This document shows, one piece after another, positions 1-64,000 of a stretch of DNA of 64,000 bases. Origin of the DNA: Candidatus Peregrinibacteria bacterium (GTDB lineage Bacteria; Patescibacteriota; Gracilibacteria; UBA1369; UBA12463); contig JAPLYO010000024.1 of NCBI GenBank assembly GCA_026395555.1, forward strand, positions 124,001-188,000, read 5' to 3'. The notes under the pieces are model-generated. The model was not told the origin of the DNA, did no database searches, and saw only the letters and a list, made by a program, of their open reading frames with translations. Every line of letters starts with the position of its first letter. Positions within the stretch are counted from its first letter, which is position 1. The position numbers were made by a program, and so were the translations under genes.

Positions 1-1097
1 AGCATACATTGGATCAGTGGATTTTGTCTGAGTTGAATACGCTCGTGAAATCGACGACCGATGCGATGGATAACTATAACTTCATGGAGGCGACTCGTCC
101 GATGATTACCTTTGCTGATGATCTTTCTAACTGGTACGTCCGTCGAAGCCGAAGACGTTTCTGGAAGTCGGAATCGGATGCGGATAAGCAGAGCGCCTAC
201 CAGACTCTGTATATCGTTCTCTATCGATTGTCTCAGTTGATGGCTCCGTATATGCCATTCTTGTCTGAGTATATGTATCAGGGTCTTACGAAGGGGATCG
301 CCGGCGAGAGCGAGTCAGTACACCTTACAAACTGGCCGGAGGCGGTGAAGAAGCTTATGAAGCCACTTCTCAACACCGAGATGCATATCGTTCGTCAGAT
401 CGTGAACTTGGGGCATAGCGCTCGTGCTAATGCTTCGATCAAGGTTCGCCAGCCGCTCGCCTCGGTGAGTATCGCTACGCCAGATGAGGTAAGCGTGGAT
501 GTGATCGAAAAGTATCGAGATATTATTCTCGAGGAGTTAAATGTGAAACAGATTGAGTACATCCGAGAGTTAGGCGATCGCGTGAAGATCAAGTATACGC
601 CAAAATCAAAACTTCTTGGTCCTAAATTCGGTAAGGACGTGCAGGATATTATTCGCATGGTGAAGTCTGGAGATATTCAGGCTATCGCAGGTGGTAGATA
701 TCAGGTTGGCTCGTTTGTTCTCAATGCTGAAGATATTGAGGTTGGCTATGAAGCGCAGGATGGCGCTGGAGTTGCTAGCGAAAATGGCTATACCTTGTTG
801 CTTGATACACATATCACCGAGACGCTGGTTCAGGAGGGGATTGCGCGCGAAATCGTGCGATTTGTTCAAGATATGCGCAAGGAGGCTACCTATGATGTCA
901 GTGATAGAATCTCTCTTGTCGTAGAATCTGAACATGTAGAAATAAGTACAGCGGTTACCGCGTTTGCAGATTATATCCGCAAGGAGACGCTTGCAGAAGA
1001 GCTACAACAGGGTGGTGCTTTTGATTCTGATCTCAAGAAAGTGTTAGAACTTGATACGTACAGCGTTACGGTTGCTATAGCGAAGTCGGCGAAATAA
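1..1097 (+). CDS. ileS: Isoleucyl-tRNA synthetase, C-terminal part (5' truncated)
   Basis: The frame is open from the left edge, so the gene starts outside the window. About 365 residues remain. They begin with LDQWILSELN, the start of the anticodon-binding region of class Ia IleRS, and include ANASIKVRQPLASV, a conserved stretch of the C-terminal domain of the longer IleRS type. IleRS charges tRNA-Ile in the cytoplasm. The catalytic HIGH and KMSKS motifs lie upstream and cannot be seen. The gene ends with TAA 32 bp before the next gene. The call is confident because the C-terminal domain order matches the family. Confidence 0.93.
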   Translation, partial: HTLDQWILSELNTLVKSTTDAMDNYNFMEATRPMITFADDLSNWYVRRSRRRFWKSESDADKQSAYQTLYIVLYRLSQLMAPYMPFLSEYMYQGLTKGIAGESESVHLTNWPEAVKKLMKPLLNTEMHIVRQIVNLGHSARANASIKVRQPLASVSIATPDEVSVDVIEKYRDIILEELNVKQIEYIRELGDRVKIKYTPKSKLLGPKFGKDVQDIIRMVKSGDIQAIAGGRYQVGSFVLNAEDIEVGYEAQDGAGVASENGYTLLLDTHITETLVQEGIAREIVRFVQDMRKEATYDVSDRISLVVESEHVEISTAVTAFADYIRKETLAEELQQGGAFDSDLKKVLELDTYSVTVAIAKSAK

Positions 1098-1129
1098 AGC
1101 CCTTCCATTACCTCATTATCTTTCTCTTC

Positions 1130-1501
1130 ATGCTTCGATCTCTTCTCATCCGTTTGGTTCTCAATGCTGGTACGCTCTACCTGATTACCTATTTGCTTCC
1201 TCAGGATGTTGTGTACGCCGGGGGCGTGAAGTTTTTCGTGGTGGCCGGCCTCTTCATGACCATCATTAACCTTGTCATTAAGCCCATTCTCAAGATTCTC
1301 GCTCTGCCTTTTATGATATTGACGGCCGGCCTCTTCATGATTTTTATTAATGCTTTTCTGCTTTGGTTCCTTAAGTACGCTCTTGACATTGTCAAGTTCC
1401 AGGATGTTTCACTTGTTATTCATACCAAAGGAGGCTATCTTGTTGCGGGTCTTCTTTTTGGATTATTGAACTGGATTTTGAACGCTGTTTTCCGAAAATA
1501 G
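1130..1501 (+). CDS. Phage holin family 4 superfamily IV-like membrane protein
   Basis: This 123-residue protein is almost wholly hydrophobic, with about four predicted membrane helices and the motif NLVIKPILKILALPF, typical of the PF04020 family (holin superfamily IV, widespread in bacterial chromosomes). Despite the family name there is no phage context here: it sits between ileS and secG. Its role is unknown. No Shine-Dalgarno precedes the ATG; the leader is pyrimidine-rich. Confidence 0.75.
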   Translation: MLRSLLIRLVLNAGTLYLITYLLPQDVVYAGGVKFFVVAGLFMTIINLVIKPILKILALPFMILTAGLFMIFINAFLLWFLKYALDIVKFQDVSLVIHTKGGYLVAGLLFGLLNWILNAVFRK

Positions 1502-1534
1502 ATCACCTAAACTACCATTTTTTCTTCCTATACT

Positions 1535-1753
1535 ATGCATACATTTCTCAACATCTTTCAGATCATCGTTTCAATTCTTCTTATTCTTCTCATCCTTACG
1601 CAGGAGCGTGGAACAGGTCTTAGTTTAACGTTCGGTGGTATCGGTCATGTCTATCACAGCAAGCGAGGAGCAGAGAAAGTTATCGCTATCGCTACGGTTG
1701 TGCTCGCAGTCCTTTTTGTGGGATGCTCGATTGCTTTTCTCTTTGTAAAATAA
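1535..1753 (+). CDS. secG: Preprotein translocase subunit SecG
   Basis: A 72-residue protein with two membrane helices (about residues 5-24 and 48-70) joined by a cytoplasmic loop, with LILTQERGTGLSLTFGG in the position of the conserved SecG loop motif. SecG is the small auxiliary subunit of the SecYEG channel in the inner membrane. The length matches the family. The TATACT directly abutting the ATG is too close to act as its -10. The next gene, a membrane-anchored binding protein, is a likely SecYEG client. Confidence 0.88.
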   Translation: MHTFLNIFQIIVSILLILLILTQERGTGLSLTFGGIGHVYHSKRGAEKVIAIATVVLAVLFVGCSIAFLFVK

Positions 1754-1789
1754 TTCGTTTCAAAGGTTTTATATCCTTACCTCACAACC

Positions 1790-3436
1790 TTGATCAGGGA
1801 TTTTTTTCGCACTATTCGTTCCTATTCTCTATCGGAAAAGGTTGTCAGTATTTTTCTCTCTCTTCTGCTTGTTTTTAGTATTTACGGCGGCTTTTTCAGC
1901 TCAAGTAATGTTACCTCAAAGGATACATACGTTGAGGGAACAGTTGGTAAGATTATGGTACTGAATCCACTTTATAGTGACTACAGTGACCTTGATCGTG
2001 ATGTTACGAGTCTTCTCTTTTCCGGTCTCATGAAGTACGATAGCGAGAAGGGAAAAATGGTTGAGGACCTTGCAAAGGTGGCGATTAGTTCTGATGAGAT
2101 GCTCTATACCTTCACGCTTCGCGATAACGTCTTTTTTCATAATGGCGATCCCGTTACGGCGGATGATGTTTATTATACCTACCATGATGTTATTCAATCT
2201 CCGGATTTTTCAAATGCTGTCTTGACGGCCAATTTTCAGGGAGTGGATATTACGAAGAAAAATTCCAAAACCATTGAGTTTCGACTTACGCAGCCTAACT
2301 CATTCTTTCTTACCAACTTGAGTGTTGGCGTTCTTCCGTCGAAAATCTATAAGGACGTGGCGGTCGCCGATTTGCTCATGAGCGATGTGAATAAAAATCC
2401 TGTAGGGAGTGGTCCATATCAGGTTGATTCCGCTTATACCCTCAATAGTCGTGGAGATGGGAAGATTACCCTCAAACGGTTTCAGAAGTATTACGGTGGC
2501 CTTCCGAAGGTTAATACTATCGTGTATCGAACGTTCTCTACCGTTGATAGAATGCTCGATGCCAAGGACGATCTGGATGCTATGCCGAAGCTTGGCAGCG
2601 AGTTGTTGGCGAAAGTTCAGGGTAGTAAGTTTACACCCGTGAACTACACGCTTCCGCAATACAAAGCTGCATTTTTCAATATGGATAGCTTGATCACTGG
2701 GGTAAAGCCGGTTCGACTTGCGATGCTGAAATCCGTAGATAAAGATGAGTTGATGTCGACCGTAGCTGGTAAAACACCAGTTGATACGCCTTTCATGGAA
2801 TTAAATCAGGAAGATTGGGTATATAAGAGCGATATCGAAGAGGCAAAGGGGGCGCTTTATGACGCTGGCTACCGTTATGCTGATGGTGAAAAGACTGGCT
2901 TCAGAAAAACGAAAAAGGGGAATCCGATGGTGGTTCGACTCGCTTATTTTGAGAAGGGAGAGAAGACAAAGGGGGACAGTGAGGATGCTACGATTGCTGA
3001 ATTTCTCAAAAACTCATGGGAGGCTATCGGTATTCAGGTTGAGCTTTATCCTGTTACTGCTGATATTCGTACTGACTTCCTTCAAAAGCGAGATTATGAC
3101 GTTCTGCTCGCGGGCGAAAGTATGGGATACGACCTCGATACCTACTCCTTCTGGCACTCTTCACAGGCTACTGGCGATGGCTCAAACCTCTCGAACTACA
3201 AAAACTTCAGTGCCGATGCTCTCATCGAAGATATTCGCCATCACTTAGATGATGACCGAAAGGCGACACGCTTGAAGCAGCTCGCTAAGCTCGTAAAGGA
3301 TGATATTCCTGCTCTTTTCCTCTTCCGTCCACAATATATTTACGCTACAGACGCGAAATTCCAGGGGGTGAACTTGTCAAAGGCCGCTTTTTCTTCTGAT
3401 AGATTCTATAATATCCAGGGATGGAGCTCCAAATAA
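1790..3436 (+). CDS. ABC transporter peptide/oligopeptide-binding protein (family 5)
   Basis: The 548-residue protein resembles the family 5 extracellular solute-binding proteins (DppA/OppA type): VEGTVGKIMVLNPL near the N-terminus, then DNVFFHNGDPVTADDV and NPVGSGPY. Residues 16-38 form an N-terminal hydrophobic segment without a clear lipobox, so it is probably anchored by this helix rather than by lipid. The start is TTG. No permease or ATPase gene is adjacent, which is unusual for an importer component; these may be elsewhere. The substrate is unknown. Confidence 0.82.
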   Translation: MIRDFFRTIRSYSLSEKVVSIFLSLLLVFSIYGGFFSSSNVTSKDTYVEGTVGKIMVLNPLYSDYSDLDRDVTSLLFSGLMKYDSEKGKMVEDLAKVAISSDEMLYTFTLRDNVFFHNGDPVTADDVYYTYHDVIQSPDFSNAVLTANFQGVDITKKNSKTIEFRLTQPNSFFLTNLSVGVLPSKIYKDVAVADLLMSDVNKNPVGSGPYQVDSAYTLNSRGDGKITLKRFQKYYGGLPKVNTIVYRTFSTVDRMLDAKDDLDAMPKLGSELLAKVQGSKFTPVNYTLPQYKAAFFNMDSLITGVKPVRLAMLKSVDKDELMSTVAGKTPVDTPFMELNQEDWVYKSDIEEAKGALYDAGYRYADGEKTGFRKTKKGNPMVVRLAYFEKGEKTKGDSEDATIAEFLKNSWEAIGIQVELYPVTADIRTDFLQKRDYDVLLAGESMGYDLDTYSFWHSSQATGDGSNLSNYKNFSADALIEDIRHHLDDDRKATRLKQLAKLVKDDIPALFLFRPQYIYATDAKFQGVNLSKAAFSSDRFYNIQGWSSK

Positions 3437-3456
3437 GGCTACTTATTTAGGGAAAG

Positions 3457-3480
3457 GCTTGTAATTTCCGCTTTACAAGC
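3457..3480 (+). repeat. Inverted repeat overlapping the rplI promoter
   Basis: GCTTGTAA and TTACAAGC form a perfect 8-bp inverted repeat with an 8-base loop. The right arm overlaps the -35 element of rplI. An alternative AAGGCT/AGCCTT pairing spans 3455 to about 3488. It could be a terminator stem for the gene upstream, though no T-run follows, or an operator. Confidence 0.5.
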
Positions 3481-3500
3481 TGAGCCTTATTGGATAGAAT
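3472..3500 (+). promoter_or_regulatory. Sigma70-type promoter of rplI
   Basis: TTTACA (3472-3477), 17-bp spacer, TAGAAT (3495-3500). The expected start of transcription is near 3507, giving a leader of about 23 bases before the ATG at 3530. Confidence 0.7.
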
Positions 3501-3529
3501 CCAGCGCGCATATTCAATCAAACACTCTT

Positions 3530-3982
3530 ATGAAAGTAGTATTACTCAAAGCAGTTTCAAAGCTAGGTCGACGTGGCGAGGTTAAGACGGTCGCCGATGG
3601 TTATTTCCGAAATTTTCTTTATCCACGTTCATTAGCTGTTGTGTCTACTCCGGGCCGTGTTGCTCAGGCTGCAGATCGCAAGGCTCGAGCTTCTGCTAAT
3701 ATGGAGTTAGTTCGTAAGAACGCTGCTGAGATTGCCAAGAAGCTTTCTGAAGCTACGGTTACTGTTTCTGGTAAGGCTACTCCAAAGGGTAAGCTTTATG
3801 CTTCTATCACTATGGCCGATGTATTGAAGGCCGTTGAGGAGCAGCTCAAGATTAAACTTACAGAGGGATCACTTCTTTCTCATGAGCACATCAAGACTAT
3901 CGGTAGAACGATGGTTCCTGTTCAGCTCTCAGAGGAGGTTAAGTCTCATATTGCCGTTGAGGTATCCGCTTCAAAAAAGTAA
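3530..3982 (+). CDS. rplI: 50S ribosomal protein L9
   Basis: The 150-residue protein has the L9 N-terminal signature, MKVVLLKAVSKLGRRGEVKT then VADGYFRNFLYPRSLAV, a charged central helix, and a C-terminal domain with GKLYASIT and EVSASKK. L9 bridges neighbouring ribosomes at the base of the L1 stalk. Several CPR groups are reported to lack L9, so its presence narrows the lineage. The next gene starts directly after the TAA, so the two are probably co-translated. Confidence 0.96.
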   Translation: MKVVLLKAVSKLGRRGEVKTVADGYFRNFLYPRSLAVVSTPGRVAQAADRKARASANMELVRKNAAEIAKKLSEATVTVSGKATPKGKLYASITMADVLKAVEEQLKIKLTEGSLLSHEHIKTIGRTMVPVQLSEEVKSHIAVEVSASKK

Positions 3983-4402
3983 ATGGTAGATTCTGGAAAG
4001 ATCCTTGCTCTTGATTATGGCTTACGCCGAATCGGTTTGGCGATCACAGACAAGCAAAGAACAATGGTTTTTCCTCGTCCCATACTGGAACACAAAGGGG
4101 AGTCTTATGTTTTTGAACAAATACAGAAAATAGTTTCCGAAGAGGGTGTCACGGCTATAGTTCTTGGATATCCATTTGATGATCGACATGTTGAGACAAC
4201 TCAGACGGAAAAGATGAGGGCTTTTGGTGAGAAGTTATCGGCGGCTGTTTCCGTTCCGGTTTTTTTTGAAGATGAAAAGTATACTACTGCTCAGGCAGAA
4301 GCCCTTTTGGACTCGTATGGGTATGATTACAAAGAGAAAAAAACTCAGCGCGACAGTATTGCTGCGATGCTCATTTTGCAGTCTTACCTAGACAGGGTAT
4401 AA
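3983..4402 (+). CDS. ruvX: RuvX/YqgF pre-16S rRNA nuclease family protein
   Basis: The 139-residue RNase H-fold protein starts the base after the L9 stop codon. ILALDYGLRRIGLAITD carries the first catalytic Asp, VLGYPFDDRH is close to the family GxPxxxDG motif, FEDEKYTTAQAE contains the conserved DE, and KKTQRDSIAAMLILQSYL is the usual C-terminal DxxAAxxILQ helix. YqgF matures the 5' end of 16S rRNA in E. coli; a Holliday junction role has also been proposed. All expected motifs are present. Confidence 0.9.
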   Translation: MVDSGKILALDYGLRRIGLAITDKQRTMVFPRPILEHKGESYVFEQIQKIVSEEGVTAIVLGYPFDDRHVETTQTEKMRAFGEKLSAAVSVPVFFEDEKYTTAQAEALLDSYGYDYKEKKTQRDSIAAMLILQSYLDRV

Positions 4403-4403
4403 T
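4375..4403 (+). promoter_or_regulatory. Promoter of the TraG-like ATPase gene, leader of a few bases at most
   Basis: TTTGCA (4375-4380), 17-bp spacer, TATAAT (4398-4403), then 9 bases to the ATG at 4413. Transcription should begin within 2-3 bases of the start codon. The promoter lies in the 3' end of ruvX. Confidence 0.65.
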
Positions 4404-4412
4404 GCACTCCGT

Positions 4413-7013
4413 ATGTCATCTTTTTTATTACTTATTGTCGGGGGAACGATAGGCGTTTATGCGCTCTTTGTTTCTATAGTTCTCTTTTTTCATTGGTTCA
4501 TGCGATTTCAGCAGTATCGCACACGAAGACGTGTTCGTTTTGTGGTGTTGTCCGTTCGAGTTCCGAAGGATAGTGAGCTTGGGCCAATTGCCGCTGAGCA
4601 GATCATTACGACGTTTCATGGTATCTATCAGAAGCTTGGGTTTTGGGATAGAATTTTTGGGGTTTCTCCTGATCAAATAAGTTTAGAGATCGCAAATGTA
4701 AATAATAGTATTACGTTCTATGTAACATGTCCTAAAAAATTAAAGACGCTTGTAGAGGGTCAGGTATATGCACAGTACCCCGATGTAGAAATTGAGCAGG
4801 TGCAAGATTACGCCGACGAGAGAATCGCGCGTTCGTCTCGAGGTGGTGCGAATGCGGAGCTATTCAAGAATGCCGTTGGAGTTGAACTTCAGCTTACCGG
4901 TCCGGATTTTGATCCTATTAAGCGATATCCACAGTTCGAGGATCGAGTTAATAAAGTTTATATTGATCCGATGGCTGGTATTACGGCCGCATTGGCTAAA
5001 TTAAATGATCCCTCTGAGCAAGTTTGGCTGCAGGTTATTTTAAAACCACTCCATGATTCGTGGAGACTTTGGTACACCCGTACTGCTTGGATGATGTTCC
5101 AGGGAGTTTTTGCGGAAATAGAGCGCATTCAGGATATTTACGCCAATATTATCTGTACCAGAAAGCTTTATCTGCGAATAATTTTTTTCCCATTTTATGC
5201 CTATTTTTATTTAAGAATGTTATTTACCGGAACGGGGAAGAATATTTTTGCACTTAATGAAGATGCGGGTGAGGTTTTGGATGAGGGCACTTCGAAAATG
5301 CATGAGAAAGAAACGGCTGAGGGTGGAAGAATGGATAAAATTGCGAAGCTTCTCTATGAAGTGAATATACGTGCGGTATATCTTCCAAAAAATAAGAAGG
5401 ATGATGCTACTATGTCGAAACTTCGGGAGATCGTGGGATCGTTTAAGCAGTTTAATTTGCCGTATTTGAATGGTTTTGAAGATAGGGATTACATTATGAA
5501 TACATCTATCGTGGAGCGGTATCGTATGCGTTGGATGGAGGATCCGGTCATGATGAACAGCGAGGAGTTGGCTACCGTTTGGCATTTGCCAAATCAGCTC
5601 GTTCAAACACCGTTAATTTCGTGGGTTCGCTCCAAGAAGATGGAGCCACCTTCGGATCTGCCAAAGCCTTCTAACACTGATATAGGTGATTTGACGATGC
5701 TTGGGAAAACCGACTTCCGTGGAATGCATCATGAGTTCGGTATTCATACGCTCGATCGTCGAAGACATGTTTATATCATCGGAAAAACGGGCATGGGCAA
5801 GTCTACTTTGCTTGAGAACATGATCTATTCAGACGTCATGTCCGGTAAGGGCGTTGGACTGATCGATCCGCACGGCGACACGGCAGACCGTGTTTTGAAC
5901 TTCATTCCTGCGCACCGTACAAATGATGTTATCGTTATTGATCCTTCGGATAGAGACTTCCCGGTGGCTTTCAATATGCTGGATAATATTGACCCGGCGC
6001 TTAACTCTATTGTTTGTTCCGGATTGGTCGGCATCTTCAAGAAGCTCTATGCGGAGAGCTGGGGTCCACGTTTGGAGCATATTTTACGTAATACTATTTT
6101 GGCGCTGTTGGAATATCCAAGTGCGACCATGCTTGGTATTACTCGTATGTTGCAGGATGAGGACTTCCGCCAGAAGGTTATACGAAAAGTTGAGGATCCA
6201 ATTGTAAAAGGATTTTGGTTAAATGAGTTCGAAAAATATGGCGAAAAACAACGTATGGAGGCCATTTCTCCGGTTTTAAATAAAGTTGGTCAGTTCCTCT
6301 CGAGCTCAATTATGCGTAATATTGTGGGTCAGCCAAAGAGCGAGATCGATCTCCGATATGCCATGGATCATCATCGGATTGTTATTGTGAACTTATCGAA
6401 GGGAAAAATTGGTGAAGATAATTCCGCGCTTCTCGGTTCGATGATTATTACGAAGTTTCAGCTGGATGCTATGAGCCGTGCCAATATCCCCGAAAAGGAT
6501 CGTAATGACTTCTATCTCTACGTGGATGAGTTCCAAAACTTTGCTACGGATTCGTTTGCCACTATTTTGTCCGAGGCTCGTAAATATCGTCTGAATCTTA
6601 CGATGGCCAACCAATATATCGCCCAGATGCCTGATGAGGTGCGTGATGCGGTGTTTGGTAACGTAGGTAGCACCGTTTCATTCCAGGTTGGGTTTGATGA
6701 TGCGGAAGTTATTTCTTCACAGTTTAGTGAGGAGGTTATGCCTCCTGACCTCGTATCGCTCAGTAAGTATACGGCTTACACGAAGCTTTTGATTGACGGT
6801 ATGCCCTCCAAAACATTTTCGATCAACACGATACCGCCTATTGAAATTGACCCCGAAAAGGGTCGACGTGAAAAAATTGTTCGCATCTCACGTGAGCGCT
6901 TTAGTCAGCCTCGTGCTGTCGTTGAGGATAAGATCAAGCGCTGGTCAGCTAATACAAATGTGAATATGAACAAGGATGATGGTCCGCGTGCTGACACGAT
7001 CCTAGAGCCGTAA
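4413..7013 (+). CDS. TraG/VirD4-like type IV secretion coupling ATPase
   Basis: The 866-residue protein has an N-terminal membrane helix (about residues 3-28) and a further hydrophobic stretch near 255-275. The C-terminal half is a RecA-like ATPase: IIGKTGMGKSTLLENM (Walker A), LIDPHGDTAD, and FYLYVDEFQNFA (Walker B), followed by the TraG/TraM-recognition-like region ILSEARKYRLNLTMANQYIAQ. The family couples DNA or protein substrates to type IV secretion channels. No relaxase or VirB4 gene is adjacent. CPR genomes commonly carry such solo ATPases; DNA uptake or pilus-related transport is inferred, not shown. Confidence 0.85.
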   Translation: MSSFLLLIVGGTIGVYALFVSIVLFFHWFMRFQQYRTRRRVRFVVLSVRVPKDSELGPIAAEQIITTFHGIYQKLGFWDRIFGVSPDQISLEIANVNNSITFYVTCPKKLKTLVEGQVYAQYPDVEIEQVQDYADERIARSSRGGANAELFKNAVGVELQLTGPDFDPIKRYPQFEDRVNKVYIDPMAGITAALAKLNDPSEQVWLQVILKPLHDSWRLWYTRTAWMMFQGVFAEIERIQDIYANIICTRKLYLRIIFFPFYAYFYLRMLFTGTGKNIFALNEDAGEVLDEGTSKMHEKETAEGGRMDKIAKLLYEVNIRAVYLPKNKKDDATMSKLREIVGSFKQFNLPYLNGFEDRDYIMNTSIVERYRMRWMEDPVMMNSEELATVWHLPNQLVQTPLISWVRSKKMEPPSDLPKPSNTDIGDLTMLGKTDFRGMHHEFGIHTLDRRRHVYIIGKTGMGKSTLLENMIYSDVMSGKGVGLIDPHGDTADRVLNFIPAHRTNDVIVIDPSDRDFPVAFNMLDNIDPALNSIVCSGLVGIFKKLYAESWGPRLEHILRNTILALLEYPSATMLGITRMLQDEDFRQKVIRKVEDPIVKGFWLNEFEKYGEKQRMEAISPVLNKVGQFLSSSIMRNIVGQPKSEIDLRYAMDHHRIVIVNLSKGKIGEDNSALLGSMIITKFQLDAMSRANIPEKDRNDFYLYVDEFQNFATDSFATILSEARKYRLNLTMANQYIAQMPDEVRDAVFGNVGSTVSFQVGFDDAEVISSQFSEEVMPPDLVSLSKYTAYTKLLIDGMPSKTFSINTIPPIEIDPEKGRREKIVRISRERFSQPRAVVEDKIKRWSANTNVNMNKDDGPRADTILEP

Positions 7014-7064
7014 TTCTTTTGCATTTTATTGTAGCCTCCTCGTCTTATTTCTTTTCTTCTTCTT

Positions 7065-7439
7065 ATGCGCGCAGTTCATTCTGACAAGGCTCCGAAAGCT
7101 ATTGGCCCCTATTCTCAGGCCGTTCGTTCACGTGGTTTGCTCTTCTGTTCTGGTCAGCTCCCTATGAAGCTTGATGGCACGATGGTTGAGGGTACGTTCG
7201 AAGAGAAGGTAGTTCAGATTCTCGAAAATTTAAAGGCCGTCGTTGAAGAAGCTGGATCATCATTCGGAAATGTTTTGAAGGTAACGGTTTTTATGGTCGA
7301 TTTGGGGCAGTTTAATGAGTTTAACGAGATTTATAGTCGCTATTTCGTTGAGCACAAGCCAGCTCGTTCAACGGTACAGGTTGTGGCTCTGCCAAAAGGC
7401 TCACCGCTTGAGATAGAGTGCATCGCGAAGGTGGTGTAG
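7065..7439 (+). CDS. ridA: RidA family enamine/imine deaminase
   Basis: A 124-residue YjgF/YER057c/UK114 protein: KAIGPYSQAV at the N-terminus, FCSGQLP, the GSSFGNVLKVTVFMVDL region, the conserved arginine in KPARSTVQV and a C-terminal PLEIECIAKV. RidA hydrolyses reactive 2-aminoacrylate-type enamines made by PLP enzymes. The catalytic Arg (PARST) and the C-terminal acidic residue (EIECIA) are present, consistent with an active deaminase. The leader is pyrimidine-rich, without Shine-Dalgarno. Confidence 0.92.
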   Translation: MRAVHSDKAPKAIGPYSQAVRSRGLLFCSGQLPMKLDGTMVEGTFEEKVVQILENLKAVVEEAGSSFGNVLKVTVFMVDLGQFNEFNEIYSRYFVEHKPARSTVQVVALPKGSPLEIECIAKVV

Positions 7440-7473
7440 GTATCTCGTCTATTCTTGCTAAAATCGCATTTAT

Positions 7474-7502
7474 TTGACGTTGGTTTTTGTTGGTGTTAGA
7501 TT
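7474..7502 (+). promoter_or_regulatory. Promoter of the HD/cNMP gene
   Basis: TTGACG (7474-7479), 17-bp spacer, TAGATT (7497-7502) with an extended -10 TG at 7494-7495. It is nearly identical in its elements to the promoter at 39762-39790. The leader should be about 23 bases. Confidence 0.75.
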
Positions 7503-7531
7503 TCTTTCTTACCCTTTAAAAACCACTCTCT

Positions 7532-9799
7532 ATGACGGCAAAACCATCTTCGTCAGTTTCGACTGCACCTTTGGCCCCTACGGCTGCCATTGAGACTCCT
7601 CTTGTTAGGCCGCCTAGGGTAACTCCCCAGAGGCAGACACTTGATACGTTGAGAGATATTGATCTCGATGCTAGTCTCCAGGAGTACACTCCCGAGGATG
7701 AGGCTGCTCGACTCGATACGCTTGCTAGGCTTCAGGCTGAGAGTAAAAAAGTTAATACTCTTGGTATTGAGGATGGTAATGATAGGAGAAGGATGATGGA
7801 TGTTACACGAAGAAAGTATGGCACGATGGATTCTGCACGTCAGGGCTCAAATAGGCTTTTTGCAGCATTGAATGAGCATTTTCCAAAAGATGAAGCTCGT
7901 GAGCTTAAGGATCTTGCTCGTCACGCTTCGGGTCATTATCTGAATACGCATCAGTATCATAGCGCTCCCCATGCCCTTGGTATGACGCGTGAGATGCTTC
8001 AGTTGGCTGAAATCGCTGGCTATACCGATCCTATGGTGAAAAAGGCTCTTGTGGTCGCTGGCATCTACCATGATACGGGCAATGGTTTGCATCCGGTTCC
8101 ACCTGTTGGTCCTGGGGCCGACGAGGTTCAGGCGTTTAAAATTTTGGCCGAGGATATGAAAACGGCAGAGTCGGTTGCGCGCCTTTCTGAGCAGGGGCTC
8201 CATTCGGGCTCTTCAAACGAACTTAAGGCACTTCAGAGCATCCGAAATGAAACCGTCACCATCAAAGAGGGCGGTAAGGACGTCCAATATCCTATGCTCG
8301 ATGTTATCGCTGCATGTATTGCTGCTACGGTGTTTCGTGATCGTTTTGCTCCCTCTGATGTGATTGCGTTTGATCAATATGTCATTAATATTCTCGAAAT
8401 TCTTCATGGAAAGGGGATACAGGAGATCTCTGCTGTCGCTCTTATTAACATCAAAAAATTAATCAATAGTGGTCCGGCATGGGTAACGAAGAATGCTGAT
8501 ATTTCCGGGTCTACCAATACGGTTAATGTCCTTCAGTCCAATCTCCAAAATCGTCTTGAGGACTCTCGTCGTGGAATGTCGAAGGACGCTGGACCGGTTG
8601 GATATCACAACGGCTTTATAGGCTTTATTTCTGCTTCTTGGCATCAGGGGCTTGATTGGGCCCCGGTGAAACAGGCGAAACAAGGCGCACCTTTCTATAT
8701 GCCCGATGGTAATAGCAAGGCGGTTGAGGATTATGGACGTCAGCGACTCGCCGAGGAGAAGGAACGTTTTGAGCAGCTCGTCACGAGCCATAAGCCTATG
8801 ATGGTAGCTCTTTATTTGCTTATTCAGCAGGGTATTGATGCGAAAGATAACGTACTCACCTGGCCATTGCGTCGAGTTAGAGAATCGCTCGTGGCACTTT
8901 CTGGTGCAAGCGGTAACTTGAGGGGCGTTCTCGAGGAGGCTCAAAAAAATGGTGTCATGACGAAAGAAAATGCAGGAGATCTGGGATCATTTGAGGTAAC
9001 AGCAGATCTCTATCCGCTGCTTTTTGACCAGAGGCATGAGCAGAAGAGTATCTCTGATTTAACACCTGGAATGGTAAATAGAATTTTCGCTCCTAATGCT
9101 GCGCGTACTGAGACAGCCGCGAAAGCTGCAAAGAAGGAGAAATTATCCCTTCTCAATGCTGACTCGCCTTGGTCGGAGATTGAAGCGATCGTTGGATCTT
9201 TGACGGATGACCAAAAGCTACTCGTAGAGCAGGGACGTAGCGTTGGAACGCACGGGAAAGATCAGGCTCAATATTGGAATGATCTTCGTCATGCTGGTCT
9301 CGCTATCACGCAAATTCAGGATCTTGCTGCTTGCGGCAAAATTACCATGCCTGGATATGAAAATGCTGAACGTACGAGGGCTGTTGTCGAGACTTTAGAG
9401 GATCTTGAGGGTGGCGTTACTGTAGATCAGCAACCTTGTCTTGCTCGTCTGCTGGAGGTGGCCGATCTCAATCCCGACATATTACGCACCGAGAGTTTCG
9501 AGCCGGGCAAAACTATTATTGAAGTCGGAGAAAATCCCGAACGCGTATTTGTGATCGTTAAGGGTCGGGCCACCGTGGAGCTTCCTGATGGAGAAAGTAG
9601 AACGCTCCCTCCAGGAAGTGTTATCGGAGAGATCTCAGCACTTACAGGAAAAGGCGCGGTTGCCAAAGTGGTTGCCGTTCGTGGAGTAGAGTGTGTGACA
9701 TTGCCAGCTTTTGAGTTAAGCAACAACTACCAAAACGATGATCTTCGACTCTCGGCTGCTCAGCTCGCAGCAGGAAGACTCGGTATCAATTTAGATTAG
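7532..9799 (+). CDS. HD-domain (class I PDE-like) protein with C-terminal cyclic-nucleotide-binding-type domain
   Basis: This 755-residue protein has a Pro/Ala/Thr-rich N-terminus (about 1-50), then an HD phosphohydrolase region with QYHSAPHALGM (H143, H147) and IYHDTGNG (H180, D181). The first motif resembles YHNxxHAxxV of class I cyclic nucleotide phosphodiesterases. The last 100 residues look like a CAP_ED domain: FEPGKTIIEVGENPERVFVIVKG and LPPGSVIGEISALTG. In that cassette the usual phosphate-binding Arg is replaced (GAVAKVVA), so cAMP binding is doubtful. No signal peptide. A nucleotide-signal sensor or hydrolase is inferred; the substrate is unknown. Confidence 0.7.
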   Translation: MTAKPSSSVSTAPLAPTAAIETPLVRPPRVTPQRQTLDTLRDIDLDASLQEYTPEDEAARLDTLARLQAESKKVNTLGIEDGNDRRRMMDVTRRKYGTMDSARQGSNRLFAALNEHFPKDEARELKDLARHASGHYLNTHQYHSAPHALGMTREMLQLAEIAGYTDPMVKKALVVAGIYHDTGNGLHPVPPVGPGADEVQAFKILAEDMKTAESVARLSEQGLHSGSSNELKALQSIRNETVTIKEGGKDVQYPMLDVIAACIAATVFRDRFAPSDVIAFDQYVINILEILHGKGIQEISAVALINIKKLINSGPAWVTKNADISGSTNTVNVLQSNLQNRLEDSRRGMSKDAGPVGYHNGFIGFISASWHQGLDWAPVKQAKQGAPFYMPDGNSKAVEDYGRQRLAEEKERFEQLVTSHKPMMVALYLLIQQGIDAKDNVLTWPLRRVRESLVALSGASGNLRGVLEEAQKNGVMTKENAGDLGSFEVTADLYPLLFDQRHEQKSISDLTPGMVNRIFAPNAARTETAAKAAKKEKLSLLNADSPWSEIEAIVGSLTDDQKLLVEQGRSVGTHGKDQAQYWNDLRHAGLAITQIQDLAACGKITMPGYENAERTRAVVETLEDLEGGVTVDQQPCLARLLEVADLNPDILRTESFEPGKTIIEVGENPERVFVIVKGRATVELPDGESRTLPPGSVIGEISALTGKGAVAKVVAVRGVECVTLPAFELSNNYQNDDLRLSAAQLAAGRLGINLD

Positions 9800-9819
9800 C
9801 ATTATATTTTCGTTGTTCT

Positions 9820-11004
9820 TTAGCGGTAGAGCGCCTCAATTCCGGGGAGCTTTTTACCGCTGAGGAACTCGAGAGATGCACCTCCACCCGTTGAGACGTG
9901 AGAAAATTTACTGTCTGGGAATCCGAGCGTTTTGAGAACCTCAGAGGTGTCGCCGCCGCCAATTACGGTGAAGGAGTCCGGAAGTTCTGAGACGGCCTGA
10001 GCGGTCTCACGCGTTCCATTTTGGAATGGCGTGAACTCGGTAAGTCCAAGTGGTCCGTTCCAGAGAATAGTTTGGGAGTCGGCAATGATAGATTTAAATG
10101 CGTCAATGGTATCTGGGCCGATGTCCAGAATTTTTGCCGTAGGAGAGACTGAATCAACTGGTACGGTTTGCGTTTCTGCTGTACTGGAAATTTCCGTGGC
10201 GGTAATTACGTCCGTAGGTAGAACGATTTGATCCGGAGTCATGGCTTTTGCGAGAAGTGTACGAGCGAGATCGAGTTTGTCTTTTTCGTAGAGTGACTGT
10301 CCGACCTGCTTGTCCTGTGCGGCGAGGAAGGTATTTGCCAGGCCACCGCCGATGAGGATGTGCTGAGCCTTTGGAATGAACTGTTCAATAAGTGCGATCT
10401 TGTCCTTGATCTTGGCACCGCCGATAATGACCGTGAAGGGCTGATTTGGATTGGTAATGAGTGGTTCGAGGGCGGTAATCTCTTTTTCAACCAGGAGGCC
10501 GGCGTAGGCCGGAAGAATCGTGGCTATGCCACAGCTTGAGGCGTGTGCGCGGTGGCTGACTCCGAAACCGTCGTTGACAAATACTTCACCAAGTTTTGCT
10601 AACTGTTTGGTGAATTCTACATCATTGGTTTCTTCACCTGGATAGAAACGTGTATTCTCCAGCATGATAATTTCACCATCTTGCATAGAGCTTGTGGCTT
10701 TTTCTACCTCTTCTCCCGTACACTCATTAAGCTTTTTTACCGGCTTATTGAGAAGTTGAGAGAGGTGAGTGGCGACATTATTGAGTCTGAGATTTTCCAC
10801 GACCTGCCCGTCCGGGCGGCCAAGGTGACTCATAATAATGAGTCGAGCTCCCTTTTCGAGTAAGTAATTGATCGTAGGAAGGGCCTTGGTCATGCGAGAG
10901 TCGTCCTGAATGTTTCCTGCGTCGTCAGTTGGAACGTTGAAATCAACGCGTAGAAGAATGCGCTTACTCTTTGGTTCGAAGTCACGGATAGTTTTAAGTG
11001 TCAT
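9820..11004 (-). CDS. pgk: Phosphoglycerate kinase
   Basis: At 394 residues the length is typical. Visible motifs: RVDFNVPTD, IIMSHLGRPDG, ENTRFYPGEE, FVNDGFGVSHRAHAS, IIGGAKIKDKI, LIGGGLANTFL, LWNGPLGLTEF and the C-terminal VIGGGDTSEVL with STGGGASLEFLSG for nucleotide binding. The enzyme transfers phosphate between 1,3-bisphosphoglycerate and ADP in glycolysis. It is the last gene of a minus-strand group (ribE, membrane protein, ribH, pgk) and may be co-transcribed with it. It converges with the HD/cNMP gene. Confidence 0.97.
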   Translation of the reverse strand: MTLKTIRDFEPKSKRILLRVDFNVPTDDAGNIQDDSRMTKALPTINYLLEKGARLIIMSHLGRPDGQVVENLRLNNVATHLSQLLNKPVKKLNECTGEEVEKATSSMQDGEIIMLENTRFYPGEETNDVEFTKQLAKLGEVFVNDGFGVSHRAHASSCGIATILPAYAGLLVEKEITALEPLITNPNQPFTVIIGGAKIKDKIALIEQFIPKAQHILIGGGLANTFLAAQDKQVGQSLYEKDKLDLARTLLAKAMTPDQIVLPTDVITATEISSTAETQTVPVDSVSPTAKILDIGPDTIDAFKSIIADSQTILWNGPLGLTEFTPFQNGTRETAQAVSELPDSFTVIGGGDTSEVLKTLGFPDSKFSHVSTGGGASLEFLSGKKLPGIEALYR

Positions 11005-11033
11005 GATGTTTTACATTAAAGATCGTCGGTATT

Positions 11034-11501
11034 CTACGCACGAAATGTTGCCATTTCAACTGCAGCTTGTGCAAACTCTTTTCCCTTGTTCATCTTTGCT
11101 TCCTCGACTCTCTCGATGGCTTGTTTTTCGTTTTCTACTGCCAAAACTCCAAAGATTATTGGAAGTTTATTTGTGAGTGACACCTGCATAAGACCACTAT
11201 GGCTATGCTCTGTCACGAGATCAAAATGTTTTGTTTCTCCCCGAACGACGATTCCGAGGGCGATAATGGCATTATATTTTTTTGAAAGGGCGATTTTTTG
11301 GGCGGCAAAGGGGAGCTCGAGTGCACCAGGGACACGATAAATTTGTACATTTTTTATTCCTAGCTCTTTGAGCTCATTTTGAGTATTCATCAGAAGCTTT
11401 TGACCAAGCTCATCATTGAAACGTGGGAGAATAATGGCTATCTTCAGGCTTTTGTTCTTATGTATTGATGATTTTTTTGGATCAGATTTATGTAATTTCA
11501 T
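11034..11501 (-). CDS. ribH: 6,7-dimethyl-8-ribityllumazine synthase
   Basis: The 155-residue protein has KIAIILPRFNDELG, the substrate loop VPGALELPFAA, ALGIVVRGETKHFD, and FGVLAVENEKQAIER, all in family order; EHSHSGLMQVS holds the catalytic His region. It condenses 5-amino-6-ribitylaminouracil with dihydroxybutanone phosphate, the next-to-last step of riboflavin synthesis. The start codon overlaps the stop of the upstream membrane protein by one base (TAATG), so translation is probably coupled. Confidence 0.93.
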   Translation of the reverse strand: MKLHKSDPKKSSIHKNKSLKIAIILPRFNDELGQKLLMNTQNELKELGIKNVQIYRVPGALELPFAAQKIALSKKYNAIIALGIVVRGETKHFDLVTEHSHSGLMQVSLTNKLPIIFGVLAVENEKQAIERVEEAKMNKGKEFAQAAVEMATFRA

Positions 11502-11917
11502 TATGATTTGTGAATATATTTTTTATATAAAAATATGCCGATAGTTATGCTCATTGATATCGTTAATGAAAGTGCAAAAAATATAGAAAGAGCTAATGTA
11601 GTAATTGCTATCATGAGGATTTTTGGTGTATCAAACATTACAAGGCTATGGCTTGTAATGGCAGTCACAATAATAGTAAGTGCGATTATCGCTTCGACGA
11701 TTGTGAGATTTTTATAGCTTTCAATCTTTGTCTTACTGAAGGCAATAAATGCAATGATTGATCCTATGATAGCTCCTGTAACAATTCCGATTAGTCCCCA
11801 GGTTTCATAGTTTGGGCCGAAGTTTACCCCAAGAAAAAAGCCAATAGTACTCCCTATCATTCCCGTTAATCCCCCTACCATGCACTGCGCCGTAATTTTC
11901 CAATACTGCTCTTTCAT
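11501..11917 (-). CDS. Small four-helix membrane protein between ribE and ribH
   Basis: A 138-residue protein with about four membrane helices: residues 10-30 (GGLTGMIGSTIGFFLG), 38-60, 72-92 and 100-130. I do not recognise the family. It lies 6 bp downstream of ribE and shares one base with the ribH start, so it is transcribed with riboflavin genes. A transport or membrane role tied to flavins is possible from context only. The region is AT-rich compared with ribE. Confidence 0.6.
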   Translation of the reverse strand: MKEQYWKITAQCMVGGLTGMIGSTIGFFLGVNFGPNYETWGLIGIVTGAIIGSIIAFIAFSKTKIESYKNLTIVEAIIALTIIVTAITSHSLVMFDTPKILMIAITTLALSIFFALSLTISMSITIGIFLYKKYIHKS

Positions 11918-11923
11918 ATCGTA

Positions 11924-12550
11924 TTAAATTAAATTTCTCTCTTTGAGAAAATGGTATTTTGCCTCACCTTCCTTTTCGTAAGTCATACGTTCGAGGTAGC
12001 GGGCGATGAGGTCAATTTCGATGTTTACCTCGTCTCCAACTTTTGCGTGTTTCATGTTGGTTGACTCGATAGTGTGGGGGATGAGTGAGACTTGAAATGT
12101 GGTGTCTTCGAGTTTGGAGATAGTGAGACTGATGCCGTTTATCGTGACTGAGCCCTTGAAAGCGAGATACCGAGCGAGGTCGGACGGGAAGGTGATGGTG
12201 ATCTCGTGCTTATCGTTTATGGAGGCAATTTTTCCCGTGCCGTCCACGTGGCCCTGGACGAGATGACCGTCAATTCCCTTGGAAAGGGTTAGAGAGGTTT
12301 CAAGATTAACCTCACTGCTTGTAGTGTAATTTTTGGCGGTTGTTCTCTCGATGGTCTCCGGAATGGCATCGAATATGAGTGTATCGCCATTTTTCTCGCG
12401 TACGGTCAAACATGTGCCGTCTATAGCGACCGAGTCACCGATGTGAACTTTTGAAGCTGTTTTTGGAGATAGAATAGAAAACGTAACTATGTCGCCTTCT
12501 TTGCTTATGGTCTGGATTTGGCCTAGTTCTTCAATGATTCCGGTAAACAT
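11924..12550 (-). CDS. ribE: Riboflavin synthase alpha subunit
   Basis: At 208 residues the length is typical. Starts MFTGIIEELG, the canonical N-terminus, and consists of two tandem lumazine-binding barrels (about 1-96 and 97-190), the second with DGHLVQGHVDGTGKI and GSVTINGISLTI. It dismutates two lumazine molecules into riboflavin and the pyrimidine precursor. It is the first gene of the minus-strand group running to pgk. The 93-bp upstream gap is too short for an FMN riboswitch and shows none. Confidence 0.95.
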   Translation of the reverse strand: MFTGIIEELGQIQTISKEGDIVTFSILSPKTASKVHIGDSVAIDGTCLTVREKNGDTLIFDAIPETIERTTAKNYTTSSEVNLETSLTLSKGIDGHLVQGHVDGTGKIASINDKHEITITFPSDLARYLAFKGSVTINGISLTISKLEDTTFQVSLIPHTIESTNMKHAKVGDEVNIEIDLIARYLERMTYEKEGEAKYHFLKERNLI

Positions 12551-12643
12551 GGCTCCATTGTAACGTTTTATTCAGAATTAATTAAGAGAAAGTTTAGAAT
12601 GGGGTGCTAGCCTTCTAGGTACTTATTTCTTAATCCTTCTTTT

Positions 12644-13051
12644 ATGAAAGGTTATAACAAGGTTATGCTCATTGGTCGACTGGCCGCCGACCCGGAGCTT
12701 CGTCAGACTACTACCGGCCGGTCTGTAGCTGATTTTCCCCTAGCGGTTCATCGTGAGTCCACGAAGGAGCCCAATAATGCCGATTTCCACCAGATTGTGG
12801 CATGGAGCAAGATGGCTGATTTCTGTGCTCGTACTTTGAAAAAGGGGATGGCGGTATTTATCACCGGAAAGCTGGTTCGTCACTCCTATGAGGGGAAGAA
12901 TGGTAAGCAGTTCACGACGGAAATTGTCCTGCAAGATCTCAATATCTTGACCTGGAAGGGAAGAGAATCGGTCGTAGAAGATCCCGCAGATGATGATATG
13001 GAAGAGGTTGAGGTGTCAGGAGACGAGTTATCTGCTACGATACTTGCGTGA
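12644..13051 (+). CDS. ssb: Single-stranded DNA-binding protein
   Basis: The 135-residue protein has an OB fold with MLIGRLAADPELR, the Arg-rich TTGRSVADFPLAV strand, FHQIVAWSKMADFC and KKGMAVFITGKLVRHSYEGKNGK. The acidic tail (DPADDDMEEVEVSGDE) lacks the usual DDxPF end: it finishes LSATILA. It protects ssDNA in replication and repair. The TGA stop overlaps the next start (GTGA), coupling it to a glycosyltransferase, and also shows that TGA is a stop in this genome. Confidence 0.93.
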   Translation: MKGYNKVMLIGRLAADPELRQTTTGRSVADFPLAVHRESTKEPNNADFHQIVAWSKMADFCARTLKKGMAVFITGKLVRHSYEGKNGKQFTTEIVLQDLNILTWKGRESVVEDPADDDMEEVEVSGDELSATILA

Positions 13052-13995
13052 TAAGTATCATTATACCTACCTACAATCGGGCGGATATCCTGAAGGAGTG
13101 CCTAGAGCATCTGGCGGCCCAAAAAGCCACTGATGATTCGCGCGACATTCGAGACAAGTTCGAAGTGATCGTCGTTAATGACGGCGGTACTGATGCAACT
13201 GCGAGCGTTGTGAGTACTTTTATCGCTCAAAACTTGATATCCGTCCGATACCTTGAAAAGAAAAATGAAGGACAGGGGATTGCGCGTAATTATGGCATAC
13301 GAGAGGCGAGAGGTGATGTTATTGTTTTTATTGGAGATGACATTTTGGTGGAGTCAGATTTTGTGGCGAAGCACACGGCGTTTCACGCTGAACATCCCGA
13401 GATCTCGGCGGGTCTTCTTGGTTTTATTGAGTGGGATACGCGTATGCCGAAAACGCCGCTCTATACCTTCATGACGAATGGTTCTATTATTTTGGGAAGG
13501 TACGGCGGACATCAGTTTGCTTTTGAAAAATTAGAGGGAAAGACGGAGGCGAGTTATGATTTTTTTTATACCTCTAACATATCCCTGAAGAAGGAGCTTC
13601 TTTTGAGGTATCCATTTGATGAATCATTTTTAAAGTATGGTTGGGAGGATATTGAGCTGGGGTATAGGCTTACGAAAAAAGCGCAGTTTCGTCTGTATTA
13701 TGACAAATCCATTATTGGTTATCACTTCCATCCTCTTGATGAAGAAGGGCTGATGCGTCGAATGTATGCCATCGGTAAGGCTGCGGTTCTTTTTGATCGG
13801 AAGTATCCAGAACTTGGAAAGGTTCCGGGAAAATTGAAGAAGTTAATTTTTTGGTTTGTCTCTCTTCCTCTCTTTATCTGGATATGCGATATGGGGCGAA
13901 AAATATTCGGTGGAGCGTGGCACTACTGGTATTATTACCTTCTTTCGAAACGTTTTTTTCTCATCGGTTTGCAAGATGGATTGAAATCTCTATAA
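13048..13995 (+). CDS. Family 2 glycosyltransferase
   Basis: The 315-residue protein starts at GTG, overlapping the ssb stop. The GT-A fold is clear: SIIIPTYNRADIL, VIVVNDGGTDAT, NEGQGIARNYGI and the metal-binding FIGDDILVE, with FLKYGWEDIELGYRL as the ED acceptor-site motif. A hydrophobic C-terminal stretch (about residues 268-290) may attach it to the membrane. It probably adds a sugar to a surface glycan; donor and acceptor are unknown. The O-antigen ligase-like gene nearby fits such a role. Confidence 0.88.
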   Translation: MISIIIPTYNRADILKECLEHLAAQKATDDSRDIRDKFEVIVVNDGGTDATASVVSTFIAQNLISVRYLEKKNEGQGIARNYGIREARGDVIVFIGDDILVESDFVAKHTAFHAEHPEISAGLLGFIEWDTRMPKTPLYTFMTNGSIILGRYGGHQFAFEKLEGKTEASYDFFYTSNISLKKELLLRYPFDESFLKYGWEDIELGYRLTKKAQFRLYYDKSIIGYHFHPLDEEGLMRRMYAIGKAAVLFDRKYPELGKVPGKLKKLIFWFVSLPLFIWICDMGRKIFGGAWHYWYYYLLSKRFFLIGLQDGLKSL

Positions 13996-14029
13996 TGGTG
14001 AAGACGTAGTTGTCGATGAACCTCACTTC

Positions 14030-15472
14030 ATGAAAAAAACCATATCGCTTTTTCTTTTGCTTTCTTTGTTTTCCGGTCTTACATCCGGATGCTCTTTTTT
14101 CTTGAAAGATACTTCTACGAAAGGTAAGGCGGCGCAAATCACACTGACCTATTATCGTTTTGGTGATGATGCTGACGTTATTAGGCCGCTACTTGATAGT
14201 TATCAGGCTGCGCATCCGGGCACGACGATCCAGCTCGTTACAAAATTTCCCAGTTATCAAATCTATGAAGACACATTAATTAATGAGATTGCCGAGGGTG
14301 GAGGACCGGATCTTTTCTCTGTGCCAAATACGTGGATTTATAAACATCAGAAGAAAATTGAGCCGATGCCAGAGACTATGGGAACGGTTGACCAGTTTAG
14401 ACAGAACTTTGTAGCAACGGCTGATCGTGATTTAGTCCGTCCAGACTCGAGATATCCAACAGCACTTCGAATTTTTGGTATTCCTCTTTTTGTTGATACC
14501 TTGGCAGTTTATTACAATAAGCCGCAATATGAAGATCGTATTCCTAACCGCGGAAGACCTGCGGCTCTTTGGAGCGATTTTGTGGCCGATAGTATCGCTC
14601 TCACGAAGCCTGGAACAAGCTCCGGATTTGAGGTCTCCGGTACGGCCCTTGGCAGGACGGATAATATTTCTCATGGTTTGGATGTTTTTTATAACCTCGT
14701 ACTTCAGTATGGAGGAAGTCTCTATAACCAGCAGGGGACGAGTGCCGCGCTGAAGACTTTGATGGTGAAACAAAACGATCAACAAATTTACCCTTTTGCG
14801 CAGGCATTGAATTTCTTTGCTAGTTTCGCTCGCAGCGACTCATCGAACTATTCGTGGAATAGCTCTTCCGCCTCGCCTCAGAGTCCTCAGGAGCTTCTCG
14901 CTTTCTCTCGCGGGCAGGTATCCTCTATTTTTGGTTATAGTGATGCCTATGCGCAAATTACCTCACTTATCGGTGGTACTTCTCGGCAGGGGATTAAGAC
15001 TATCGCCCTCAAGGATATTGGCATCGCTTCACTTCCGCAATTTCAGGATCCGAGCATATCTACTAGCAAGAGGGATGCACTAGCGACGTATATGTTCGAA
15101 ACCGTTTCGCGCAACTCGAAGTATCAAAAGGAGTCATGGGATCTTCTTCTCTTCCTGGGCAATAAAAAGAATCAGGAGTTCTATAATCAAAAAACACACA
15201 AGCCTACCAGTCGTAGAGACCTTCTTGATACTCAGTCAAAAGATCCGATTTATGGAGTTTTTGCTCAACAGGTTGGCTTTGCGAGCAGTCTTCCGCTTTA
15301 TGATGGCGTGCGTGTAGACGATATTGTCTCCCGAATGCTTCAGTCCGTAGCGGACAATGCTGCCACCCCAAAGGACGCTATAGATGCTGCAGACGCTCAG
15401 ATGGGGGTTCTGCTTCCTAAGAATGGCTTTGTTGGACCTGGACCTCACCTTCAGCCGCAGGTGAAAAAGTAG
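14030..15472 (+). CDS. Extracellular solute-binding lipoprotein (family 1, sugar type)
   Basis: The 480-residue protein has a lipoprotein signal, MKKTISLFLLLSLFSG, with the acceptor Cys at 21 (LTSGC). The body resembles SBP family 1: ITLTYYRFGDDADVIRPLLDSY, GGGPDLFSVPNTW, and a long alpha/beta fold. Such proteins deliver sugars to ABC importers. No importer genes are adjacent. A TATAAT at 13991-13996 overlapping the stop codon of the gene before gives a leader of about 25 bases. The substrate cannot be named. Confidence 0.82.
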   Translation: MKKTISLFLLLSLFSGLTSGCSFFLKDTSTKGKAAQITLTYYRFGDDADVIRPLLDSYQAAHPGTTIQLVTKFPSYQIYEDTLINEIAEGGGPDLFSVPNTWIYKHQKKIEPMPETMGTVDQFRQNFVATADRDLVRPDSRYPTALRIFGIPLFVDTLAVYYNKPQYEDRIPNRGRPAALWSDFVADSIALTKPGTSSGFEVSGTALGRTDNISHGLDVFYNLVLQYGGSLYNQQGTSAALKTLMVKQNDQQIYPFAQALNFFASFARSDSSNYSWNSSSASPQSPQELLAFSRGQVSSIFGYSDAYAQITSLIGGTSRQGIKTIALKDIGIASLPQFQDPSISTSKRDALATYMFETVSRNSKYQKESWDLLLFLGNKKNQEFYNQKTHKPTSRRDLLDTQSKDPIYGVFAQQVGFASSLPLYDGVRVDDIVSRMLQSVADNAATPKDAIDAADAQMGVLLPKNGFVGPGPHLQPQVKK

Positions 15473-15478
15473 TATGAT
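15473..15478 (+). promoter_or_regulatory. -10 element for the O-antigen ligase-like gene (leaderless)
   Basis: TATGAT with 6 bases (GGTTCC) to the ATG at 15485. The -35 is weak (TTCAGC at 15450-15455, 17-bp spacer). Transcription should start at the A of the start codon. Confidence 0.5.
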
Positions 15479-15484
15479 GGTTCC

Positions 15485-16798
15485 ATGAATCGAATTTTTT
15501 CTCAGTTTGTTCAACGGCTCATTGAGGTGTTTTTAACAGGATTCCTTGTCACCCTTTTTATTCCGCTTAAGTTGCGCTTATTTGAGCCGAGTATTTTTTT
15601 GAATGGAGATTTTAATCCTTACACTACATCATATCTTTATGTGAGTGATGTTTTTTTTCTGATGAGTCTCTTCTTTATTGCATTTCAATTTTTTTTCTTT
15701 CGCGATCGAGAGATGCAATCTTCACGCGATGAGGTGAAGGATTGGCCATATGTTCTTTTTTTCTCCCTCCTCATTGCGATATCACTTATTTCTTTTTTTA
15801 TTTCTTCGGCTCCACCGGAATCTCTCTTTTTTTCGTGGCGATGGGCTCAGATGCTGATTCTCTATTTTGTTATCTCAAGAAAATTTCTTTCTTTGAAAAA
15901 ATTTTCCCTTATTTTTGTATGGGCAATGATGCTGCAGACGGTGCTTGCGAGCCTACAGTACCTTTATGGAGCTAGCCTGGGGTTATCTTTCCTTGGAGAG
16001 CCATTGCTGCACGTAGGCGATCCTGGAGTTGCTACGGTATCACTGTTTGGCAGAACGGTTCTGCGTGGTTATGGTACGTTTTTGCATCCGAATATTTTTG
16101 CAGCCTATGCTCTTTTTGGTATTTTTCTCTCCCTTCTTTATCGAAAAACTCGTCCTCTATTTTTTTCTTTTGCTGTATTTTTTCTTACTTTGGGAGTCAT
16201 ACTTTCCTTTTCAAGAATGGCATTTATGGCGCTTATCGTCCTCTTCTTTTTCTCCTATAGTCACGTGCAACTTCGCCTCAGTGCTCGTAAAATTGGATTG
16301 TTTTTTCTTGGTGTTTTAGGTGTCGTTGCTGTCTGCTTCATCTCTGGTTTGTCGTATGTATTCATGGAGCGTTTTCAATTTACCGATTTAACATCTCTAC
16401 AGTTTCGCTATGCTAATTTTGTTGATGGGATCAAGCTCTTTCTTCACATGCCTTTTGGTACAGGCTTAGGAAGGTCTACCGCTCTGATGCAAAGTATTTC
16501 TCCTCTAAAATATGCACCTTGGCAGTATCAACCTGCGCACAATTTGCTTCTCGTAGTGAGCGATGAACTTGGAGTACTAGGACTGATTTTGTATATCATC
16601 GGAATTATTTTCCTCGTACGTTTCCTCTATCATCGTCGAAAAACGCATCCATTTCATGTGGCGGCGGGGGTCTCTTTTCTCTGTCTTTCCCTTTCTGATC
16701 ATTATTTTTTTACCCTGTATCATGGACAAATTTTAATGACACTTTTTCTTAGCTTCCTAGCTCTGGCTGCGCAAGAATCTTCTCCCAGTTCCCATTAA
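15485..16798 (+). CDS. O-antigen ligase/polymerase family (Wzy_C) membrane protein
   Basis: The 437-residue protein has 10 or more membrane helices. It shows the Wzy_C signatures RGYGTFLHPNIFAAY and, before the C-terminal helices, GTGLGRSTALMQ with QPAHNLLLVVSDELG. Family members join or polymerise undecaprenyl-linked glycans on the outer face of the membrane. The 3' end overlaps fmt by 50 bp in convergent orientation. With the GT2 gene and the murJ and tagA-type genes it suggests a surface polysaccharide. Ligase and polymerase cannot be told apart by eye. Confidence 0.82.
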   Translation: MNRIFSQFVQRLIEVFLTGFLVTLFIPLKLRLFEPSIFLNGDFNPYTTSYLYVSDVFFLMSLFFIAFQFFFFRDREMQSSRDEVKDWPYVLFFSLLIAISLISFFISSAPPESLFFSWRWAQMLILYFVISRKFLSLKKFSLIFVWAMMLQTVLASLQYLYGASLGLSFLGEPLLHVGDPGVATVSLFGRTVLRGYGTFLHPNIFAAYALFGIFLSLLYRKTRPLFFSFAVFFLTLGVILSFSRMAFMALIVLFFFSYSHVQLRLSARKIGLFFLGVLGVVAVCFISGLSYVFMERFQFTDLTSLQFRYANFVDGIKLFLHMPFGTGLGRSTALMQSISPLKYAPWQYQPAHNLLLVVSDELGVLGLILYIIGIIFLVRFLYHRRKTHPFHVAAGVSFLCLSLSDHYFFTLYHGQILMTLFLSFLALAAQESSPSSH

Positions 16799-17702
16799 GA
16801 AATGTTTTGGTATCGCAAGATTTTTTACCCTCTAGTTGAAGTTCTAGCGGGAGAATAGTACCTTCTTTGGTTCCTATCTGTAGCGCATCTCCGATAACCC
16901 TCATCGTACCCGGCTTCAGTGTTGTGCCCGCCTCTCCAATTTTTGCAGAGAGAATCTTGAGTCTCTTTCCTCCCCACGTGGTAAAGCATGATGGCCATGG
17001 GGTATATGCGCGAATCCGATTTTGAATTTCCTTTGCGCTTTGTTCGTTCCAATGAATATATCCATCGTTTTTTTCTATTTTTCCGCATGTAGTTGCCTTG
17101 CTACTATCTTGCTTGATCGGTGTAAGTATTCCCTCGAGGTAGTCGTTCGCTACGAGAGGAGCCATTGCACCTCCTAATACGGCGAGTTTTTTGTAGACGG
17201 TTTCAAAAGTGTCATCTTCGAGAATGTCGTATTTTTTTAGTACGAGCATATCGCCTTCGTCCATTTTTTCATTCATCTTCATGAATGTTATGCCTGTTGT
17301 TGTATCGCCATTGAGCAGGGCGTGTTGAATAGGGGATGCGCCGCGGTATTTTGGGAGCAATGAGCCGTGAATATTGATGCATCCATATTTCGGGAGATCA
17401 AGAATTTTTTTCGGAAGAATCTGTCCGTAGGAAATTACGACAAAGAGATCGGGCTCGAGCTCTTTCAATAAATCGTAAAAGTCCTCGTTTTTCCTGATCT
17501 TTTCAGGTTGCAACACTGGTAAATTTATGGTCTGAGCATACAGTTTTACCGGGGTTGGTTCGAGTTTTTGATGACGTCCCACGGGCATATCTGGCTGAGA
17601 AACAACCGCTTTTACTGATAGCTCAGGGCTTTTTGCGAGTGCATCTAGTGCCGGTATGGCGAACTCGGATGTACCGAAAAATACGACTTGATATTTTTTC
17701 AT
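16749..17702 (-). CDS. fmt: Methionyl-tRNA formyltransferase
   Basis: The 317-residue protein has FFGTSEFAIPALDAL, DLFVVISYGQILP, the catalytic INIHGSLLPKYRGASPIQ and GDTTTGITFMKM, then the C-terminal OB domain beginning near residue 205 (KIEKNDGYIHWNEQ). It formylates Met-tRNAfMet for initiation. The start region holds TATAGA with 6 bases to the ATG, so the mRNA is probably leaderless. It diverges from nrnA and overlaps the O-antigen ligase-like gene at its 3' end. Confidence 0.96.
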   Translation of the reverse strand: MKKYQVVFFGTSEFAIPALDALAKSPELSVKAVVSQPDMPVGRHQKLEPTPVKLYAQTINLPVLQPEKIRKNEDFYDLLKELEPDLFVVISYGQILPKKILDLPKYGCINIHGSLLPKYRGASPIQHALLNGDTTTGITFMKMNEKMDEGDMLVLKKYDILEDDTFETVYKKLAVLGGAMAPLVANDYLEGILTPIKQDSSKATTCGKIEKNDGYIHWNEQSAKEIQNRIRAYTPWPSCFTTWGGKRLKILSAKIGEAGTTLKPGTMRVIGDALQIGTKEGTILPLELQLEGKKSCDTKTFLNGNWEKILAQPELGS

Positions 17703-17716
17703 AAAATTTCTATAGT
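17688..17716 (+). promoter_or_regulatory. Promoter of nrnA, sharing its -10 with the fmt promoter
   Basis: TTGATA (17688-17693, inside fmt), 17-bp spacer, TATAGT (17711-17716), ATG at 17728. On the minus strand TATAGA (17714-17709) is 6 bases from the fmt ATG. The two -10 elements overlap by four bases, so the polymerases should compete. Confidence 0.65.
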
Positions 17717-17727
17717 TTCTTCTTCAT

Positions 17728-18747
17728 ATGCAAGATACCACAACTACATTTCGTGAGGCAAAAAAACTGATCGAACGATCTGAGAAGATTCTGCTAATTT
17801 CTCATCGACGACCGGATGGTGATACGTTGGGTGCTAGTATCGCGATTCATTTGCTTCTCCAGAGTATGGGCAAGCAGACGACACTGGCATGTATCGATGT
17901 CCCATCTGATCGATATGCGTTTCTTCCTGACATACGTACTTTTGTTCGTGAATTTGATTTCCGTCAGTACGATCTCATAATCGTGTCAGATGCTGGTGCG
18001 AATTACATGACACAGTTCCATACGATATATCCTGATATTTTTTCAGGAGAAGTTCCGGTATTGAATATTGATCATCACGCTTCGAATGATAATTTTGGCA
18101 CCATCAATATGGTGGATCCTGTCGCCCCTTCGGCGACGGTTCTTATTTATCGTTGGTTTCAGTTTATGAAGGTACATCTCACGCCTTCTATAGCGACGGC
18201 ACTTTTGACGGGTATTTATAATGATACGGGAAGCCTCATGCACTCGAATACTACGGAAGAAGTTTATCAGCAGGCTGCTGATCTCGTGGCGCATGGTGCG
18301 AAGGTGAATACGATTGCGCGCTCTATGTTTCGTACGAACTCGTTGAGCTCACTCAAATTATGGGGAAGAACGTTAGAGAACATGACCGTTTCCAGTGAGG
18401 GGGTATGTATGTCCGTCCTTACGATGCGTGACTTTGAAGAGAGTGGCGCTCATCCTGATGAGTCCGGTGGTGTGATCGATCTACTCAATGCGGTTCCAGA
18501 TACGCAATACTGTCTTCTTCTTGCCGAAGATGGGAAGGGGAATATCAAAGGTTCATTCCGAACGCGACGTGACGATGTTGATCTCACGATTCTCGCCGGA
18601 AATTTTAATGGAGGTGGTCATAAAAAAGCTGCAGGCTTCAGTATTCCTGGAACTATTGAGAAAGAAACTATGTGGAAAATTATTACAGATAAAGTTCTTC
18701 CTTCTGGCTCCCAGTTCCCCATACAGGGTTTGACCCTCCAGCAGTAG
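17728..18747 (+). CDS. nrnA: DHH-DHHA1 phosphoesterase, NrnA-like (oligoribonuclease / pAp phosphatase)
   Basis: The 339-residue protein shows LISHRRPDGDTLGASIA (DxD metal site), SDAG, the DHH motif LNIDHHASNDNFG, NDTGSL and the C-terminal DHHA1 motif FNGGGHKKAAGF. NrnA-type enzymes degrade nanoRNA to mononucleotides and dephosphorylate 3'-phosphoadenosine 5'-phosphate; some relatives cleave cyclic dinucleotides. No membrane or sensor domain is present, which favours NrnA over GdpP. The 3' end carries the promoter of the next gene. Confidence 0.9.
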   Translation: MQDTTTTFREAKKLIERSEKILLISHRRPDGDTLGASIAIHLLLQSMGKQTTLACIDVPSDRYAFLPDIRTFVREFDFRQYDLIIVSDAGANYMTQFHTIYPDIFSGEVPVLNIDHHASNDNFGTINMVDPVAPSATVLIYRWFQFMKVHLTPSIATALLTGIYNDTGSLMHSNTTEEVYQQAADLVAHGAKVNTIARSMFRTNSLSSLKLWGRTLENMTVSSEGVCMSVLTMRDFEESGAHPDESGGVIDLLNAVPDTQYCLLLAEDGKGNIKGSFRTRRDDVDLTILAGNFNGGGHKKAAGFSIPGTIEKETMWKIITDKVLPSGSQFPIQGLTLQQ

Positions 18748-18758
18748 TTTGTTACAAT
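18730..18758 (+). promoter_or_regulatory. Leaderless promoter for the gene at 18765
   Basis: TTGACC (18730-18735), 17-bp spacer, TACAAT (18753-18758), then 6 bases to the ATG. This is one of the clearest leaderless arrangements in the window. Confidence 0.78.
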
Positions 18759-18764
18759 CTTGCC

Positions 18765-19769
18765 ATGTTTAGGAAGATCCTCACTATCGCTATTTTTTCT
18801 GTGTTTGTCCTTTGTAGTGTGCCATTCTTCCTCGGCCTTGCTATTTCTCATACTTTTTTCTCTCGTTCTTTTTATACGGGAACACTTTTGAATACGGCGT
18901 ATGAACCCCTCTCGAATGTTGTTGCCAGAAATATGCTTGAGCTTGACCCGGTTTTGCAGCAATCGATCTCCGCGGATGAGATACGTACCTATTTTGCATC
19001 TCGTTTCACAAAAAATATTTTGAGAAGTTCCATAGAGACTACCTCTTCCGCATTCAGTAAAGATGTCTTATCTGTATTGCCCAACGCTTCATCATCAGAA
19101 AAACTTAAAGCAAAACTTGATTTTACCCCTCTTGTTGAGCCATCGAAGCTTTTCTTGCAAGACATCACTCAACAGGTGCTTGAGCGTCTTCCTCCTTGTG
19201 CTGCTGGAAAATTACCTGAAATTGCGAAGATATTTCCAAATTGTATTCCCGCTTCTTCGCAGCAAGCAAATTTCAAAACTGATTTTAATGCAAGCTTCCA
19301 GAAAGAGTATCAGCAAAATGTTTTAAAAAGCGTTGTAGGGTCTGAGAAAACTGGTTTCGTAAGAGATGTGACGCTTGATGTTCCGCTTCGTGATGTGGCG
19401 TTTGCTCTGCATCAGTTTGAGCGAATGGATATGTATATTGTTTTTTTCGTACTTGCTTTTGTCTCGCTCGTTCTCCTTCTCTGGTTCCGCAATCTCCATA
19501 CGGGACTTACTCTTTCTAGTCTCATGATCGTTACGGCTTCCGTGCTCGGTCTTCTTATCGCCATGATTCTTTCAAAAATCGTATCCCTCCTTCCAACGGA
19601 TGTTGTTGCTGATTCATCCGTATCGGAATCTACTATAATTCTCGCGCGGGATTTACTGAGTGTTATTCTCGTTTCCTTCGCAAAGGTGTATGCTGTCATC
19701 CAGAGTATCATGCTGGTTATTGGAGGTGCTCTATACTTCTACGTTCATCGTTATCTTAAAAAAATATGA
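18765..19769 (+). CDS. Membrane protein with large extracytoplasmic domain, unknown function
   Basis: The 334-residue protein has an N-terminal helix (about 5-27), a soluble region to about 218 that should face outward, then three membrane helices (about 224-244, 250-272 and 290-328). The outward domain contains DEIRTYFASRF and CAAGKLPEIAKIFPNC, with two cysteines about 16 residues apart that could form a disulfide. I do not recognise the family. It overlaps the next gene (ATGA), so the two membrane proteins are probably made together. Confidence 0.7.
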   Translation: MFRKILTIAIFSVFVLCSVPFFLGLAISHTFFSRSFYTGTLLNTAYEPLSNVVARNMLELDPVLQQSISADEIRTYFASRFTKNILRSSIETTSSAFSKDVLSVLPNASSSEKLKAKLDFTPLVEPSKLFLQDITQQVLERLPPCAAGKLPEIAKIFPNCIPASSQQANFKTDFNASFQKEYQQNVLKSVVGSEKTGFVRDVTLDVPLRDVAFALHQFERMDMYIVFFVLAFVSLVLLLWFRNLHTGLTLSSLMIVTASVLGLLIAMILSKIVSLLPTDVVADSSVSESTIILARDLLSVILVSFAKVYAVIQSIMLVIGGALYFYVHRYLKKI

Positions 19770-20140
19770 CACACCATCGCTATCTCTCTATTATTGGTCT
19801 TGCTGCAGCCCTGAGTTGGCTCGGCTGGTTTGTGGTCATTTTTAAACTTGCGCCGTTTGAATCGACGGGAATGGCGTTGGGATTTTTCTTTCTAACCCTT
19901 TTTCTCGCCCTTGCTTGTAGTTTTTCTATCTTTGGTTTCTATGTTCGATTATGGCTCAATCGGAATGAAGTTTACTATCATCATATTAATATCTCCCTTC
20001 GACAGGGTGTTCTCTTAAGTCTGTTGGCCGAGGCGGCTCTTGCGCTTCAGTTGGCAGGAGTGCTTACGTGGTGGACAGGGATACTCTTAATTACCTCCGT
20101 CGTCTTGGTGGAGCTATATTTTGCCTTGAGTTTCCGATAA
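19766..20140 (+). CDS. Four-helix membrane protein, unknown function
   Basis: The 124-residue protein has about four membrane helices (residues 8-27, 36-58, 74-94 and 98-120). The start overlaps the upstream stop by 4 bases (ATGA), which fixes the start and implies coupled translation and perhaps a complex. No known motif is seen. It converges with lepB 11 bp downstream. Confidence 0.65.
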   Translation: MTHHRYLSIIGLAAALSWLGWFVVIFKLAPFESTGMALGFFFLTLFLALACSFSIFGFYVRLWLNRNEVYYHHINISLRQGVLLSLLAEAALALQLAGVLTWWTGILLITSVVLVELYFALSFR

Positions 20141-20151
20141 TAGGTTCATTC

Positions 20152-20916
20152 CTATAATCCGTATGATGGTTTTGCGAGTGTTCCAATTTTGTTGAAGGGG
20201 AAGAGGACGAGCCAAGCTCTACCCTCTATTCGATCAAGACCGATATAGGCGTCGGCTTCTGTTCTGCAGCCACTAATCATGGAGCTTCTGAAACAACTTC
20301 GTGCGTCGGTAGAGACCTGTCTGTTATCTCCAAATACGAGATATCGTCCCTCTGGTACTTCGAATTTTGTTTTTCCTGGAATGAGCGGTACGGTATTTCC
20401 CTGATTTGCGGAGCTCAAATAGGGTTCATCGAGCTTGATGCCATCCGGATGTTCCTTATTGGTGATATATACATTACCATTTTTTAAATCTACTGTTTCT
20501 CCCGGAAGTCCGATGACTCGTTTAATGAAAAACTCCTGTCCGTCCATATGAAGGAGCGTTTTGAAGAGTGACTCAAGTTTTCCATATGTGTCCGTTCCCG
20601 GTGGTCGGAATACCACGATGTCTCCTCTTTTTGGCGTATCTACTATATATCCCAATCTGCTGATGATGAGGTACTCCCCGTATCCTGTATTACAGATTCC
20701 ATCCTGATAGTTGAGCGTGTTGCACATAGAGGTCCCGTGCACCTGGAATGGGGCGACGAGATAGCTACGAATGAAGACTACCATCGCGATAATAATGACG
20801 GCATCGAGGATAATTTCTCCTGCAAATTTTAGGATTTTCTTTATTTGTTTTTTCTTTGACGTGTGTCGCGGATTCAAATTGATCGTATTGTTGTCTTCGT
20901 GTTCCATGCTGCCCAT
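20152..20916 (-). CDS. lepB: Signal peptidase I
   Basis: The 254-residue protein has one N-terminal membrane helix (about 35-55), the catalytic Ser in HGTSMCNTL (usual form GxSMxPT), and the catalytic Lys in EFFIKRVIGLPGE, followed by VFGDNRQVSTDARSC (family box E). It removes signal peptides after Sec export. A TATAAG directly before the first ATG suggests the second ATG, at 20907, is the real start with a leaderless mRNA. The protein is a little longer than minimal Gram-positive enzymes because of a charged N-terminal tail. Confidence 0.93.
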   Translation of the reverse strand: MGSMEHEDNNTINLNPRHTSKKKQIKKILKFAGEIILDAVIIIAMVVFIRSYLVAPFQVHGTSMCNTLNYQDGICNTGYGEYLIISRLGYIVDTPKRGDIVVFRPPGTDTYGKLESLFKTLLHMDGQEFFIKRVIGLPGETVDLKNGNVYITNKEHPDGIKLDEPYLSSANQGNTVPLIPGKTKFEVPEGRYLVFGDNRQVSTDARSCFRSSMISGCRTEADAYIGLDRIEGRAWLVLFPFNKIGTLAKPSYGL

Positions 20917-20936
20917 CTTATATATTTTTTGGTTTA

Positions 20937-20965
20937 TTTACAAGTGACTCTAACTCCCGTACAAT
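20937..20965 (+). promoter_or_regulatory. Leaderless promoter of the PH-domain protein gene
   Basis: TTTACA (20937-20942), 17-bp spacer, TACAAT (20960-20965), then 8 bases to the ATG at 20974. This rules out the longer frame starting at 20863, which would overlap lepB. Confidence 0.7.
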
Positions 20966-20973
20966 TCCATCGC

Positions 20974-21618
20974 ATGAAAATGACTTATTATTTTTTCGGA
21001 GAATACCTTGAGAAAGGTGAGAAGGTGCACGCTGTTATCCATAGGCATCTTGCCGTTATGACGCCGATTTTTTTCAAGATACTTATCGTAGGTTTTTTGT
21101 TTCCTATAGGTATTATGTATTTCTTCCCTGTGCTTTTCTGGTTGATGATTACCTGGATGATTTTGGCTGTTCTTCGTATATTCTATGATCTGTATGACTG
21201 GTATTACTACGTGTGGCTCATTACCGATAGAGGTATCCTTGATATCCGTTCACCGGGACTTTTTGAGGTTTCTACGGCGCGCGTCGAGTACCATATGATC
21301 GAGGGAGTTAGCTATACCATTGCCGGTTTTTGGCGTACGGTTCTTGGTTTTGGTGATGTTACGATTCAAAAAGTTGGTTCTGGTTCTGTGATGACTATGG
21401 AGGGGGCAAATAATCCTAAACGTATTGAACGTCTCGTTTTGAAATATCAGGAAGAATATATGGAGCATCATAACTACAATAGTCATGATACCCTCAAATC
21501 ACTTCTCTCAAATATGCTCTACGAACACATGAAAAAAGTAGGACCTGCCGACCCGCTTGTCGCTGAGTTCAAGGAGTCCATGAAGACGGCGAAGCCTCAG
21601 CCAAAAAAGAAAAAATAA
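20974..21618 (+). CDS. Bacterial PH (bPH2/DUF304-like) domain membrane protein
   Basis: The 214-residue protein (start set by the promoter at 20937) has two membrane helices close together (about residues 28-70) and then a region like the bPH2 domain: WYYYVWLITDRGILDIRSPGLFEVSTARVEYHMIEGV, broken here only in recall, with a following GFGDVTIQKVGSGSV. Family proteins are membrane anchored; their ligand is unknown. The C-terminus is Lys-rich (KPQPKKKK). It is followed 9 bp later by another small anchored protein. Confidence 0.7.
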   Translation: MKMTYYFFGEYLEKGEKVHAVIHRHLAVMTPIFFKILIVGFLFPIGIMYFFPVLFWLMITWMILAVLRIFYDLYDWYYYVWLITDRGILDIRSPGLFEVSTARVEYHMIEGVSYTIAGFWRTVLGFGDVTIQKVGSGSVMTMEGANNPKRIERLVLKYQEEYMEHHNYNSHDTLKSLLSNMLYEHMKKVGPADPLVAEFKESMKTAKPQPKKKK

Positions 21619-21627
21619 GCATCCAGT

Positions 21628-22050
21628 ATGAACTTTCTCAATCTAAGTATCACGGTGATTTTTCTCATACTTTTGGGTTTTGGTATATATGTCGCATTTT
21701 TCCGTAAGAGAGTTGTTTTTTCGCTTCAGGACACTGAAATGATACGAACGCGTTTTGCGGATCTTGATAAAAAACTTCACTGGGATCCTCGATTTGTCGT
21801 TATGGAAGGGGATAAACTTTTGAACTTCCTTTTCAAAAAGCTCGGATATAAGGGCATGCTTGGTGACTCCTTGAAGAAGGCGGGGAGGCAGTTTTCGAAT
21901 GAACAGGATTTGTGGAGGGCTCACAAGTTGAGAAACTCTCTCGCTCATGAGTTGGGAGCTAGCGTTGATATCAAGACCGCAAGAGCAGCGCTCAAGGCCT
22001 ACCGATCCGCATTTGAACAGTGTGGCATTTCATTTCCTTCTCATGAATAA
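21628..22050 (+). CDS. Membrane-anchored small protein with RNxxxH motif, unknown function
   Basis: The 140-residue protein has one N-terminal helix (about 5-24) and a helical cytoplasmic domain with WRAHKLRNSLAHELG (residues about 99-113). RNSLAH matches the R-N-x3-H pattern of HEPN-fold proteins, but one motif cannot prove the fold. It overlaps coaE by 8 bp, so it belongs to the PH-protein, coaE, gatB run. Role unknown. Confidence 0.55.
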   Translation: MNFLNLSITVIFLILLGFGIYVAFFRKRVVFSLQDTEMIRTRFADLDKKLHWDPRFVVMEGDKLLNFLFKKLGYKGMLGDSLKKAGRQFSNEQDLWRAHKLRNSLAHELGASVDIKTARAALKAYRSAFEQCGISFPSHE

Positions 22051-22636
22051 ACCGTTTATTATTGGTATTTTTGGCCCGATTGGTTCGGGAAAATCTACGG
22101 TTGCGAGTCTTTTTCGCGAAAAAGGATTTGTTTCGTGGGATGCCGATGAGGCGGTTAGTAAACTTTACATGGCTGGAGGTGCCGGAGCTAAGAAGATTGG
22201 AGAGTTCTTTGGATATCAGTTCCTGATGAAGGATGGCTCTGTTTCGAGGAAAAAGTTAGGTCGTCTCGTGTTGTCTCATCCCGCCAAGATGCGGATTTTG
22301 GAGCATATTATCCATCCTTTGGTGGTGAATGACGCTCAGCACTGGATTGATGAGCAAAAAAAGCTGGGAAATTTCCATATCGTTCTTGAGTCCGCTGCTT
22401 TCGAGCCTGCTGATCTTGGTCGCTTCCCCGATATTTTTTTGCGTGTAACTTCTGATGAATCTTTGTGTCGAGAAAGAGTACTTGCGAGAGGAAAAGATGA
22501 TGCATATTTCAATGCTATGCTCCATAACTTCCGCGATTACAAAACGGACCATGAGATTGTCAATAATGGGAGTCTGGAGGATTTGAAAAAGGTGTTTGAA
22601 AAAGTCTTCGCAAGCTTTACAATGAATCCGATTTAA
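22043..22636 (+). CDS. coaE: Dephospho-CoA kinase
   Basis: The start at 22043 gives MNKPFIIGIFGPIGSGKSTV, putting the P-loop (GPIGSGKST) at the N-terminus as in the family; the longer frame from 21947 is unlikely. The 197-residue protein continues with FVSWDADEAVSKLY (family DAD), HIVLESAAFEPADLG and CRERVLARGKDD. It phosphorylates the 3'-OH of dephospho-CoA, the last CoA step. GatB follows after 10 bp. Confidence 0.9.
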   Translation: MNKPFIIGIFGPIGSGKSTVASLFREKGFVSWDADEAVSKLYMAGGAGAKKIGEFFGYQFLMKDGSVSRKKLGRLVLSHPAKMRILEHIIHPLVVNDAQHWIDEQKKLGNFHIVLESAAFEPADLGRFPDIFLRVTSDESLCRERVLARGKDDAYFNAMLHNFRDYKTDHEIVNNGSLEDLKKVFEKVFASFTMNPI

Positions 22637-22646
22637 TTTCTCCTTT

Positions 22647-24095
22647 ATGCCAACTGAAAAAATGGAACTTGAAACAATTATCGGTCTTGAAATTCATGCG
22701 CAAATTGCCACGAAGTCGAAGATGTTTTGCTCATGCTCAGCGAATGCCTACAATGCCGAACCTAACGAAAATACCTGCCCTGTCTGTATGGGCTTCCCTG
22801 GGCAACTTCCGGTGATCAATGCCGAGGCGGTGCGTAAGGGCGCGATTGCTGCTATGGCGCTTCAGTGTACTATTCCTGAATATTCTAAGTTTGATCGTAA
22901 AAATTACTTCTATCCGGACTCTCCGAAGGGATATCAGATTTCCCAGTTTGATAAGCCACTTTCCGAGCATGGAAAGATTACTATTCGAGTGAATGGCGAG
23001 GATAAGGTCATTGGTATCACGAGACTTCATTTGGAGGACGATGCTGGCAAGTTAACGCATGTGGATCGTGGAACGCTTTGTGACTTCAATCGTGCGGGAG
23101 TAGCTCTGATGGAGATTGTGAGTGATCCCGATATGCGGAGCGCCGCCGAGGCAGCTGCCTATGCTAAAGAGATTCAGGTTATCGTTCGTTATGTAGGATC
23201 GAGTGATGCCGATATGGAAAAGGGCATGATGCGTTTCGATGCGAGCGTTTCGCTCCGACCGAAGGGCGATACGAAACTTTATGCGCGTGCAGAAATTAAG
23301 AATTTAAATTCATTTAAGACGTTGGAGGCTGCTATTCAGTATGAAATCAGTAGACAGAGGAAGTTGTGGGAGGAGGGGAAGCCGCAAGACAAAGATATTA
23401 CCGTGGGATGGAAAGAGGAGAAGCAGGCGACATACTTCATGCGTGAGAAGGAGGGAGCTGATGATTACCGATATTTTCCGGAGCCGGATCTGCCCCCGCT
23501 TGGTCTGAGTGAGGCGATATTAAATGAACTTCGTAGCTCATTACCAGAGCTCCCCGCAGTTCGTCGAGGTAGATACATACGCGATTTTGCTCTTTCTGAA
23601 GCGGATGTTGAGCTCCTTACTGAGGACAAAGACTTGGCTGCTTACTTTGAGAATACCTTAAAAGTTGCTACGCATGATCCGAAGAAGGTTGCTAGTTTTA
23701 TTACGACTGTCGTTCTCCGTTTTCTGAAAGAGGATGCGAAGGATATTGTTGAGTGCCCCGTATCGCCGGAGCATCTTGGCGAGCTTCTGAATGCCGTAGA
23801 ATCCGGAAAAATTTCTAATAATATGGCAAAAGGAGAAATTTTCGAAGAGATGTATTTGAAGGGGAAGAGTCCTCTGGAAATTATCAAAGAAAAAGGATTG
23901 GAACAGGTAAGCGATACCGGCGAGATTGAAAAAATAGCAGGCGAGGTTCTCGGTATGCATGCTGATCAGGTTGCTGAATACAAATCCGGAAAGGTAAAAG
24001 TTTTTGGCTTTTTGGTGGGTCAGGTAATGGCTCGCATGAAAGGTCGCGCCAATCCCGGAGTAGTAAATGATGTGGTGAAAAAACTTCTGGAGTAG
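22647..24095 (+). CDS. gatB: Aspartyl/glutamyl-tRNA amidotransferase subunit B
   Basis: The 482-residue protein starts ETIIGLEIHAQIATKSKMFC, has the zinc cysteines CSCSA and CPVCMGFPGQLPV, RKNYFYPDSPKGYQISQ, RAGVALMEIVSDPD and KNLNSFKTLEAAI, and ends with the YqeY-like tail (GRANPGVVNDVVKKLL). With GatA and GatC (not in this window) it converts Glu-tRNAGln to Gln-tRNAGln, so the organism probably uses the indirect route. No Shine-Dalgarno; the leader is TTTCTCCTTT. Confidence 0.97.
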   Translation: MPTEKMELETIIGLEIHAQIATKSKMFCSCSANAYNAEPNENTCPVCMGFPGQLPVINAEAVRKGAIAAMALQCTIPEYSKFDRKNYFYPDSPKGYQISQFDKPLSEHGKITIRVNGEDKVIGITRLHLEDDAGKLTHVDRGTLCDFNRAGVALMEIVSDPDMRSAAEAAAYAKEIQVIVRYVGSSDADMEKGMMRFDASVSLRPKGDTKLYARAEIKNLNSFKTLEAAIQYEISRQRKLWEEGKPQDKDITVGWKEEKQATYFMREKEGADDYRYFPEPDLPPLGLSEAILNELRSSLPELPAVRRGRYIRDFALSEADVELLTEDKDLAAYFENTLKVATHDPKKVASFITTVVLRFLKEDAKDIVECPVSPEHLGELLNAVESGKISNNMAKGEIFEEMYLKGKSPLEIIKEKGLEQVSDTGEIEKIAGEVLGMHADQVAEYKSGKVKVFGFLVGQVMARMKGRANPGVVNDVVKKLLE

Positions 24096-24179
24096 TACTG
24101 GTTGATATTTGCATGAAAGTTTGGAGAGTCGTCAAATCCGTAGTATAATCTTCATTACCGAGATCCTCACTCTACTCAC

Positions 24180-24455
24180 ATGGTCACCTCAACTCTTGAT
24201 ATCTTATATTTGTCGCTTGCCGTAGGCTTTATCGTCTTGGTGATTTTTTTGTCTATTACGCTTCTCTATACGATTTTTATTTTGAGAGATGTCTCGAGTG
24301 TGACGCAGGACGTGAAAGAGATTACAGAAAAAGTAAATCAGGTTGTTGTTAGTCCATTAAATGCGTTTCATTTTCTTATTGAACAGCTGAAGCCGTACTT
24401 GGAAAATGCCTTCCATGCGATTCAAGAAAGAAGGGCGAAGAAGGGGAAGAAGTAG
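24180..24455 (+). CDS. Single-helix membrane protein with amphipathic tail, unknown function
   Basis: The 91-residue protein has one long membrane helix (about 10-36) and a charged, helical tail ending ERRAKKGKK. The middle (VTQDVKEITEKVNQV) resembles DUF948-type small proteins, but similarity is weak. A TATAAT at 24144-24149 gives a leader of about 24 bases. It is convergent with the unknown gene at 24468. Confidence 0.6.
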   Translation: MVTSTLDILYLSLAVGFIVLVIFLSITLLYTIFILRDVSSVTQDVKEITEKVNQVVVSPLNAFHFLIEQLKPYLENAFHAIQERRAKKGKK

Positions 24456-24467
24456 TTTTTTTCGATT

Positions 24468-25370
24468 TTAGGCTTCTGCTTGAGCGGCTCTTGTCGATCC
24501 TTTTCCGAACATTATCGATATGCATTTTTTATCAATATCTTCGATAGAATTACATTTTGCCCTTTCGAGAATAGCCAGACTTACCGGTCCTATTTCTTGA
24601 ACCATGTCCTGAATACTATCGCTTATAGACGCCAACTTCTCGGGTGATCCTCTGTATAATTTGGCGTATCGCACGTAGAGGAGACGGGTATAACCTCCTT
24701 CATTATATTCGCGTATTGATGCCTCGACTTGATGGATATTTCTCAACAGTTTCATGGCTTTGTCGTGTGGTATATGATGACCGGCAATTTCAATGATCCT
24801 GAGAGACTCATCGAGGATATTGCCTCCTAGATCGTTTTGTATTTTTTTACAAAGTTCAATGGTGTCAAATAGCTCTTGCTTGCTTTGATATGCGCACATT
24901 CGGACTATTCTCGTTCGGTTGCTGCTTGAACGTTCTTCGTCTAGGTCTTTCATCGCGCTTATGGCGTTCATGATCCCTACTGGATCATCCTTGAAGATCT
25001 CCATTTCCATCAGGTAGTTGATGATTTGGCCAAAACAAAGTGTCTTGTGTGCACCTAGGGCGATTTCTCGAATTTGTTCTTTGTCTCGTAATCCTTCGAT
25101 ATATTTTTTATGAAATGCCGGGGATTCGCCTTTTATCCTATTGAGAAATGATTTTATATAAATGTCTTCCTCCCATTCGAGAATGGGAATAAGCCTCAGT
25201 ATCTCTTTATGGACTTCGTTTCCGATGGGATTCAGTCGAGTTACTAATCGCTGTAGTGGCGTCTGGCATGCGGCAAGTCGCATGATATCTTCCGGTGAAA
25301 GGTCGATATTTTTCATCCGCCTCACGGTATCGGTTGTATGCAGACCTTCTGTTTCTGATGGGAATTTCAT
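24468..25370 (-). CDS. Predicted helical soluble protein, unknown function
   Basis: The 300-residue protein has no signal peptide or membrane helix and is mostly alpha-helical with many Glu, Lys and Ile residues. I see no catalytic motif. Its start overlaps the upstream gene's stop by 4 bases, so the two unknown genes form a coupled pair. A repeat-type scaffold is possible from the helix density, but repeats are not obvious by eye. Confidence 0.6.
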   Translation of the reverse strand: MKFPSETEGLHTTDTVRRMKNIDLSPEDIMRLAACQTPLQRLVTRLNPIGNEVHKEILRLIPILEWEEDIYIKSFLNRIKGESPAFHKKYIEGLRDKEQIREIALGAHKTLCFGQIINYLMEMEIFKDDPVGIMNAISAMKDLDEERSSSNRTRIVRMCAYQSKQELFDTIELCKKIQNDLGGNILDESLRIIEIAGHHIPHDKAMKLLRNIHQVEASIREYNEGGYTRLLYVRYAKLYRGSPEKLASISDSIQDMVQEIGPVSLAILERAKCNSIEDIDKKCISIMFGKGSTRAAQAEA

Positions 25371-26077
25371 ACAGGATCGCTATTTTTCATCGCGTCTGAG
25401 ATTTGTTTTCTGGCCATGGTGGTTATGTCAACTTTTGGCTTGATGTGTATTTCTTGTTCTAGTTGAGGTAGTTTTCCTCTGTTCCATTGTGCGTAGTGTT
25501 GAATGCATGATCGTGCGTCGATCGTATATTCACCACCGGTAATATTGGAGAGTTCTTGAATGAAAGCCAATGCAGCAGGGAGATACGTATTGATATGATT
25601 TTGATCACTTGCCGGCTGATAGTTGCCACCCATAACACGTTCTAATTGAAAAGTATTCGCGTTAGATGTCAGATATAGTCGAATTCCGCTATTGGCTGCA
25701 CTGTTGCTATCAAAAGTAGTTTGGATTGATATAGCGGCAGGTGTGGTTTGCGCAGTGGGTTTGTGTGTCATCGTGAATGTTCCTTTCGGTATTTCACGTA
25801 TAATTCTGCCGGATACAGAAAATTTGCCGATTTTTTTTCCTAAAAAATCTTTTCTATACTCTTCCTCGGCTAAATTGCCATGAGCATAGCGTTGGGCTGT
25901 TTTTTTTGCCGCTTCCTCCAAGGCGCTACGCAATGTAGGTTCATTATTGCAGTCTAGGTCGTTTAATCTTCTCCTTGGAGTTTCTCCTTCCGCATAATCA
26001 GAGAGGCCTGGAAGATCGGGTAATCTTGTCAATGGAAGCATATTTTTTCTTACAAAATGTTGAGGTAAATTTAGCAC
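25367..26077 (-). CDS. Unknown protein, first gene of a coupled pair
   Basis: The 236-residue protein may start at the internal Met 12 (MLPLTRLPDLPGL), as the first 11 residues are unlike the rest. A charged N-terminal half (NEPTLRSALEEAAKKTAQRYAHG) is followed by a beta-rich part (GKFSVSGRIIREIPKGTFTMTHK; SGIRLYLTSNANTFQLERV). No membrane helix or known motif. It overlaps the 24468 gene by 4 bp and is AT-richer than gatB. Confidence 0.55.
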   Translation of the reverse strand: MLNLPQHFVRKNMLPLTRLPDLPGLSDYAEGETPRRRLNDLDCNNEPTLRSALEEAAKKTAQRYAHGNLAEEEYRKDFLGKKIGKFSVSGRIIREIPKGTFTMTHKPTAQTTPAAISIQTTFDSNSAANSGIRLYLTSNANTFQLERVMGGNYQPASDQNHINTYLPAALAFIQELSNITGGEYTIDARSCIQHYAQWNRGKLPQLEQEIHIKPKVDITTMARKQISDAMKNSDPV

Positions 26078-26167
26078 TATATTAATTTATTTGTCAAACT
26101 TGCTCTTTCCCTGTTCCTACATTCTATATTAGAATAGGTATGTTTTTCGTACTCTTTTTTATATCAA

Positions 26168-26839
26168 ATGCATTTTCGCGCACAAATTTGCGTTACGAAG
26201 AAAGATATAATGTCTGAATTTCATCTCAATTCTCAGACAGCTCATGGACGCATTAGGCGTGCCTTGAAGAATAATTCATTGCTCCTTCTTAGAAAGGGCC
26301 TATATGTAACGACTTCTTCCTACCTTCATGAGTCCAATAGAATCACTTTGGTTGAATTTATTGCCTCAAAACTTCGAACGGAATCATACATCAGCCTGGA
26401 GTATGTACTCGAAAAGTTCAAAATTCTTATGCCTCGATCTGTTCGATCGATAACTTCCATCACCCGTGGCCAGACTTCAACTTTTGAAAATTTTGCTGGC
26501 CATTTCGTTTACAAGAATATCAAGCCGTCTTGTTATTTTGGTTATGAGGAGGTAAAGTTTCGCGATCAGATATATCATATTGCTACTAAGGCAAAGGCAC
26601 TCTTTGATTATCTTTATTTGATGCCGGAATTTGGCTCTCGTAGTCAGAAATTCCTACGTGTGCAACTTTTTGAGAAGTCATCACTTCAATGGGAAAATTT
26701 CTCCGAAGAAGATTTTGCACTATTCGAATCGTGTGTTTGGAAATCAAACTCTTTCAAAATGATGCGCCTACGTCAGGCGATTGGAGAATATTTTGAGAGT
26801 AAAAAGTTTGATGAGTGGAGGCGACAATTATTGGCGTGA
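26168..26839 (+). CDS. AbiEi-like antitoxin / transcriptional regulator, no toxin partner
   Basis: The 223-residue protein has an N-terminal winged-helix-like region (KKDIMSEFHLNSQTAHGRI; NNSLLLLRKGLYVT) and then SYISLEYVLEKFKI and KALFDYLYLMP, the pattern of type IV AbiEi antitoxin-like proteins. AbiEi normally precedes the AbiEii nucleotidyltransferase toxin, but the next gene is a minus-strand glycosyltransferase. It may be a leftover or a stand-alone regulator. A TAGAAT at 26130-26135 is a possible -10. Confidence 0.65.
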   Translation: MHFRAQICVTKKDIMSEFHLNSQTAHGRIRRALKNNSLLLLRKGLYVTTSSYLHESNRITLVEFIASKLRTESYISLEYVLEKFKILMPRSVRSITSITRGQTSTFENFAGHFVYKNIKPSCYFGYEEVKFRDQIYHIATKAKALFDYLYLMPEFGSRSQKFLRVQLFEKSSLQWENFSEEDFALFESCVWKSNSFKMMRLRQAIGEYFESKKFDEWRRQLLA

Positions 26840-27607
26840 AACTACTCGATGTGGGAATACGACTACGGCATTCCAGATTCGCTTCCAGCGTTTTGGCTCT
26901 TTAATGAGGCGATAAAGCCACTCGAGACCGAGATTTTGGAGAAGTAGGGGGGCGCGTTTGATCGTGCCTGAAATATAGTCGAAGGTACCGCCAACACCGA
27001 TGGCGGCTTTTATGGTTGGTATTTTATGAAGGTTACGGGCGATCCATTTTTCTTGTGCTGGAGCGCCATATGCGACGAAAAGGATCTCTGGATTTGTATC
27101 GTTGATGATATCTTTCATTTTTTCTTCTTCGTAAGGAGAAGGGGAGCCGCTATATGTTCCTACTATTTGTACCTTTGGAAATTGTTTTTCGAGCTCAATT
27201 TTGGTTTTTTCCGCTACCCCTGGCTGTGCGCCTAAGAGAAATATTTTAGTGCCGTTTTCGGCTGCCTGTTGTGCTATATCGAGCATGAGATCAGCGCCTT
27301 TGATGAGTTCCGGCAGGGGAGTGGTTGGTTTTTTGAAGAGGAGTTTGAAGAGTTTGAGGAAGGAAATTATTTTTGGGTCGTTTTGTGTATTGGCAGCCCA
27401 AAGCAGACCTGTTCCATCGGCGGTATTAATGGCGGATTTATTGAGTATGTTCATAAAATCTTTGTCGTGTTGCGCGGCGAGAATCATCTCAGGATTAATA
27501 GTAATGATCTGTTTCTGTTCCTTTGATTCATTAAAAATAATATCCAGTAATTCGGATTTCGTGAGTGCATCTACCGGTACGCCCATAATGGTTATCCTTT
27601 TTTGCAT
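26828..27607 (-). CDS. WecG/TagA/CpsF family glycosyltransferase
   Basis: The 259-residue GT26 protein has INPEMILAAQ, NTADGTGLLWAA with the catalytic Asp, IFLLGAQPGVAEKT and LFVAYGAPAQEKWIARN. TagA and WecG add N-acetylmannosamine-type sugars to undecaprenyl-linked intermediates, using the C-terminal tail to reach the membrane. The tail here ends RVVSRQ. The upstream methyltransferase overlaps its start by 16 bp. It converges with the AbiEi-like gene with a 12-bp overlap. Confidence 0.87.
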   Translation of the reverse strand: MQKRITIMGVPVDALTKSELLDIIFNESKEQKQIITINPEMILAAQHDKDFMNILNKSAINTADGTGLLWAANTQNDPKIISFLKLFKLLFKKPTTPLPELIKGADLMLDIAQQAAENGTKIFLLGAQPGVAEKTKIELEKQFPKVQIVGTYSGSPSPYEEEKMKDIINDTNPEILFVAYGAPAQEKWIARNLHKIPTIKAAIGVGGTFDYISGTIKRAPLLLQNLGLEWLYRLIKEPKRWKRIWNAVVVFPHRVVSRQ

Positions 27608-28257
27608 ATGACGATGATGTTGTGATGCGAGGTGAATATTTTTTCTACGGTGATTTTTTTGTCTACCAGTCTGCGTAATTCCGATTTGGTGAATGCGTGA
27701 TAGTAACGTTCGAGCTTGTTATTCCATCCAATGAAGAGGTCGTTCCAATCGTGTGGTCCGCCTAGGATTTTGGAAAGGATGGCTTTTAGTATTGATGAGA
27801 TATATTTTTTTTGCCAGAGGTTCCATACCGAGATAATGATCGTTCCGTTTGGTTTTGTAATGCGCATGAGTTCATGTATGGCCTTTTCTCGCAGTTCTTT
27901 TGAAGGGATGTGCGGGAGAGTAGCGATACAAAAGGTTACGTCGGTAGAGTTGGATGGTAGGGGGATATCGAGGAGTGATCCTTCAACGAATGTTTTGGTT
28001 GGATGTAATTTGTGAGCTTCCGAAAGAAGATTTTTGCTGACATCGATGCCGGTATAGGTGATGTCTTTTGGAAGGCTCTCGATGAGTCGGCCGTTGCCAC
28101 AACCTATGTCGGCAATCGTGGCATGAGGTGGAATTGAGCTTTTGAAGGTTTCGAACTCGGCCCAGGGGGCTTTGCGGGTTTGGGAAAACTCAGAAGCGAT
28201 AGTATCGTAATCCAGCTTTACTTTTTCTAAAATTTGTCGGGCAATTTCTGTTTTCAT
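27592..28257 (-). CDS. Trm9-like class I SAM methyltransferase
   Basis: The 221-residue protein carries motif I in ATIADIGCGNGRLIE (about residues 46-60) and the ISVWNLW strand. Two stretches resemble the Trm9/ALKBH8 tRNA methyltransferases: DYDTIASEFSQTRKAPW (residues 16-32; family pattern IAxxFSxTRxxxW) and RYYHAFTKSELRRLV near the C-terminus. Trm9 esterifies cm5U34 to mcm5U in eukaryotic tRNA. The divergent neighbour is Elp3, which makes the cm5 group, so a two-step wobble-uridine pathway is plausible. A generic type 11 methyltransferase for small molecules is the alternative. Confidence 0.68.
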   Translation of the reverse strand: MKTEIARQILEKVKLDYDTIASEFSQTRKAPWAEFETFKSSIPPHATIADIGCGNGRLIESLPKDITYTGIDVSKNLLSEAHKLHPTKTFVEGSLLDIPLPSNSTDVTFCIATLPHIPSKELREKAIHELMRITKPNGTIIISVWNLWQKKYISSILKAILSKILGGPHDWNDLFIGWNNKLERYYHAFTKSELRRLVDKKITVEKIFTSHHNIIVICKKG

Positions 28258-28262
28258 ATGAT
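28234..28262 (+). promoter_or_regulatory. Promoter of elp3
   Basis: TTGTCG (28234-28239), 17-bp spacer, TATGAT (28257-28262). The promoter overlaps the start of the divergent methyltransferase gene. A transcript start near 28269 favours the ATG at 28278 over 28266. Confidence 0.55.
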
Positions 28263-28277
28263 AGAATGGGCTTCGCT

Positions 28278-29879
28278 ATGCATCAAATACCCATAAATCA
28301 TACCCTGAAGGAGCTGGTCAGACAAGCGCTCGCGCTGCCTGTGAAGGATCAGACCGCCCTGCAACAACTCAAGAATACGTATTCTGCGAAGCATAAAGTC
28401 TCTACGCCTACGAATATGGAGCTCATTGAGGCATATAGGCACATGGCTCAACAGAAGGAAGTTACTGAGGATCGTGACTTCATGAAATTTTTGAGAAAGA
28501 GGGGAGTTCGATCGATGTCGGGAATTGTTTCTATCACGGTTATCACGAAAGCCTTCCCATGCCCTGGAAAGTGCATTTTCTGCCCGACGGAGCCTGGAAT
28601 GCCAAAGAGTTATCTCTCGAACGAGCCGGCGATTATGAGGGCTATTCTGAATGATTTTGGAGCATATCGACAAACGGTGAATCGTATTGATAGTTTAAAA
28701 CGTACGGGTCACGAAACGGACAAGGTAGAAATCATTGTTTCCGGTGGAACATTTTCTTTTTATCCGCATGCCTATCAGACGGCTTTTACGAGACAGATTT
28801 TTAATGCATTAAATTATCCGTTGAAACCTGCACGAAGTTTGCTGGAGGCACAGCAGTTAAATGAAAAAGCAGAAAATAGATGTGTCGGTTTGTCTTTTGA
28901 GACGAGGCCGGATCATATTACAGAATTGGAAGTGAAGCGCCTCGCTACGCTCGGCGCCACTAAAATCGAGATCGGTATTCAGTGTCTGGACGACGAGATC
29001 TACGCCCTCAACCAACGAGGCCACACGATCGCCGATGTGGCCAGATGTATGCAGCTCCTGAAAGATGGCTGTTTCAAAGTCAACGCCCACATGATGCCAA
29101 ATCTCTATGGCTCCACTCCCGAACGTGACTTCGAAATGACGAAGGAGTTATTCGATAATCCTGCCTTCCGACCGGACTGGATGAAGATCTATCCGACGAT
29201 GGTAGTACCGTGGTCTGTTTTGGAAAAAATGCATAAACGTGGCGAGTTCAAGGCATATTCTGATGAGGTGCTTGTCGATCTCATGTGCAAAATCAAGCCG
29301 CTCATCCCTGAATACGTTCGCGTTACGAGACTTTATCGCGATATTCCCGCACCGACGATTGTTGATGGCTCCAAAATTTCTAATTTACGGCAGGTGGTTC
29401 AGGAAGAAATGAAACGCCGTGGACTCCCATCGTGTCGATGCATCCGTTGCCGAGAGGTTCGTGATACCGTGGTCGACCCGAAGGACCTGCGCATGCGCGT
29501 AACTGAGTACGACGCCTCAAATGGTAGGGAGTATTTCATTCAGTGGGAAGATCCCGTTTCTGACAAGATTTGCGCGTTCATCAGACTCAGGTTTCCTTCG
29601 CAGTATTTTACCGGTAAAAAACATTTTATCAAGGAGCTCCAAGATTGTGCCCTTATCCGCGAGCTCCACGTCTATGGCATGCAGATCCCGCTCAACGATA
29701 GGGAAGAAGGTTCTCAACAGCATTTTGGCCTCGGAAAGACGCTTCTTCTGAAGGCTGAGGAGATATCCCGGGCCGCCGGATTCAAGAAAATGGCTATTAT
29801 CAGCGGTGTCGGAGTTCGTGAATACTACCGCAAAACCGGTTACCAGCTTGATGGAACATATATGGTGAAGGGGATTTAG
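28278..29879 (+). CDS. elp3: Elp3-type tRNA uridine(34) cm5 radical SAM / GNAT enzyme
   Basis: The 533-residue protein has a radical SAM cluster motif FPCPGKCIFCP (C95, C99, C102), SGGTFSFYP, FETRPDHI and IEIGIQCLDD, followed by HMMPNLYGSTPERD, a cysteine pair CRCIRCRE and a C-terminal GNAT acetyltransferase domain (HFGLGKTLLLKAEE; YYRKTGYQLDGTYMVK). Elp3 uses acetyl-CoA and SAM to put a carboxymethyl group on U34. The second half is rich in C-ending codons. Start taken at 28278 from the promoter. Confidence 0.93.
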   Translation: MHQIPINHTLKELVRQALALPVKDQTALQQLKNTYSAKHKVSTPTNMELIEAYRHMAQQKEVTEDRDFMKFLRKRGVRSMSGIVSITVITKAFPCPGKCIFCPTEPGMPKSYLSNEPAIMRAILNDFGAYRQTVNRIDSLKRTGHETDKVEIIVSGGTFSFYPHAYQTAFTRQIFNALNYPLKPARSLLEAQQLNEKAENRCVGLSFETRPDHITELEVKRLATLGATKIEIGIQCLDDEIYALNQRGHTIADVARCMQLLKDGCFKVNAHMMPNLYGSTPERDFEMTKELFDNPAFRPDWMKIYPTMVVPWSVLEKMHKRGEFKAYSDEVLVDLMCKIKPLIPEYVRVTRLYRDIPAPTIVDGSKISNLRQVVQEEMKRRGLPSCRCIRCREVRDTVVDPKDLRMRVTEYDASNGREYFIQWEDPVSDKICAFIRLRFPSQYFTGKKHFIKELQDCALIRELHVYGMQIPLNDREEGSQQHFGLGKTLLLKAEEISRAAGFKKMAIISGVGVREYYRKTGYQLDGTYMVKGI

Positions 29880-29912
29880 CTTTGTTTCGTTCTAGCCCTG
29901 AAGCTGATTTTA

Positions 29913-29921
29913 TGATATACT
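29913..29921 (+). promoter_or_regulatory. Extended -10 element for the caspase-like gene
   Basis: TGATATACT, with no convincing -35. Transcript start near 29928 would exclude the TTG at 29882 and support the ATG at 29957. Confidence 0.5.
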
Positions 29922-29956
29922 TATCTGAATATCGCCATTTCGATATACATATAAAT

Positions 29957-32380
29957 ATGCCAGGAATATCCCATAGTCCCAACTCAGACAGACCATCCTT
30001 TGATCCCGAAGGATTGCAGCAATCACCGCACCTTACGGCCGAACAGTTACATGTGCAAGATAGATTAGAGGCAGTTGATTATTATAAATCAATGATGCGG
30101 CGAATTCATGAAATGAAGCAAAAATTCGCAGAAGGAAAGGAAATAGATGGAAAATCGATTTTACGTGAAATGTATGCGCATTTTCCTGATTATCATCCGA
30201 ATGATGATGAACCACTGTCTACATCTATTGAGAAACTTGAAGTTTTATTTTTTAGATTAGCATTACAGAAATTTGATTGCGAAATTCCTTCGTACTCTTT
30301 TCATCTGTGTGCTGTGCAAATGCAAAATACATTAAAAATTCTAGAACGAATTACGAAAATGCTTGATTTACGCATATCGCCTTCAAGTATTCGTGGATTT
30401 TTGAATGAAGTACAATCTTTGCTTAATGCTGAGCCAACTTTTGATATGGTTCTTTCCTATTTGCCTGATGCAATAAGACTTGGTCTTTCTCCTGATGAGG
30501 CATTGCAATTCTGGGTTAATAGAGAAGGTGATGAGGATCCTCTTTCTGCTATCCGTCATATGAAATCTGATGGAATTTCTGATCAGTATCTTGATACGTA
30601 TAACGCTCATTATAAGTCCAAAAAATCAAGTTTTAAACGAATATATGCTTTGCTTCCCTTGAAGGAGTTTATGTTTGATGAAGTGGCTACTATTTCTGAT
30701 TTTGATGCACCCGTCGAAGATTTATCGGACTATTTTCTTTATGTATATTCCGCAACCCATGCCTCTCCATTGTCCTTAATTGCTTTATACAAGCTTGAAA
30801 GGGACCCAGCTAAGGCTGTCGAAATTTCCGAAAATGGACATCTTTTTTCGGATAAGCGTTTTGAAAATACTATATTTCCTATAATTCTGGCTCATGGACT
30901 TTCCGCAATACCTGAGGCTACACAAAAAAATACAATGTATTTTATCAATCAGATTGCTCCAGTGATAAAGTCTGATTCTCATGTTGATTCTTACGATGCT
31001 ACTAAAATCGCTATTTTACTTTGGCGATTAGCAGAAGGGGATCTTGGCAATGCTCGTATAATCTATCATGTAACTTTCCAGAGTGATCGTAAGCTTGAAA
31101 GTGAAAATATTTTTACTGGAAATATTGAAGATGCATACCCATTTGTGGTGGCCCTACAGGGTCGGAATATTCCCTTTGCTAAAATTATTGATCTTTGGTC
31201 ATATTCTCATGGTCCATATGAAGCTCTTCAGGTAGATGCATTCGTTTCATGGATTGAACCACAGCGTAAACATTTCAAAATAGCTTCTCCTAAAGAGCCA
31301 AAAGGACAAGATCAATATGATGCGATGAAGGCTTTTTCAAGCCTTCCTCCTGAGGCAAAGGATTTTGTACCCTATCTTCTTGATAATCACTATTATGTTC
31401 CATATAGAAATCTTGCTCTCTATTTTCAAGATCCATCTATGCTTCTTTGTGTTCAGATTTATAAAACACTTGGGACGAAAAATGTTGCTGATGCCCTACG
31501 TTTAGGAAGAAGCCTCTACTACCAAAATGTTAAATTTGTTCCAAGTAAGGACTTACTCCTTCTTAAACTAAAAGAATTTGAAGCACATCAGCTTTCCTCG
31601 GATCAGATCGTGCTCTTTGAAGGAAGAAATCTTGTTTTTCTGGCCAATTCTGAGACGAGTGGACCTTTTTCGAAGTCTAGATTCAATGGTTTGGAGCTTC
31701 AAGAAAATTTAAAAAAAAGTGTGGGCGAAAAGGGGACTTCATCTTTGCATGCACCAAAATCCGAGAATCCTGACACTGTGGAACTTAATAGTATTAAGAA
31801 GTCTGTTCTTGAGGAAATTACCTCTACTCCGCCACCTATGACGTTCTTTTTTAATGGTCATGGGCAGAAAGATTCAATATATATGAATAACGGAAAAATT
31901 CCTGGTACTGATTATGCAAAGGCAAAATTACGTTCCTATTTTGATACTTTTACTGATTACATTTCAGTTGATGATTTTGCCAAGGCCGTGGCTAAACGCA
32001 AACAAAAATTTCCAGATAATTCCCAAGCCCTTTCTCGTGATATCTATATATTTGATGGTTGTTATCAGCATGAATTTATTAGAAAATTTTATGAGCTTAT
32101 AGCGCAGCAAGATGGTATTGCCCCCATTACCATTGCACCAGCAGAATTTGGTCAATACAGCTTTTCTGATCCACGAAGCTTCGTTCCCTTGATAGGGAAG
32201 TTATTTGATGAAGATCCAAACGATATTATTTTCCGTCTTGGAACATTAGGCACAAAAATAGGAGATATTCGTAAGAATGTTGATAAGTATTCATTATCCA
32301 GGTATGTAGTTTATGTCCCGAATGCAGCTGGACAGCCACAGCAGGTGGTAATGAATGGGATAGGAGGGGATGATTCGTAA
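29957..32380 (+). CDS. Large AT-rich protein with C-terminal caspase-like (clan CD-type) motifs
   Basis: The 807-residue protein (start at MPGISHSPNSD) has no signal peptide. Residues 1-600 are mostly helical and unrecognised. Near the C-terminus FFFNGHGQ (H635) is followed 67 residues later by IYIFDGCYQHEF (C702), each at the end of a hydrophobic strand, as the His-Gly and D-x-C of caspase, CHAT and gingipain-type peptidases. The gene is clearly AT-richer than elp3 upstream and is followed by 400 bp of AT-rich noncoding DNA, suggesting transfer. A peptidase activity is inferred; it could also be an inactive relative. Confidence 0.55.
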   Translation: MPGISHSPNSDRPSFDPEGLQQSPHLTAEQLHVQDRLEAVDYYKSMMRRIHEMKQKFAEGKEIDGKSILREMYAHFPDYHPNDDEPLSTSIEKLEVLFFRLALQKFDCEIPSYSFHLCAVQMQNTLKILERITKMLDLRISPSSIRGFLNEVQSLLNAEPTFDMVLSYLPDAIRLGLSPDEALQFWVNREGDEDPLSAIRHMKSDGISDQYLDTYNAHYKSKKSSFKRIYALLPLKEFMFDEVATISDFDAPVEDLSDYFLYVYSATHASPLSLIALYKLERDPAKAVEISENGHLFSDKRFENTIFPIILAHGLSAIPEATQKNTMYFINQIAPVIKSDSHVDSYDATKIAILLWRLAEGDLGNARIIYHVTFQSDRKLESENIFTGNIEDAYPFVVALQGRNIPFAKIIDLWSYSHGPYEALQVDAFVSWIEPQRKHFKIASPKEPKGQDQYDAMKAFSSLPPEAKDFVPYLLDNHYYVPYRNLALYFQDPSMLLCVQIYKTLGTKNVADALRLGRSLYYQNVKFVPSKDLLLLKLKEFEAHQLSSDQIVLFEGRNLVFLANSETSGPFSKSRFNGLELQENLKKSVGEKGTSSLHAPKSENPDTVELNSIKKSVLEEITSTPPPMTFFFNGHGQKDSIYMNNGKIPGTDYAKAKLRSYFDTFTDYISVDDFAKAVAKRKQKFPDNSQALSRDIYIFDGCYQHEFIRKFYELIAQQDGIAPITIAPAEFGQYSFSDPRSFVPLIGKLFDEDPNDIIFRLGTLGTKIGDIRKNVDKYSLSRYVVYVPNAAGQPQQVVMNGIGGDDS

Positions 32381-32786
32381 TTAAATATTATAGCGCTAAC
32401 ACGTTGTTTTATCCTTCCAAAGCTACCAGCTTTGATTCAGCTTTGCAGCTTTAGAGGTATTACTTTGTACAATGTATCTTGTGCAAAGTATTGTGCTCTG
32501 GGTAGTCGAGTGCTTGCTAAGTTGGTGATTGATGGTTTTGAGTTTCTGTTCTCGGACTTTCCTACCATGTTTCATATGGCTTTATTTTGGTGTGTATTTT
32601 ATATATATAATTAATATATTTTTTATATGTATTTTATATACATTTTATATCACTCAATTTTCTTCAAACCACTTCCCTCCCCTCTCCATAGGCTATAAAT
32701 GGCTTCTAGACTGCAAAAATGGCAAAACTGCCCCTAGGACGCGTTGGAATCGTAGAGATGGGTTCTGAGTCGTTTCGTAGGAAAAA
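32381..32786. other. AT-rich intergenic region without a supportable gene
   Basis: About 400 bp between the caspase-like gene and a convergent lipoprotein gene. It contains a short perfect stem, CAAAGCT/AGCTTTG with a 3-base loop (32418-32434), and low-complexity TTTTATAT runs at about 32596-32652. I see no tRNA, no clear promoter and no frame longer than a few dozen codons with gene-like composition. It may be decayed gene remnant. Confidence 0.6.
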
Positions 32787-33221
32787 TTACTTCTTGCTTG
32801 GGGTGGAATCTAGATAATTTCCGAGTTTTTGAAGGCGTAGCCGAACGCCCGTAATGAGCATGGCGAATCGTGGCACGTTTGCTAATTCCATTTTACTGGA
32901 TGGATTGTTGAATTGATTGGCACAATCTCGCTTGAGTTCAATTTCTTGTTTGTCCGCGAGTCCGAATTTTTCTCTGATTTTTTCTCGTAGCTCAGATGAG
33001 CTTCTTGCGACATCTGGAGTGCCGGCAGCGGCCATGTCTACGTAGGCGCCTGCGGCGCTAAGCATTACATCAATATCTGTTAGATTTTTTTCGTATTCAG
33101 TGGCTAACTGTTCACATGTTTTTTCCTCACCAAAGAGCTGAGTGCCTGAACAGCCAGCGCTGAGTATGGCCAGTGATGTTGCTATTCCGGCTAGTGATGA
33201 GTGAGATGGACTGTTTTTCAT
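32787..33221 (-). CDS. Small lipoprotein, unknown function
   Basis: The 144-residue protein has a signal peptide with lipobox LSAGC (acceptor Cys at 24) after a short N-terminus, then a charged, helical mature part with CEQLATEYEKNLTDIDVM and KREKFGLADK-like stretches and a second Cys (RDCANQF) that could pair with the first mature Cys. No known family is recognised. It starts 4 bp after the upstream 285-residue gene, so they form an operon. Probably surface exposed. Confidence 0.65.
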   Translation of the reverse strand: MKNSPSHSSLAGIATSLAILSAGCSGTQLFGEEKTCEQLATEYEKNLTDIDVMLSAAGAYVDMAAAGTPDVARSSSELREKIREKFGLADKQEIELKRDCANQFNNPSSKMELANVPRFAMLITGVRLRLQKLGNYLDSTPSKK

Positions 33222-33225
33222 GGAT

Positions 33226-34083
33226 TTATTTTTCGGTTTTTATCATTCCGATTAACTGTCTCGTCTCTAATATTTTCCATTGCAAAACTAAAGCTTCTTC
33301 TATTTCTATTCCGGCGATATTGGTAAATGAGAGTCGTTCCGGTTTTGCTTTTGAGGTTATTACATTCAGCAAAAGTACAAAAATCGTGGCGGCAGTTAAT
33401 GTGTATAGATCGTTATCAACACCTTGTATTTTTATAGTACCTGCCATTAGTAGCCCCTGTGCTAATTGCCAAAAGGTGTCGTGTATTCTCGGAGCGAGTA
33501 AGTGCTTGGTGCCTTGTTTTTGTATGTGACGTATTACGAGTATATTTAGTTGATTTGCCCATTCTTCAGTAGAGCGTATTCCGTTTTCTCCCTTTTCATT
33601 CATTATTCTATAAAATGCCTGCTCATCTATTCTTATTGCTGATATTATCTCTGATAGATCTTTTCTTTCACCATCCCATATTGTCCTTAGTAAATAATCG
33701 AATGCATTTCTGGCTCCGCTCTTTGATCTTTCTCTTTCCTCTCGCCAAGCTTTCATTTCATTTGCAATGTCTCGCATTGTATCTGCAAAATGACCATCTT
33801 CGTAGAGACTGGTTATTAAATCTCCATCCTCTCCGTCTTCATCTACTCCTAGGCTCCGTATAAGTATTTCTGCTGGCAATGTCTTTCTTACCTTGTCTAT
33901 TTGTCCGTGCGTTCCAATTCGTAATTTTCTAATTCCAGATATAGCACATAATTCTTCTATTCTTTTGATATCAACTCCGATTTTGTGACTTTCTACTCCT
34001 GCTGGAAAATTTATGTCGAAATTGACAACTTTAGATTTCGATTCTTTAATCGGAGTTAGATTCGTATCTGGGCTTGTAGGCAT
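33226..34083 (-). CDS. Unknown protein, operon partner of the lipoprotein
   Basis: The 285-residue protein is mainly soluble and charged (MKAWREERERSKSGARNAF; GENGIRSTEEWANQL), with one hydrophobic stretch at about 230-250 (TLTAATIFVLLLNVI). No catalytic motif or family is recognised. The gene is AT-rich, like the lipoprotein gene after it. A near-consensus promoter drives the pair. Confidence 0.55.
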   Translation of the reverse strand: MPTSPDTNLTPIKESKSKVVNFDINFPAGVESHKIGVDIKRIEELCAISGIRKLRIGTHGQIDKVRKTLPAEILIRSLGVDEDGEDGDLITSLYEDGHFADTMRDIANEMKAWREERERSKSGARNAFDYLLRTIWDGERKDLSEIISAIRIDEQAFYRIMNEKGENGIRSTEEWANQLNILVIRHIQKQGTKHLLAPRIHDTFWQLAQGLLMAGTIKIQGVDNDLYTLTAATIFVLLLNVITSKAKPERLSFTNIAGIEIEEALVLQWKILETRQLIGMIKTEK

Positions 34084-34106
34084 TATGATGAAACTATAGA
34101 GGTTTT

Positions 34107-34134
34107 ATTATACTTTTTATTTTATTTTTGTCAA
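34107..34134 (-). promoter_or_regulatory. Consensus promoter for the 34083 gene
   Basis: TTGACA (34134-34129), 16-bp spacer, TATAAT (34112-34107): both hexamers match the sigma70 consensus exactly. Transcription should start near 34100, 17 bases before the ATG. Confidence 0.8.
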
Positions 34135-34140
34135 TATCTT

Positions 34141-36183
34141 CTAATCATTCACGTATACTTGTTCCGTTCGTTCGAGCTTAGCTTTGAGGAGGGGAAATTT
34201 GGTCATTTCTGGATCGTTTTCTATGAGTTTAATGGCGTATTGGCGGGCTTTGGAGATGGTGTGGGCGTCGGTGAGGGAGGCCATTTTGAGGTCTGGAATG
34301 CCGGATTGGCGTACGCCGTAAAGTTCACCGGGGCCACGCATCTTGAGGTCGATCTCGGCGAGGGCGAAGCCGCTGTGATATTTCACCATGGCGGACAGAC
34401 GCTTGGTGGAGGTCTGGGATTCCTTATTCGTGAAGAGGAAGCAGTAGGACTGGTGATCGCTGCGTCCGACTCGTCCGCGGAACTGATGGAGCTGCGAGAG
34501 GCCGAATCGCTCTGCTCCCTCGATAATCATGATGGTGGCGTTGGGCACATCGATACCAACTTCGATGACAGAAGTGGAAACGAGTAAATGAATTTCGTTA
34601 TTTGAAAATCTTCCCATGATATCGTCTTTTTCTTCCTGTTTCATTTTGCCATGGAGAAACTCTACTTTTAGCTCGGGGAAGATGTGTTGGCTGAGTTCTT
34701 CATACGCCTCTGCAACTGAACGCGCCTCTACCGTGTCTGATTCATCTATGAGGGGACATACTACGAAAACCTGACGACCTTTTTGGACCTGTTCGCGAAT
34801 CCAGTTGTAGGCGTCTTTACGTTTCTTTTCGGGGACGATGTGTGTCTCGATCGGTTTGCGGCCTGGCGGAAGTTCGTCGATGACGGAGAGGTCTTGATCG
34901 CCGTAGAGGGTCATGGCGAGAGTGCGAGGAATGGGCGTTGCGGAGAGCGAGAGGAGGTGCGGGCCACCGTGGGATTTGAGCGTATCGCGCTGCTTCACTC
35001 CAAATCGATGTTGTTCGTCGATGATGGCGAGGCCGAGCTTCTTGAATCCGACGGCCTCCTGGATGAGGGAGTGTGTTCCGACTACCAGATCACATGTACC
35101 TGTCTTGAGTTGAAGAATGATTTCTTCCTTTTGTTTCGCTGGCGTACTTCCCAATACCTGCTGGATATTGATGCCGTATTGTACAAAAAATTTATACAAT
35201 GTTTTATAGTGTTGTTTGGTGAGGATTTCCGTGGGTGCCATGATAGCTACTTGGTGTCCGTTTTTGATCATGCTCATTGCAGCGAGTCCAGCGATAACGG
35301 TCTTCCCTGAGCCAACATCACCTTGTATTAGTCGCGACATGGGAATGTCTTTTTCTAGGTCGTCTATGATCTCGTTGAGCACTTTTGCTTGTGCCTCGGT
35401 GAGCTGAAATGGGAGATTGCCGAGCATCTCCTGGAGGTATTCTTTATTAATCCCAATCTTCTTGATCTTGCTCGCATCTGAGTGCTGCCAGAGCCACTTT
35501 TTGTGAATGGCCTTGAGCTGAAGGAGGAAGAGCTCGTCGAAGGCCAGTCGTTTCTTGGCCGCCTCCAAATCCTCTACCGTGTGTGGATAGTGCGCGAACT
35601 CAATCGCCTCTTTCAGTGGAATCAATTTTTCTTTTTCCCGAATAGGTGCTGGAAGGTAGTCCTCTATTTGTTTGAGAAACTCATTTAAAACTGGTCTCAT
35701 TTTTTCTCGAATCCATTTAGAATTTAGCCCTTCTGTCTCATGATAAATCGGCACGATTCGTCCCGTGTGGAGCTGCTCTTCTCTCTTGTGCTCAACCGTC
35801 GGGCTCGCAATTCCCAGTTTACGCATATTTAATTTTGGCTTACCGCTCACGAAAACATGCATGCCAGACTTGAACTGATGCATAATGAACTTCTGATTGA
35901 ACCAGACGAGCTCGATCCCGCCCGTGTCATCGGTAAGGAGCGCCTTCGTAAACTGACGGCCACCAGGAAGCTTCTTGCTGAAAAAATTAGAGAGTACTCC
36001 GCTGAAGGTCTGCATCTCCCCTTCTTTGGCATCGGAGATCGGCGTGATACCAGATGAGTCTGTATAGGCACGAGGAAAATAGTAGATGAAGTCCTCTACC
36101 GTCTTTACCCCGACACTTTGAAGGAGCTCCAAGTGTTTGGGGTTTGTACCGAGAACGGTCTTAAGAAGGGCGGTCAGTGACAT
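34141..36183 (-). CDS. recG: ATP-dependent DNA helicase RecG
   Basis: The 680-residue protein has an N-terminal wedge/OB region, Walker A in IQGDVGSGKTVIAGL, LAIIDEQHRFGVKQR (DEQH, as in RecG), SATPIPRTLAMTLYGD, VSTSVIEVGIDVPNAT and QFRGRVGRSDHQSYC (motif VI), then RMSGPGEL-type KMRGPGELYG. RecG reverses stalled forks and branch-migrates Holliday junctions. The length is normal. A possible -10 (TACACT) 7 bases before the ATG suggests leaderless expression. The cytosine-rich coding strand is notable in parts. Confidence 0.97.
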   Translation of the reverse strand: MSLTALLKTVLGTNPKHLELLQSVGVKTVEDFIYYFPRAYTDSSGITPISDAKEGEMQTFSGVLSNFFSKKLPGGRQFTKALLTDDTGGIELVWFNQKFIMHQFKSGMHVFVSGKPKLNMRKLGIASPTVEHKREEQLHTGRIVPIYHETEGLNSKWIREKMRPVLNEFLKQIEDYLPAPIREKEKLIPLKEAIEFAHYPHTVEDLEAAKKRLAFDELFLLQLKAIHKKWLWQHSDASKIKKIGINKEYLQEMLGNLPFQLTEAQAKVLNEIIDDLEKDIPMSRLIQGDVGSGKTVIAGLAAMSMIKNGHQVAIMAPTEILTKQHYKTLYKFFVQYGINIQQVLGSTPAKQKEEIILQLKTGTCDLVVGTHSLIQEAVGFKKLGLAIIDEQHRFGVKQRDTLKSHGGPHLLSLSATPIPRTLAMTLYGDQDLSVIDELPPGRKPIETHIVPEKKRKDAYNWIREQVQKGRQVFVVCPLIDESDTVEARSVAEAYEELSQHIFPELKVEFLHGKMKQEEKDDIMGRFSNNEIHLLVSTSVIEVGIDVPNATIMIIEGAERFGLSQLHQFRGRVGRSDHQSYCFLFTNKESQTSTKRLSAMVKYHSGFALAEIDLKMRGPGELYGVRQSGIPDLKMASLTDAHTISKARQYAIKLIENDPEMTKFPLLKAKLERTEQVYVND

Positions 36184-36217
36184 TGGCTGCAGTGTACCAT
36201 CCTTTTATTTTCGCCTT

Positions 36218-36373
36218 CTAGTGCTTTTGTGGTTGCTTCACTTTGCTCGCCTTCTTCATACCTAATTTTGCCGCTGTTTTGGCTAGTGTAACTTCTTCTT
36301 TGTACTCAACGATACGTTCTTTTTTAATCTCTTTCATTACTTCCTTTGGAACAACTTTTTTGCAGCAGGCCAT
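36218..36373 (-). CDS. Possible 51-residue basic protein with N-terminal CC
   Basis: In the 229-bp gap between recG and tyrS the minus strand holds an ATG frame of 51 codons ending in TAG: MACCKKVVPKEVMKEIKKER and then an alternating Lys/Glu helix with Ala- and Lys-rich end. About one residue in three is Lys. The composition and the sharp fit in the gap favour a real gene, possibly a nucleic-acid-binding peptide. A TATCAT lies about 30 bases upstream. There is no homology evidence. Confidence 0.4.
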   Translation of the reverse strand: MACCKKVVPKEVMKEIKKERIVEYKEEVTLAKTAAKLGMKKASKVKQPQKH

Positions 36374-36412
36374 GGTGAGGTTTTGTTATGAGGTAGTGTT
36401 TTTATGATACTA

Positions 36413-37554
36413 CTATTCAACTAATTTATAAAATCCTCTCTTTCCTATCTGTAAAATTGAGTCGCCTGCGATGGTAACTGTGCTCATAAAGTCTTCGATT
36501 TTTTCGCCGTTGTATTTGACGGCGCCTCCTTGGATTAGACGACGGGCCTCGCCTTTTGATGGGCAGGCTTTGAGCTCGATCATGATATCGACAATGTTCA
36601 TATTGGCGCTTGAGAGTTTGATTTCCGGAATTTCATCGGGAAGTTCTTTTTTTGAAAAAACTTGAATGAAGTGTTCCTCGGCTTCTTGCGCTGCAGCAGC
36701 GGAGTGATAGATCGTGACAATTTCGCGAGCGAGGCGCATCTTGAGGTTGCGTGGATTTTCGCCGGAGAGGAGTTTGCTGTTGATTTCATTGATCTCGTCG
36801 ATGGAAATATTCGTTGTGAGCTCGAAGTAACGGACGATCAAGTTGTCTGGAATCGACATGGTTTTGCCGTACATATCTTTCGGATCTTCGTTGATGCCGA
36901 TGTAGTTGCCGGTGGTTTTGCCCATTTTCTTCACGCCGTCGGTTCCTTCGAGAATGGGGACGGTGAGAACGCATTGGGGAGTTTGGCCGTAGGAGCGCTG
37001 GATTTCGCGGCCGGCGAGGAGGTTGAAGGTTTGGTCGGTTCCGCCGAGCTCGACGTCGGCCTGAATGGCGACGGAGTCGTAGCCCTGCATGAGAGGGTAC
37101 ATAAACTCTCCATCATTTGCTGTACGGTGAAGACGGAGGCGAGGCGAGTGACATCGGAGAATGTCAGCTTGCCGAGCCAGTCAGCGTTCCAGACGACCTC
37201 GATTTTTTCGGTGTCGAGAACTTTTGAGGCTTGTTGAAGGTAGTGCTTGGCGTTTTCTTCGAGTTCGATTTGTGTCTTGAGTGGGCGTGCCTCGGCTTTG
37301 CCTGATGGATCCCCTATCTGTCCGGTGAAGTTACCGAAGAGGAGAACAGCGGTGTGGCCGGCATCCTGGAACTGTCGCATTTTGCGAAGCGGCACCATGT
37401 GACCGAGATGGAGATCAGCTCCTGTTGGGTCGATTCCGAGCTTAATACGGAGCTTTTTGCCTGATTTGAGCTTTTCTTCAAGCTCTTTGCGGACGATGAC
37501 GTCAGCTACTCCTTTGTCGAGAATATTTGAGATAATTTCTTTTGTGTCTTTCAT
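36413..37554 (-). pseudogene. tyrS: Tyrosyl-tRNA synthetase, disrupted by a short deletion with frameshift
   Basis: The N-terminal part (37554 to about 37111) has GIDPTGADLHLGHMVPLRKM (HLGH) and VFTVQQMM; the C-terminal part (from about 37108) resumes in another frame with [37 protein letters not shown] and an S4-like tail. Intact relatives, as I recall T. thermophilus TyrRS, have about 17 more residues between these points, so roughly 52 bp are missing. TyrRS is essential. Either this is a sequencing or assembly error, or a second copy exists. Confidence 0.85.
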
Positions 37555-37560
37555 GCGGCT

Positions 37561-37589
37561 ATTTTACTGATGTTTTAAAGCTGTGGCAA
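37561..37589 (-). promoter_or_regulatory. Leaderless promoter of tyrS
   Basis: TTGCCA (37589-37584), 17-bp spacer, TAAAAT (37566-37561), then 6 bases to the ATG at 37554. The promoter of the broken gene is intact. Confidence 0.75.
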
Positions 37590-37653
37590 GCAGAGTGGAA
37601 GCAGTGTTGTCCATTTGTGATGACACATAATATCGGATTTAAAGGCTTATCCA

Positions 37654-37683
37654 TTGACTTCCTTGGATTTTCGGCAGTATCAT
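37654..37683 (+). promoter_or_regulatory. Promoter of the TrmB-like gene
   Basis: TTGACT (37654-37659), 18-bp spacer, TATCAT (37678-37683). It lies inside the longer possible frame, so it argues for the ATG at 37705, with a leader of about 14 bases. Confidence 0.65.
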
Positions 37684-37704
37684 TGCCTCCATTTATTTTC
37701 GCCT

Positions 37705-38487
37705 ATGATTGAGCAATCGCTGGTTCACTTGGGTCTTCGGGCTAAGGAGGTGCTGGTTTTTATTACGTTGGCTCGTCTGGGTTGTCAGCCAGCGAGTATT
37801 ATCGCTCAGCGCTCGTCATTAAATCGAGCAACAACGTATGCGATCTTGGAATCACTTATGCAGAGGGGTTTTGTTTCGAAAGTTTTTAAAGATAAGGTGC
37901 AATCTTTTTCTGCTATCACTCCACGGAAGATTCTGGAATTAATGAAGGTGAAAAAGTTTGAGATTGAGAGACAAGAGCGTCACCTGAACTCCGTTATGCC
38001 CTCGCTGATGGGCATGATGGCACCTCAATTAACGGCTCCGAAGGTCACGTATTTCGAGGGCGAGGAGGGTGTAAAAAATGTTATGGAGGAGACACTGAAG
38101 TCTACCGAAACGATGCTCTGTTACTGTCCTTTGGAGAAGTGGCTTGATGGGCCGCTCGCGTATTATATTCGTGATTACGTATATCGACGTACGCAAATTT
38201 TAAAAATTCCTAATAGGGTTTTGGAGTGCGATACTCCTGAAAGTCGTAAATTTTTCTACATGGAGTCTCCTCCGGAATTTACCGATCTGCGCTTTATTCC
38301 CGGTAATATCATGTTGAGTCATAGTGAGGTGAATATTTTTGATAACAAAGTCGCTATGGTATCCCTGCTTCCGGGCCATATGTTTGGTGTTATTATCGAG
38401 TCTCAGGAGATCGCGGACACGCAAAAGGCTATTTTTGAGCTTGCCTGGATGGCTGCCGAGGTTGTTTCTCGAAAGAAGCCTATGTAG
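37705..38487 (+). CDS. TrmB family transcriptional regulator
   Basis: The 260-residue protein starts MIEQSLVHLGLRAKE. An N-terminal winged helix (about 1-75) holds QPASIIAQRSSLNRATTYAIL, the TrmB-type recognition helix. A coiled region follows (KKFEIERQERHLNSVMP), then a C-terminal sensor-like domain with KVTYFEGEEGVKNVME, as in TrmB-like regulators. TrmB proteins in archaea respond to sugars. The ligand here is unknown. Transcribed ahead of the pseudouridine synthase, which has its own promoter. Confidence 0.8.
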   Translation: MIEQSLVHLGLRAKEVLVFITLARLGCQPASIIAQRSSLNRATTYAILESLMQRGFVSKVFKDKVQSFSAITPRKILELMKVKKFEIERQERHLNSVMPSLMGMMAPQLTAPKVTYFEGEEGVKNVMEETLKSTETMLCYCPLEKWLDGPLAYYIRDYVYRRTQILKIPNRVLECDTPESRKFFYMESPPEFTDLRFIPGNIMLSHSEVNIFDNKVAMVSLLPGHMFGVIIESQEIADTQKAIFELAWMAAEVVSRKKPM

Positions 38488-38500
38488 TGAGTAATTTTTG

Positions 38501-38509
38501 TGTTATAGT
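38501..38509 (+). promoter_or_regulatory. Extended -10 promoter of the RluD-like gene
   Basis: TGTTATAGT (TG plus TATAGT at 38504-38509), then 8 bases to the ATG at 38518. No good -35. The mRNA should be leaderless. Confidence 0.55.
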
Positions 38510-38517
38510 GGCCATAT

Positions 38518-39252
38518 ATGGCACTTACACCTGTAGAAATTTTGTTCGAGAACGATGATGTTGTCTTGGTAAACAAGCCTTATGGAATCGTCGTGCACCC
38601 TGGAAATGGAGTTGAGATGGAGGGGACACTCGCCGGCCAGATGCTTCAGCCTTATCCCGACCTGCCTCTCACGAATGGCGAGGAGCGGCCTGGCGTTGTT
38701 CATCGCTTAGATAAGGATACTTCAGGAGTACTTATGTTCGCCAAGACCGAAGAGGCTTTGAATTTCTATATAGAACAGTGGAAAAAGAAGAAGGTAGATA
38801 AGACGTATTACGCTTTGGTGAGCGGGATATTGGAGCCGAGATCGGGTACGATCGAGGCGCCGGTGCATCGCGATCGAAATAACCGTAAGCGAATGGCTTC
38901 TGATATGAGCACTGGAAAGATGGCCATTACTCACTATGAGGTGGTTGAGTACTTCCCCGGACGACGATTTGGAACATCTCTTTTGAGAATCAATATTGAG
39001 ACGGGTCGGACGCACCAGATTCGTGTCCATATGGCTGCAATTGGCCATCCAGTCGTAGGCGATACGGTTTATGGTAGAAGACAGATTAATGGTTTTTTTG
39101 CGAAAGAACGAGGCTTGGACCGACAATTTCTTCATGCAACCGCCCTTAAATTTCCTCTTATGAGTGCTCGCAAGAGACAAGAGGTAGAATCAAAAATACC
39201 TCCTGAGTTGCAGAAGGTATTGGATGTTTTGAGAGATAAGAAGACGGATTAA
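38518..39252 (+). CDS. RluA/RluD family pseudouridine synthase
   Basis: The 244-residue protein has DVVLVNKPYGIVVHPG, the catalytic RPGVVHRLDKDTSGVLMFAK (Asp in HRLDKDTSG), and TGRTHQIRVHMAAIGHPVVGD. It has no N-terminal S4 domain, so it is a short member. The family isomerises uridines in 23S rRNA or tRNA; the target site cannot be read from the sequence. A conserved Arg-Leu-Asp and the Tyr of the active site (TYYALV) are present. Confidence 0.9.
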   Translation: MALTPVEILFENDDVVLVNKPYGIVVHPGNGVEMEGTLAGQMLQPYPDLPLTNGEERPGVVHRLDKDTSGVLMFAKTEEALNFYIEQWKKKKVDKTYYALVSGILEPRSGTIEAPVHRDRNNRKRMASDMSTGKMAITHYEVVEYFPGRRFGTSLLRINIETGRTHQIRVHMAAIGHPVVGDTVYGRRQINGFFAKERGLDRQFLHATALKFPLMSARKRQEVESKIPPELQKVLDVLRDKKTD

Positions 39253-39297
39253 TTCGAGAGTCTTTCGATTGCGAGACTCAGTATATCCGATTTGAAT

Positions 39298-39609
39298 TTA
39301 GGCTGTGATACTAAGAACCTCGATCGTGGTTAGGTTCTGTCTGTGTCCTTTGTTACGTGTATAACGCTTCTTGGCGTTCTTCTTGAATACGCGAACCTTG
39401 TCGTCTTTGAACTGTTCGAGAACCTTGCACTCAACGACTGGTCCCATAACGTATGGTTCACCGATTTTGACATCAGTGCCATCAGCTAAAAGCATAACTG
39501 TCTTGAATGATACTTTTGTTCCCTCCTCAGCATCGAGCTTCTGGACATCGAACTTTGATCCCTTCTCTACTTTGAATTGCTGACCTGCGATTTCTACAAC
39601 TGCAAACAT
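39298..39609 (-). CDS. rplU: 50S ribosomal protein L21
   Basis: The 103-residue protein has MFAVVEIAGQQFKVEKGSKF, KVSFKTVMLLADG, and the C-terminal KKNAKKRYTRNKGHRQNLT (L21 signature). L21 binds 23S rRNA. Usually rpmA (L27) follows; here the next minus-strand gene is tyrS, so L27 is elsewhere. A sigma70-type promoter precedes it with about a 20-base leader. Confidence 0.96.
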   Translation of the reverse strand: MFAVVEIAGQQFKVEKGSKFDVQKLDAEEGTKVSFKTVMLLADGTDVKIGEPYVMGPVVECKVLEQFKDDKVRVFKKNAKKRYTRNKGHRQNLTTIEVLSITA

Positions 39610-39633
39610 AATAATGTGTGTTAAAGCGCGTGG

Positions 39634-39662
39634 ATATTACGTGATAATTGAGGTTAAATCAA
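39634..39662 (-). promoter_or_regulatory. Promoter of rplU
   Basis: TTGATT (39662-39657), 17-bp spacer, TAATAT (39639-39634). Leader of about 20 bases before the ATG at 39609. Confidence 0.7.
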
Positions 39663-39761
39663 GGGCATTTTTGCGCTTGCCGATGTCGGCTTCAGCTTTG
39701 TGTTAGGAATGTACCAATTTTTGCTAGTTTTGTATAAACTGGTGTCTTTTAGCCTTTATAA

Positions 39762-39790
39762 TTGACGCATTAGGATCTTTTTGTTAGATT
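39762..39790 (+). promoter_or_regulatory. Promoter of the small hydrophilic protein pair
   Basis: TTGACG (39762-39767), 17-bp spacer, TAGATT (39785-39790) with extended TGT at 39782-39784. Elements are the same as at 7474-7502. The leader has CCTCCT, the opposite of a Shine-Dalgarno. Confidence 0.72.
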
Positions 39791-39810
39791 TTCCTCCTAA
39801 TTGTTAATAT

Positions 39811-40041
39811 ATGTTTATGGCTTCACCAGAAAGCAACAACGGCAAGAGTGATAGAGGTGCTAATACTCGATGGATTGCGAGACAGAATGCTGACATTGAC
39901 GCTATTTTGTATCCAGAAGCCGTTGTACGTGTTGTACGCGATACTCGTCGTGACGTTGGAGGCGCTCGGAATTCACAAAGGTCTGATGATTATAATCCCC
40001 ATGACCCTCGCGATAGAAGTAATTCTTTGGATGATTATTAA
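39811..40041 (+). CDS. Small hydrophilic protein, unknown function
   Basis: The 76-residue protein is rich in Arg, Asp and Asn, with WIARQNADIDAILYPEAVV in the middle and a disordered end (PHDPRDRSNSLDDY). A second ATG follows at 39817. No family is recognised. The next small gene starts 12 bp later, so they are probably one unit. Base composition is slightly more AT-rich than the genes around. Confidence 0.5.
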   Translation: MFMASPESNNGKSDRGANTRWIARQNADIDAILYPEAVVRVVRDTRRDVGGARNSQRSDDYNPHDPRDRSNSLDDY

Positions 40042-40053
40042 AAAAAACGCTTT

Positions 40054-40416
40054 ATGACTATTGACTGCGGTGATCGAATGTCGGCAGATGATGACGAAAT
40101 GTGGCAAAGGTTGCAAGATATTGGTGACACGAGGCAGAGTAGAATTAATGAAGCTGCTGCTAGAATTCGTCAAGAGAGGGATCTCCAGAGACATGTATCA
40201 TCATTATCTGAAGATGTGCGTTCTCAGGTTATTAAACGCTTACAAAATCAAGGTTTTCTTTTTATTGAACAGGTTCAAGATGGACCGGTCCCTCGGGATA
40301 GCGCTTCTACCTTAACTGATTTAGGAAATTATATTACAACCCTGCCAATTGATATTCGTGAGAGTATTATTGATCGACTGCAAGAAAGAGGTTTTCTTTT
40401 TCCGGAAGAGAACTAA
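40054..40416 (+). CDS. Small protein with an internal sequence duplication
   Basis: The 120-residue protein repeats a unit of about 25 residues: LSEDVRSQVIKRLQNQGFLF and then LPIDIRESIIDRLQERGFLF, about 50 residues later. Both fit one pattern, L-x2-D-[IV]-R-[ES]-x-[IV]-I-x-R-L-Q-x-[RQ]-G-F-L-F. This suggests a two-helix repeat, perhaps a binding module. The start could be the second Met (MSADDDE). No homologue is recognised. Confidence 0.55.
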   Translation: MTIDCGDRMSADDDEMWQRLQDIGDTRQSRINEAAARIRQERDLQRHVSSLSEDVRSQVIKRLQNQGFLFIEQVQDGPVPRDSASTLTDLGNYITTLPIDIRESIIDRLQERGFLFPEEN

Positions 40417-40420
40417 TGCT

Positions 40421-41017
40421 TTAGTTGTATTGATTCATCGCCGCTCCCATTCCTTCCTTCAAGGCTAGATTGATGGCTTTTGCTCCATTTTGAATGCCCG
40501 TTTCGATAACCGGCTTCTCTTTTTCGGTGAATCTGCGGAGGACGAAGTCGCTGGTGTTCATCTGCTCAGGAACGCCAAACTCCACTCCCCTGCTCTCAAT
40601 GCCGATACGGAGGCGTGGGAAGTTTTTTGATGGATAGAGCTCTTGAATAGATTTCATGCCGTTGTGCGTGCCTGCAGAGCCGTCTTTGCGGAGGCGGATT
40701 TTGCCGAGCGGGAGGTCGAGGTCGTCATAGCAGACCCAGAGATTTTCAGGTTCAATTTTGTAGTAGTTTGTTACCAAAACAACCGCTTCACCTGAAAGGT
40801 TCATGAAGGTGGTTGGTTTTACGAGAATGACACTTTTTGCATTGAACTCACCTTTCGAGATAAAGGCTTTGAGAGACTTTTCTTCCTTCCACTCCGAGGT
40901 GCCCCAGTTTTTCTGAAGTTCATCTACGAGAGTGAAGCCTGCGTTGTGACGTGAGCCTTCGTACTCTTTGCCGACGTTACCGAGTCCGACAATGACTACT
41001 TTTTCACTTTTTTCCAT
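40421..41017 (-). CDS. pth: Peptidyl-tRNA hydrolase
   Basis: The 198-residue protein has IVGLGNVGKEYEGSRHNAGF (catalytic His in RHNAGF), KPTTFMNLSGEAV, VCYDDLDLPLGKIRLRKDGSAGTHNGMKS and RLRIGIESR. It frees peptides from tRNAs that drop off the ribosome. The C-terminal tail is longer than usual and Ala/Lys-rich. It overlaps obg by 22 bp, which places it downstream in the same transcript. Confidence 0.96.
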   Translation of the reverse strand: MEKSEKVVIVGLGNVGKEYEGSRHNAGFTLVDELQKNWGTSEWKEEKSLKAFISKGEFNAKSVILVKPTTFMNLSGEAVVLVTNYYKIEPENLWVCYDDLDLPLGKIRLRKDGSAGTHNGMKSIQELYPSKNFPRLRIGIESRGVEFGVPEQMNTSDFVLRRFTEKEKPVIETGIQNGAKAINLALKEGMGAAMNQYN

Positions 41018-42345
41018 GTGGTGGCCTTGATAAATGGAATCTCCTTTTCTGCAATTATAACTACATCATTTTCTTCAGCACCTTCCTTGGTAAGTGCCTG
41101 CTGGATGCCCATTTTCTTGAGGTAGTGACGAATACGAGTCATGCCATGTGGCGTATTGATATCGGTCATATTTACGAGCTGTTCGATACGCTTTCCTACG
41201 ACGTCGTAGTACTTCTGTCTGTTGAGTTTCTTCACGTACTTGATGGTGAAGTTTTTGGTATTTTCGAGATGTGGACGGAAAATTTTGTGTGCGGCTTCAG
41301 GCTCGATCTTCTTTTCTTTCTCGGCCTCCAGTTTCTTTTCTTCTAATTTCAGTACTCTCCAAACTTCCTTCATAAGCTCATCGGTACCATCGTTAATTTC
41401 GGCAGAGATGAAGAATACTTTCTTCTGTTTGAGTTTCTTCTGAATGTCCTTGAGGAAGTCCTCTTGCTCTTCTGTTGGGATCAGGTCGCGCTTGTTTACG
41501 ACGACAATCTGAGGTTTCTTCGCAAGATTTTTGTCGAACTTCTTGAGCTCGTTATTGATGACTTTGTATGATGTTGGAATGTCCGTGTCGCTCGCGTCGA
41601 TCATGTGGATTAGAATCTTCGTACGCTGAACGTGCTTGAGGAACTCATGACCGAGGCCTTTTCCCTCGTGGGCGCCCTCGATAAGTCCTGGAATATCAGC
41701 TAAAACGAAAGAGGCGTCTTTTTCTTTTAAAAGTCTTTCGAGTGAGACGACGCCGAGGTTTGGACTGAGGGTTGTGAAGTGGTAGGCCGCGATTTTTGGC
41801 TTTGCGTTGGATACACGGGCAATGAGCGTGGACTTTCCGGCGGATGGGAGTCCGATGATTCCGACGTCGGCAATCAACTTGAGCTCTACGATTACTTCTA
41901 TATCTTCGCCGTTTTCTCCAATCTCTGCGAGTTTTGGTGCCTGGAATCGGCTACTCACGAAGTGTTTGTTTCCATAACCTCCACGTCCACCCTTCGCTAC
42001 GAGATAGGTGTCGCCTTCGTTTGTGAGGTCGGCGAGAATCTGTTTCTTGTCCATGGTAAGAATCTGCGTACCGGTAGGTACGTCGATATAGAGCGTTACT
42101 CCGTCGGCACCGTGACGATCAACATCGCCTCCACTTCCACCGTTTTCAGCTTTGAATTTCTTGATATGACCTAAGTTTGAGAGTGTTCTCATGTTTTCTC
42201 GTGCACGGAAAACAACGTTTCCTCCACGTCCACCATCGCCACCATCAGGGCCGCCTCGTGGTACGAATTTCTCACGTCGAAAGCTGACAAGTCCGCCTCC
42301 TCCTTTTCCTCCTATGCATCGTAATTGTACTTCATCGCAAATCAT
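40996..42345 (-). CDS. obg: Obg family GTPase CgtA
   Basis: The 449-residue protein has the glycine-rich Obg fold (RCIGGKGGGGLVSFRREKFVPRGGPDGGDGG region, seen as separate GGxGG motifs), the GTPase domain with GLPSAGKSTLI, DIPGLIEGAHEGKGLG, VVNKRDL and SAEINDG, and a C-terminal OCT domain (from about residue 355, HKIFRPHLEN). Obg assists 50S assembly and the stringent response. Expression is upstream of pth. No Shine-Dalgarno. Confidence 0.96.
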   Translation of the reverse strand: MICDEVQLRCIGGKGGGGLVSFRREKFVPRGGPDGGDGGRGGNVVFRARENMRTLSNLGHIKKFKAENGGSGGDVDRHGADGVTLYIDVPTGTQILTMDKKQILADLTNEGDTYLVAKGGRGGYGNKHFVSSRFQAPKLAEIGENGEDIEVIVELKLIADVGIIGLPSAGKSTLIARVSNAKPKIAAYHFTTLSPNLGVVSLERLLKEKDASFVLADIPGLIEGAHEGKGLGHEFLKHVQRTKILIHMIDASDTDIPTSYKVINNELKKFDKNLAKKPQIVVVNKRDLIPTEEQEDFLKDIQKKLKQKKVFFISAEINDGTDELMKEVWRVLKLEEKKLEAEKEKKIEPEAAHKIFRPHLENTKNFTIKYVKKLNRQKYYDVVGKRIEQLVNMTDINTPHGMTRIRHYLKKMGIQQALTKEGAEENDVVIIAEKEIPFIKATTWKKVKK

Positions 42346-42430
42346 ATCGTTTGGGTTTTCTGGTTTGATCTATAAGCCGGCCTATTGTAACTCATTTTTT
42401 ACCCTTTGGGAAGCCCCGTTTTGGATTGTT

Positions 42431-42459
42431 TTGTTTTTTCTTCCGTTCTTGGATATACT
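42431..42459 (+). promoter_or_regulatory. Promoter of the tRNA-Leu gene
   Basis: TTGTTT (42431-42436), 17-bp spacer, TATACT (42454-42459). Transcription should start about 10 bases before the mature 5' end. Confidence 0.6.
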
Positions 42460-42476
42460 TCCCTAGCTTCAGGTGT

Positions 42477-42562
42477 GCCGGAGTGGCGGAATGGCAGACG
42501 CGCTCGACTCAAAATCGAGTACTCGCAAGGGTGTGTGGGTTCAAGTCCCACCCCCGGCACCA
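42477..42562 (+). tRNA. tRNA-Leu (anticodon CAA)
   Basis: An 86-base cloverleaf with a long variable arm. The anticodon stem CTCGA/TCGAG holds loop CTCAAAA, so the anticodon is CAA (reads TTG). The T arm is GTGGG/CCCAC with loop TTCAAGT. CCA is encoded. The acceptor pairs GCCGGAG with CCCCGGC, leaving one A-C mismatch at position 6-67. It lies between obg and uvrC. Confidence 0.93.
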
Positions 42563-42572
42563 ATGAGAATTA

Positions 42573-44864
42573 CTATAACGTCTGCTTCAGTATCATCGCA
42601 GACTTCTTTCCTACGACGCGGGCGAGTTCGTCCATGGTGGCGTTTTTGATGGCGTGGAGGGAACCGAAGTGGTTGAGGAGTTTTTTCTTGGAGAGTTCGC
42701 CGATTCCGGGGAGGTCGTCGAGTTCGGAGGAGATGAGTGTTTTGTTGTGGGCGAGGTTGGAGTAAGAGACGGCGAAACGGTGGGACTCGTCGCGGATGCG
42801 TTGCATGAGGTGGAGGGCGTGCGAGTCTTTTGGAAGTTGAATCGACTGTGATTCGTGGGGCATGAAGATCTCTTCTTCTTGTTTAGCGAGTGAGCAGATT
42901 GGGATTTGAAGGTCCATGTTTTTGAGCACTTCGATGCCGATATTGAGCTGCCCCTTGCCTCCGTCGAGGACGATGAGGTCGGGTTTTACGGAGAATTTTT
43001 TGTGTTGTTCGATGAGTTTTCCTGTCTCGATCATCAAAAGAGTGGTGTGTGGAATTTTGATAAATCCTTCCTGTTCGTGTGGATTTTTTAATTCGTTAAA
43101 TCCGAACTCTTCATATGAGTTGATGAGATCATCTGTGGCTTGTATGTACCATTTTTTTATAGTCTTATTTTTCTCAATGAAGCGATACAGTAGCTGATGT
43201 GATAGTTGTTTGTGGTCGTATTTGTCGTCGACCCAGAGTTGTGTAATTTCCGCGGAAATTGATGTGTATTCCTTTTTCTCGATGAAACCTGCGAGCGCTT
43301 TTTCTTTTATGAAGAGGGTGTAATTTTCGAGATTGATGGGTTCCGGTTTCTTGTTTTTGGCTGGCTTCTCTTGTGTTTTTTGAATTGCCTCGGCGTACTT
43401 CTTTGTGGCTTTGGCTAGGGTAAATGTCGACTTGGATAAATATTTGAGGCGACGGGAGAGTACCTCGCGCATGGATGCGTAGTCGTCGGGTTTGCCGTGT
43501 GGGATCGTTGTGAGTTTGAATCGTCGGTACTCGGAGTTTGCCGGTGCGCCACTCTGCATGACGACCATGGATGCGACGGTCGAGGTGCCGCCAAAGTGAG
43601 AGATGTCATAACACTCGATGCGTTTTGGGGGTTTTGGAAGGTTGAGTACTTTTGCGAGACTCTCGAGGGATTCACGTGGAACGACCTCTTCTTTGAGCCA
43701 TTTTGCCTTCTGTTGGTGAGCGTAACTTTTGGCGTTGGCAAGGGAGAGCTCGAGGAGTTTATTCTTTTCGCCAATTTGTGGCCAGTGAATGTTTACCTTC
43801 TTGGTTCTTTTCTCTGAGAGCCATTTTTCTAATAGTGGAATTGACTCGATATTTTCCGGAATGAGAATTTCCTCAGGAATGTTGGCACTGGTGATGTAGT
43901 AATCGCGGAGTATTGCCTCGGTAATTTCGCTTGTGGATGGGATTTCTTGCTTATCGTGATTTCCGGTGAATATGAAGTTTTCTTGACCCATGATGCGACC
44001 CTCGCGGATCTGAAAGAGGTTGGTGTAGATTTTGTTATTATCCACAACGAAGTGGAAGACGTCACAGTCTTTTCTGTTGGCATCGCTGATTCTTTGCTTC
44101 TCGAACATTTCCTCGATGAGTTTGATTTTGTCGCGTGTGGCTGCAGCTTTTTCGAACTTCTTATTCGTGGCGTGTGTCATCATTTCGTCCTGGAGTTGCT
44201 TGATGAGTTCGTCCGGCTTTCCCTTGAGGAAGTTGATAACTTTTTCGATAATTCCTCCGTACTCCTGAGGATTTACCTTGCCGATACATGGTGCGGCGCA
44301 ACGTTTGATATAGCTGTAGAGGCATGGATATTTGAGAACTTTGTTCGTGACCTCTACCTCGTTTTCGTTGTTATGGAAGCCCTTGTAGGCGATGTTGAGC
44401 CCGCAGTGACGATATGGAAGTACTTTTCGAAGAATATCGAGCGTCTGTTTGACCTTACGACCTGCGGTTTTTGGACCGAAGTAGAGTGCTTTATCTTTGT
44501 CTTTTCTTCGCGTAATGGTGACACGCGGAAAGTCCTCGGAAATATCTATTTTTATATAGACGAAGTTTTTGTCGTCCTTCATGAGGACGTTGTATTTCGG
44601 GCGGAACTGCTTGATCCAGTTCGTTTCGAGCATGAACGCCTCCAGATCGGTGCCTACCTCGATGTACTCGATATCGTCGATCAGGCTGACCATATACTCC
44701 TTCCTGTCGCCGAGATCGGCTGCTTTTTGGAAGTAGCTTCGTACTCGATTACGGAGATTAATTGCCTTTCCGATGTAGATGATTTTCCCATCGGCATCTT
44801 TCATCTTGTACACACCCGGAGATGTAGGGAGTTTGGCGAGGGTGTTTTCGAGTTTTTGGTTCAT
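42573..44864 (-). CDS. uvrC: Excinuclease ABC subunit C with an inserted GNAT-like domain
   Basis: The 763-residue protein is about 150 residues longer than usual. The GIY-YIG domain (LPTSPGVYKMKDADGKIIYIGKA), the Cys motif region and UVR motif are normal. The RNase H-like nuclease has its catalytic residues as YDISHFGG (D420), LIVLDGGKGQL (D634) and RDESHRFA (H695). Residues about 475-625 lie between the first and second catalytic Asp and look like a GNAT acetyltransferase: ISAEITQLWVDDKYDHKQL and EEFGFNEL. A helix-hairpin-helix tail ends it. UvrC makes both incisions in nucleotide excision repair. Start taken at ATG 44864, giving MNQKLENTLAKLP. Confidence 0.93.
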   Translation of the reverse strand: MNQKLENTLAKLPTSPGVYKMKDADGKIIYIGKAINLRNRVRSYFQKAADLGDRKEYMVSLIDDIEYIEVGTDLEAFMLETNWIKQFRPKYNVLMKDDKNFVYIKIDISEDFPRVTITRRKDKDKALYFGPKTAGRKVKQTLDILRKVLPYRHCGLNIAYKGFHNNENEVEVTNKVLKYPCLYSYIKRCAAPCIGKVNPQEYGGIIEKVINFLKGKPDELIKQLQDEMMTHATNKKFEKAAATRDKIKLIEEMFEKQRISDANRKDCDVFHFVVDNNKIYTNLFQIREGRIMGQENFIFTGNHDKQEIPSTSEITEAILRDYYITSANIPEEILIPENIESIPLLEKWLSEKRTKKVNIHWPQIGEKNKLLELSLANAKSYAHQQKAKWLKEEVVPRESLESLAKVLNLPKPPKRIECYDISHFGGTSTVASMVVMQSGAPANSEYRRFKLTTIPHGKPDDYASMREVLSRRLKYLSKSTFTLAKATKKYAEAIQKTQEKPAKNKKPEPINLENYTLFIKEKALAGFIEKKEYTSISAEITQLWVDDKYDHKQLSHQLLYRFIEKNKTIKKWYIQATDDLINSYEEFGFNELKNPHEQEGFIKIPHTTLLMIETGKLIEQHKKFSVKPDLIVLDGGKGQLNIGIEVLKNMDLQIPICSLAKQEEEIFMPHESQSIQLPKDSHALHLMQRIRDESHRFAVSYSNLAHNKTLISSELDDLPGIGELSKKKLLNHFGSLHAIKNATMDELARVVGKKSAMILKQTL

Positions 44865-44911
44865 GGGAGTATTGAGTATTTGCCTCTGCAATCTAGTCTT
44901 TCGGCTTGAGA

Positions 44912-44940
44912 TTGTAGCATGGACGGAATTTCATTAGAAT
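44912..44940 (+). promoter_or_regulatory. Leaderless promoter of the nucleotidyltransferase-like gene
   Basis: TTGTAG (44912-44917), 17-bp spacer, TAGAAT (44935-44940), 6 bases to the ATG at 44947. The -35 matches in its first three bases only. Confidence 0.5.
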
Positions 44941-44946
44941 AGATTT

Positions 44947-45846
44947 ATGGAGTCATTTCTTTCTATCGTGGCAGCTAATGGGCTTGAAGATACTATCTAC
45001 AAGACGGTTGCGTTCTTTGATGTGCTGGATTACTGCCTTACGGCTGAGGAAGTTTGTAGCAGATTAATGGGCTTTCAAGCGAGTTCGGAAGAGGGTCTGC
45101 TTGGTTTGGCGATGTGCTCAATGGTCGAAACCGATGGGATGTATTATTTTTTGAAAGGAAGGAGCGAGCTGGTGAAACTGAGAAATGAGAATGAAGCATT
45201 TCATCGTGAAATGTTGAATAAGGTTGAAAAATTGAAGTGGATTTTTGCTGTTACTCCTTTTTTGAAGGGAGTTTATGTTTGCAACACTCTTGCCATGACG
45301 CAGGCGCGACCTGGAAGTGATATTGATGTCCTTGTTGTAACGAGACGTAATCGATTATTTATTACGCGTACGTGCTTGCTCGTTTTGACGCAACTTTTGG
45401 GAGTAAGAAGGCATGGAGAGAAGATCGAGGGCAGGTTGTGTTTAAGTTTTTTTGTTGATGAGGATCATACCGATATGTCTGAGTTACTTCTGAAACCCTA
45501 TGATGTTTATTTTGCCTACTGGTTGCTATTGTTGAAGCCTGTCGGGAAGTCCCCTTCTCTTTTGAGTTCGAATGCGTGGATGAGAAATTATTTTTCTGAG
45601 AAGGTATTGGCTCGTGATGAGAGTGTTCGTGATGTTGCGTCGAGTCGTTCTTTTTTGATGAAGTTTTGGAATAAAGTAGAATTACTCCTATTGAATTGGC
45701 AGCTCAGACGAGCGTGTGCAAAGTTTATGGCTATGGGAAGGCCTCAAGGAGTCGTATTAGAAAAACACTGCCTGAAGTTTCACGATCAGGATATGCGGGA
45801 GAGGTATCGGGATGAGTGGGGGGAGAGAGTGAGTATCGAGAAATAG
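44947..45846 (+). CDS. Nucleotidyltransferase-like protein with N-terminal winged-helix-like region
   Basis: The 299-residue protein begins with a possible winged helix (VAFFDVLDYCLTAEEVCSRL). The region VCNTLAMTQARPGSDIDVLVVTRR resembles minimal nucleotidyltransferases, with the D-x-D pair in GSDIDVLVV; the upstream GS helix motif is replaced by NT. A later D (FVDEDHTD) could be the third catalytic acidic residue. Similar to nucleotidyltransferase-domain proteins of many small genomes. It may modify nucleotides or proteins, or be inactive. No toxin-type partner is adjacent. Confidence 0.55.
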   Translation: MESFLSIVAANGLEDTIYKTVAFFDVLDYCLTAEEVCSRLMGFQASSEEGLLGLAMCSMVETDGMYYFLKGRSELVKLRNENEAFHREMLNKVEKLKWIFAVTPFLKGVYVCNTLAMTQARPGSDIDVLVVTRRNRLFITRTCLLVLTQLLGVRRHGEKIEGRLCLSFFVDEDHTDMSELLLKPYDVYFAYWLLLLKPVGKSPSLLSSNAWMRNYFSEKVLARDESVRDVASSRSFLMKFWNKVELLLLNWQLRRACAKFMAMGRPQGVVLEKHCLKFHDQDMRERYRDEWGERVSIEK

Positions 45847-45864
45847 ATGGCTCATTTAAGCCAT
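45847..45864 (+). terminator. Possible terminator stem after the nucleotidyltransferase gene
   Basis: ATGGCT and AGCCAT form a perfect 6-bp stem with a 6-base loop, followed by an AT-rich stretch ending in TTTT. It lies between convergent genes. Confidence 0.45.
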
Positions 45865-45880
45865 AATATTATATTTTCCG

Positions 45881-45894
45881 ACGTCCTAGGACGT
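45881..45894. repeat. 14-bp perfect palindrome downstream of der
   Basis: ACGTCCTAGGACGT is a perfect palindrome two bases from the der stop codon. As RNA it folds into a 5-bp stem with loop CTAG. On the plus strand it is followed by TTCTACTTTTTT, so it could terminate plus-strand transcription. Confidence 0.5.
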
Positions 45895-45895
45895 T

Positions 45896-47311
45896 CTACT
45901 TTTTTCCGGAGCCCTTCTTCAAAGCGTTCTTTTTTGCCTTACCCTTTTCCATACGGTCGTGGTGAGTTTCGCGCTTGATGCCTTCTTCTTTCTTGTAGAA
46001 GCGGAGATCGATGGCGGTACCGCTGAATCCATAACGTTCACGAATTATTCGCTCAATGTAGCGCTTGTAGGAGAAGTGGAATAGCTCTGGATTTGATACC
46101 GTGACGATGAATGTAGGTGGATCTTTCTTGGTGTACTCGATTGAGTACATTGTAATCGTACGTCCGTGACTTCGAGGTGGTGCGTGACGGCTGATCGCCT
46201 CGGCAATAATCGTCTTGAGCTCGCCTTGGTCGATGTCCTTATTTCGCTCTTTGTGAATTTTTGATGCCAGATCGAAGATCTTCGTGATGTTCTTTCCCGT
46301 GAGCGCAGAGGTCATAATGATTGGGCTCCATGGGAGGAACTCGAACTTATGCTGAAGTTGGTGTGTAAGTTCTTCGGCTGCTTCGGTAGAAAGTTTATCA
46401 ATTTTATTAAGAAGAATGATTAAGCCCTTCTTTTCATCTTTAATATACCCGGCGATATGAGAATCTTGGCTTACGATACCCTCAGATGCGTCGATAACGA
46501 GAATGGCAATTTCTGACTCCTCCAAGGCTTTGATTCCACGGAGTACGCTCCAGAACTCCAACTCTCTTCCAATTTTTCCTCTCTTACGGATACCGGCGGT
46601 GTCTTTCAGGAGGAACTTCTGACCATTCCAATCGATCTCGGTATCTACCGTGTCACGTGTCGTGCCGGAGATATCTGAAACGATCATCTTGTCCTGACCG
46701 ATGAGCTTGTTGAGGAGCGATGATTTTCCTACGTTTGGACGTCCGAGAATGGCGATATTGATTCTTTCTTTGTCTGTCTTGAGTACGACCGGTTTTGCCT
46801 CTTTTTTGTATCCTAACTTCTTGAGCATCTTTTCTACGAGTATCTCCATCTCGTCGATACCGGTGCCATGATTTGCTGATATTGGACAGATATTCTCGAC
46901 TCCCATGCGGTAGTACTCCCCTATTTCCATCTCGTGACTTTTTCTATCGGTCTTGTTGGCGACACATATATATGGCTTTTTGGCCTTGAGAATAGTTCGA
47001 ATGACGTGCTGATCTTCAATCGTTGGAGGAAGTGATCCGTCTACGATAAACATAATGAAATTTGCCTCCTGAATCGCAAGAAGTGTTTGGGCATATACAT
47101 CCCCTTCGAGACTTACCTTCTTGCCATACTGAAGTCCGCCCGTATCTACGAGAATCGTCTCCATTTTTCCAATCTCGCATGACTGATAGATTCGATCACG
47201 TGTTGTACCCGCAATGTCAGAAGTAATGGCGACTTTTTTTCCGACCATTCGATTAAAAAGCGTTGATTTTCCTACATTTGGTTTTCCGATGATGGCGATA
47301 ATTGGCTTCAT
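45896..47311 (-). CDS. der: GTPase Der (EngA), ribosome assembly
   Basis: The 471-residue protein has two tandem GTPase domains: IIGKPNVGKSTLFNRM, DIAGTTRDR and DTGGL, then ILGRPNVGKSSLLNKL, DISGTTRDT and KDTAGIRKRGKI, and a KH-like C-terminal domain (about 350-445). Der is essential for 50S maturation. The C-terminus is very basic (KAKKNALKKGSGKK). The leader has no Shine-Dalgarno. Confidence 0.97.
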   Translation of the reverse strand: MKPIIAIIGKPNVGKSTLFNRMVGKKVAITSDIAGTTRDRIYQSCEIGKMETILVDTGGLQYGKKVSLEGDVYAQTLLAIQEANFIMFIVDGSLPPTIEDQHVIRTILKAKKPYICVANKTDRKSHEMEIGEYYRMGVENICPISANHGTGIDEMEILVEKMLKKLGYKKEAKPVVLKTDKERINIAILGRPNVGKSSLLNKLIGQDKMIVSDISGTTRDTVDTEIDWNGQKFLLKDTAGIRKRGKIGRELEFWSVLRGIKALEESEIAILVIDASEGIVSQDSHIAGYIKDEKKGLIILLNKIDKLSTEAAEELTHQLQHKFEFLPWSPIIMTSALTGKNITKIFDLASKIHKERNKDIDQGELKTIIAEAISRHAPPRSHGRTITMYSIEYTKKDPPTFIVTVSNPELFHFSYKRYIERIIRERYGFSGTAIDLRFYKKEEGIKRETHHDRMEKGKAKKNALKKGSGKK

Positions 47312-47366
47312 GTGCGATGACTTTTAGTGAGGTTGTTTCCTTGTTCCGCGCCATTTTGCCTCTTTT

Positions 47367-47395
47367 TTGCCATTTTGGCTACTCTTTGTTATGAT
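47367..47395 (+). promoter_or_regulatory. Leaderless promoter of the VirB2-like gene
   Basis: TTGCCA (47367-47372), 17-bp spacer, TATGAT (47390-47395) with extended TGT, then 6 bases to the ATG at 47402. The clearest leaderless promoter here; it sets the start. Confidence 0.8.
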
Positions 47396-47401
47396 GTGCC
47401 T

Positions 47402-47971
47402 ATGAAAAAGATTCTTTTAGCTTTGTTTCTCGGAATAATACTTTCATCTACCCTCGCTCCATCCCTTGTTTTAGCCCAGGATGCGACGCAGCAGCCGACA
47501 AGTTTGCTACCAACTGATGCCTCTACGACCGGTACTATTCCGGCGGGTTACAGTGTCGATTGTATTCGTTTTTTGAAAAGACCATCATTGAGAAATGAGG
47601 TTGTGAGTAATGATATTTTGTATGCCGGAGATGCGAAGGTTGTTTTCTTGGATGCGAATGGTTTAAAGGCGAAGGAGTCCTACGATATCAATGCTCGAGA
47701 GATGGCGCTTTCTTGCGGGATCAAGACGGGTCGAATTGATATGTGGTTAATTCCTTTTTACCTGGTGCGTGTTATTGATTTTGGACTTCTGCTCGCAGGA
47801 CTTCTTGCGGTCCTCTTCATTATTATTGGTGGATATCACTTCATCATCGGAAGTTATACCGAGGACAAGGAGAAGGGAAAGAAGACTATTCTCTATGCTC
47901 TAGGAGGTCTCGCCCTCTGTCTTTTGTCCTATACTATCGTCAATTTGCTGCTCTTGTTTGTAACCGCCTAA
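47402..47971 (+). CDS. VirB2/TrbC-like pilin-type secreted membrane protein
   Basis: The 189-residue protein starts MKKILLALFLGIILSS, a signal peptide with possible cleavage after LVLA. The soluble middle has two Cys (DCIRF; LSCGI). The C-terminal third has two close hydrophobic helices joined by a Lys/Glu turn: FIIIGGYHFIIGSYTEDKEK and LYALGGLALCLLSYTIV. This is the pattern of VirB2-like proteins found in Patescibacteria, where IxGGYxYxxSxG and a KGK turn are usual. A pilus or channel role with the TraG-like ATPase is inferred only. Confidence 0.65.
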   Translation: MKKILLALFLGIILSSTLAPSLVLAQDATQQPTSLLPTDASTTGTIPAGYSVDCIRFLKRPSLRNEVVSNDILYAGDAKVVFLDANGLKAKESYDINAREMALSCGIKTGRIDMWLIPFYLVRVIDFGLLLAGLLAVLFIIIGGYHFIIGSYTEDKEKGKKTILYALGGLALCLLSYTIVNLLLLFVTA

Positions 47972-47990
47972 TTCTTCACCCCTCCCCACC

Positions 47991-49208
47991 GTGAAACTAA
48001 ATGACTTATTTCGAAAGACACGAGTTATCGTAAAAAATCTGCGTGATAGTGTGGCGGAGGCGAGTAAACAACCCGCATTCGCTCATCCTATTGAGCGAGC
48101 TGAAGTCGTACACGAGCCTGCTGTGCAGGAGCTTACGCTTCGTATCTCCGGACCTTCTGTGGCTAAGGCTACATTGATTATTCTTGGACTTCTCACGTTG
48201 GCGTATTTGCTCAATGCTATTTCGGATATTCTTGTGGTCTTCTTCGTAGCCTTCCTCCTTGCTGCGGCGCTTGAACCTACGGTTGATTCGCTCCATAATA
48301 AGTGGAAAATTCCGCGTGGCATTTCCGTAATCGTCCTTTATCTTGTTTCGATTTTTGTTCTCGGATTTATTGTCTCCTATGTGTTACCTATTCTCGCGCA
48401 GCAGGTTTCTGAGTTGGCGGTGAGTCTCGGGCACTACTTGAAGAGCCTCGCAGAAGGAAAAAACTCTCTCCCTATCTCTGACCGTTTTCAGCCATATGTG
48501 CAGCAGTTCCTCAAGAGTGCCGACGTAAGTGACCTCGCGGGTCAGGTGGAAAATTCCCTGAAGCTTGTCGCTGATCAGCTCTTCACTATTGGTGGCAATA
48601 TCTGGGAGGTTATCAAGATCGTCTCTTATGGCTTTCTCAACACGGTTTTGGTGCTCGTCTTGGCCTTCTTTATGGTTGTTGAACGTAATGCGGTGGATAC
48701 TTTTATTTTCGCCTTCATCCCTGTTCGACACGAAGAATATCTCGATCGTAAGATTCTTCTCGTTCAGAAGAAGATTGGTTTCTGGGTACGAGGCATGCTC
48801 ATCATGATGCTTTCGATGGGTGTACTTGTTTATATTGGATTAACTATTTTTGGAATTCACTACGCGGCCGTTTTGGCTATTATCGCAGGCTTTTTGGAAC
48901 TTATTCCGGTTATCGGTCCGATCATTGCTTGGGCTATGGCCGTGCCGATCGTTCTCAATCAGTCGGGACTTAGTATTCTCCTGGTGACGCTTTTGTATTT
49001 TGTTGTTCAGCAGTTTGAGGGACACGTACTCCTTCCAGTCGTTATGAAAAAAATCGTCGGACTTAATCCGATTGTTATTCTCTTCGCGCTCTTGGTGGGA
49101 CATCGATTCCTCGGTGTGCTCGGCGCGGTTCTCTCTGTGCCGGTCGCGACGATGATCTCGATATTTGTGAATGACTTCTTCGCGAAGCCTCGCAGAAAAA
49201 GCGTCTAA
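47991..49208 (+). CDS. AI-2E family transporter (PF01594-like)
   Basis: The 405-residue protein starts at GTG (MKLNDLFRKTRV) and has about seven to eight membrane helices, the first near residue 58. It has the family's GFLELIPVIGPIIAWA motif and QQFEGHVLLPVVMKKIVGLNPIVILFALL, cut here in reading, near the C-terminus. Members include TqsA and other putative exporters; the substrate is unknown. It overlaps the convergent glycosyltransferase by 4 bp. It lies 19 bp after the VirB2-like gene, so they may be co-transcribed. Confidence 0.87.
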   Translation: MKLNDLFRKTRVIVKNLRDSVAEASKQPAFAHPIERAEVVHEPAVQELTLRISGPSVAKATLIILGLLTLAYLLNAISDILVVFFVAFLLAAALEPTVDSLHNKWKIPRGISVIVLYLVSIFVLGFIVSYVLPILAQQVSELAVSLGHYLKSLAEGKNSLPISDRFQPYVQQFLKSADVSDLAGQVENSLKLVADQLFTIGGNIWEVIKIVSYGFLNTVLVLVLAFFMVVERNAVDTFIFAFIPVRHEEYLDRKILLVQKKIGFWVRGMLIMMLSMGVLVYIGLTIFGIHYAAVLAIIAGFLELIPVIGPIIAWAMAVPIVLNQSGLSILLVTLLYFVVQQFEGHVLLPVVMKKIVGLNPIVILFALLVGHRFLGVLGAVLSVPVATMISIFVNDFFAKPRRKSV

Positions 49209-50341
49209 TCCGTAGACTTTTTTTGATACTGGGTCCACATGTCCTCTACATAATCGAGGAACTTTGACTTGAACGAGGTGAGTGAAAATTTCTTGGAGTG
49301 TTCTCGGATTCTTTCCGGGGAAAAGTCTTTGTAATTTCGTTCAAACTCGTGGACTGCGGCGATGATGCCCGCGGCGGTTTGCTCCTTGAAGAAGACGCCT
49401 GTGATACCTTCTTTTACCGTCTCAAGTGCCCCGCCTTCTTTGTAGGCGATGACCGGGCGACCGCTGGCCATGCTCTCAAGTGGTGTGATGCCGAAGTCCT
49501 CTACTTGCGGGAAAATGAGTGCTTTTGCGTTGGCGTAGATTGTTGGAATTTCCTCATCAGAAACATTTCCGAGGAATATGATATTTTTTTTCGCCTGTGC
49601 TTTTAGGTATTTTTCTTCCACTCCTGTTCCGACGATGACGAGTGGTTTTTCTAAAATGTTGAAGGCCTCGATGATGGTTGCAAACTTCTTGTATGGCGTC
49701 AGACGGCCAATTGCAAGGTAGTACTCCTTCTCTCCTTTTTCTATCGCAAAGTGCTCGAGATCGACCGGAGGATGAATGACGTCCGATGTTTTTCGATAAT
49801 ATTTTTGAATTCTTTTTTGGACGAAGTGGGAGTTGGTGCAGTATGCATCCACTCTTTCTGCGGCAAGACGATCCCACATCCTCAATCGATGCATAATTCT
49901 GTTTCCTAATTTCTTGGCCACAAAGTTCATTTTGTACTGCTTGATGTACTCGTTGTGATTGTCCCATGCGTAGCGCATTGGTGTGTGGCAGTAGCAGATG
50001 TGTAGCGTTTTTGGTTTGGTGATTATTCCCTTTGCGCAGCTGTGGGAGCTGGATATGACGATATCGAACTCATCTAAATTCATTGACTCAAATGCTAATG
50101 GCATAAGAGGAAGCATGAGCTGATGATGACTTTTTGCGAGTGGAATTTTTTGAAGAAATGAGGTGCGAATTTTTGCATTTTCAAATCCTCTCACCTTCTC
50201 CGGATTGTAGAGTGATGTGTATATTGGTGCTGATGGAAAAAGCTCGTGTAGCGCGAGGATTACCTTTTCTGCGCCACCGTTAACGGTTAGCCAGTCGCAC
50301 ACGATTGCTATTTTGAGATGTTGGAGCGTCATTGCCCACAT
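49205..50341 (-). CDS. Family 4 glycosyltransferase
   Basis: The 378-residue GT-B protein has IAIVCDWLTVNGGAEKVIL, AIGRLTPYKKFATIIEAF, IFLGNVSDEEIPTIYANA, FPQVEDFGITPLESMASGRPV, and a conserved EGGALETV. It resembles mannosyl- or similar transferases. The acceptor is likely a lipid-linked glycan. It is last in a four-gene minus operon (RsbW-like kinase, STAS, PrsW-like, GT4), 13 bp after the protease-like gene. Confidence 0.9.
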   Translation of the reverse strand: MWAMTLQHLKIAIVCDWLTVNGGAEKVILALHELFPSAPIYTSLYNPEKVRGFENAKIRTSFLQKIPLAKSHHQLMLPLMPLAFESMNLDEFDIVISSSHSCAKGIITKPKTLHICYCHTPMRYAWDNHNEYIKQYKMNFVAKKLGNRIMHRLRMWDRLAAERVDAYCTNSHFVQKRIQKYYRKTSDVIHPPVDLEHFAIEKGEKEYYLAIGRLTPYKKFATIIEAFNILEKPLVIVGTGVEEKYLKAQAKKNIIFLGNVSDEEIPTIYANAKALIFPQVEDFGITPLESMASGRPVIAYKEGGALETVKEGITGVFFKEQTAAGIIAAVHEFERNYKDFSPERIREHSKKFSLTSFKSKFLDYVEDMWTQYQKKSTD

Positions 50342-50354
50342 CTTAGGCTGTTGA

Positions 50355-51686
50355 TTAGCCTAAATCAAGCTTGAAGGAGTCGGCTTTTTCTTTTTTTAGG
50401 CGTTCTTCTTCTATGAATTTTCTGTACTCAGGAGTGTTCTGAAAATTTTCCGGAACTCCTCTTCCCTTGTCTTTTTGTAACTCGATCCATCGTGAAATTT
50501 GGCTTGTATCGGCTGCTCCTTGATTGGAGCTCAAAATAGTCGAGAGCGCTTTTTTGTATGGATCATTTCCCTCGAGCTGATCGATTGCCTTTTCTCTGAA
50601 GAGCTTGATGACGTTGTTGTTTGGATCGTGTTGCAGAAGTCGTTCGCAAATGTGAATAACATCGACGTAGCGTTTTTCATTGAACCACATGCCTGCTAAT
50701 TCGGTTATGACGTCCTCATCTTTTTTGGCCATAATTGATGGACCGTTACTTATGTCGTTCGTAAGAATCAGGTTTCCGGCCTTTCTCTTGAGGAGAAGCA
50801 TGAGGTAGCTGAAACTGATAATGACGAGTATGAGTGCCGGAGCGACGAGGCCGAATCCGACGAGAGAGTTAAATAATCCGTGTATTCCCATGGCTATCAG
50901 AAGTCCATAAAAGATTCTTTGCTCTTTGTAGGCTTTGCTCTGCGCTACGCCAAAATACCTGTTGAGGAATTTTGCAAAATATAATTTATTTCCCTCCCAG
51001 TTTGATTGTTCTCGGAAGTCTATCGCGAACTTGCTCACTCCATAGTGATATCCGAATATTCCTGAGACGGTGATGTGCATGGCCGAGGTGAAGAGGCTTC
51101 TGATGAGAAACATGCTCATGAAATCTTTGTACTGACCGCTTGCTATGACTCTGAAGAAATATGGATAGACGTTTTCCATGAAAGAGAAGCCAAGCGCTGC
51201 GATCATAGCGAACTTCACGGAGTCGTTGACGGTCTGCACAAGGAGATATTTTTCATCAATAAAACGGAGGAAGAGTTGTTTGAAAATTTCCTCAAGCATC
51301 GCGAGGATGAAGGTGATTACTACGGTGGCTATTGCGATACTCGGAATTTTTTCCGGGATCATCTCGAGGAAGTTGGTGCATGGAAACGATGCAAATAATT
51401 TCTGCATCAAGAGAAGTGGAATGACAGTCATGATGCCGCCGGCAAAGATGAAGGTGATGACACTTTTGCGTTTCTTATCATCTGAGAAGAGGAAGTAGAG
51501 CCAGATGAATGTCGGTATGAGTGTGATGAAAATGACGATTACTCCGCTCTTTGAAAATAATTGCGTGAGGTCGTTTGAGATTTTTGAGTTCGTGACAAAG
51601 CATTGCGCGACCGCTTCTGGCGATTCGACAAAAAATTTATTCCATAGATACCCCGGTAGTAAGCTTAATCGAGATAGCAGTGCCAT
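50355..51686 (-). CDS. PrsW-like intramembrane metalloprotease with C-terminal cytoplasmic tail
   Basis: The 443-residue protein has about eight membrane helices in the first 300 residues. PrsW-type sites are present: LAMLEEIFKQLF (EExxK), LGFSFMENVYPYF, SAMHITVSGIFGYHYG and GIHGLFNS. PrsW in Bacillus cleaves an anti-sigma factor. The tail (about 320-443) is soluble and charged, with a TPR-like stretch KRYVDVIHICERLLQHDP. It sits downstream of an RsbW/STAS pair, so a signalling role is plausible; the substrate is unknown. Confidence 0.75.
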   Translation of the reverse strand: MALLSRLSLLPGYLWNKFFVESPEAVAQCFVTNSKISNDLTQLFSKSGVIVIFITLIPTFIWLYFLFSDDKKRKSVITFIFAGGIMTVIPLLLMQKLFASFPCTNFLEMIPEKIPSIAIATVVITFILAMLEEIFKQLFLRFIDEKYLLVQTVNDSVKFAMIAALGFSFMENVYPYFFRVIASGQYKDFMSMFLIRSLFTSAMHITVSGIFGYHYGVSKFAIDFREQSNWEGNKLYFAKFLNRYFGVAQSKAYKEQRIFYGLLIAMGIHGLFNSLVGFGLVAPALILVIISFSYLMLLLKRKAGNLILTNDISNGPSIMAKKDEDVITELAGMWFNEKRYVDVIHICERLLQHDPNNNVIKLFREKAIDQLEGNDPYKKALSTILSSNQGAADTSQISRWIELQKDKGRGVPENFQNTPEYRKFIEEERLKKEKADSFKLDLG

Positions 51687-51703
51687 GCTCTATTTGTTAG
51701 GTA

Positions 51704-52420
51704 TTAGGCCAAGTTGATTGGCGGTGCAGCGGGAGTTTCTGGAGCTACCACTGGGGCTGGTGTTGGCGCAGGAGTCACCTCTACGGCTGGAGTTGGAGTA
51801 GGCGCTGGAACAGGTGTAACTACTACCTCCGGCGCTGGAGTTACTACTACTGGAGCTGGTTCCGGGACGACGGGAGCTGGAGCGATGACTGGCTGTTCGA
51901 CTGCTATTGGAGCTACTGGTGCAGGTGTTGCAACGGGGGCTGGAGTTGCCACCGGGGCTGCTACTACGGCTACTGTCGGAGTCTCCACTGGAGCATTCGT
52001 GGAAATGACGGGCTGTGCGGCTGCAGCAGGAGCTGAAGTTGCGACGGGAGCATTGAGTAGTGAGTATTTCGCCTCATCGAGTGATCCGAACATGGGGATG
52101 AGCTGCGTGAGACCAATGACACTGAGAATATCTACAATGTTTGGTTTTGCCTTGATGATGACGAGATGTCCGCCACCCTCGGTAACTTTTCCGTACCAGT
52201 CAGTGAGGTAACCGATGGACTTACTATTCATGTACTCCAACTTCTCGAAATCAAAGATGAGATTAAGATTTTTGGGAAATTGCGTAATAATCTGATAAAT
52301 GGCCTGCGCCTTTTCATCAATGTTGCTCTCGTCGAGCTGTCCTGAAAAGAGGACCTGCTTGATGATTTTTGTTGCGTCTGTGCTGGCGACGTCTTCGATG
52401 AGCATGTTTGCTTCTGTCAT
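51704..52420 (-). CDS. STAS-domain protein (anti-anti-sigma-like) with Pro/Ala/Val-rich tail
   Basis: The 238-residue protein has an N-terminal STAS domain (about 1-120). LNLIFDFEKLEYMNSKSIGYL carries the Ser that RsbV-type proteins have phosphorylated. The last 110 residues are a low-complexity tail of PAPV-like repeats (PTPTPAVEVTPAPTPAPV), probably an extended linker or wall-spanning segment. The kinase-type partner precedes it by 32 bp. No sigma factor is nearby, so the target of the switch is open. Confidence 0.78.
   Translation of the reverse strand: MTEANMLIEDVASTDATKIIKQVLFSGQLDESNIDEKAQAIYQIITQFPKNLNLIFDFEKLEYMNSKSIGYLTDWYGKVTEGGGHLVIIKAKPNIVDILSVIGLTQLIPMFGSLDEAKYSLLNAPVATSAPAAAAQPVISTNAPVETPTVAVVAAPVATPAPVATPAPVAPIAVEQPVIAPAPVVPEPAPVVVTPAPEVVVTPVPAPTPTPAVEVTPAPTPAPVVAPETPAAPPINLA
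51715..52070 (-). repeat. Pro/Ala/Val-rich repeats encoded in the STAS gene
   Basis: Tandem GCT/CCA/GTT-type codons encode PAPV-like units in the 3' half of the STAS gene. The antisense strand shows the same repeat as GGAGCTGG-type units and an unreal open frame of Gly/Ala/Thr. Confidence 0.75.
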
Positions 52421-52452
52421 GGTGAAATTTGTTAGGGGTTGTATATTGTAAT

Positions 52453-52989
52453 TTATTCTGTGAGAACGAGGTGCCCTGGTTCACTTACTTTTTTGGCTTG
52501 ATCCTGCGCTATATCGTCTTGTACCTTGTCGAGGTTTTTCGTGGCGGTCACCTTGAGCCCTCCACTTGGAAGATCTTCGAACGTGACTCCGTCGGACCAG
52601 TTGACGATGATATTCGCGAGACCTCTTCCTCTGATTCCGGTGTTTACATATCCGGGTTTTCTTCGTTCATCGATGAGCTTCTGCAACTCGTCGGCTGTTA
52701 TTTTCTTATTACCGGTTCCAGTATCTTCGACGCAGATTGAGAGTGATGTTTCTGGACTGTAGGTAAGTGTTAGTTTGATGTCCTGACCCGGTGAGGAGCC
52801 ATACTCGATGGCGTTATTGCAAAGTTCATCGACGATGGACTGGAAACGGTAGGCCCACTGCTCGGAGAAGCTGGTGGCATTTTTGATAAATGTCATCGTA
52901 AAATCTCGGATGCCGGACATGAAGTAGGCGTTCGTAGGGAGAAGTATCGAAATTCGCATTGGCTGAGCGGGTACTTTTTCTTTTTCCAT
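52453..52989 (-). CDS. RsbW-like HATPase serine kinase / anti-sigma factor-like protein
   Basis: The 178-residue protein has the GHKL ATPase boxes: VDELCNNAIEYGSSPG (N box), VEDTGTGNKK (G1) and GIRGRGLANIIV (G2). Such proteins phosphorylate STAS partners or sequester sigma factors. It is the first gene of the operon leading to STAS, PrsW-like and GT4 genes. No histidine-kinase dimerisation domain exists, so it is not a classical sensor kinase. Confidence 0.85.
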   Translation of the reverse strand: MEKEKVPAQPMRISILLPTNAYFMSGIRDFTMTFIKNATSFSEQWAYRFQSIVDELCNNAIEYGSSPGQDIKLTLTYSPETSLSICVEDTGTGNKKITADELQKLIDERRKPGYVNTGIRGRGLANIIVNWSDGVTFEDLPSGGLKVTATKNLDKVQDDIAQDQAKKVSEPGHLVLTE

Positions 52990-53086
52990 GTTTGTTTTTA
53001 ATTTGTTCTATTATATCAGATTTATGGCTTTAGGTCAAACATAGCTTTACAATTTTGAAGCTGATTTCCTGGTATCTATTTGAAGC

Positions 53087-53115
53087 TTGCCAAACGGGCA
53101 AAGATTCTGTAGATT
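53087..53115 (+). promoter_or_regulatory. Promoter and long leader of rpsB
   Basis: TTGCCA (53087-53092), 17-bp spacer, TAGATT (53110-53115). The transcript start near 53122 leaves a leader of about 125 bases, long for this genome, with short stems such as CTCC/GGAG near 53188-53201. An AAGGA 4 bases from the ATG is one of the few Shine-Dalgarno-like sites. Confidence 0.6.
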
Positions 53116-53246
53116 TTGTTGGCTTTCTTGGCTTTGCCTTGTGAAGCACTTTATATACCAGTTGTCGGCTTTCATTCTCTATTCCTCTCCATTACGGAGC
53201 CTTTAGGGGAGTCAAAGAGCCCACAGCGTTTAACCCCAAGGAATAT

Positions 53247-53984
53247 ATGTCTCCAGTTACCCCGGTTCCCGCAGCTCAAACGCTGCCTTCTCCTATCTCT
53301 ATTTCAGCTCAACAGCTTTTTGATGCTGCTGTTCACTTTGGTCATAAGACCTATAAGTGGAATCCAAAGATGCGTAAGTACATCTATGGAGAAAAAGGTG
53401 GTGTTCACGTTTTTGACCTTCAGAAGACGGCTCAGAACTTTGAGTTGGCTCTTGGATTCCTCAAGCGTTTGTCTGAAGAAGGACGAGTCGTATTGTTTGT
53501 AGGTACCAAACCTCAGGCAACTAAGATCGTTTCTGACGAAGCAAAGCGAGCTAATATGCCTTTTGTTACAAGCAAGTGGATCCCAGGTTTGCTCACAAAC
53601 TACGGAACACTTTCACGAAGAATCCGATACCTTCAGGATCTTAAGGCTGAATACAAACTTAATAATTTTGAAAAATATACGAAGAAAGAAGCTTCTTCTT
53701 TCAAGAAGATTATCGATAAGCTTGAGTCTTCATTGGGAGGTGTAAGCGACATGGTTCGTATTCCGGATGCACTTTTCGTTGTCGACGTTGTTCGAGATAG
53801 ACTCGCTATTAACGAGGCTAACCGAATGAAGATTCCGGTCATCGGCGTTGTCGATACAAACGGTAACCCAGATGGTATTACCTACGTTATTCCTGGTAAT
53901 GATGATGCTCTTCGTTCCCTTCAGTTCTTCAGCTCGAACGTTACAGATGCAATTCTTGCCGGTAAAAAACCTAAGAAGGCCTAA
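53247..53984 (+). CDS. rpsB: 30S ribosomal protein S2
   Basis: The 245-residue protein has ISAQQLFDAAVHFGHKTYKW, MRKYIYGEKGGVHVFDLQKT, VLFVGTKPQATKIV, WIPGLLTNY, and DALFVVDVVRDRLAINEANR with PVIGVVDTN(GNPD). S2 is assembled late onto the 30S. The N-terminus has a 20-residue Pro/Ala-rich extension (SPVTPVPAAQTLPSPIS). The Shine-Dalgarno-like AAGGA is the exception in this window. A membrane protein gene separates it from tsf. Confidence 0.96.
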   Translation: MSPVTPVPAAQTLPSPISISAQQLFDAAVHFGHKTYKWNPKMRKYIYGEKGGVHVFDLQKTAQNFELALGFLKRLSEEGRVVLFVGTKPQATKIVSDEAKRANMPFVTSKWIPGLLTNYGTLSRRIRYLQDLKAEYKLNNFEKYTKKEASSFKKIIDKLESSLGGVSDMVRIPDALFVVDVVRDRLAINEANRMKIPVIGVVDTNGNPDGITYVIPGNDDALRSLQFFSSNVTDAILAGKKPKKA

Positions 53985-53986
53985 TT

Positions 53987-54343
53987 ATGTCAGGAGAACA
54001 AAAAGTCAGAACACTCGCGGCACTTTGCTATGTCCCATTCGCGGCCGTAGTACCGTGCCTCCTGCTGTTGCTATGGTATCCGCACAGTGATTTTGCGATG
54101 TACCATATCAAGCAGGGTTTTTCTGTCTTTATGGTTTGGTTCGTCTCCCTCTTTTTTGTCTGGATGTTCCTCATGCCGGGATTGCTTTTCTGGCTCGTGC
54201 TCCTCTTCTACGCGATCAAGATTGGTAATGGTGCTTTCCATGGCCTGAAGCCATTTTTCCCGGGACTTCGAACTATCTCCCCTCTCGTACCGGCCGAGTC
54301 TGTCTACCGACATCTCACCGGAGAGGCTTTCCCTCGTCATTAA
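53987..54343 (+). CDS. DUF4870-like small membrane protein between rpsB and tsf
   Basis: The 118-residue protein starts 3 bp after rpsB. It has about three membrane helices, with LAALCYVPFAAVVPCLLLLL and YHIKQGFSVFMVWFVSLFF, an order like DUF4870/Tic20-type proteins (helix, soluble HxxQG turn, helix). Its role is unknown. rpsB and tsf are usually adjacent, so this insertion is unusual and would tie its expression to ribosome synthesis. Confidence 0.65.
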   Translation: MSGEQKVRTLAALCYVPFAAVVPCLLLLLWYPHSDFAMYHIKQGFSVFMVWFVSLFFVWMFLMPGLLFWLVLLFYAIKIGNGAFHGLKPFFPGLRTISPLVPAESVYRHLTGEAFPRH

Positions 54344-54372
54344 ATCCATTTATTTCTCTAAATTTTATTCCC

Positions 54373-54960
54373 ATGGCAGTTACACTTGAATTAATTAAAG
54401 AGTTGCGTGAGCTTACTGGCGTTTCTACGATGACCTGTAAGAAGGTTTTGGAGGAGGCGGATGGTAACATTGAGAAGGCTATCGAGTTACTCCGAAAGCG
54501 TGGTGAGACCAAGGCGGTAGAAAGAGCAGACCGATCAGCATCACAGGGTATCATCTCTACCTATGTTCATGGAAACTTGCACCTTGGTGTCATGCTCCAC
54601 GTAGGATGTGAGACGGATTTCGTCGCTCGAAATGAGGAGTTCGTCGAGTTTGTTCATGATATCGCGATGCATATTGCCGCTACGAATCCTTTGTACATCA
54701 AGCCTGAGGAGGTTTCGAATGAGCTTCTCGAGAAGGAGCGAGAGATCTGGAAGGAGCAGTTGGCTCAGGAGGGTAAGCCAGAGGCTATTCAGATGAAGAT
54801 TATGGAAGGAAAGGAGAAGAAGTTCCGTGAGGAGGCTGCTCTCATGACTCAGCCATTTGTGAAGAACCCGGATATGACGGTTGGACAGCTTCTTACGGAT
54901 ATGGGACTCAAGATGGGTGAGAATATCCAGGTTGTTCGATTTACTCGATACTCCATATAG
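54373..54960 (+). CDS. tsf: Elongation factor Ts
   Basis: The 195-residue protein has LIKELRELTGVSTMTCKKVLEEADGNIEKA, AIELLRKRGE, then VHGNLHLGVMLHVGCETDFVARNEEF (TDFVARN core) and MTQPFVKNPDMTVG. It is a short EF-Ts with a single dimerisation-type core and no second large domain. It exchanges GDP for GTP on EF-Tu. The gene is followed 24 bp later by ribBA. Confidence 0.95.
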   Translation: MAVTLELIKELRELTGVSTMTCKKVLEEADGNIEKAIELLRKRGETKAVERADRSASQGIISTYVHGNLHLGVMLHVGCETDFVARNEEFVEFVHDIAMHIAATNPLYIKPEEVSNELLEKEREIWKEQLAQEGKPEAIQMKIMEGKEKKFREEAALMTQPFVKNPDMTVGQLLTDMGLKMGENIQVVRFTRYSI

Positions 54961-54983
54961 TTTCCGTTTCTTAATTTGATTTT

Positions 54984-56189
54984 ATGAGTCGTTTTGCCAC
55001 TATAGACCGTGCTATAGAGGAGGTTCGTGCCGGACGAATGGTAGTTGTCGTTGATGACGAACATCGTGAAAACGAGGGCGATCTCATTATGGCGGCCGAG
55101 ATGGTGACGCCTGAGGCGATTACCTTCATGGCTAAGTTCGGAAGTGGATTAATCTGCACTCCCTTGTCTGCTACGCTTGCCCGTAAACTTGGTTTTGAGC
55201 CGATGGTAAGTGAACCGCGGGAGCCGAAGGGCTGTAACTTCACCGTGTCGGTTGATGCCTCCAGTGGTATCACGACGGGGATCTCCCCTGCTGATCGGGC
55301 GTATACGATTAAAAAAATGGTCGATCCTAGCGCTACCTCGGAATCGTTTGTGAAACCGGGTCACGTCTTCCCTCTGATTAGTAAAGATGGAGGCGTTTTT
55401 ATCCGTCCCGGACATACCGAGTCGGCCTGTGACCTGGCTCAGTTGGCGGGATTCCAGCCTGCTGGAGTGATTTGTGAAATTATTTTGGATAGTGGAGAGA
55501 TGGCTCGTGGCGAGGAGCTAGTGGCTTTTGCGGAGAAGCATAGACTGGTGATGATCTCTATCGCTGATTTGATTGAGTATAGGAGTGCGCATGAGTCGTT
55601 GATCGAGAAGAAGGTAGAGGCAAAACTTCCGACGAAATATGGTCAGTTCCAGATGAGTGTGTATACGGATATTTTTAGTTGGCATGAGCATGTGGCCCTC
55701 GTGAAGGGCGATGTGTGTGGGAAAAAAGATGTATTAGTGCGCGTGCATTCTGAGTGCATGACCGGTGACGTTTTTGGCTCTCTAAGGTGCGATTGTGGCG
55801 ATCAGTTGAGTGCCGCAATGAAGGTTGTCGGTGAGGCCGAGGCTGGTATCGTGTTGTATTTGCGACATGAGGGACGTGGTATTGGATTGGTAAATAAATT
55901 GAAGACGTACGTATTGCAGGACAAGGGGTACGATACGGTGGAGGCGAACGCGATGCTCGGATTTGCCGATGATTTGCGCGAGTACCGTGTGGCCGCGCAG
56001 ATACTGAAGGACCTGGGTGTGAAGTCTGTAGCGTTGCTTACGAATAACCCACGAAAGGTTGCCGGTCTCGAAGAGCACGGCATGAGTGTTTCCAGTACTG
56101 TACCGATCCAGATCCCCTCCAATTCGACCAATGCCAAATATCTGCATACCAAAAAGGAAAAGCTTGGACACACCCTCACGGAACTTTAA
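54984..56189 (+). CDS. ribBA: Bifunctional DHBP synthase / GTP cyclohydrolase II
   Basis: The 401-residue protein joins a DHBP synthase domain (about 1-205; DDEHRENEGDLIMAAE, RPGHTESACDLAQLAG) and a GTP cyclohydrolase II domain (about 207-401; VRVHSECMTGDVFGSLRCDC with zinc Cys, YLRHEGRGIGL, DTVEANAMLGFADDLREY). It makes both precursors of lumazine, from GTP and ribulose 5-phosphate. With ribD, ribE and ribH the core of the pathway is present. It follows tsf closely, an unusual place; no FMN riboswitch is seen. Confidence 0.96.
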   Translation: MSRFATIDRAIEEVRAGRMVVVVDDEHRENEGDLIMAAEMVTPEAITFMAKFGSGLICTPLSATLARKLGFEPMVSEPREPKGCNFTVSVDASSGITTGISPADRAYTIKKMVDPSATSESFVKPGHVFPLISKDGGVFIRPGHTESACDLAQLAGFQPAGVICEIILDSGEMARGEELVAFAEKHRLVMISIADLIEYRSAHESLIEKKVEAKLPTKYGQFQMSVYTDIFSWHEHVALVKGDVCGKKDVLVRVHSECMTGDVFGSLRCDCGDQLSAAMKVVGEAEAGIVLYLRHEGRGIGLVNKLKTYVLQDKGYDTVEANAMLGFADDLREYRVAAQILKDLGVKSVALLTNNPRKVAGLEEHGMSVSSTVPIQIPSNSTNAKYLHTKKEKLGHTLTEL

Positions 56190-56203
56190 TTTATTTTCCA
56201 CTT

Positions 56204-57289
56204 ATGAAATTCACCAAGTCCGATATCGAGTATATGGAGCTTGCTCTTTCGCTTGCGGCAAAAGGCTTCGGGAAGACCCAGCCTAATCCGGTGGTGGGAT
56301 GCGTGATCGTAAAAAATGGAAAAATTATTGGTCAGGGATATCATCAGAAGTGCGGAGGTGCGCACGCAGAGGTGAACGCGCTCAAGAATTGCAAAACGAA
56401 TCCTAAAGGTGCAACCGTTTATGTGACGCTGGATCCGTGCAACCATACCGGCAAAACCGGCCCATGCACTACGGCCCTCATCCAAGCGGGTATTAAACAC
56501 GTTATCTCCGCTACGGATGATCCACATGACAAAAAACATGAAGGCGAAAAATTACTCAAAAAAAATGGGATATCTTTCCGAAGAGGACTACTTTCCGATG
56601 AGTCTCGATTGCTCCTCCAACCCTATTTGAAATGGGTGAGCAAGAAACTCCCCTACGTCATCCTAAAAGTGGCGACAACGCTCGATGGCAAAATTGCCAC
56701 GGTAAACGGCGTATCACGCGGAATCACGTCGGAAGCTTCTGCAAAGGAGGTGCATCGCTTACGTGCCAACGTCGACGCCATCTTGACCGGCTCCGGCACT
56801 GCCATCACCGACAATCCCCACTTGGGTGTCAGACACGTGAAAGGAAGTGATCCTCTACGCATATTACTCGACAGCTCACTCTCAACTCCTGCCGACTCCC
56901 TGATGTTCCGTGACGAGAACTGCATCGTGTATACTACTTCGGAGGCTAAAAAACCCCGCATCCAGACTCTTCAATCGAAGGGTATTGAGATTGTGATTAT
57001 GGGTGACTCTATCGAACTTATGTCCGTCACGAAGGACTTATTTGCACGAGGAGTTTATTTGTTGTTGATCGAGGCGGGTGCGAGTGTGATGACTTCTTTT
57101 TTGAATGAAAAGTTAGTTGATAGATACGTTCAATTTATCGCCCCGAAGTTATTGGGTGGAGAAGACTCTTTGACTGGGTTTGAAGGGGGAAATCCGATGG
57201 ATTTCAGTAAGGTCGTAGGGCTGAAAAACGTTGAGTGGAAAAGGTTTGGAGAGGATATGAGGGTGGAAGGGGTGATGAGAGAGTACTAA
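56204..57289 (+). CDS. ribD: Bifunctional riboflavin biosynthesis deaminase / reductase
   Basis: The 361-residue protein has an N-terminal deaminase with HAEVNALKN and DPCNHTGKTGPCTTAL (zinc His and Cys) and a C-terminal reductase (about 145-361; KVATTLDGKIATVNGVSRGI, ANVDAILTGSGTAITDNPHL, LLIEAGASVMTSFL). It deaminates and reduces the pyrimidine intermediate. The middle of the gene has more C-ending codons than the ends. It is 14 bp after ribBA. Confidence 0.95.
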   Translation: MKFTKSDIEYMELALSLAAKGFGKTQPNPVVGCVIVKNGKIIGQGYHQKCGGAHAEVNALKNCKTNPKGATVYVTLDPCNHTGKTGPCTTALIQAGIKHVISATDDPHDKKHEGEKLLKKNGISFRRGLLSDESRLLLQPYLKWVSKKLPYVILKVATTLDGKIATVNGVSRGITSEASAKEVHRLRANVDAILTGSGTAITDNPHLGVRHVKGSDPLRILLDSSLSTPADSLMFRDENCIVYTTSEAKKPRIQTLQSKGIEIVIMGDSIELMSVTKDLFARGVYLLLIEAGASVMTSFLNEKLVDRYVQFIAPKLLGGEDSLTGFEGGNPMDFSKVVGLKNVEWKRFGEDMRVEGVMREY

Positions 57290-57298
57290 TAGCTCATG

Positions 57299-58450
57299 TT
57301 ATTTTTTAGAATCTTTAAAAATGTCGATATATTTTTTATATACATAGGATTGACCATATTTTTTATCCTTATCTTTTGGTTGAAGAATCTCAATTTCTAT
57401 AAAGCGATCGATAACGCGCTGGGCACCTGCCCTTGTAAACCCGGTCCATCTTTGGACTAAGGCGATGTTCACAATTGGTTGTCCATATAGTTTTGGTAGA
57501 ATAAGCGCTGCACTCTCCGCTGCTCTTGTTCCCAGCTTTTGGATTTTTTGCATATCTTTGTCTCGAAGGATGGTAATCTCCCCGACGATATTAATGGCCT
57601 CATTGGCAATTTCTATGACACCATCTAGAAAAAAATCTACCCAGTCTGATACTTTATATTTTCGATATCCTGAAAGCTTCTCGTAGTATAATTCTTGATG
57701 CTTTTTGAAGTATGATGACAAAAATAAAACCGGTTTTTCTAAAAATTGTTCCTTCCATAAATAGAACATAATAAGCATTCTTCCTGTTCGTCCATTACCA
57801 TCTAGAAATGGATGAATCGTCTCGAATTGTGCGTGTAGTAGTGCCGCTTTGATAAGCGTAAGTGTCGTATCGTTGGAGTGCATGAATTTTTCCAGATCAT
57901 CGAGTGATCGAAGCATCTCATCGACAGGTGGTGGCACAAAACTAGCATTATCTGGTCTCGTTCCACCAATCCAATTTTGACTTCTACGAAATTCACCAGG
58001 ATCGGAAAAATGAGTAGCTCTTGCTTGATCCATCAGTTTTTTATGCAGCTCCTTTATAAATCGAAGTGATAGAGGAAAACCATCTACTGCAACCCGCTTT
58101 ATCCCATAATTGAGTGCTTTTATATAGTGAAGAATGTCATCGACATCTTCGGGCACATTGATGTTTACTTTTGCCTCAGCCTCGATAGCATCAATCATCG
58201 TTGCCCTCGTGCCTTCTATTTGACTCGATGATGCAGCATCTTTTCGTAGATACATTAGTAAAAAAAAATCGGAATCAGGTAAAAGCTTTGTAATTCCATC
58301 AAGTTTTCCAAGCAATCTTGTAGCTTGGTCATTTTTCTTTAATATTTTGGCATCAAAGTCAAGGCCACTTTTTGGTGGAAAAATATTTGGAATAAAGGCC
58401 TTAAAGCCTTCTTTCTGCTCCCTGTATGTCCCTATTTCTATTCGCTCCAT
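57299..58450 (-). CDS. Fic family protein (AMPylase-type), class II-like
   Basis: The 383-residue protein has the Fic motif HPFLDGNGRTGR (213-224) and a matching inhibitory motif S75-x3-E79-G80 (SSQIEG), which marks class II. The C-terminal part (about 300-383) is winged-helix-like (VQRWTGFTRAGAQRVIDRF). Fic enzymes usually attach AMP to target proteins. The gene has lower GC than ribD, suggesting transfer. A striking inverted repeat covers its promoter, so its own C-terminal domain may repress it. Confidence 0.87.
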   Translation of the reverse strand: MERIEIGTYREQKEGFKAFIPNIFPPKSGLDFDAKILKKNDQATRLLGKLDGITKLLPDSDFFLLMYLRKDAASSSQIEGTRATMIDAIEAEAKVNINVPEDVDDILHYIKALNYGIKRVAVDGFPLSLRFIKELHKKLMDQARATHFSDPGEFRRSQNWIGGTRPDNASFVPPPVDEMLRSLDDLEKFMHSNDTTLTLIKAALLHAQFETIHPFLDGNGRTGRMLIMFYLWKEQFLEKPVLFLSSYFKKHQELYYEKLSGYRKYKVSDWVDFFLDGVIEIANEAINIVGEITILRDKDMQKIQKLGTRAAESAALILPKLYGQPIVNIALVQRWTGFTRAGAQRVIDRFIEIEILQPKDKDKKYGQSYVYKKYIDIFKDSKK

Positions 58451-58472
58451 AGTTTGTATCTATGTAATTTAA

Positions 58473-58505
58473 GATGTATACAAAGTATATATGTTTGTAT
58501 ACATC
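58473..58505 (-). promoter_or_regulatory. 33-bp operator over the Fic promoter
   Basis: A perfect 12-bp inverted repeat (GATGTATACAAA with TTTGTATACATC) around a 9-base centre. Each arm contains the palindrome TGTATACA (58475-58482 and 58496-58503), 21 bp apart, two DNA turns. It covers the -10 and part of the spacer. Confidence 0.75.
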
Positions 58506-58512
58506 TAGTCAA
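58484..58512 (-). promoter_or_regulatory. Promoter of the Fic gene
   Basis: TTGACT (58512-58507), 17-bp spacer, TATACT (58489-58484). Leader of about 27 bases to the ATG at 58450. Confidence 0.75.
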
Positions 58513-58588
58513 GAGATGGATACAATCTTGTACTTTTATCTTATTTTAGCTTTGATTGTCTCTGATTAATGTATGCATTGGCATCTAT

Positions 58589-58801
58589 CTAGAGAAGTAA
58601 TTTTCCGATTTTATCCATTTTCTTTTGGATTGCCGGGGTGACAGCGATTGTTTCTGCTTCGCCGACGGTGAAACTTTTAGTTTCGATGAAGTTTTTCAGG
58701 GCGCTTTTGAGTACGAGCGTAAGAGGAATACCCATTTTTTCCGCCTGATAGAAGGCTTTTTTCTTTAGGGTTTCGTCTATGCGAATAGTGAGCGTAGTCA
58801 T
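58589..58801 (-). CDS. RelB/DinJ-like antitoxin, no toxin gene beside it
   Basis: The 70-residue protein has a ribbon-helix-helix N-terminus (MTTLTIRIDETLKKKAFYQA then EKMGIPLTLVLKSALKNFIE), typical of RelB/DinJ antitoxins. The C-terminus (TPAIQKKMDKIGKLLL) would bind a toxin, but the 138 bp downstream hold no toxin gene and the Fic gene follows. It is either an orphan regulator or a remnant. The promoter carries a perfect inverted repeat, as for autorepression by ribbon-helix-helix dimers. Confidence 0.78.
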   Translation of the reverse strand: MTTLTIRIDETLKKKAFYQAEKMGIPLTLVLKSALKNFIETKSFTVGEAETIAVTPAIQKKMDKIGKLLL

Positions 58802-58837
58802 AGTATGATATATGGTTATCTAGTATTGACTATCTCT

Positions 58838-58867
58838 GTTATATTGCACTAACATTGTTAGTGCAAT
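58838..58867 (-). promoter_or_regulatory. Promoter and operator of the RelB-like gene
   Basis: TTGCAC (58866-58861), 17-bp spacer, TATAAC (58843-58838). A perfect 11-bp inverted repeat, ATTGCACTAAC/GTTAGTGCAAT with a 3-base centre, spans 58843-58867 and covers the -35 and the spacer. Confidence 0.75.
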
Positions 58868-58932
58868 GTGAAATGCGGAACTGATTGTATATTTCTAGAA
58901 TGCTTATCCAATGTGCATTGTTACCTGCCCAA

Positions 58933-60000
58933 TTACTTAGCATTTTGCTTTTTTTGTAGCGTAGCTTCGTGCAATTTTTCAATGAATAAGTCAAAAATTC
59001 CAATTGCTTCTTCGGATAGCTTTTTATTTGAAAAAATAGGTTTTTCTGGTGGAACCTTTAATTGATTTAATATACCAGTAAGTGCTGACACATGTATTAT
59101 TCTGTGCCGAAAAGTAATAAATGTTTTGAGCTTTTTAAGTTCGTCCGATCTACATCCAATCGATCCAAAACCTATCCCAAAAATTTTATTAAATGTACGC
59201 TTATTATTTTCATAATTTTGAAAATTTATTACTCTTTTCTCGACTATGTACTGCAGTAAGGTAATTTTTTTCTCCCCTGCTTCTTTTTTAAATTTTTCTA
59301 ACCATTTTTCTTTTTCAGAATCAGAAAAATAAGCCTCTGTATCTGGTATGGTGCCTTCTCTTTCTAGTTCCAAGATTCTTTTTTTTGAATAGGCCTCAAG
59401 GCCTGTTACTAAAATTGAGATGGTAAGATTTGCGACTATTGACTCATATATATAACCCTCGTCGGATTTTCCGGTTTCGAGTATTTCTAAGGCTTTTTTT
59501 GTGCTTCTCCAGGAATTTATTGCTGTGCTTGAAAGCATCTGTTTCCCATCTTCAAAAACTTCAAGTTCCATAACTTCCGTACTTTCGTCGCCTATTTGAT
59601 AAATTTTATCATTTTTATCTGCCTGTAGCTGGAATTTGCAAGGTATGCCGCTACTTTCGTATACTTTGCTTTCTTGAATTTTGGGAATAAAATAAAGATT
59701 ATTTTCTTTGGGTGACCATGTAAAAACTATCTGGGCTTCCTCGCAAATTGGTATTTCACTTAAATTAATCGTAGCAACTCGCGTATCTGATCCGGCAGAT
59801 GCATAATAATATTTTAAAAAATGTTTATCACTACGTTCTAGTCGAAAAACGTGTGTTCCTGATGCAATTTCAAAAAGTATTCCATCTGTTTGTGCTGGGT
59901 TCATCAATTCTTTTGAGCTACATTTAAAGCAAAAAGTTCCTTCGGGGACTTTTATTACTTCGCGTATTTTTTCAAGATTTTCAGTCAAAATATTGTTCAT
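58933..60000 (-). CDS. AT-rich protein with C-terminal HEPN-like RxxxxH motif, unknown function
   Basis: The 355-residue protein (start MNNILTENLEK at 60000; a longer start would overlap murJ) has a mixed N-terminal half with two possible metal Cys in FCFKCSSKE, and a helical C-terminal half containing FITFRHRIIHVSALTG, R-x4-H as in HEPN ribonucleases. The gene is much more AT-rich than murJ. A TATAAA 4 bases before the ATG may give a leaderless transcript. Possible defence or stress RNase, by motif only. Confidence 0.5.
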   Translation of the reverse strand: MNNILTENLEKIREVIKVPEGTFCFKCSSKELMNPAQTDGILFEIASGTHVFRLERSDKHFLKYYYASAGSDTRVATINLSEIPICEEAQIVFTWSPKENNLYFIPKIQESKVYESSGIPCKFQLQADKNDKIYQIGDESTEVMELEVFEDGKQMLSSTAINSWRSTKKALEILETGKSDEGYIYESIVANLTISILVTGLEAYSKKRILELEREGTIPDTEAYFSDSEKEKWLEKFKKEAGEKKITLLQYIVEKRVINFQNYENNKRTFNKIFGIGFGSIGCRSDELKKLKTFITFRHRIIHVSALTGILNQLKVPPEKPIFSNKKLSEEAIGIFDLFIEKLHEATLQKKQNAK

Positions 60001-60019
60001 TTTTTTTATAATTGGATTT

Positions 60020-61588
60020 CTAATCCTCCGCTCTATCACCCCGTATTCTCCACAATTGATGATACCTCGGGTATTTAAGAAGCTTCAATGTAAATAAGTA
60101 GATCAGGTAGCCGATGATGGAGCATCCGACTAAAATGATTATGCTTCTCAAACGGCCGGGGATGAGCATGGTTTCGAGGGTAGCTTTTGTCAGGAGGACG
60201 GAGAAGAGCATAATTATAGAGGCGAAGATGATTTGGAGTTGTTTCTTGAGGTGGAGGAGGTGCGTGGTGGTGAAGTCGGAACGGATGCGGAGGAGGTAGA
60301 GGAAGAGTTGGACGTAACAGGCGATGGTGAAGGCGGTGACGACGCCGGTGATTTGGTAGTGGAGGGTTATGCCGAGGTAGAGGGAGAGGAGGGTGTCGAC
60401 GGTCAGGCCGGTGATAGAGATTTTGACGGGGGTGCGGGTATTCTTTTGGGCGAAGAAGTAGCGCCCAAGGAGAGGGATGAGGTTTTGGGCGAGGAGGGAG
60501 ATGGCGAAGATAGCGAGGAGGTTTGCCGTGAGGGTGATGTCTTGTCCGGTGAAATTGCCGGCACCGAGGAGGGTGGTGACGATTTCGGTGCGGAGGGCGA
60601 TGAGGCCGAGGGTGGCGGGAAGGGTGAAGAGGATGATCTGTTCGATTTTTTCGGAGAGGGTCGTGCGCATGCCGTCGTGATCCCCTGTTGCCATCTGGTG
60701 GGCGAATATTCCGAAGGCGACGATGGATATGGAGATACCGATGAGTCCGAGGGCGACGCTTTGCATGTTGAAGGCGAAGTTGAAGGCGGCGATGGAGCCG
60801 GTGATGAAGGTGGAGGCGATGAGGGTGTTAATGACGAGGTTGAACTGGTTGACGCCGGTGGAGAAGATTCTGGGAATGGCGAGGCGGATGAAGTATTTGA
60901 CGTCGGGTGAGCGGAAGTTGAAGTTGGGTCGGTAACGGTAGCCGAGCTCAAAGATGGCCGGGAGTTGAATTGACGCATGAAAGAGTGAGCCGATAGAGAC
61001 GCCTATTGCCACGGCATAGACACCGTAATTTGCGGAGAAGAAGAGGGTGCCGAGGATGATCGAGAGATTGTAGGCGATGGGGGCGAGGGCGAAGTAGGTG
61101 TACTTCTTTGCGGAGTTCTCGACGCCCTGGAAGATGCTGCTGAGGCCGAAACAGATGGGACTGAGGAGCATAATCTGGGTGAGCTGGGTGGTGAGGTGGA
61201 TCTTCTCGGGACTGAAGCCGGGTACGAGGAGTGGGATAATCCAGGGTGAAAGTATGAGGGTGATGGTCGAGACGATGAGCATCAGGAGGCCGATGCCGGT
61301 GAGGGTCGTGTCGAGGAACTTCCAGGCTTTCTCCTTCTGGTCAGTATGAAGGTAGTCGGAAAAGATGGGGACGAAGGCGGTGGAGACGGCGCCGATTATG
61401 AGGATCTGGAAGAGCAGATCGGGTATGCGGAAAGCTGCGTAGTAGGCGTCGAGGTCGAAAATGCCACCGCCGTGGAGAGCTCCGAAGCGGCTGGCGAAAA
61501 GGTGGTCTCGGACCACCCCGAGGACTCGACTGAGGAGGGATGAGATGGCGAGAATCAGAGTGCTTGAGAGAATAGCTTTCTTTGACAT
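60020..61588 (-). CDS. murJ: Lipid II flippase MurJ / MviN family
   Basis: The 522-residue protein has about 14 membrane helices and the family N-terminus LSRVLGVVRDHLFASRFGA, followed by AYYAAFRIPDLLFQILIIGAVSTAF. It flips peptidoglycan lipid II or related carriers. Most of the gene has strongly C-rich coding-strand codons (CTC, ACC, TCC), unlike its AT-rich 3' neighbour, so long open frames on the opposite strand here are artefacts. The 3' end changes to less C-rich codons below about 60230. Confidence 0.93.
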   Translation of the reverse strand: MSKKAILSSTLILAISSLLSRVLGVVRDHLFASRFGALHGGGIFDLDAYYAAFRIPDLLFQILIIGAVSTAFVPIFSDYLHTDQKEKAWKFLDTTLTGIGLLMLIVSTITLILSPWIIPLLVPGFSPEKIHLTTQLTQIMLLSPICFGLSSIFQGVENSAKKYTYFALAPIAYNLSIILGTLFFSANYGVYAVAIGVSIGSLFHASIQLPAIFELGYRYRPNFNFRSPDVKYFIRLAIPRIFSTGVNQFNLVINTLIASTFITGSIAAFNFAFNMQSVALGLIGISISIVAFGIFAHQMATGDHDGMRTTLSEKIEQIILFTLPATLGLIALRTEIVTTLLGAGNFTGQDITLTANLLAIFAISLLAQNLIPLLGRYFFAQKNTRTPVKISITGLTVDTLLSLYLGITLHYQITGVVTAFTIACYVQLFLYLLRIRSDFTTTHLLHLKKQLQIIFASIIMLFSVLLTKATLETMLIPGRLRSIIILVGCSIIGYLIYLFTLKLLKYPRYHQLWRIRGDRAED

Positions 61589-61595
61589 GGGTTTA

Positions 61596-61624
61596 TTGTG
61601 TTTTTAGCTTTATTATGGTATAAT
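61596..61624 (+). promoter_or_regulatory. Leaderless promoter of the gene at 61631
   Basis: TTGTGT (61596-61601), 17-bp spacer, TATAAT (61619-61624) with extended TGG, then 6 bases to the ATG. Divergent from murJ. Confidence 0.7.
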
Positions 61625-61630
61625 GGTTTA

Positions 61631-64000
61631 ATGGATAAAACACAAACACAAAACGCTTCTTCTAACGTGTCCCCTGAGAGCTCGTGGCTCTATAGACTGA
61701 TTCGTCTCTATCCCCATGAGGTGAGTCGGACATTTATGGTGTGGATTATTCGATTATTGTATCGTTTTGTCTTCGTGGTGAGCTGGACACTGATTGTGGC
61801 ACACGTGGCGAGCACCTATCACAGCGAGATCGCCTTGCCGGTGTTATTTTTGATTCACGCATTTCTGGTATTACTCGGAAGTGTGCTTTCTTTCTTCCTC
61901 TTTACTCGTCTTCCATTAGAAAATATCTTCCTCTATTCGCTCATTGCCGGGGTCTCTATTCTCTTCGGTTGTCAGCTTCTGGTGTTTGATGAAAGTATTA
62001 AAATTGGAATTTTGCTCTTCGTAGAGTCATTTATTTTGGTTCAGTTATCGATCAATATTGAGACGTTTACGGAGCGATTTTTTACTCCGTTTGAGAGTGC
62101 TCGTACGTTTCCGATTGCTGAGTCGGGAGACACTATTGCGACGTTGCTGGCGGGAGCCTTCCTCTACTTCAATGCTTCACAACTTACGATGACTCGTGTT
62201 TTGTGGGTTGTGGTAGCGGTTCTTTCGCTCATGATTCCGTTCTTTCTTCATTATCATTCGTTCCTGAGATCCAATCCGGGTTTGTGTTTATTCCGTAAGC
62301 AGTTCATTGGTGGGGAGCATGAGGAGTTCCAGCCGTCGTACGTGACGAAGATTATTACGCGTCATCCGTACATCGTTACGCTGATCGGCGTGGTATTGGC
62401 GCAGTGGTTTTTCTCGGTCGTGTTGGAGTATCTTTTCACCTATTCCGTGGCGATGCAGCATGGTGGAAGTGGCGAGTTGGTCTCTGCAACATCAGGTGCA
62501 TTAGAAAATGTTTTGATTAGCGAGTTTGGTGCCTTGCAGATTTTGTTTGCCTCTGCGGCGCTTGTTTCTCACTTTTTCCTTGCCGGAAGATTTATTTCTA
62601 CGCTTGGAATTATTGGAAGTATCTTATTGCATCCATTAGTTTCGCTCTTAAGTTTGGCGGGAATGATTACGAATTTTGGACCGTTGACGGCTATCGTTGC
62701 TCGGGCGAATGCCGAGGTGACCGGCGTGATTTATCGTAACTCGTACCAGTCTTCTTACTACGTGTTTGATGAGATGGAGAGCCAGTTTACCCGAATCTTC
62801 ATGGATGGCGTGATCCGTCCCTTGGGTGCGATGCTTGGAACTTCATTTTTAGTGATTTCCTATTTCTTCGTTCCTCATGGTTCGTATCTCACTTTTGTCC
62901 TTACGGGATTATTTATCGTGTTACTGTTTTTCGCACTTTCCACCGTTACCTTACAGAAGCAATATGTGCGTCTCATTGTGCACCAGCTCAAAAAGCCTGA
63001 TACCAGCCTGGATTTGAAGTTGAATTTGCTCGAGGTACTTTCAAGAACGGATTATCCGCAGAAGGCTCTCTTGTTTGATTCCATCTTCCACGACTCTCAT
63101 GAGTCTACGCTCGTTCAGGTGAAGATGATGGAGATTTTTGCACGTGAGTTGACTCATCTGACGGAGATAATTTCCGGATTGCGACATGTGGATCCTGCGG
63201 TGCGGTTTGCTAGTATATCGGCGTTGCAACAGTTCTTTGATGCTCATTATTTTGATACCAATCTCCTCTCACATCGAACGGTTGTTCAGGAGCTTATGCA
63301 CTGTTCTATTCACGAGACCGATAGGAAAATTAGATTGCTCATGCTCCTCCTCTTGGCTCACTTTAAGGAAAAAGAGGTGTTGGACTTCCTCTTGGATCAT
63401 CTTCAGAATGACCAGGGAGATTCTCTGAGTACGATTATCATGGCGTGCGATGTGTTCGATGATCCTTCGTTCCATCCCTTGATTGAGAGCTTTTTGAGCT
63501 CTGCGGATCCGCGTGTGTGGGCACACTCGGCTGTTATTCTTTCTCGATTTGATCAGTATCGTGATAGCGTACGGCATCTCATTCATATGAAGATGAGTGA
63601 TACTTCCCGCTCAGCGAGGGTTGCTGTGGCCTTTGTATTGGCTCAGATTGTTGATGATTCCTATGCTGTTTATTTGCGTGAGCGATTGGAAAAGTCCGAT
63701 GATGCTCTGGAGAAAGTATTTATTGCTTTCGCGCTCGTCGCACTGGGTGAAGATACCTCCGTTACTTCTTTCGCTCATATTCTTTTTAATCTGGATATTA
63801 GCAGTCTGGACGATACGTCTCGATTTCTCTCATTGGTGCCGAGTTTTATGGATCTGCTTCCGCCTACGAGTCGTTATGGCGTGGAGCGATATCTACAACA
63901 GCATGCACTTCATAAGCTTCATGCCATGTTGCAGACCATCGAGCATAGCTCACTTGAGAACTTAGGTTTGGCTGATTTAAAAAAACTACGAAATATTTAT
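61631..64000 (+). CDS. MFS/nucleotide-transporter-like membrane protein with HEAT-like repeats (3' truncated)
   Basis: A frame of 790 codons starting MDKTQTQNASSN runs open to the right edge. About residues 40-440 hold 10-12 membrane helices. The stretch RIFMDGVIRPLGAMLGTSF is like the MFS/ATP-ADP-translocase-like (NTT) proteins that carry C-terminal HEAT repeats. After the last helix, residues 450-790 are soluble and helical, with units such as DPAVRFASISALQQF, DPRVWAHSAVILSRF and SRSARVAVAFVLAQI, which fit HEAT repeats. Substrate unknown; nucleotide uptake is a guess from the family. Confidence 0.68.
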   Translation, partial: MDKTQTQNASSNVSPESSWLYRLIRLYPHEVSRTFMVWIIRLLYRFVFVVSWTLIVAHVASTYHSEIALPVLFLIHAFLVLLGSVLSFFLFTRLPLENIFLYSLIAGVSILFGCQLLVFDESIKIGILLFVESFILVQLSINIETFTERFFTPFESARTFPIAESGDTIATLLAGAFLYFNASQLTMTRVLWVVVAVLSLMIPFFLHYHSFLRSNPGLCLFRKQFIGGEHEEFQPSYVTKIITRHPYIVTLIGVVLAQWFFSVVLEYLFTYSVAMQHGGSGELVSATSGALENVLISEFGALQILFASAALVSHFFLAGRFISTLGIIGSILLHPLVSLLSLAGMITNFGPLTAIVARANAEVTGVIYRNSYQSSYYVFDEMESQFTRIFMDGVIRPLGAMLGTSFLVISYFFVPHGSYLTFVLTGLFIVLLFFALSTVTLQKQYVRLIVHQLKKPDTSLDLKLNLLEVLSRTDYPQKALLFDSIFHDSHESTLVQVKMMEIFARELTHLTEIISGLRHVDPAVRFASISALQQFFDAHYFDTNLLSHRTVVQELMHCSIHETDRKIRLLMLLLLAHFKEKEVLDFLLDHLQNDQGDSLSTIIMACDVFDDPSFHPLIESFLSSADPRVWAHSAVILSRFDQYRDSVRHLIHMKMSDTSRSARVAVAFVLAQIVDDSYAVYLRERLEKSDDALEKVFIAFALVALGEDTSVTSFAHILFNLDISSLDDTSRFLSLVPSFMDLLPPTSRYGVERYLQQHALHKLHAMLQTIEHSSLENLGLADLKKLRNIY

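Follow-up and report, generated by a model that had tools for sequence, protein, structure and literature searches.

Which modification does the wobble uridine carry in a bacterium whose elp3 gene lies back to back with a gene for a Trm9-like methyltransferase? According to the textbooks, MnmE-MnmG convert U34 of the two-codon boxes in bacteria to (c)mnm5(s2)U. Elp3 makes cm5U34, which Trm9 then esterifies to mcm5U34, and the eukaryotic Trm9 requires Trm112. Here, we analyse a window of 64,000 nucleotides (the whole stretch of DNA under study) in which a preliminary description had suggested these two successive steps from a gene pair. The host assembly comprises 1.2 Mb in 32 contigs and is approximately 90% complete. 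The two genes are as follows.

27592..28257, minus strand: Trm9-type class I SAM methyltransferase of 221 aa, assigned by open reading frame, sequence, profile, fold and tree
28278..29879, plus strand: elp3 (radical SAM and GNAT domains), predicted tRNA U34 carboxymethyl enzyme, assigned by TIGR01211; the open reading frame opens at 28266

The methyltransferase reading frame is real and contains both motifs quoted in the preliminary description. Its product is most closely related, among named organisms, to proteins of Candidatus Peribacteria bacteria (91% and 90% identity), which places the host in the candidate phyla radiation (CPR). Elp3 reaches 549.9 bits on TIGR01211, with a cut-off of 350, and aligns end to end with the solved bacterial Elp3 of D. 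mccartyi, 6ia8. Its start codon is probably 28278, the next ATG after 28266, since the ATG at 28266 overlaps a TAnAAT-like box that the alignment shows to be common to the relatives (TAGAAT, 28262-28267). With this start, the distance of about 20 bp between both start codons, as originally described, holds. Two further features belong to elp3 and its upstream region.

28234..28286, no strand: back-to-back promoter-like sites between and inside the gene starts, with the TATCATATGATA palindrome and the TAGAAT box; consensus matches only
28560..28583, plus strand: radical SAM cysteines of Elp3, CPGKCIFC (Cx3Cx2C)

The palindromic TATCATATGATA at 28258-28286 carries promoter-like sites for either direction. 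Transcription of both genes probably begins only a few bases from their start codons, suggesting messages with no leader or almost none. Elp3 of the CPR bacteria, i.e., the window protein and those of 107 related loci, has Cx3Cx2C in place of the Cx4Cx2C of the solved D. mccartyi Elp3, and a short stretch is deleted immediately behind this motif. Directly downstream of elp3, an open reading frame of 832 residues (29882-32380, plus strand) has no match in Pfam or NCBIfam. Elsewhere in the window, tyrS (tyrosyl-tRNA synthetase, 36413-37554, minus strand) is split into two overlapping frames. It is unbroken in six of the seven other family genomes searched and the host genome shows no intact second copy. 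Either the assembly is wrong at this point or an essential gene is truly damaged.

The assignment of the 221-aa protein to the Trm9-type methyltransferases is largely supported by sequence, fold and tree. In a phmmer search of PDB sequences, Yarrowia lipolytica Trm9 (5cm2_Z) is the top match with E 2e-15 and 60 bits, followed by the next at 33. A profile built from 34 relatives again places Trm9 first (95 bits, next 67), and the match spans nearly the whole protein including the C-terminal part, while most others end after the SAM core. The AlphaFold model (pLDDT 95.7) exhibits a two-stranded lid, strands 173-178 and 182-187, matching the position of the lid in Trm9. For the predicted fold, 5cm2_Z is the first-ranked Foldseek hit (E 1e-16). 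In the IQ-TREE phylogeny, a branch with support 97/94 parts the CPR proteins, Y. lipolytica Trm9 and the haloarchaeal protein L155 from 22 other methyltransferases, among them CmoM, UbiE, UbiG, BioC, Tam and the nearest other CPR methyltransferases; the Trm9-type references are one eukaryotic and one archaeal sequence, and the bootstrap is not fully settled. The haloarchaeal protein, encoded on a plasmid of Natronorubrum bangense, reaches 121-126 bits with the family profiles. On this megaplasmid, the Trm9-type gene (L155:2914-3624) is accompanied by a radical SAM gene approximately 1.8 kb downstream. The motif likeness from which the preliminary description had started is not due to chance, as the best PDB match is Trm9 and no other parts of the family are as well conserved as these motifs. 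The profile searches and the tree proposed at that stage point the same way: no unrelated methyltransferase ranks ahead of Trm9 by sequence, profile or fold, and the Trm9 clade is supported.

In yeast Trm9, the exchanges R29A, H115A, R241A, Y243A and N271A strongly reduce tRNA affinity and activity (PMC5372719). We tied the S. cerevisiae numbering to our proteins via the residue identities given in PMC5372719 and via the R29-H115 spacing of 86 in Y. lipolytica Trm9. The equivalent sites in the window protein are encoded as follows.

28162..28185, minus strand: codons of SQTRKAPW, residues 25-32; R28 corresponds to yeast Trm9 R29 (R in 86/86 members; role of R29 from PMC5372719)
27910..27915, minus strand: codons of P115-H116; position 115 corresponds to yeast H115 (H in 79/86, P here)
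27697..27708, minus strand: codons of RYYH, residues 184-187, in the two-stranded lid; R184 and Y186 correspond to yeast R241 and Y243 (model and alignment)
27619..27621, minus strand: codon of N213, corresponding to yeast N271 (profile and alignment)

Across 86 distinct family members, the equivalents of R29 (86/86), H115 (79/86), R241 (85/86), Y243 (78/86) and N271 (79/86) form the conserved core. The R29 equivalent is also an arginine in the yeast and the haloarchaeal protein. According to the alignment, the set of five is not kept by the 22 outgroup proteins. The window protein keeps four of them, R28, R184, Y186 and N213, and carries a proline in place of H115, a point that the preliminary description had missed.

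These residues bear on two other readings. An enzyme that acts in the Elp3 pathway but yields another end product, for instance by acting on a cm5U derivative that is not the free acid or by methylating another atom of the anticodon loop, appears rather unlikely to us. The gene neighbourhood with elp3 would fit it equally well, the haloarchaeal U34 nucleoside has been described as close to mcm5s2U without being the same (PMC2584109), and H115 is replaced in seven of the 86 members, the window protein included; however, the residues that position cm5U34 in yeast Trm9 (R29, R241, Y243 and N271) have retained their equivalents. Less probable still is that the family acts on cm5U34 as proposed and the window copy is impaired by its proline. 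Yeast H115A is strongly defective (PMC5372719) and the close relative L002 has the same proline, but the intact window gene shares 91% identity with its neighbour, and the recurrence of proline in the distant members L097 and L130 suggests that this exchange may be tolerated. The activity of the window copy is less certain than that of the family.

The genomic context, too, supports an esterification of cm5U34 by a Trm9-type enzyme. Within the order (89 genomes), the methyltransferase occurs in 79 and Elp3 in 80 genomes, 78 of which have both. All 71 pairs located on the same contig are divergent, and 61 of them lie within 300 bp. In a sample of 381 Patescibacteria genomes, where family presence was counted at E<=1e-27, Elp3 is found in 137 genomes (approximately 36%) and the methyltransferase in 105, so that most genomes with elp3 also carry it; 103 of these 105 have Elp3. 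Divergent neighbours make up 89 of the 94 same-contig pairs, 85 of them within 400 bp. The co-occurrence over the 381 genomes corresponds to a Fisher P of ~1e-60, a value that ignores shared ancestry. In an independent collection of 80 loci, Elp3 is nearby in 63 and divergent in 63 out of 63. The two genomes with a profile match and without Elp3, G393 and G417, both have weak matches, and the G417 protein (L166) was rejected as a family member, as it falls among other methyltransferases in the tree. Thus, the methyltransferase is essentially never found without elp3 among the 381 Patescibacteria genomes, and the neighbourhood survey suggested by the preliminary description reveals a very strong conservation, with 71/71 divergent pairs in the order and 89/94 divergent neighbours in the phylum.

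It is hardly credible, then, that the protein is a generic class I (type 11) small-molecule methyltransferase that lies beside elp3 by chance. Pfam and NCBIfam return generic type-11 or UbiE-like matches only, and the equivalog names offered by NCBIfam (UbiE, UbiG, BioC, DVU_1556) were rejected, all being far under their cut-offs. Against these stand the first rank of Trm9 by sequence, profile and fold, the placement in the tree, and the co-occurrence with elp3, which nearly refutes such a reading.

Two observations concern the edges of this distribution. No recognisable Trm9-type gene is present in 30 of the 137 Elp3 genomes (e.g., G107, G142, G122, G235 and G290), several of which belong to family f37. 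The second step is thus not universal, and the end product may differ in these genomes. Furthermore, the family members L122 and L114 are found on contigs labelled Ignavibacteriales and Omnitrophota, with a divergent elp3 beside L122; these are either mis-binned CPR contigs or cases of gene transfer.

The other enzymes of U34 were searched by profile in the same 89 genomes of the order. Neither MnmG nor MnmE exceeds the cut-off in any of them (0/89 each). Matches to MnmG are short Rossmann-type scraps of 17-20 bits, and matches to MnmE with E ~1e-31 cover only model positions ~170-400, remain below the cut-off and were read as the GTPase domain, e.g., of Der/EngA. In the phylum, MnmG exceeds the cut-off in five of the 381 genomes, all five lacking both Elp3 and the methyltransferase. 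The host genome contains MnmA, which passes its cut-off in 81 of the 89 genomes. That we are dealing with a CmoM-like enzyme esterifying cmo5U34, equal chemistry on a neighbouring nucleoside as established for CmoM, is close to excluded, as the cmo5U maker CmoB is absent from 89 of 89 genomes and E. coli CmoM, with 26 bits on the A2 profile where Trm9 has 106, groups with the other methyltransferases in the tree. The preliminary description had seen no Trm112-like gene in the window. This holds also for the whole assembled host genome and for nearly the whole order, where PF03966 is over cut-off in one of 89 genomes; the same search was positive in 8-9 of 14 control genomes. Missing contigs are unlikely as the reason for these absences despite the incomplete assembly, given their consistency over 89 genomes.

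In these CPR bacteria with their tiny genomes, a gene of the Trm9 family, otherwise found in eukaryotes and some archaea, lies beside elp3 and the usual bacterial enzymes are missing; the decoding base is thus probably modified in the eukaryotic and not in the bacterial way. We infer the following reactions, their order and their tRNA targets. Elp3 would use acetyl-CoA and a SAM radical to carboxymethylate wobble uridine 34 at C5 (cm5U34), and the divergent 221-aa Trm9-type carboxyl methyltransferase would esterify the attached group with SAM, yielding 5-methoxycarbonylmethyluridine (mcm5U34). MnmA would add sulphur at C2 in the tRNAs for Lys, Glu and Gln codons, which gives mcm5s2U34. The Elp3-methyltransferase pair would thereby stand in for the absent MnmE-MnmG pathway, and the methyltransferase would work without Trm112. 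We consider this whole sequence of steps, with Trm112 independence and the replacement of MnmEG, to be likely. The proline of the window protein at the H115 position counts against it, as does the fact that no Trm112 was found although eukaryotic Trm9 needs it. Since Trm112 is defining for the eukaryotic holoenzyme only, we place the protein among the Trm9-type enzymes as a Trm112-free variant, distinct from eukaryotic Trm9 proper.

With the methyltransferase domain of eukaryotic Trm9 and ALKBH8, the family shares the fold, the lid, the equivalents of R29, R241, Y243 and N271 and, in most members, H115, as well as the partnership with Elp3-made cm5U. It differs in being bacterial, in its size of approximately 220-240 aa, in the failure to find Trm112 and in its divergent arrangement with a stand-alone Elp3. 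The combination of Elp3 and Trm9 homologues is shared with the predicted archaeal Trm9 systems (HVO_1032/HVO_0574 in Haloferax, an elp3-trm9 cluster in Sulfolobus; PMC5372719, PMC2584109). The prediction for the archaea dates from 2008; in S. solfataricus, elp3 and trm9 lie in one cluster (PMC2584109). However, Archaea have Trm112, use Tuc1/Ncs6 instead of MnmA, and their proteins form a separate clade. The bacterial MnmE-MnmG(-MnmC) system, which yields mnm5(s2)U34, targets the same atom of the same base and relies on the same thiolase, MnmA, but its chemistry is different and MnmE and MnmG are absent in these bacteria. E. coli CmoM likewise methyl-esterifies a U34 carboxyl group, yet its sequence lies outside the clade and its substrate pathway is absent here. 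A review of 2017 described bacteria as having no detectable genes with significant similarity to Trm112-dependent methyltransferases (PMC5372719). Among open-licence papers, we found none joining Elp3 or MnmG with Patescibacteria/CPR that deals with such a pair.

From a biological point of view, elp3 is accompanied by a conserved Trm9-type gene in many families of a very large radiation of bacteria without MnmEG. With somewhat less confidence than for the pathway itself, we think that a large part of the Patescibacteria has probably swapped MnmEG for Elp3, a single-chain, Trm112-free Trm9 and MnmA, making mcm5(s2)U34. The pair makes the wobble chemistry of the CPR directly testable, provides a Trm9 which may not depend on an activator, and is relevant to how bacteria, archaea and eukaryotes share the combination of Elp3 and Trm9.

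What the first reader, a model, noticed from the sequence alone, without database searches (positions are those of the whole stretch)
29957..32380. Large AT-rich protein with a C-terminal caspase-like His/Cys pair
FNGHGQ (H635) and IFDGCYQ (D700, C702) sit at the ends of hydrophobic strands 67 residues apart, the pattern of clan CD peptidases. The 600-residue N-terminal part is unknown. The gene differs in base composition from elp3 upstream and is followed by an empty AT-rich gap. A caspase-like effector with a large sensor part could be a defence or cell-surface regulated-proteolysis system.
Basis: partly seen in the sequence, partly recalled or inferred. Interest (0 to 1): 0.58.

Follow-up and report, generated by a model that had tools for sequence, protein, structure and literature searches.

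The report
Lineage-specific caspase-like protease, variable N-terminus
This gene of a small-genome bacterium encodes a probable caspase-like protein-cutting enzyme fused to a rapidly changing helical region, part of a patchy gene family of that bacterial class which standard databases do not recognise.

Summary
Window 29957-32380 encodes 807 aa with GHG (H635) and DGC (C702). It has no Pfam match even at E 10 but belongs to a real family: 33 of 353 genomes of its class match. In 36 aligned domains only H635 and C702 never vary; D700 is not conserved. An AlphaFold2 model of the C-terminal domain (pTM 0.75) has the caspase/haemoglobinase strand order, His and Cys just after strands 3 and 4. All 50 VIA-align rows have the caspase fold (Z 10.1-12.0). 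The family profile finds GPI transamidase in the PDB at E 4e-5. The N-terminal part is at shuffle-level identity between most homologues. The gene sits in a variable slot after elp3 that holds other genes in close relatives. No membrane segment is apparent; neighbours are mostly housekeeping. Best reading: a cytosolic, accessory, sensor-gated clan CD endopeptidase, predicted to cut after basic residues. Defence is possible but unproven; a cell-surface role is not supported.

The parts
29957..32380 (+). Coding sequence, 807 aa (alternative in-frame starts ATG 29912, TTG 29882)
   Evidence: start codon not settled
29957..31423 (+). N-terminal variable region, residues 1-489, predicted helical, proposed sensor/regulator
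   Evidence: Shuffle-level identity to same-genus homologues; helices at pLDDT mostly under 50; no Pfam match
31424..31615 (+). Conserved helical lead-in to the protease core, residues 490-553 (D492, R518 conserved)
31616..32377 (+). Caspase-like (clan CD fold) domain, residues 554-807
   Evidence: Model pTM 0.75; VIA Z up to 12.0; profile match to GPI transamidase
31859..31861 (+). H635, putative catalytic His of GHG
   Evidence: Invariant in 36 of 36; two residues after strand 3
32060..32062 (+). C702, putative catalytic Cys
   Evidence: Invariant in 36 of 36; two residues after strand 4
31652..31654 (+). E566, after strand 1, possible S1 acid
   Evidence: Glu in 30 of 36; role inferred from the clan CD S1 map
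32144..32146 (+). E730, after strand 5 (SEYGQ motif, AEFGQ here), possible S1 acid
   Evidence: Glu in 31 of 36; aligned with a Glu of GPI transamidase; role inferred

Best explanation
It is a cytosolic, stand-alone cysteine endopeptidase with the clan CD (caspase-like) fold, of a family so far seen only in the class of small-genome bacteria to which the window belongs (members named Peregrinibacteria, Gracilibacteria and Peribacter). The C-terminal domain is predicted to cut peptide bonds with a His635-Cys702 dyad; conserved acids E566 and E730 on loops that line the S1 pocket in other clan CD enzymes predict a preference for Arg or Lys at P1. The long N-terminal region, helical and different in almost every member, is proposed to hold the protease off and release it when it binds a trigger, as in TPR-CHAT proteins and separase. 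The gene is accessory and sits at different sites in close relatives. Shown: family, invariant dyad, predicted fold, modular variation, variable slot. Inferred: proteolysis, P1 preference, gating by the N-terminus. Open: trigger, substrate, and whether the outcome is defence/cell suicide or ordinary regulated proteolysis.
For: H and C the only invariant columns in 36 domains. Model with caspase strand order; all 50 VIA rows have the caspase fold; Foldseek ranks 1-16 are caspases, metacaspases and GPI transamidase, probability 0.77-0.99. Family profile to GPI transamidase E 4.2e-5; hhalign to a 3-sequence C14 profile probability 84, reversed control 0.2. One member reaches Pfam Peptidase_C13 at 0.0025 over the His-Cys stretch, one PADLOC 'caspase' at 3.6e-4. 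Domain conserved while N-terminus is at shuffle level. Slot content differs between close relatives.
Against: No enzymatic evidence. Model confidence is moderate (mean pLDDT 70.2) and no Foldseek match is under E 0.001. The dyad distance could not be measured. The N-terminal model is poor and the window protein itself lacks the recognisable repeats, so gating is an analogy. E566 and E730 are not invariant. No conserved partner or substrate gene.
Confidence: 0.6

Rival explanations
1. A single-gene anti-phage or anti-element suicide system: the variable helical region senses infection and the caspase-like domain then cleaves host proteins and stops growth.
For: Patchy presence, 33 of 353 class genomes; alternative cargo in the same slot, some of it kinase-like; N-terminus replaced while the protease is kept; known defence proteases share the fold, for example SAVED-CHAT.
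Against: Flanks are mostly housekeeping; PADLOC matches among 97 flanking proteins are scattered. No relative found in phage, plasmid or viral collections. No phage data.
Confidence: 0.3
2. A housekeeping-type processing enzyme, protease or transamidase as in legumain and GPI transamidase, whose helical part only docks substrates.
For: Closest sequence and top structural match is the GPI transamidase subunit; housekeeping neighbours.
Against: Absent from most genomes of the class and from two of five genomes of the genus; no partner conserved; VIA rows within 1 Z are ties, so the nearest family is not fixed.
Confidence: 0.2
3. An effector delivered to neighbouring or host cells, with the variable region serving recognition or delivery.
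For: Variable N-terminus; in L064 a protease-only copy lies 10 bp after a gene whose product looks like a surface protein with a leader and a C-terminal hydrophobic segment (sequence printed, read by eye).
Against: No leader or membrane segment in the intact family members; the L064 arrangement is one of 34 neighbourhoods. That such bacteria often live attached to hosts is recalled, not tested.
Confidence: 0.08
4. A catalytically dead caspase-fold scaffold, as in Raptor.
For: Raptor is among the structural matches; activity untested.
Against: His and Cys kept in 36 of 36 while nearly all else drifts, as expected for catalysis.
Confidence: 0.07

Closest known systems
GPI transamidase catalytic subunit and legumain (family C13)
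   Same: Best family-profile match in the PDB (9ub7_C, E 4.2e-5) with GHG, Cys and the following SE motif in register; top VIA rows (Z 12.0 and 11.7)
   Different: Those are eukaryotic membrane-complex or lysosomal enzymes (recalled); here a bacterial protein with a large variable helical N-terminus and no leader; below the Pfam cut-off in every member scanned
Caspases, metacaspases, paracaspases and bacterial orthocaspases (family C14)
   Same: Fold and dyad; hhalign probability 84 to a small C14 profile; metacaspase Z 11.6, MALT1 10.8
   Different: Catalytic domain at the C-terminus behind a large variable region; no PF00656 match in the own genome
TPR-CHAT (Csx29/Craspase), SAVED-CHAT and separase
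   Same: Helical N-terminus followed by a C-terminal caspase-like domain with a His/Cys dyad (PMC9729208 passages); SAVED-CHAT Z 11.0 and profile E 0.027
   Different: No CHAT match in Pfam; no CRISPR partner gene noticed in the flanks; no TPR signature in this protein

Membership tests
[quoted passage not shown]
   Predicted model only: strands 558-563, 595-598, 628-633, 696-700, 724-728, 783-788; H635 and C702 two residues after strands 3 and 4; VIA Z 10.1-12.0
Clan CD (caspase/haemoglobinase fold) | His/Cys dyad conserved, Gly next to the His | tested here: met
   His and Cys 36 of 36; Gly after His 33 of 36
Clan CD (caspase/haemoglobinase fold) | Cysteine-dependent peptidase activity | not testable with these tools
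   Needs the bench
Peptidase_C14 (PF00656) | Profile match over the curated cut-off | tested here: not met
   No match at E 10 for the protein; none in own genome
Peptidase_C13 (PF01650) | Profile match over the curated cut-off | tested here: not met
   No match for the protein; one relative reaches 17.8 bits against 22.8
CHAT (PF12770) | Profile match over the curated cut-off | tested here: not met
   No match in the protein or in the 13 members of A1
CHAT (PF12770) | Fold close to CHAT | tested here: inconclusive
   SAVED-CHAT Z 11.0, tied with other families
Known anti-phage systems (PADLOC) | Match to a system protein or defence neighbours | tested here: inconclusive
   Protein: PDC-S32 at 0.0087 only; one relative 'caspase' at 3.6e-4; neighbours scattered

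The most novel reading that the evidence does not exclude
A caspase-fold family private to one class of small-genome bacteria works as a set of single-gene, swappable immune or death switches: one constant executioner protease fused to ever-replaced helical sensors, carried through a cargo slot behind elp3 that other members of the genus fill with a kinase-like protein.
Probability: 0.2. Interest if true: 0.78.

Novelty: new variant of a known kind. Interest (0 to 1): 0.5.

Why it matters
Caspase-type proteases link bacterial defence, CRISPR-guided proteolysis and eukaryotic cell death. A family that keeps little more than the dyad and the fold while its attached region turns over almost completely would give a defined, testable set of switches in bacteria whose defence and regulated proteolysis are little known. 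It also escapes the profile libraries at their cut-offs, so automatic annotation would probably call it hypothetical.

Tried and rejected
Chance motif: rejected, dyad invariant in 36 of 36. His-Asp-Cys signature: rejected, Asp in 5 of 36. Relatives outside the class: the one match (G377, E 4.7e-4) shows no GHG or Cys in the alignment and has a pilin-like leader, so I discount it. The 379 phylum genomes include class members; how many lie outside the class was not counted. Viral, phage and plasmid origin: no match. Conserved operon partner: none seen; shared neighbour families come in few loci. Repeat search: a first pattern failed; the second found 28-30-aa repeats in 7 of 36 N-termini but not in this protein. 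Families C25, C11 and C80 were not among the VIA rows shown, which does not exclude them. RNA element: no Rfam match at 29800-34200. The viral structure library gave giant-virus caspases and clostripain at E 3e-3 to 5e-2, none under 0.001. Weak family-library hits of single members to unrelated families were taken as noise. Literature: 'Peregrinibacteria'+'caspase' 0 papers; 'candidate phyla radiation'+'caspase' 7 papers, two of them read in passages, neither describing this family in the passages seen; seen as search listings, of which PMC4357240 and PMC9729208 were also read in passages. Rows dropped before counts: the two fragments of L026 and L084 left out of the 36 domains; N-termini under 150 aa left out; 11 of 108 selected neighbours left out of A6 (and code-25 locus L083, very short, very long or edge-cut genes before that).

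Full report
What was checked. The ORF at 29957-32380 encodes 807 aa; upstream in-frame starts at 29912 and 29882 leave the true start open, and the frame begins within a few bases of the elp3 stop, so the two may be translated together (inference). FNGHGQ and IFDGCYQ are at the stated places. The protein has no Pfam match at E 10 or better, no meaningful PDB sequence match by phmmer, and one copy in its own genome.

A real family. Counting the own genome, 12 of 59 relatives match, 18 of 89 in the order, 32 of 353 in the class with the first profile and 33 of 353 with a 36-member profile; some matches are partial. In a sample of 379 genomes of the phylum 6 match, five of them in the class and the sixth judged false. 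A pattern scan of a collection of 84,980 species first found nothing with the window protein and then, with five closer relatives, seven loci, all in organisms named Peregrinibacteria, Gracilibacteria or Peribacter. Three matching genomes of the class carry 7-8 in-frame TGA in the domain (G131, G145, G210), which fits the TGA recoding known for Gracilibacteria (recalled).

The dyad. In 36 domains (two fragments of a broken copy and one false match left out) H635 and C702 never change; next come F576 35, T629, G636 and P723 33, G634 32, R518, P627, R681, D695 and E730 31, E566 30 of 36. A realignment gives the same two invariant columns at 21% mean column identity. D700 is Asp in 5 of 36 (read).

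The fold. The model of residues 425-807 has mean pLDDT 70.2 and pTM 0.75, with the helix-strand order of the caspase/haemoglobinase fold and H635 and C702 two residues after strands 3 and 4, the arrangement that a review gives as common to clan CD (PMC4357240, passages). Foldseek ranks 1-16 are caspases, metacaspases and GPI transamidase, best E 3.2e-3, none under 0.001; unrelated folds begin at rank 17. The 50 VIA rows run from Z 12.0 to 10.1 over 169-207 residues, rmsd 3.5-7.2: GPI transamidase, legumains and plant asparaginyl ligases, metacaspases, Raptor, SAVED-CHAT, MALT1, caspase-6; differences under 1 are ties. Sequence alone agrees: the 36-member profile finds GPI transamidase (9ub7_C) at E 4.2e-5 and SAVED-CHAT at 0.027, with GHG and Cys in register; three endoglucanase H sequences near 0.06 and a sybody at 1.3 look like noise. 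The earlier 13-member profile found nothing in the PDB. hhalign gives probability 84 to a small C14 profile and 29 to a small CHAT profile, against 0.2 for reversed controls.

Specificity, inferred. In clan CD the S1 pocket is shaped by helix 1 or loop 1 and by loops 4 and 5, with an aromatic residue on loop 5. This family has Glu after strand 1 (E566) and Glu-aromatic after strand 5 (E730-F731; mostly EY), which predicts a basic P1. Coordinates could not be measured here.

The N-terminus. Lengths before the domain run from 56 to 660 aa (some are contig-edge cases). Of 528 pairs, 102 share 33% or more in the domain; their N-termini are at or near the level of shuffled sequence apart from a handful, clearest L074/L075 and L020/L022, then L019/L024. 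The window protein and its same-genus relatives L016 and L017 share 45% and 42% in the domain but 24% and 22% in the N-terminus, against 22% and 21% shuffled. Full-length modelling shows helices at low confidence (pTM 0.42). A 28-30-aa repeat occurs in 7 of 36 N-termini, three of them with six to eight copies, in 1 of 360 shuffles and in none of the neighbouring genes; not in the window protein.

Genomic setting. Among the same-genus genomes Elp3 is 87-97% identical, but between elp3 and recG each genome examined has something else: this gene in the window, a kinase-like gene (Pkinase E 8e-5 and 5e-5, both under the curated cut-off) with a small ORF in G002 and G003, a 113-aa ORF in G001. G004 is split between contigs there. 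G002 keeps its own family member on another contig. So the gene is accessory and site-variable. Neighbours of the family are diverse; of 97 flanking proteins scanned, PADLOC matches are scattered, several to general enzyme types, and the Pfam families listed are mostly housekeeping. Profiles of CHAT, C14 and C13 are rare in a sample of 192 phylum genomes: 5, 3 and 2 at E 0.001, none in the own class.

Judgement. The clan CD fold and dyad are well supported by prediction and conservation; membership in C13, C14 or CHAT by profile cut-off is not met. It works most likely like TPR-CHAT or separase, a helical region controlling a C-terminal caspase-like protease (PMC9729208, passages). Defence is a fair guess from patchiness and N-terminal turnover, weakened by the absence of defence neighbours; surface-regulated proteolysis lacks any leader or membrane segment in the intact members.

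Noticed in passing
window 32464-32487; L119, L120, L121, L124, L115, L116, L117: A 24-nt dyad (stem-loop when folded; z -2.8 for the surrounding 111 nt) with one variable position in 8 of 8 genomes of the bacterial family, always between elp3 and recG; one copy in the window, no Rfam match. Function unknown.
   Followed up: partly
window 29880-34140: The elp3-recG interval is a variable cargo slot: caspase-like gene here, kinase-like gene plus small ORF in G002 and G003, small ORFs in G001 and G007.
   Followed up: partly
L026 4796-7504: A relative in G021 has an in-frame TAG between the His and Cys motifs, so it is broken, recoded or a sequencing error.
   Followed up: no
L023 3003-4864 and L050 320-1702: In G026 the protease and another gene share nearly the same first 45 or so residues, suggesting exchange of N-terminal ends (by eye).
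   Followed up: no
L064 4370-8011: A protease-domain-only copy (390 aa) follows by 10 bp a gene for a long surface-type protein with a leader and a C-terminal hydrophobic segment.
   Followed up: no
L075 8120-11920: Two family members in tandem on one strand.
   Followed up: no
window 32787-34083: Two minus-strand genes without a Pfam match over cut-off; the product of 32787-33221 resembles by eye an ORF at the same place in G002 (L119 4639-5055).
   Followed up: no

Follow-up and report, generated by a model that had tools for sequence, protein, structure and literature searches.

A predicted GNAT-fold domain inside the RNase H-like nuclease of UvrC in Peregrinibacteria and their relatives

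The uvrC gene and its inserted domain

In the window, which is the whole 64,000-nucleotide stretch of Candidatus Peregrinibacteria DNA analysed here, uvrC lies on the reverse strand (Table 1) and encodes a protein that passes the UvrC family profiles TIGR00194 (537 bits, cut-off 285) and NF001824 (539.5 bits, cut-off 451). It shares all the domains and catalytic residues of bacterial UvrC (TIGR00194; 2nrt, 3c65, 8b0q), in the usual order, and is 45% identical to the UvrC of T. maritima over the aligned RNase H and helix-hairpin-helix parts. The catalytic triad of the solved UvrC nuclease domain is present as D420, D634 and H695, whose columns (D419, D633 and H694 in the numbering of the 762-residue translation) are invariant among the 22 UvrCs of alignment A4, and the GIY-YIG catalytic domain is present together with this Asp-Asp-His set. 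Because the known catalytic residues of both nucleases are conserved, the window UvrC most likely still makes both incisions. In many relatives of the same order, with UvrCs of about 680-750 residues, the match stops short of the C-terminal helix-hairpin-helix that the window UvrC has (L013-L015, L018, L022, L024, L025, L027-L030). A tRNA-Leu (CAA) gene (window 42477-42562, forward strand) lies on the strand opposite to uvrC, in the gap between obgE and uvrC.

Table 1. Features of the window uvrC gene and of isoleucyl-tRNA synthetases (IleRS) with inserted domains. Residues are those of the window UvrC; coordinates are window positions unless a locus is named.
Feature	Coordinates	Strand	Basis or remark
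uvrC, 763 aa	42573..44864	-	ATG at 44864, stop included
GIY-YIG nuclease domain, residues 16-92	44589..44819	-	PF01541 40.8 bits; Z 17.2 to 1yd6
UVR (UvrB-interaction) motif, residues 218-252	44109..44213	-	PF02151 23.9 bits, cut-off 21.5
RNase H-like nuclease, first half, residues 405-479	43428..43652	-	PF08459; superposes on 2nrr
Catalytic D420	43605-43607	-
Predicted inserted GNAT-fold domain, residues 479-626	42987..43430	-	PF13673, PDB profile, AF2, structure alignment
Degenerate acetyl-CoA loop DHKQLS, residues 550-555	43200..43217	-	alignments; consensus R/Q-x-x-G-x-G/A
YEEFGF, GNAT YxxxGF motif, residues 584-589	43098..43115	-	alignment of relatives
RNase H-like nuclease, second half, residues 627-706	42747..42986	-	alignment to 2nrt
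D634	42963-42965	-	alignment to 2nrt; invariant in alignment A4
H695	42780-42782	-	alignment to 2nrt; invariant in alignment A4
C-terminal helix-hairpin-helix, residues 713-756	42597..42728	-	PF14520 27.6 bits, cut-off 27
IleRS of 1406-1805 residues with in-frame GNAT inserts, two with histidine phosphatase	L312:1583-5800, L313:1605-6074, L314:2050-7464

In solved UvrC structures a short loop joins helix 1 to strand 4 of the RNase H-like nuclease, whereas the window UvrC carries about 148 residues there, and the spacing between its DISH and DGG motifs is 214 residues, against about 65-116 in insert-free UvrCs. The earlier note, made from the letters alone, had described a UvrC of 763 residues with D420, D634 and, between them, about 150 extra residues at 42990-43442. 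The open reading frame from the ATG confirms the length, both aspartates stand where they had been placed, with H695 in addition, and the 148 residues found lie within a few codons of those limits. Insertions between helix 1 and strand 4 were called relatively rare in a survey of the RNase H-like superfamily (PMC3985635).

The insert is a GNAT by fold, as the earlier note had supposed from its resemblance to these acetyltransferases. PF13673 (GNAT) matches the full protein with 29.1 bits (cut-off 23.6) and the insert alone with 33.1 bits, and a profile of 15 inserts, the search that had been proposed as a check, retrieved 145 PDB sequences up to E 10 (best E 1e-9), of which the 60 best are all named acetyltransferases or related proteins. 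The AF2 prediction, made with an alignment of 22 sequences in which seven cover the insert, gives an ordered domain (model residues 481-612) with the secondary structure b-a-b-b-b-a-b-a-b, which is the GNAT order; in VIA-align it matches 2r8v, the GNAT domain of N-acetylglutamate synthase, with Z 15.8 over 137 residues at 2.5 A. The two halves of the nuclease in the model (396-700) still superpose across the insert on the UvrC RNase H domain 2nrr (139 residues, 1.5 A), in agreement with an insertion inside the nuclease domain, while the pTM of the model is 0.45 and the GNAT-nuclease interface is not resolved in it. An intein at this site was rejected, as a Pfam scan of the insert to E 10 found no Hint domain and the predicted fold is that of a GNAT.

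Like other GNAT acetyltransferases (PF13673/PF00583; 2r8v, 3d8p, GCN5), the insert has the YxxxGF motif besides the predicted fold and the order of secondary structures, but it is embedded in another enzyme and its acetyl-CoA loop is degenerate. Elp3 and other fused-GNAT proteins likewise link a GNAT to a nucleic-acid enzyme. In the Elp3-type fusions, though, the GNAT follows at the C-terminus as a domain of its own and is not nested in another. An Elp3-like protein (radical SAM and GNAT) is encoded by the window's other GNAT-bearing gene (28266-29879, forward strand); PF00583 matches in this genome are the Elp3-like protein, a 210-aa ORF and the UvrC insert.

The DNA of the insert is AT-richer than its flanks, as had been noted earlier: its GC content is 39.0% against 48.3% for the remainder of uvrC, in which the lowest value of any stretch of the same length is at least 42.8%, its GC3 is 45.9% against 61.5%, and its product is richer in lysine. 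Such a composition might speak for a misassembly, a frameshift or an unstructured linker that merely resembles a GNAT, but the insert is conserved in 90 genomes of the class, an ordered GNAT is predicted and the Pfam match is above the cut-off, which together refute an artefact and leave it a negligible probability. The reading frame of uvrC is also kept in two sister genomes at 94-96% identity, so the insert is not an assembly error.

Distribution and inheritance of the insert

The insert is not a one-off: across most of the class of the window genome, a UvrC normally has it. It was found in 30 of the 30 relatives read, and in this sample, which is not a census, a recognisable GNAT is present in 90 of the 124 genomes of the Peregrinibacteria-like class whose UvrC is readable, while 5 of the same 124 have a long insert without a profile match and 21 a short loop; in the remainder of the phylum 25 of 31 have a short loop and 2, of family f36, carry a GNAT. 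The named relatives with the insert in the genome collection are Peregrinibacteria and Peribacter (L061-L066). Farther afield, the earlier claim that UvrCs do not commonly have such an insertion held, with no comparable insert in the other 74 loci, from many phyla, wherever the DISH-DGG spacing was readable (about 70 diverse UvrCs). Within the class, the families that read TGA as sense have no insert, and at least two members of f18 and most members of f17 have a short loop.

The more the rest of UvrC has diverged, the more the insert has diverged too (r = 0.59; 2000 permutations gave no value as high), a pattern that long common inheritance would produce. On the UvrC tree the state of the insert changes at most ten times, a figure that over-counts, as L012 was scored insert-free despite its insert and the guests of f17 and f112 were scored as the insert, and that stands on a tree whose deep branches are weak and do not separate gain from loss. 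One insert without sequence similarity to the profile (L066) gives a GNAT-like AF2 model with Z 10.0, weak evidence since the alignment contained recognisable GNATs. An f18 member (L157, genome G423) has an insert of 92 residues in which just the C-terminal portion of the GNAT is left, and the domain there seems to be in the process of being lost.

The open-access literature, including that on Patescibacteria and Peregrinibacteria, gave no description of a UvrC with a GNAT or another inserted domain (subscription papers and InterPro architectures lay outside the scope of the search), and PADLOC gave no match. A partial likeness is the signature insert of the Deinococcus UvrC, a lineage-specific insertion of 16 residues in a surface loop, which is not a known domain (PMC5867870); the two are alike as lineage-specific insertions into a UvrC surface loop, whichever loop that may be.

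Acetyl-CoA loop and selection on the insert

One could suppose that the GNAT binds acetyl-CoA and serves as a regulatory or catalytic module, which would acetylate UvrB, a DNA-binding protein or UvrC, or sense acetyl-CoA, and so tune repair to the energy state; a binding or regulatory module had been considered in the earlier note as well. Among 98 aligned inserts (including four f17 inserts from one or more different GNAT lineages), R/Q at position 1 and G/A at position 6 of the acetyl-CoA loop are both kept in 61, and the full R/Q-x-x-G-x-G/A motif in 16; the commonest form, RGKKLG, has a basic residue where glycine is usual. The tyrosine of YxxxGF, kept in the window, is found in 74 and GF in 88 of the 98. 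These figures speak for such a module, as does the purifying selection described below, but 37 of the 98, from several separate families, lack one or the other of the two loop residues, and families f2, f3 and f8 have lost the loop entirely and yet retain the insert. In the loop of the window UvrC, which the earlier note rightly called degenerate, positions 1, 4 and 6 are D, Q and S, respectively, and the GNAT of the window fails the acetyl-CoA motif, so that in this genus the module would need to work with an unusual loop. Judged by the alignments, the degeneration is one that occurred in the window's genus, since most relatives keep R/Q1 and G/A6; another genus of the same family has RGQKLS. 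Moreover, unrelated domains take the place of the GNAT in f17 and f112 and some members have a short loop, hence repair does not need it. All in all, we consider such a module unlikely, though more likely than a pure passenger.

In comparisons of three close genomes of the window's genus, the insert has a dN/dS of 0.07-0.08 and the remainder of UvrC one of 0.03-0.05; the insert is therefore constrained by purifying selection and is not decaying freely. This bears on the opposite supposition, that the GNAT is a passenger without any role and that selection merely prevents misfolding of the host nuclease. The unrelated guests at the same loop, the short repeat-like peptides found there in other Patescibacteria and the short loops of the f18 and f17 members agree with it. 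However, the domain has been retained through dozens of families with small genomes, and its dN/dS is so close to that of the nuclease that more constraint is seen than expected for 148 useless residues. Sequence data hardly distinguish a passenger from a folded module; we regard a GNAT devoid of any role as rather improbable.

Guest domains and the origin of the insert

The helix 1-strand 4 loop of UvrC tolerates guests, for unrelated domains occupy it in sister lineages. Above their Pfam cut-offs, we found there an aminoglycoside-adenylyltransferase-like nucleotidyltransferase (L153), a serine hydrolase (L155), a DUF559 nuclease (L208, 119 bits) and other GNATs (L164, L205, L206, L207), several of these cases, including the first three, being single metagenome-assembled genomes and for that reason provisional. 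Another UvrC (L228) apparently has two tandem GNATs, the first of which matches Pfam and the second weakly. That one site takes in several unrelated domains makes a module dedicated to acetyl-CoA regulation less plausible. Repeat-like peptides occur in the same loop in other Patescibacteria (L265, L268, L269, L278, L279), e.g. RLPLDKGGTR...PPLIKEG and SVIPRKAGIQ, which resemble genomic repeats translated in frame.

The GNAT type of f17 is found in the UvrC of five genomes from three genera, and in four of these copies the domain still begins with a methionine, as though an entire gene had been taken up. Its profile (A7) has strong matches, with E below 1e-47, in 8 of 353 genomes of the class, inside UvrC in G284, G307, G312, G317 and G331 and inside isoleucyl-tRNA synthetase in G262, G326 and G347; at this threshold no free-standing copy, and no genome with two copies, was found among the 353. 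In G317 the UvrC is split across two contigs and the GNAT adjoins the second half. All seven aligned copies keep Q-x-x-G-x-G, and a branch supported 96/83 separates them from the GNATs that are widespread in UvrC. One copy from UvrC groups with one from IleRS (93/90), which suggests, with a small tree and long branches, that this GNAT has moved between hosts.

Further domains occur in these IleRS proteins, namely a histidine phosphatase in two and a phage MuF C-terminal domain in one. In the IleRS of G012, G017, G021 and G024 a histidine phosphatase lies between query residues of about 522 and 528, a place that differs from that in the f17 IleRS, so this domain may have entered IleRS twice. 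The window genome's own IleRS is spread, with internal stops, over two open frames (536 and 570 residues; window 1-1094; G000:C8:121863-125094), probably owing to a frameshift or an assembly error at the left edge of the window. It is conceivable, though we hold it somewhat doubtful, that some enzyme domains in this class are obligate guests in the loops of housekeeping enzymes, moving between hosts, where the function of the guest is needed and the host is a mere carrier.

For the UvrC insert itself, we find it on balance probable that the GNAT is an old guest, which entered at a loop tolerant of insertions and has stayed in UvrC as a folded module. On this view a complete GNAT was captured early in the history of the class in the helix 1-strand 4 loop of the nuclease and has been inherited with UvrC since, as its fold, its distribution and the correlated divergence indicate. 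In the RNase H fold, the loop that leads from helix 1 into strand 4 lies at the far pole, away from the catalytic end that holds D634, so a folded guest could project from the nuclease without blocking incision. In the window's genus, the acetyl-CoA loop has been lost while the fold and purifying selection persist, and the GNAT most likely no longer acetylates; it is probably non-catalytic and retained as a folded module with a structural or contact role in UvrC, one that is not easily excised cleanly. Against a captured guest it can be said that a useful function would explain purifying selection and wide retention equally well, and that acetyl-CoA binding, at least ancestrally, is favoured by the R/Q1 and G/A6 of most inserts (61 of 98) and by the tyrosine, which most inserts also keep.

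Domain insertion itself is known, but a complete enzyme fold that interrupts the catalytic domain of a repair nuclease through most of a class is unusual, and it makes UvrC, an essential repair enzyme, a host for guest domains. With at least five kinds of guests at one loop, one of them shared with isoleucyl-tRNA synthetase, these uncultured, very small bacteria offer a natural experiment on the tolerance of essential enzymes for inserted domains and on the exchange of such domains between them, and a testable set in which the same host carries an active-looking GNAT, a degenerate GNAT, other guests, or none.
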